A stretch of DNA of 11,791 nucleotides from Cryomorphaceae bacterium (lineage in GTDB: Bacteria > Bacteroidota > Bacteroidia > Flavobacteriales_G > Salibacteraceae), in the NCBI GenBank assembly GCA_003564735.1, contig PXEK01000364.1:1-11791 (forward strand), in the 5' to 3' direction. The notes beneath the pieces were generated by a model. It worked only from the letters and a program-made list of their open reading frames with translations, had not been told where the DNA came from and ran no database searches. This document shows positions 1 through 11,791 of the stretch, one piece after another (the first letter of the stretch is position 1; every line of letters begins with the position of its first letter). The position numbers and the translations under genes are program-made.

Positions 1-1
1 A

Positions 2-427
2 ATATATCCATGTATTACTCACCGATCCCGCAGTCCACGATACTGTAGCCGTTGTACCTGTCAAATTTGATACAACGATATTCGTAGGCGGTGGTAAATT
101 CGATTGTATGGTTACCTCAATAGTATCATTATTATTTACGGTGTCTGCTACATTATTTGGATTGCTCGTCCATGCCTTAATTGTATAAGAGCCTGCCGTA
201 AAATGATACGGGCCAAGATTGATTTGAGCAGTGTGTGACCCTGCTCCCGCTAAGGTATCCAGCGTACCAGAAAAATTAACAGGAGGCTGAGCAACGCCAT
301 TGACTTCCCAATCCACATCTACACTGTTGATTTGGTTAATACCAAAGTTTTGAATGGTTACCACTACGTTATGCGTATCCGGGCAATATACATTGGGAGA
401 ATCTAAACTTAATACTCCCGCATCATT
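2..427 (-). repeat. CARDB-FN3 protein repeat, copy 2 (cut by window edge)
   Basis: This is the second copy of the CARDB-FN3 unit, residues 652-793 of the surface protein. It begins NDAGVLSLDSPNVYC and reaches the SNLPPPTN junction at residue 760. Only about 33 residues of its FN3 part (including TVSW) are in the window. More copies may follow outside. Confidence 0.75.
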
Positions 428-2380
428 AGATGCCGGGGAGGTTAAAGGTACTACAACAACTAAGCCGTGACCTTCTTTCACTCCCTCTTGATTAATTTGA
501 TTTGCTCCGTTATTCACAGAGCCTCCTCCTCCAAAATCTATCGCATCATAAGTGTTGTCTCCACCGGAATAGCCTCCACCGCCGGCTCCGTCATTAAAAG
601 TTCCTCCTTTACCGCCACCGCCGCCAAAGCCGCCTTGACCAACACCTATGCCACCTTCGGCACCATTCACAAAAGCTTTACCATTAAAAGTCTGATCAGC
701 AGAGCCATTTTGACCATCAGTCAAAAGGCCACCACCGCCGCCGCCTCCCAATGTACTGGAATTATGTCCAAACCCTCCATTGGGGCCACGATTAATAATG
801 CGGCCATTTAATTGACCAAAGTTAGCAGTGTTTGGCGCTCCACTCCCGCCCGCTGCAATGACAAGCGGTGTTGTATCACCCACAATAACAAAGCTTCCAC
901 CACCTCCTGTTCCGCCACCGGTATTTACTCCTTCTCCCGCTTGGCCGACTACTATCTTTATTGTATCGCCTCCCAGCAATTGAAACTCACCTGTTAATCG
1001 AGCTCCGAGACCCGCAGGTGCATTATTACCTGTTGAAAAACCACCCTCAGCTCCATAAGCAGAAATCTCATAAATACCTGAAAATGGCACGACCCAATTC
1101 TGAATACCGTTATTGGAGGTAACCAAGCCATTTAAGTTTGTTCCTGAGTACTCAGCATTTAATTGAGCTTGGGTTGGCCCAAACGCCCCTGTTGCTCCGG
1201 CATTGGTAAAGCAATACCCGTTTGCAGGGCACGTAAAGCCCGTAACATAATTTAAAGGCCCGAACCAAAGTGAAGTGTCACCGGTTGGACATACCTCTCG
1301 AACGTAAAAATCATAACTCGTTAAATCAGACAGCCCCGTTACTGTTGCATTAGGAGAAGTCACAGCAGTCCCCGTTGTAGTAGGGGGAGGCGATCCGGCA
1401 GGAACATTTACATACAACCAAGAATTAACTGAACCACCGTTCCATGAAATCCAAGCTGTTGAGCCCGAAAGCGAATCAACCGTTACGTTGGTGGGCGGTG
1501 GAAGGTTGGACTGTAAAGTTGTGTTTGTAGTATCATTAATGTTAACCGTATCTTGGTTACCATTTGGCAAAGAAGTCCAAGCCTTAACATTATAAGCAGC
1601 GTTTGTGAATGTAAATGAACCCAAATTAACTTGTACTTGGTGAGGGTTCGCCCCCGATACCGTATCGATTAACCCTTGGAAATTAAACGTGGGTTGGGGT
1701 GTACCGTTCACTTCCCACTCCACCAAAACCGAATCAATTTGAGTTGTTCCAAAATTCTGAACAGTTACCACAACATCGTGTGCCCCCTGGCAAAAAACAT
1801 TGGGCGAATCCACAGATACGACACCCACGTCATCCGTAGCTCCGGTAGCTCCCTGTATAATTTCAATCTCTCTAAAATTTGGATTGGATGTTTGACCCGA
1901 CCCTGTCATTTGAAGTGAGGTTATTCGCATCCTATCCGTTACCAAAACCGGAAATGGAACCGAATTTATACATTGTTGCGGAAGGTTTGAGAATGTGTGA
2001 TGGTTTTGCCAAGTGCTGCCATCCCAAAATTGTATTGTAGCTCCCGTAAGAGACCTACTGGTTGCATTAGCATGATGGATAATAAATTCATCAACAATTT
2101 GAATGGAAGGCCAATTCCACTCAATCCAGTCAACACCGGGCGTCGCACTGGGCGGACTACCTGTACTAATCCACATCTGCTGCGTTCCGCATGTACCAAA
2201 ATTTAAATCATTGATAGCACCACAAGGACCTGTTCTACAATCACTTCCTGTTACAGTTGCCTGCGGAGCCACATTAATTTGCGACATCACATCTCTCGGG
2301 AATAGTAAAGCCGCCAGAAATAATAAACCGGAAAAGCCTTGAAGCAGTTCCCTCGAAAACATAGAGTACATCTTTCTCAT
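2..2380 (-). CDS. Giant secreted surface protein, N-terminal part (discoidin / CARDB-FN3 / ALK-type glycine-rich); truncated by window edge
   Basis: I checked all 793 codons from the ATG at 2378-2380 to the left edge and found no stop, so this is the 5' part of a longer gene. Residues 1-33 form a signal peptide (hydrophobic core around 16-28, ending MS|Q). In-frame Met4 and Met7 are alternative starts. Residues about 36-180 resemble a discoidin/F5-8C galactose-binding-like sandwich (WISTG, VDWIEWNW, EFIIHHANA, WDGSTWQ, DRMRITSLQM, NFREIEI). Residues 183-290 are a CARDB-like Ig domain and 292-381 an FN3 domain. Residues 429-644 are a glycine-rich domain of the ALK/LTK type, opening FSGIYEISAYGAEGG and closing with the strand GHGLVVVV. 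At 652 a second CARDB domain starts, followed at 760 by a second FN3 that is cut off. Such architectures are typical of adhesins or other exported surface proteins, and a type IX secretion C-terminal sorting domain would be expected beyond the edge (inference). Ligand and function are unknown. Confidence 0.9.
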   Translation of the reverse strand, partial: MRKMYSMFSRELLQGFSGLLFLAALLFPRDVMSQINVAPQATVTGSDCRTGPCGAINDLNFGTCGTQQMWISTGSPPSATPGVDWIEWNWPSIQIVDEFIIHHANATSRSLTGATIQFWDGSTWQNHHTFSNLPQQCINSVPFPVLVTDRMRITSLQMTGSGQTSNPNFREIEIIQGATGATDDVGVVSVDSPNVFCQGAHDVVVTVQNFGTTQIDSVLVEWEVNGTPQPTFNFQGLIDTVSGANPHQVQVNLGSFTFTNAAYNVKAWTSLPNGNQDTVNINDTTNTTLQSNLPPPTNVTVDSLSGSTAWISWNGGSVNSWLYVNVPAGSPPPTTTGTAVTSPNATVTGLSDLTSYDFYVREVCPTGDTSLWFGPLNYVTGFTCPANGYCFTNAGATGAFGPTQAQLNAEYSGTNLNGLVTSNNGIQNWVVPFSGIYEISAYGAEGGFSTGNNAPAGLGARLTGEFQLLGGDTIKIVVGQAGEGVNTGGGTGGGGSFVIVGDTTPLVIAAGGSGAPNTANFGQLNGRIINRGPNGGFGHNSSTLGGGGGGGLLTDGQNGSADQTFNGKAFVNGAEGGIGVGQGGFGGGGGKGGTFNDGAGGGGYSGGDNTYDAIDFGGGGSVNNGANQINQEGVKEGHGLVVVVPLTSPASNDAGVLSLDSPNVYCPDTHNVVVTIQNFGINQINSVDVDWEVNGVAQPPVNFSGTLDTLAGAGSHTAQINLGPYHFTAGSYTIKAWTSNPNNVADTVNNNDTIEVTIQSNLPPPTNIVVSNLTGTTATVSWTAGSVSNTWIY
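1238..1834 (-). repeat. CARDB-FN3 protein repeat, copy 1 (complete)
   Basis: This stretch encodes residues 183-381 of the surface protein. It begins DDVGVVSVDSPNVFC and the junction to the FN3 part reads SNLPPPTN at residue 291. From start to junction it is 108 residues. The second copy, at the left edge, is 107 residues over the same span and shares the same landmarks (DSPNV[FY]C, VVVT[VI]QNFG, WEVNG, VKAWTS/IKAWTS, SNLPPPTN). This is a tandem-type domain duplication, separated by the glycine-rich domain. Confidence 0.8.
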
Positions 2381-2442
2381 AAGATTTTTATTTTAAATGA
2401 TTAACAAATTGAAATACAACAAATACACTTTATTTTATTTCG

Positions 2443-2472
2443 CAAAGTTAATTTTCTTTTTTGAACAACAAA
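2443..2472 (-). promoter_or_regulatory. Bacteroidota-type promoter for the surface protein gene
   Basis: On the minus strand there is a TTTG box (2469-2472), then 18 bases, then TAACTTTG (2443-2450), a full match to the TAnnTTTG -7 consensus of Bacteroidota. Transcription would start near 2436, giving a leader of about 55 nt before the ATG at 2380. The spacing is at the short end of the accepted range. Assigned by sequence only. Confidence 0.55.
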
Positions 2473-2571
2473 GATTGTGCTTTAAATTTAACATTTTACA
2501 CCCCAAAAAATCTTTACCCTCACTTTCCCAACAAAACCTTAAACCCCCAACGCTCACTCATTCAAATTTCT

Positions 2572-2579
2572 TTACTTTG
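2572..2579 (+). promoter_or_regulatory. Possible -7 box for the lipoprotein-hydrolase pair
   Basis: TTACTTTG, followed by CAG, lies 28 bases before the ATG at 2608 and differs from TAnnTTTG at one position. No clear TTG box lies about 20 bases upstream, so this is a weak call. It sits in the 227-bp divergent gap 2381-2607, which otherwise holds only the promoter of the minus-strand gene. Confidence 0.35.
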
Positions 2580-2607
2580 CAGTAGAAAATCAAATACTCT
2601 TTTTATT

Positions 2608-2916
2608 ATGCGAAAAACAATAATGTTTAGTGCCGCTGCGGTTGCACTCATTTTTACGAGTTGTGACTCCACACCGACATGGAACAAACAGGACGAAGAG
2701 CAACTTATTGAAAACTGCCTGCACACTGTGGCAGTAAACTTGCCCGAAAAAACGGCCGTAATTTATTGCGATTGCCAACTTGAGTATTTGAAAGAAAATT
2801 ATTCAAGCGGTGACGAGGTTCGGAAAATTATAAAAAAAGACCCACAAGGCTTGCAGAGCAAAATCCAGGAAAATTGTTTGGATTATGCCAAGAAGGAAGC
2901 CAGAAAGGACAAGTAG
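2608..2916 (+). CDS. Small lipoprotein with four conserved-looking cysteines, unknown function
   Basis: This encodes 102 residues. The reading frame is open from 2461, but the ATG at 2608 is chosen because it starts a standard lipoprotein signal peptide: MRK, a hydrophobic stretch (5-16), then a lipobox ending TSC with Cys19 as the lipidated residue. The upstream extension has no coding look and overlaps the promoter region. The mature part is short, charged and probably helical, with four more cysteines (37, 54, 56, 90) including a CDC pair, which could form disulfides or bind metal. Lipid attachment and a periplasmic face are inferred from the lipobox. Its TAG stop shares one base with the GTG start of the next gene, so the two are probably translationally coupled. 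I do not recognise the family. Confidence 0.85.
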   Translation: MRKTIMFSAAAVALIFTSCDSTPTWNKQDEEQLIENCLHTVAVNLPEKTAVIYCDCQLEYLKENYSSGDEVRKIIKKDPQGLQSKIQENCLDYAKKEARKDK

Positions 2917-3878
2917 TGAATTTCGATAAAACTCATCATCCAACGATTAAGGGTGTTCAGGTATTACCGGGGCACAGCGACCTTATTACTTTCAATATCG
3001 CAAAACTACCTTCGGGAACACCTATAGATTTACCTGTTTATGTTTATCGCAGCAAGCATCCGGGGCCTGTTGTTATGCTTTCGGGCGGACTACATGGTGA
3101 TGAGATTAACGGTGTGGAGATTATTCGCCGTATGATTTCAGGAAACACGTTTTCATCACTGCTTTGCGGTACCGTAATCGCTATACCTATAATAAATATT
3201 TACGGTTTCTTGAATTTTAGCAGGGAAGTGCCCGACGGTAAGGATATCAACCGCAATTTCCCCGGAAGTAAAACGGGCTCGCTGGCTGCATTGGTGGCTC
3301 ATTTTATGACTCACAACATTTTACCGGAAATCAACTGCGGTATCGATTTCCATACGGGCGGAGGCGTGCGGTATAACTATCCGCAAGTGCGTTACGCCAA
3401 AAAGCAAAAGGGAGCCGGGGCATTGGCCAAGGCTTTTGAAGCTCCGCTTGTATTGGAATCGGGGCTTATTGATAAATCACTTCGCAAACAGGCTGCAAGT
3501 TTTAATGCGCCCATCATTGTTTATGAAGGTGGCGAGGCCATGCGTATTGACGAAAACGTAATCAAAGAAGCTATTGACGGTACGCGCCGTGTATTGAAGT
3601 CTTTAGGTATGATTAAGGAAGCTCCCGACCAACATCTTAAACCGGTTTATTGCGCAAAATCTTCTTGGGTCAGAGCCAAGTCTTCGGGAATCTTGCAATT
3701 GAAGGTTAAGAGCGGTTCATTCGTGAAAAAGAATGATATTATTGCGAGAATCTGCGATCCGTTTAATACATTCAAAATTCCCGTAAAGGCGCCTCGTGCA
3801 GGGTTTGTGCTCGGCCACAACAATATGCCTGTAATCAATAGGGGCGATGCCTTGTTTCACTTGGGCTATAACGAGTAA
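2916..3878 (+). CDS. Succinylglutamate desuccinylase/aspartoacylase family zinc hydrolase (M14-like)
   Basis: This 320-residue protein belongs to the AstE/AspA clade of zinc carboxypeptidase-like hydrolases, which cleave N-acyl amino acids or related amides. Zinc ligands are visible as H60 and E63 (GGLHGDEING) and H146 (DFHTGG). The substrate-binding motif DINRNFPG is at 110-117 and the likely catalytic Glu is E204 (VYEGGE). Residues about 245-320 form the usual C-terminal beta-barrel with a lipoyl-like pattern (VKSGSFVKKNDIIARI). The frame is open from an ATG at 2874, but that would overlap the lipoprotein gene by 43 bases and add a meaningless leader. The GTG at 2916, overlapping the TAG stop by one base and preceded by AAAGGA, is the likelier start. 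There is no signal peptide, so it is cytoplasmic. No arginine-degradation genes are nearby, so the substrate cannot be named. Confidence 0.88.
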   Translation: MNFDKTHHPTIKGVQVLPGHSDLITFNIAKLPSGTPIDLPVYVYRSKHPGPVVMLSGGLHGDEINGVEIIRRMISGNTFSSLLCGTVIAIPIINIYGFLNFSREVPDGKDINRNFPGSKTGSLAALVAHFMTHNILPEINCGIDFHTGGGVRYNYPQVRYAKKQKGAGALAKAFEAPLVLESGLIDKSLRKQAASFNAPIIVYEGGEAMRIDENVIKEAIDGTRRVLKSLGMIKEAPDQHLKPVYCAKSSWVRAKSSGILQLKVKSGSFVKKNDIIARICDPFNTFKIPVKAPRAGFVLGHNNMPVINRGDALFHLGYNE

Positions 3879-3898
3879 TTCTCACGAACCATAAACCG

Positions 3899-4762
3899 CT
3901 ACTCATTTAAACCATATTCGTAATTATATTCGTGAATATAAATTTTCCCGCGTATGCCCGATTTTTCAATTTTTGCTTTTAAGAGGTCATTCTCGTAAAC
4001 GTATTCTACCCGTTTATGAAATTCACCGTTCCTCAGCACTTTTTCAGAACTCAATCTTCCTTCAGAATCATAGAAGAAAGAGACTTCCTTCCTAGTATGA
4101 TAACCTGTAGGTGTTTTCTCCTCAATTATTTTTCTTTCCAATCTATTCGTAGAGTCGTACTCATAATATATGCGCAGTTCTTCATTTGAATAGTCGTACA
4201 ATCGCGCGTAATACAGCATCAAACCCTGCGTATTTTTTCGGATGACTTCTCTGTAATCCACTTTTCCCTTATCGGTTTTTGCAATAACCTCAACAACGGT
4301 ATCTGATCGCTGAATGTACTCCATGTTCAATTCCTCATTTCTTGTCCCCCCGGCAGATTGACGTTCCGAAAGCAGACGGTTGATTCGGTTCTGACCAAAA
4401 AAATAATCAATATTGTATCGCCCGTAAATGTCACCTGATTTTTTATTTGAGATTTGACCCTCATCATTATAAGTGTGTTCAATACGTAAAGTATCGGAAC
4501 TAAAGGCCTTTTTGCGACGGTAAGTCAACAAGTTTCCCGCAGGATCATAAAAAAAATATCGGCGTGCGTAGGTATCTTTAATCGGCAGGCCCTCATCCTT
4601 AGCAGAGGTTTTCACACGAACCAATTTGATATTCATTCGTGAAATGTAGCTTGGTTTCATAGGGTAAAAACCGTCGATATTCTCTAAATCGAACAATTCA
4701 AACTCCTGAGAATACAGAGGTGAAGATAAGATTAAGCCCAGGAAATACAAATAGAGTTTCAT
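3899..4762 (-). CDS. Secreted protein with YD/RHS-like repeats, unknown function
   Basis: This encodes 287 residues. Residues 1-18 are a signal peptide (MKLYLYF..., cleavage LYS|Q). The rest is rich in Tyr, Asp, Arg and Glu and has loosely repeated beta-hairpin units of the type 'YDxxGRL' seen in RHS/YD proteins: FYDPAGNLLTYRR, TYNDEGQISNKK, YEYDSTNRLERK, FYDSEGRLSSEK and YVYENDLLKAKI. Proteins like this, much shorter than true RHS toxins, are common and uncharacterised in Bacteroidota. No toxin domain or lipobox is visible. The gene is convergent with the hydrolase gene (20 bp apart) and its ATG lies 20 bp past the motor operon's terminator stem. I see no promoter of its own in that space, so it may depend on readthrough. 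Confidence 0.8.
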   Translation of the reverse strand: MKLYLYFLGLILSSPLYSQEFELFDLENIDGFYPMKPSYISRMNIKLVRVKTSAKDEGLPIKDTYARRYFFYDPAGNLLTYRRKKAFSSDTLRIEHTYNDEGQISNKKSGDIYGRYNIDYFFGQNRINRLLSERQSAGGTRNEELNMEYIQRSDTVVEVIAKTDKGKVDYREVIRKNTQGLMLYYARLYDYSNEELRIYYEYDSTNRLERKIIEEKTPTGYHTRKEVSFFYDSEGRLSSEKVLRNGEFHKRVEYVYENDLLKAKIEKSGIRGKIYIHEYNYEYGLNE

Positions 4763-4775
4763 GCGTATCTAAATA

Positions 4776-4809
4776 ATAAAAAAGCCCGTGGATATAACTC
4801 CAACGGGCT
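4776..4809 (-). terminator. Intrinsic terminator of the ExbB/ExbD operon
   Basis: On the minus strand, AGCCCGT (4803-4809) pairs with ACGGGCT (4783-4789). After a one-base bulge the stem continues with GGA/TCC around a six-base loop. A run of six or more U residues follows directly. It lies 25 bases after the stop codon of the second exbD gene. Confidence 0.9.
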
Positions 4810-4834
4810 CATTTATGCTTTGCGTTTTGCAGTT

Positions 4835-5308
4835 TTAAAAAGCGTCAACATCAGCTTTCTCCATAGTTGAATAGCTGATTTTAAGCGATTGAGCTTCTCT
4901 GAGTTCTTGTTTTACATCTGTAACAATACCCATTTTTACATCTCGATCAACTTTGAGCGAGGTAGTTAACAAAGGTATTTCAGCCTCATCTACTTCTGTT
5001 TTTCGAGTTTCAATGTAAGGGCCGATATCTTTAGGTGTTGCAAAAGCGTCATTAAGTTGAATACGCGGCGTTGTACCGTAGCGTTCTTTCTCAACCGGTT
5101 CACCTATATACACGTAGTTTACCAACGCTTTTTGCTTGAGTTTTTCTACTTCACTGGCTTCAGGTTGATTAATTTCAACTTTCAAATCCACTTCTCTCAT
5201 CACGGTTGAAACCATAAAGAAGAAAAGCAGCATAAAAACAATATCAGGTAATGATGATGTAGAAATTGCGGGTTGTTTATCCGCTCCGCCTTTTTTAAAC
5301 TTTGACAT
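4835..5308 (-). CDS. exbD: ExbD/TolR family proton-motor subunit (second copy)
   Basis: This 157-residue protein has one N-terminal membrane helix (about 20-37) with the family's essential proton-carrying Asp at D22 (SSLPDIVFMLLFFFMVST), preceded by a basic cytoplasmic tail. The periplasmic domain (about 40-157) starts with the family's usual short beta region (VDLKVEINQPEA). ExbD dimers sit inside an ExbB pentamer and turn proton flow into mechanical work on a periplasmic partner. It is the last gene of the operon, 3 bases after the first exbD and followed by a strong terminator. The two copies differ clearly, so they probably form a heteromeric or two-client motor (inference). ExbD and TolR cannot be separated by sequence here. 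ExbD is preferred because no tol genes are present. Confidence 0.92.
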   Translation of the reverse strand: MSKFKKGGADKQPAISTSSLPDIVFMLLFFFMVSTVMREVDLKVEINQPEASEVEKLKQKALVNYVYIGEPVEKERYGTTPRIQLNDAFATPKDIGPYIETRKTEVDEAEIPLLTTSLKVDRDVKMGIVTDVKQELREAQSLKISYSTMEKADVDAF

Positions 5309-5311
5309 ATT

Positions 5312-5893
5312 TTATCCTCCTACACTTTTGGGTTCTGCTTCTGATATCCGCTGCGGGTATATGGCTCGAATGGCTTTCACTTTTTCATCTTCACCATCTT
5401 CTTTGAGTCTGTCAAATGACTTGCCAAACTTTTCACGAGCCAATTCATTTCTCAATTCATTGTATGCTCTGGCCAGCTCATTTTGAACTTGAATGTACAA
5501 TTCATACGATGTTCCTCTATCATTTTGGAGTGAAATCACTTGCTTGGAAACATCCGTTTTCCCGAAAAAAGGAACGTCAACCGTTTTTTTATCCGGCAAC
5601 TTAGGGTCATTTTTGGGGTTAGCAATAAACTCCTTTGCCGCATCTTTAAGTTGACTTATTTCCATAGGTTCTCCTTCAACCAAAAGTTTATTTTGTGCAT
5701 TAGCTAAAACAACAAACACGTTGCGTTCCTTGATTGGCGGCGATTCCACATCATCCGGAACAGGCGGTGGCAGCTTACGCATCAATCCAAAGTCGGTATC
5801 CATGGTGGTTGTCACCAAGAAGAAAACCAACAGGAGAAAGGCGATATCAGCCATTGAGCCTGCATTTATTTCAGGTGTATCTCTTTTTGCCAT
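5312..5893 (-). CDS. exbD: ExbD/TolR family proton-motor subunit (first copy, long form)
   Basis: This 193-residue protein has a short N-tail (MAKRDTPEINAGSMAD) and a single membrane helix (about 15-32) with the key Asp at D16 (ADIAFLLLVFFLVTTTM). The periplasmic part is about 160 residues, longer than the roughly 110 of E. coli ExbD. It ends in a charged, probably helical stretch (about 125-175, many E/R/K) that may be a coiled coil. A Pro-rich segment (KLPPPVPDD) follows the helix, which is typical of Bacteroidota copies. It sits between the 4-TM protein (15 bases) and the second exbD (3 bases) in one transcript. Confidence 0.92.
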   Translation of the reverse strand: MAKRDTPEINAGSMADIAFLLLVFFLVTTTMDTDFGLMRKLPPPVPDDVESPPIKERNVFVVLANAQNKLLVEGEPMEISQLKDAAKEFIANPKNDPKLPDKKTVDVPFFGKTDVSKQVISLQNDRGTSYELYIQVQNELARAYNELRNELAREKFGKSFDRLKEDGEDEKVKAIRAIYPQRISEAEPKSVGG

Positions 5894-5908
5894 AGTGCTC
5901 TAAGTTCG

Positions 5909-6325
5909 TTATATAATTAAACGTCGAACGCCGGAAAATATTACTGCACCTATGGCCATAATCGCCAAAATATAAAAGGTGTACAATAATGTACCGGGAA
6001 AGTGCGCAACGCCTTCAGTAGTATCGTATCTACTAAAGTCACTACCCGAAGATAGTAGGTAAGCCAGCAATAAAACAACCAGCATACCACCTATACCTAT
6101 ACCTATACCTTTTGCGGCAGTGGGTTTCATAATGACTCCTACCACGGCACCACCCAAAGCGGCAATACCGGTGAGTAAAAAGAAAATATAACCTACATAA
6201 AGTATAGGGTCGGCTTGGCCGTAAGTTGACGGATCATCACCATCAACTCCCAAAGCCACGAGAAACACGATTACCGAAACGATAATCAGTGAAATCATCA
6301 CGATTTTTGGAATTTTATTCAGCAT
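5909..6325 (-). CDS. Four-helix membrane protein of the ExbB-x-ExbD-ExbD cluster, unknown function
   Basis: This 138-residue protein is almost entirely membrane: helices at about 7-25, 41-64, 73-91 and 112-133. Short loops contain DGDDPSTYGQADP after helix 1 and SDFSRYDTTEG before helix 4. Helix 3 is glycine-rich (GIGIGIGGM). A small protein of this type between ExbB and the ExbD pair is a recurring arrangement in Bacteroidota, from my knowledge of the phylum. I cannot name its family or function. The gene starts 4 bases after the exbB stop and is surely co-transcribed, so it may be an accessory subunit of the motor complex (inference). Confidence 0.85.
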   Translation of the reverse strand: MLNKIPKIVMISLIIVSVIVFLVALGVDGDDPSTYGQADPILYVGYIFFLLTGIAALGGAVVGVIMKPTAAKGIGIGIGGMLVVLLLAYLLSSGSDFSRYDTTEGVAHFPGTLLYTFYILAIMAIGAVIFSGVRRLII

Positions 6326-6329
6326 AAGA

Positions 6330-7196
6330 CTATTTGTTTTTAGCGTTGTACTTTACCAACATATCTACCAAGCTGATAGAGGCATCTTCCATATCATTCG
6401 TAATGCCGTCAATTTTAGCAATAATGTAGTTGTAGAACACCTGTAAAATCATGGCAACCAACAGTCCTGAAACCGTTGTAATCAAAGCCACACCAATACC
6501 ACCGGCCACAATACCGGGAGAAATATTGTTGGCTTCGGCAATTGCATCAAAGGCGCCAATCATACCGATTACCGTACCAAAGAAACCGAGCATAGGTGCC
6601 AGTGCGATAAATAAAGAAATCCAAGAAACACCTTTTTCTAATTGGCCCAATTGAACGCTGCCGTATGATTCAACCGATTTTTCAACCATTTCGATACCCT
6701 CGTCAAATCGATCGAGACCTTGATAAAAAATGCTGGCCACGGGACCTCTGGTATTTCTGCAAAGTTCTTTAGCGGCTTCAACACCCCCGTTGTTCAAGGC
6801 ATTTTCAGTTTCTCGCACCAACTTTTTGGTATTTGTAGTAGCCATAGAAAGGTAAAGAATACGCTCGATAGCGATGGCTAAACCCAAAATTAATGCGATA
6901 ACAACGAATGACATAAAACCGGGGTCACCGTCAATGAATTTTTGCTTTATAATTTGATGAAAGCTCGCTTCTTCTTCCTCTTCCTCCTCTAAGCCAATAG
7001 TAGCCTCCTCTTCAGGTTCGGGCTCTTCTGCAACCGCCGCTGTATCCTCAACTTGTTCTTCTTCAGTATCCGTTTCTTCCTCTTGGTTTTCAACTTCTTC
7101 TTGAGCCGGGGTTTCCTGTTCGTTTTGCGCCAAAACAGGCGATATTGTGAACGATAAGAACCCGATTAGGGTTATAAAGACAAATAACTTTTTCAT
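6330..7196 (-). CDS. exbB: ExbB/TolQ/MotA family proton channel with acidic periplasmic N-terminus
   Basis: This 288-residue protein starts with a signal-like hydrophobic segment (4-22, VLA|Q). Residues 26-76 follow as a low-complexity acidic stretch with 25 Glu and 2 Asp and no Lys or Arg. The ExbB core comes next: helix 1 about 93-116 (GLAIAIERILYL), a cytoplasmic domain about 117-188, helix 2 about 189-216 (LAPMLGFFGTVIGMIGAF, the family signature) and helix 3 about 226-256 (GGIGVALITTVSGLLVA, with the conserved Thr pair). ExbB forms the pentameric stator around an ExbD dimer and conducts protons across the inner membrane. It is first of four tightly packed genes (gaps 4, 15 and 3 bases). 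No convincing promoter box was found in the 180 bases upstream. The closest -7 match (7347-7354) lacks a -33 box and is about 150 bases away. Confidence 0.93.
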   Translation of the reverse strand: MKKLFVFITLIGFLSFTISPVLAQNEQETPAQEEVENQEEETDTEEEQVEDTAAVAEEPEPEEEATIGLEEEEEEEASFHQIIKQKFIDGDPGFMSFVVIALILGLAIAIERILYLSMATTNTKKLVRETENALNNGGVEAAKELCRNTRGPVASIFYQGLDRFDEGIEMVEKSVESYGSVQLGQLEKGVSWISLFIALAPMLGFFGTVIGMIGAFDAIAEANNISPGIVAGGIGVALITTVSGLLVAMILQVFYNYIIAKIDGITNDMEDASISLVDMLVKYNAKNK

Positions 7197-7377
7197 GATT
7201 TTCTATTTGATTTTAATTTAACGTTTAAAGTTGATTTATATTTGATTTAAAAGTACAAAGCAGATTATTCTCATTTATTGATTGCAAACTTGTAAAAAAA
7301 AAAATTTGTAGCATGAACGGTTATTGTAAAGTAAACATTAATTTCACAAATCTATTTTAGTTTTATGTGCTTTACAG

Positions 7378-7464
7378 CGGAGAGAGAGGGATTCGAACCC
7401 TCGGTACCCGTGAAGGTACACCCGCTTTCCAGGCGAGCCCGTTCGACCGCTCCGGCACCTCTCC
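7378..7464 (-). tRNA. tRNA-Ser(GGA)
   Basis: The 87-nt length with a long variable arm fits tRNA-Ser. The acceptor stem GGAGAGG (7458-7464) pairs with TCTCTCC (7379-7385), with one G-U pair. The discriminator is G, as usual for serine tRNA. The anticodon arm reads CTCGC-CTGGAAA-GCGGG, anticodon GGA, decoding UCC/UCU. The T arm carries GGTTCGAATCC. CCA is not encoded (CTG follows), so it must be added after transcription. Confidence 0.97.
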
Positions 7465-7520
7465 TCAAAGTTTTCCAAAAGGCTTTTACTGCCCTTTCAA
7501 AAATCGGCGCTAAACTACAA

Positions 7521-7553
7521 CAAAATTAAAACCCGGGGGTAATTCGCATCAAA
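7521..7553 (-). promoter_or_regulatory. Probable promoter of tRNA-Ser
   Basis: On the minus strand there is a TTTG box (7550-7553), 21 bases, then TAATTTTG (7521-7528), a full TAnnTTTG match. It lies in the gap after the TMTC-like gene and predicts a leader of about 50 nt before the tRNA 5' end at 7464. Assigned by sequence only. Confidence 0.5.
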
Positions 7554-7566
7554 TTTTAGTGTGAGT

Positions 7567-9555
7567 TTAGTTTGCCTCCAATGCTTTTGCCTTTTCCATT
7601 AATTCAAGCCCCTTTTGTTCGTCACCCAATTGCATATAAGTGACTCCCATATTTCGCAAAACCCCGGGGTCTTCAGGGCGCAACAGCATAGCCCTATTAA
7701 AATAGGTAAAGGCATTCTCAAAATCTTGGTTCATGGCATACACGATGCCCATTTTTTCATTCAGCAAACCATTATCCGGTTCAATTTCAAGAGCGCGCTG
7801 CAAATACTCAAATGCCTTGGCCGTATTTCCCATGTGTCGAGCATAAATTTCAGCGGCATTTTCCAAGGCATCAATATTTCTCGCATCCTGAGTCAAAACC
7901 ATATCAAAAGCCCTAACAGCGGCATCAAACTCTTCATTTTCTTTGAGCTTCCTCGCGCCCACCACCATGTTATTTACAAACTGAGGCCTGTTAGGTTTCA
8001 TTTGCGCGCAGGATTTATACCACTTCACGCTTTCCTCATATTGTCCCGAGTAAAAATACAATTGAGCCAATAAATCCCTGGGGGGGAAATACTGCGGATG
8101 AATTTCTAATGACTTGGTCAAATATGCATACGCCTCATTAATCAACCTGTTTCTCTCCGCAGTATTCGTTTCATCTTTAACTTTTTTCAAAAGAGCGTCT
8201 CCTGCCCCCATTTGGGCCTTTGCACTGCCCACACTAACTTCCACATCAGCCAAAGCAAGTGTTTCATCATTTTGCCACGCCATATTTCTCTTAATGGTCA
8301 GAACCGAAAAAACCAATGCGATAGCCATCAAAACCGCCGGTCTCAATTTTCCCGAGAAAACGGGTTGTTGTGTGCGGTTTGTAATAAAAAGAACCACTGA
8401 TAAGATTATACCGAATGACGGAATAAAAACAAATCGCTCATTCATAAACACCCCGACAGGGAAAAGGATATTACTCACCGGCAACAGCGTAACAAAGAAA
8501 ATAATCAAACCAAACACCCTCTTATCTCTTTTGAACGTTCCCAAAATTGAAACAACCAAAAGCAAACCCGTAATGAAAACACCCAATACTACCGCCGGGT
8601 GAGACCACTCGGGATATTGAGAAGCAGCCTCGGTAAAAGGCAAATGAAACGGATAATAATCATGCGTAAGCGGATGCGGCACAAAAATGAGTTTATAGTA
8701 AGCCGTGAAAGTCAACGCCACCGCAGCCCACTTTTGGGAGGCATCTGCAATTAAAAACGGGTTATTCATCAGTTGTGTAGGTTCGCCGCCACTTTGAATA
8801 ACCGTACTGCGTATTAACAAATAAACACCGGCCGCAAGCACCGGAGCCCAACTCCACTTTAATACTTCCACAAAAGATGATCGCCTAAAAAACCAAAGTG
8901 ACGCCGGCCACAAAGCCACAAAAGTTACCGTTGTTTCCTTAGAAAAGTACCCCATAACAAGAAGCAGCAAAGGTTTCCACATTTGCCGCAAATCATCATT
9001 ATCATAGGCCCTTTGAGCCGTATAAAGGGCGGCGGCGCCAAACAAAAAGCTCAATATCTCGTCCCTACCTTTTATATTGGCCACCACCTCGGTATGGAGC
9101 GGATGCACGGCAAATAAAAGCGCAATCCAAAATGCGGTACTCTCATAAAATCTACCCCGCTCTTTTTCTTTTAAAAGGAGCTTTAACCACATAAAGATGA
9201 AAAAGACCAAGACCGCATACAACAAGGCATTAATAAAATGGCTGAACCCGGGAGCTTCACCAAAAACAGCCCACTCCATAGTGTGTGTTGCCAGGGTTAA
9301 AGGCCGGTATCTCCCCCCCGCCACTAGCGCACCTTTTTTTAACTCTTCAACGGGTACACCGTACTCATTCGCCCAAAAGCCGTCCATGGCATCGTGTTTA
9401 AAGTGCATGAAAACACCTTCAAAACCACGTTGCGTAATTTGATTATTGGTAATGACAATTTTATCGTCCAGCGCATAATCGTACACTGTGGTTTGCGCAT
9501 AAATCACAACAGATACTATGAACAAAATTACGGCTCCGATACGACTCTCACTCAT
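7567..9555 (-). CDS. TMTC-like multipass membrane protein with C-terminal TPR repeats (putative GT-C glycosyltransferase)
   Basis: This encodes 662 residues. The first ~440 form a multi-helix membrane region, the last ~215 are TPRs. Helix 1 (5-22) is followed by an acidic pair D30-D31 in YDYALDDKIVI, the position where GT-C enzymes keep their catalytic acids. Next come GGRYRPLT (80-87), FSHFINALLYAV (104-115), FAVHPLHTEVVANIKGRDEILS (148-169) and FSKETT, the same order as in eukaryotic TMTC1-4 proteins (DD, YRPLT, H-NxxLHA, HPxHTEAVxxxxGRAD, SKE). The TPR units at about 490-524, 525-560, 561-595, 596-629 and 630-662 show the W/L-G-Y-A-F-A-P pattern. Human TMTCs are O-mannosyltransferases acting on cadherins. 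In bacteria, transfer of a sugar from a lipid carrier to an exported protein is plausible but unproven. The neighbours suggest no pathway. A -7-like box (TAGTTTTG, 9599-9606) lies 44 bases upstream, without a matching -33. Confidence 0.85.
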   Translation of the reverse strand: MSESRIGAVILFIVSVVIYAQTTVYDYALDDKIVITNNQITQRGFEGVFMHFKHDAMDGFWANEYGVPVEELKKGALVAGGRYRPLTLATHTMEWAVFGEAPGFSHFINALLYAVLVFFIFMWLKLLLKEKERGRFYESTAFWIALLFAVHPLHTEVVANIKGRDEILSFLFGAAALYTAQRAYDNDDLRQMWKPLLLLVMGYFSKETTVTFVALWPASLWFFRRSSFVEVLKWSWAPVLAAGVYLLIRSTVIQSGGEPTQLMNNPFLIADASQKWAAVALTFTAYYKLIFVPHPLTHDYYPFHLPFTEAASQYPEWSHPAVVLGVFITGLLLVVSILGTFKRDKRVFGLIIFFVTLLPVSNILFPVGVFMNERFVFIPSFGIILSVVLFITNRTQQPVFSGKLRPAVLMAIALVFSVLTIKRNMAWQNDETLALADVEVSVGSAKAQMGAGDALLKKVKDETNTAERNRLINEAYAYLTKSLEIHPQYFPPRDLLAQLYFYSGQYEESVKWYKSCAQMKPNRPQFVNNMVVGARKLKENEEFDAAVRAFDMVLTQDARNIDALENAAEIYARHMGNTAKAFEYLQRALEIEPDNGLLNEKMGIVYAMNQDFENAFTYFNRAMLLRPEDPGVLRNMGVTYMQLGDEQKGLELMEKAKALEAN

Positions 9556-9752
9556 GGTTCTTTATTCTAAATATGTGCGTTGGCTTCGCTTGAGCGGTCA
9601 AAACTAATAAAAACAACCACCACGGCTCACTGATTTCATTCACAAATTTAGAGAGTCGGGCCGATTTCTCACCGGGTTATTCATTTTTACTTACTTTTAC
9701 GCTTTAATTCAAACCCTACATCAACGAATTTTACAACCAAAAACAACACAAA
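9556..9752. promoter_or_regulatory. Divergent intergenic region between the TMTC-like gene and the M23-channel pair
   Basis: The 197 bases separate divergent starts and must hold promoters both ways. On the minus strand two full TAnnTTTG matches are seen, TAGTTTTG (9599-9606) and TAAATTTG (9643-9650), but neither has a TTG box at 18-21 bases, so either may be chance in AT-rich DNA. On the plus strand the best candidate is the weaker TACTTTTA region about 60 bases before the ATG at 9753. No operator or terminator was recognised. Confidence 0.35.
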
Positions 9753-10700
9753 ATGAAAAACATAACCGCTATTACCGTGCTTGCACTCACTATTTTTTGC
9801 TCTTTAAGCACATTTGCCCAAGAAGATAAAGACAAACTCAGTGATTTTGAACGCTACAAGCTGCGGCAAAGGCAAAACCTAGAGGAGTTTGTACAAAACA
9901 GAGAGGCTCACTTGAAGCGACTGGAGCAGGACTACAAAAATTACCTTAAGGGCCTGAGTAGTTTACAAGCGGAATACGAAAAAAATGATGAGCCTGAAAA
10001 AGCCGAAATGGTAAAGGACATGATTGAATACGAGAAAACGATTAGAAAAAACACGAACCATGAACTCACCGATGAAGATTTTGAGGACGACTCCGAAAAA
10101 GACAAAGCAAAAATACAGCCTGCCAAGGTAAAAACGGCAAAAAGTGAAGAAAAGGGAAAGCCTAAGGTCGAAAAACAAAAAAAAGTAGAAAAACCCAACG
10201 CCTCCAAATCCTCAAAAGAGAAGCCGGAGAAACAAGAACCTGAAACAATAATTGAAAATGTAGAAGAACTTACACCCAAAAACGATGCTGACCCGTACAC
10301 GCCCAATTTAGTACCCCTCCCCGAGAGTGCCTCGCGAATAACTTCGCCGTTTGGCACTAGAATGCATCCCGTTTTGAAAAGAGAAATGAAGCATAACGGA
10401 GTTGATTTCGGGTCGCCGATGAACACTAAAACCTATGCTGCCGCTAACGGAAGGGTAACTGTAGCTCAATACAGCAAAAGCTTTGGAAACTTCATCATGA
10501 TTGAGCATGAAAACGGCTACGTTACGGTTTATGCTCATTTAGAAAGTATGTCGGTAAAACCGGGTGATGTGGTGAAAAAAGGTGATGAAATAGCACTTTC
10601 GGGAAATACGGGGAGAAGCACCGGCCCTCATTTACATTATGAAATCAGACTCGACGGCACACCTATTGATCCTGACGACTACTTAACACAACAACTTTAA
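9753..10700 (+). CDS. Secreted M23 (lysostaphin/LytM-type) peptidoglycan endopeptidase with coiled coil
   Basis: This 315-residue protein begins with a signal peptide (1-22, FA|Q). A probable coiled coil spans about 25-105 (YKLRQRQNLEEF, EAHLKRLEQDYKNYL). A Lys/Glu/Pro-rich linker at about 107-180 is likely disordered. The C-terminal M23 LytM domain covers about 195-310. All active-site residues are present: zinc ligands H214 and D218 (HNGVD) and H295, plus H262 (YAHL) and H293 (GPHLHYE). It should therefore be an active zinc metallopeptidase that cuts peptide cross-links in the periplasm, unlike the inactive EnvC type. The coiled-coil plus M23 layout resembles EnvC/NlpD and MepM-like enzymes, so a role in cell division or wall growth is possible. 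The channel gene starts 12 bases later, on what is probably the same transcript. Confidence 0.93.
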   Translation: MKNITAITVLALTIFCSLSTFAQEDKDKLSDFERYKLRQRQNLEEFVQNREAHLKRLEQDYKNYLKGLSSLQAEYEKNDEPEKAEMVKDMIEYEKTIRKNTNHELTDEDFEDDSEKDKAKIQPAKVKTAKSEEKGKPKVEKQKKVEKPNASKSSKEKPEKQEPETIIENVEELTPKNDADPYTPNLVPLPESASRITSPFGTRMHPVLKREMKHNGVDFGSPMNTKTYAAANGRVTVAQYSKSFGNFIMIEHENGYVTVYAHLESMSVKPGDVVKKGDEIALSGNTGRSTGPHLHYEIRLDGTPIDPDDYLTQQL

Positions 10701-10712
10701 AATCTGAAAATC

Positions 10713-11750
10713 GTGAGATATTTGCACTATTTACTTTTACTTTTTTTGGTCGGAAACGCTAATGCGCAATCAGACTCAACCACCACCCTAAAAGTAGGTA
10801 TTAAACATGCAGCCCCTTTCGTGAAAAACACATCAGAGGAACCTACGGGGGAGAGCATTGACCTTTGGGAAATCATTGCAGAACAAGAGAATCTCGACTT
10901 TACCTATGTCACTTACGATGAAACAAAACAATTGCTCACCGCCGTGGCAAACGGCGAAGTTGATTTGAGTATAAACCCGACAACAGTAACCACAAAACGA
11001 ATGAAAAACCTACATTTTTCTCAACCTTACTACATATCAGAAACAGTTATGGTTAAGAAAAAACAAAGCGTATGGTTAGCTATGATAGATAACCTATTCA
11101 GCGGAGAATTTTTCGTTGCTCTAGCTGTTCTTTTATCGATAATTATGGTTTTTGGGCTACTCACTTGGGTTTTTGAGCAAGGCAAAAATGACGAATTCCG
11201 CAAAGGAATAAAAGGGTTGGGAGATGGTTTTTGGTGGAGCGCCGTTACTATGACAACCGTTGGATACGGTGATAAATCGCCGGTTACACTAGGCGGTAGA
11301 TTTATCGCCTTTATTTGGATGTTCTCGGCAATTGTGCTCATAAGCAGTTTAACCGCAGGTATTGCCAGTTCGCTCACTGTTCAATCATTAGAAAGTCGTA
11401 TTGATGATGTTCGCGACTTAAAGCGTTTTAAAGTAGGCTCCCTAAAGGAGACCGGCCCCGGAGATTTACTTAAAAATAACGGAGTATCATTCAATAGTTT
11501 TGCAACGATTGAAGAGGGGTTAACGGCCGTTCAAGATGAGGAAATAGACTTTTTTATTTACGACAAACCTATATCGGCTTACCACCTCAAAACCGGAGAT
11601 TTTACCGATTTGGTTATTTCAGATAAAATATTGAGGACCGATTATTTCAGCTTCATTTATCCTAAAAACAGCTTATTACGTAATAAGCTGGACCCTGTGA
11701 TAGTGGAAGTCGTAAAGTCGGAAAAATGGAAATTCTCAATTGGCATGTAA
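10713..11750 (+). CDS. Prokaryotic ionotropic glutamate receptor-like (GluR0-type) ligand-gated K+ channel
   Basis: This encodes 345 residues from a GTG start, 12 bases after the M23 stop. Residues 1-18 are a signal peptide (ANA|Q). Residues 26-115 are the first half (S1) of a type 3 solute-binding domain, with R96 aligning to the ligand carboxylate-binding Arg of glutamate receptors (PTTVTTKR...FSQPYY). Helix M1 is about 133-154. A re-entrant pore loop about 171-186 carries the K+ filter TTVGYGD (181-187). Helix M2 is about 196-222 and contains SSLTAGIASSLT, the equivalent of the receptor motif SYTANLAA. Residues 225-345 are the second half (S2), with D284 in FFIYDKP matching the acidic residue that binds the ligand amino group. 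The order S1-M1-P-M2-S2 is that of Synechocystis GluR0. The protein should sit in the inner membrane, bind an amino acid in the periplasm and pass K+. Ligand and physiological role are unknown. Confidence 0.9.
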   Translation: MRYLHYLLLLFLVGNANAQSDSTTTLKVGIKHAAPFVKNTSEEPTGESIDLWEIIAEQENLDFTYVTYDETKQLLTAVANGEVDLSINPTTVTTKRMKNLHFSQPYYISETVMVKKKQSVWLAMIDNLFSGEFFVALAVLLSIIMVFGLLTWVFEQGKNDEFRKGIKGLGDGFWWSAVTMTTVGYGDKSPVTLGGRFIAFIWMFSAIVLISSLTAGIASSLTVQSLESRIDDVRDLKRFKVGSLKETGPGDLLKNNGVSFNSFATIEEGLTAVQDEEIDFFIYDKPISAYHLKTGDFTDLVISDKILRTDYFSFIYPKNSLLRNKLDPVIVEVVKSEKWKFSIGM

Positions 11751-11751
11751 A

Positions 11752-11785
11752 TAAAGTGCAAACGCTTTAACTCCTTTTTATTTTT
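11752..11785 (+). terminator. Possible terminator after the M23-channel operon
   Basis: TAAAGTG (11752-11758) pairs with CGCTTTA (11763-11769), with one G-U pair, around the loop CAAA. The T-rich run CTCCTTTTTATTTTTC follows. The stem is AT-rich and the T run starts 5 bases after it, so this is only a fair candidate. It lies directly after the channel's TAA. Confidence 0.5.
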
Positions 11786-11791
11786 CTTCGT

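Follow-up and report, generated by a model that had tools for sequence, protein, structure and literature searches.

A Probable GluR0-Type Ligand-Gated K+ Channel Gene in a Bacteroidota Genome

The gene at positions 10713 to 11750 of the window (the whole stretch of DNA that was analysed, 11,791 nucleotides from a Cryomorphaceae bacterium) most likely encodes a GluR0-type (Group 1) prokaryotic ionotropic glutamate receptor, as judged from its sequence and predicted structure; the protein is well formed and belongs to a family described before. The original prediction described the gene accurately, and its interpretation is partly supported. Very probably, the product is one subunit of a homotetrameric K+ channel of the inner membrane, gated by an alpha-amino acid through a periplasmic clamshell. 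The ligand class, tetrameric state, topology, gating, and K+ selectivity are inferred from its homology to GluR0 and related receptors. The features of the gene are as follows:

10713..11750, + strand: GluR0-type ligand-gated K+ channel gene, most likely, 345 residues with a GTG start (ORF, Pfam, homologues, model, structure comparison)
10713..10769, + strand: probable signal peptide, residues 1-19 (hydrophobic N-terminus, reading by eye; the model has a helix at residues 4-14)
10788..11069, + strand: S1 half of the clamshell, residues 26-119, containing F36, P89, T91, and R96 (Pfam, profile, model, alignment)
10998..11000, + strand: R96 codon (profile alignment with GluR0; conservation; role from PMC2950845)
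11103..11177, + strand: M1 helix, residues 131-155, preceded by a pre-M1 helix at 120-128 (model and hydropathy)
11208..11273, + strand: pore helix and K+ selectivity filter, residues 166-187, with the filter at 181-187 (model and hydropathy, alignment)
11289..11381, + strand: M2 inner helix, residues 193-223, carrying SSLTAGIASSLT at 211-222 (model and hydropathy)
11388..11747, + strand: S2 half of the clamshell, residues 226-345 (profile, model, structure comparison)
11451..11459, + strand: T247-G248-P249, a ligand-loop position (profile alignment and 159-sequence alignment)
11562..11564, + strand: D284 codon (profile alignment with GluR0; conservation; role from PMC2950845)

The most similar protein other than the receptor itself is 83% identical over 99% of its length, and the reading frame is therefore not a chance ORF. 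Pfam recognizes SBP_bac_3 (5.3e-20), Lig_chan (9.3e-15), and Ion_trans_2 (1.8e-13), all above the curated cut-offs. Pfam, the predicted structure, and hydropathy place S1, M1, the pore loop, M2, and S2 within one chain, which bears out the order that had been read from the sequence. The amino-terminal domain is absent, as the protein totals 345 residues and S1 begins near residue 26 in the model.

The intact K+ filter and the receptor-like M2 motif that had been claimed are both found, the former as TTVGYGD at residues 181-187 and the latter as SSLTAGIASSLT, which lines up with SYTANLAAF in the animal receptors. TTVGYGD occurs in 150 of 159 aligned sequences (the window protein, 119 other listed homologues, and 39 whole-genome loci), which are not independent because the genome loci overlap the listed homologues (the protein of locus L039 is identical to P0004). 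Seven of the nine remaining filters are still K+-like (STTGYGD in three, STVGYGD in two, TTTGYGD and TTAGFGD in one each); the other two, LKLKKQD and --IGSSD, are not K+-like and may be misalignments or divergent pores. Only residues 122-157 and 190-224 pass the hydropathy threshold, with the pore loop between them falling below it. No segment past residue 230 exceeds the threshold, in keeping with the predicted absence of a fourth helix (M4).

The single-chain model (mean pLDDT 89.8, pTM 0.77) unites both half-domains into one clamshell resembling the GluR0 core, which was the outcome anticipated by the original prediction for a structural comparison. When 1000 solved chains are ranked by VIA-align, the first two are the GluR0 ligand cores of Nostoc (2pyy; 208 residues aligned, chain of 212, 1.8 Å) and Synechocystis (1ii5; 216 residues aligned, chain of 221, 2.4 Å). 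The same two cores are the top solved chains in the profile search (2pyy at 1e-32, GluR0 1iit/1ii5 at 5e-30), with both halves aligned. With GluA2, Foldseek aligns the model over 372 columns including gaps (E 1.5e-19, TMq 0.61, rmsd 6.9), and the profile is colinear with GluN1 through the pore. Together, these two alignments indicate that the pore occupies the same place in the clamshell.

The position of the pore bears on whether the gene might instead encode a transporter's substrate-binding component. PF00497 gives the strongest single Pfam match, and the NCBI/JGI names shown for some relatives refer to transporters or substrate binding (e.g., "transporter substrate-binding domain-containing protein"); Ger et al. 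noted similar misnaming among their own sequences (PMC2950845). A binding protein of an ABC transporter would be soluble and free of a pore. The protein has a complete K+ pore, with its filter, inside the clamshell at the insertion point of ionotropic glutamate receptors, and the nine neighbouring ORFs scanned (the ORF at 2-2380 lies outside the scan) hold no ABC permease or ATPase. The transporter explanation is accordingly rejected as scarcely credible.

For a GluR0-type channel, the ligand residues are in place. The original prediction named R96 and D284 as signature ligand residues, and both align with those of GluR0 in profile alignments with GluR0 and 2pyy; the alignment supports side chains directed into the cleft. 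Position 96 is arginine in all 159 aligned sequences, while position 284 is aspartate in 156, glutamate in two, and glycine in one. The equivalent arginine of GluR0 binds the alpha-carboxylate of the ligand, and the equivalent aspartate binds its amino group (PMC2950845). Retention of the pair favours an alpha-amino acid as the ligand. Of two further residues near R96, P89 occurs in every one of the 119 listed homologues and in 19 of the 39 genome loci, and T91 in 117 and 34, respectively.

The pocket nonetheless departs from that of GluR0 at the ligand loop, where residues 247-249 are T-G-P in the receptor versus T-T-A in GluR0. This loop reads S-S-(S/A/T) in 88 of the 159 sequences (S-S-S in 51, S-S-A in 20, S-S-T in 17) and T-G-T in 17; P0002, P0003, and P0004 carry T-G-S, and T-G-P is found in the window protein only. 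S654 and T655 of GluA2 fall at the loop matching 247-249. A proline at 249 would presumably cost a hydroxyl and a backbone donor where animal receptors grip the far end or carboxylate of glutamate. The T-G-P sequence thus hints, mildly, against glutamate as the ligand.

Two other explanations concern the pocket. The clamshell might bind no ligand at all, leaving a K+ channel that is constitutive or gated in another way. T-G-P being confined to the window protein among 159 sequences would fit such a loss, as would the soluble domains of GluR0, which are described in a 2026 study as necessary for dimerisation also (PMC13099474), such that a clamshell could persist for assembly alone. However, the near-invariance of R96 and D284 is what a working site would predict, and the window protein retains F36, P89, and T91, making a non-binding clamshell improbable. 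Somewhat less improbable, but still unlikely, is a receptor of the same build that takes a ligand other than an alpha-amino acid (an organic acid, for instance, or some other small metabolite). Solute-binding clamshells that share this fold take many ligands, and the pocket-side positions N88, 248, 249, and D310 are unlike those of GluR0. Against this stand the presence of both the carboxylate-binding arginine and the amino-binding aspartate, and the many proteins binding glutamine, arginine, or lysine among the next-ranked structural matches.

As an amino acid-gated channel, the receptor would operate by closure of the S1-S2 clamshell, on the periplasmic side, around a small alpha-amino acid, with R96 gripping the carboxylate of the ligand and D284 its amino group. 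Closure would tug on M2 via the S1-M1 and M2-S2 linkers and open the pore, through which K+ would pass down its own gradient. The physiological role can only be guessed at by analogy with GluR0: the channel might provide fast K+ movement and control of volume or potential upon an ionic or amino acid change in the surroundings.

A total of 2602 proteins match the receptor at E <= 1e-3, a number that may count some proteins related through the pore alone or the binding domain alone. PF00497, PF00060, and PF07885 are present in every one of the 120 matches listed, the window's own included. Names among the matches listed include Salibacter, Owenweeksia, Psychroflexus, Salegentibacter, and Salinimicrobium, and these few names support a Bacteroidota host. 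N88 and D310 each occur in all 119 listed homologues, versus 6 and 3 of the 39 genome loci, respectively. Tentatively, and with rather more doubt than confidence, the nearest homologues may form a distinct Bacteroidota branch of the K+-type receptors marked by these two residues, with a pocket suited to an amino acid that is not glutamate and with the window protein further diverged via P249. FastTree joins the window protein with P0002 (support 0.913) and both with P0003, P0004, and L039 (support 0.999). Deeper nodes along its path have mixed support, from 0.0 to 0.921; the tree is therefore taken neither to order the branches within the family nor to show a distinct Bacteroidota branch.

The gene is patchily distributed near the window and is not rare in the phylum. 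One full-length copy is present in its own genome. A second match to the pore part was observed there at G000:C313:1404-1697 (L003), with 31% identity over residues 135-238 and one internal TGA. A relatedness scan of genome contigs with this single protein gave one relative, whose match is confined to residues 171-219. Among related genomes, 44 of 60 match at E <= 1e-3, but the match is nearly full-length in only 4 (own genome included), the remainder being matched by the pore or another piece. PF00060 was found in 4 of 35 genomes of the family, again counting its own; none of the 14 control genomes matched in this search, and the controls thus give no proof that known receptors are found. In wider samples, matches occur in 8 of 295 genomes of the class (E <= 1e-40) and 31 of 395 genomes of the phylum (E <= 1e-30), its own included in each, with 27 of the latter outside the class of the window. 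From the phylum sample, 30 of the 31 places besides the window's own were taken, with G664 omitted since its match holds a stop. The description of such channels as few, made in the original prediction, is therefore too strong.

Among the papers listed in literature searches, no title or abstract opening dealt with a Bacteroidota member. Some of the Group 1 accessions of Ger et al. may be from green sulphur bacteria. The published Group 1 list has 12 members, and the words "Bacteroidetes", "Cytophaga", "Flavobacter", and "Chlorob" are absent from the main text of that paper (PMC2950845).

The surroundings of the gene were compared in 39 relative regions, in 36 of which the receptor was kept as an ORF; it was missed in L042, L043, and L109, where it was probably displaced by overlapping ORFs. 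No cluster among the 274 neighbours spans more than four of the loci scanned. Within the window, the gene directly upstream (9753-10700, + strand) encodes an M23 peptidase with a long, charged N-terminal part, its stop lying 12 bases before the GTG start of the receptor. The peptidase was considered as a possible operon partner, and a conserved functional link was rejected, as tblastn gave no M23 match in nine relative regions beside the receptor. In genomes G001, G002, and G009, its best matches extend over the peptidase portion, with 41% for the best of them. G002, which has the most similar receptor among the genomes searched, carries the receptor gene directly after a TPR gene. At loci L039, L040, and L041 (G002, G001, and G009, respectively, three genomes of the family), genes for a Rid-family deaminase and for a sodium:solute symporter are close to the receptor gene on the opposite strand, in convergent orientation. 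The Rid protein of G002 has no match in the window's assembly (83% complete), an uninformative answer, and these neighbours are not used as evidence on the ligand of the receptor.

Elsewhere in the window, the minus strand holds a large, probably secreted surface protein that runs off the window edge (2-2380), in which repeated modules and a glycine-rich region are seen by eye. Also on this strand, in a row, are an ExbB-like gene, one small gene, and a pair of adjacent ExbD-like genes (4835-7196). The same ExbB/ExbD-like order occurs in G002, whose contig begins inside the last gene. A tRNA-Ser (gga) lies between the ExbB-like and TPR genes (7377-7464, - strand). The contig ends 41 bases past the stop codon of the receptor.

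Prokaryotic ionotropic glutamate receptors are the simplest relatives of the animal and plant glutamate receptors. The Bacteroidota members, which are well formed and some of which carry transporter-binding-protein names in databases, offer new starting material. Small K+ receptors that lack M4 and have a different pocket would suit full-length structures and the study of bacterial sensing.

Among the known systems most like it, GluR0 of Synechocystis sp. PCC 6803 (slr1257; 1ii5, 1iit, 1iiw) is 24% identical to the receptor over the aligned ligand core. Besides T-G-P for T-T-A, the receptor has N88 in place of Gly and D310-Y311 in place of Glu-Pro. According to the 2026 study (PMC13099474), GluR0 is located in the plasma membrane and rescues a K+-uptake mutant, while a construct without the soluble domains fails to complement. 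The same study reports a topology opposite to that of KcsA by PhoA fusions (some of which are not significant) and that, upon KCl upshock, the wild type shrinks more slowly in one phase.

The L-glutamate-bound core of the Nostoc punctiforme homologue (2pyy) is likewise 24% identical, with Ala at the position of P89 and Ser at that of T91. The receptor shares with the Group 1 prokaryotic receptors (Ger et al. 2010, PMC2950845) a K+-type filter, two helices between S1 and S2, and the arginine and aspartate, and it falls within that group. AvGluR1 from the rotifer Adineta vaga (4io2, 4io4, 4io7) is a eukaryotic receptor whose ligand core is 20% identical. Animal AMPA and NMDA receptors (GluA2, GluN1) have the pore inserted in the clamshell as in the receptor, with the M2 motif in register, and are 15-20% identical to it among the rows listed. 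In contrast to the window protein, the animal receptors possess M4 as well as an amino-terminal domain, and the K+ filter is missing from them (PMC6385376).
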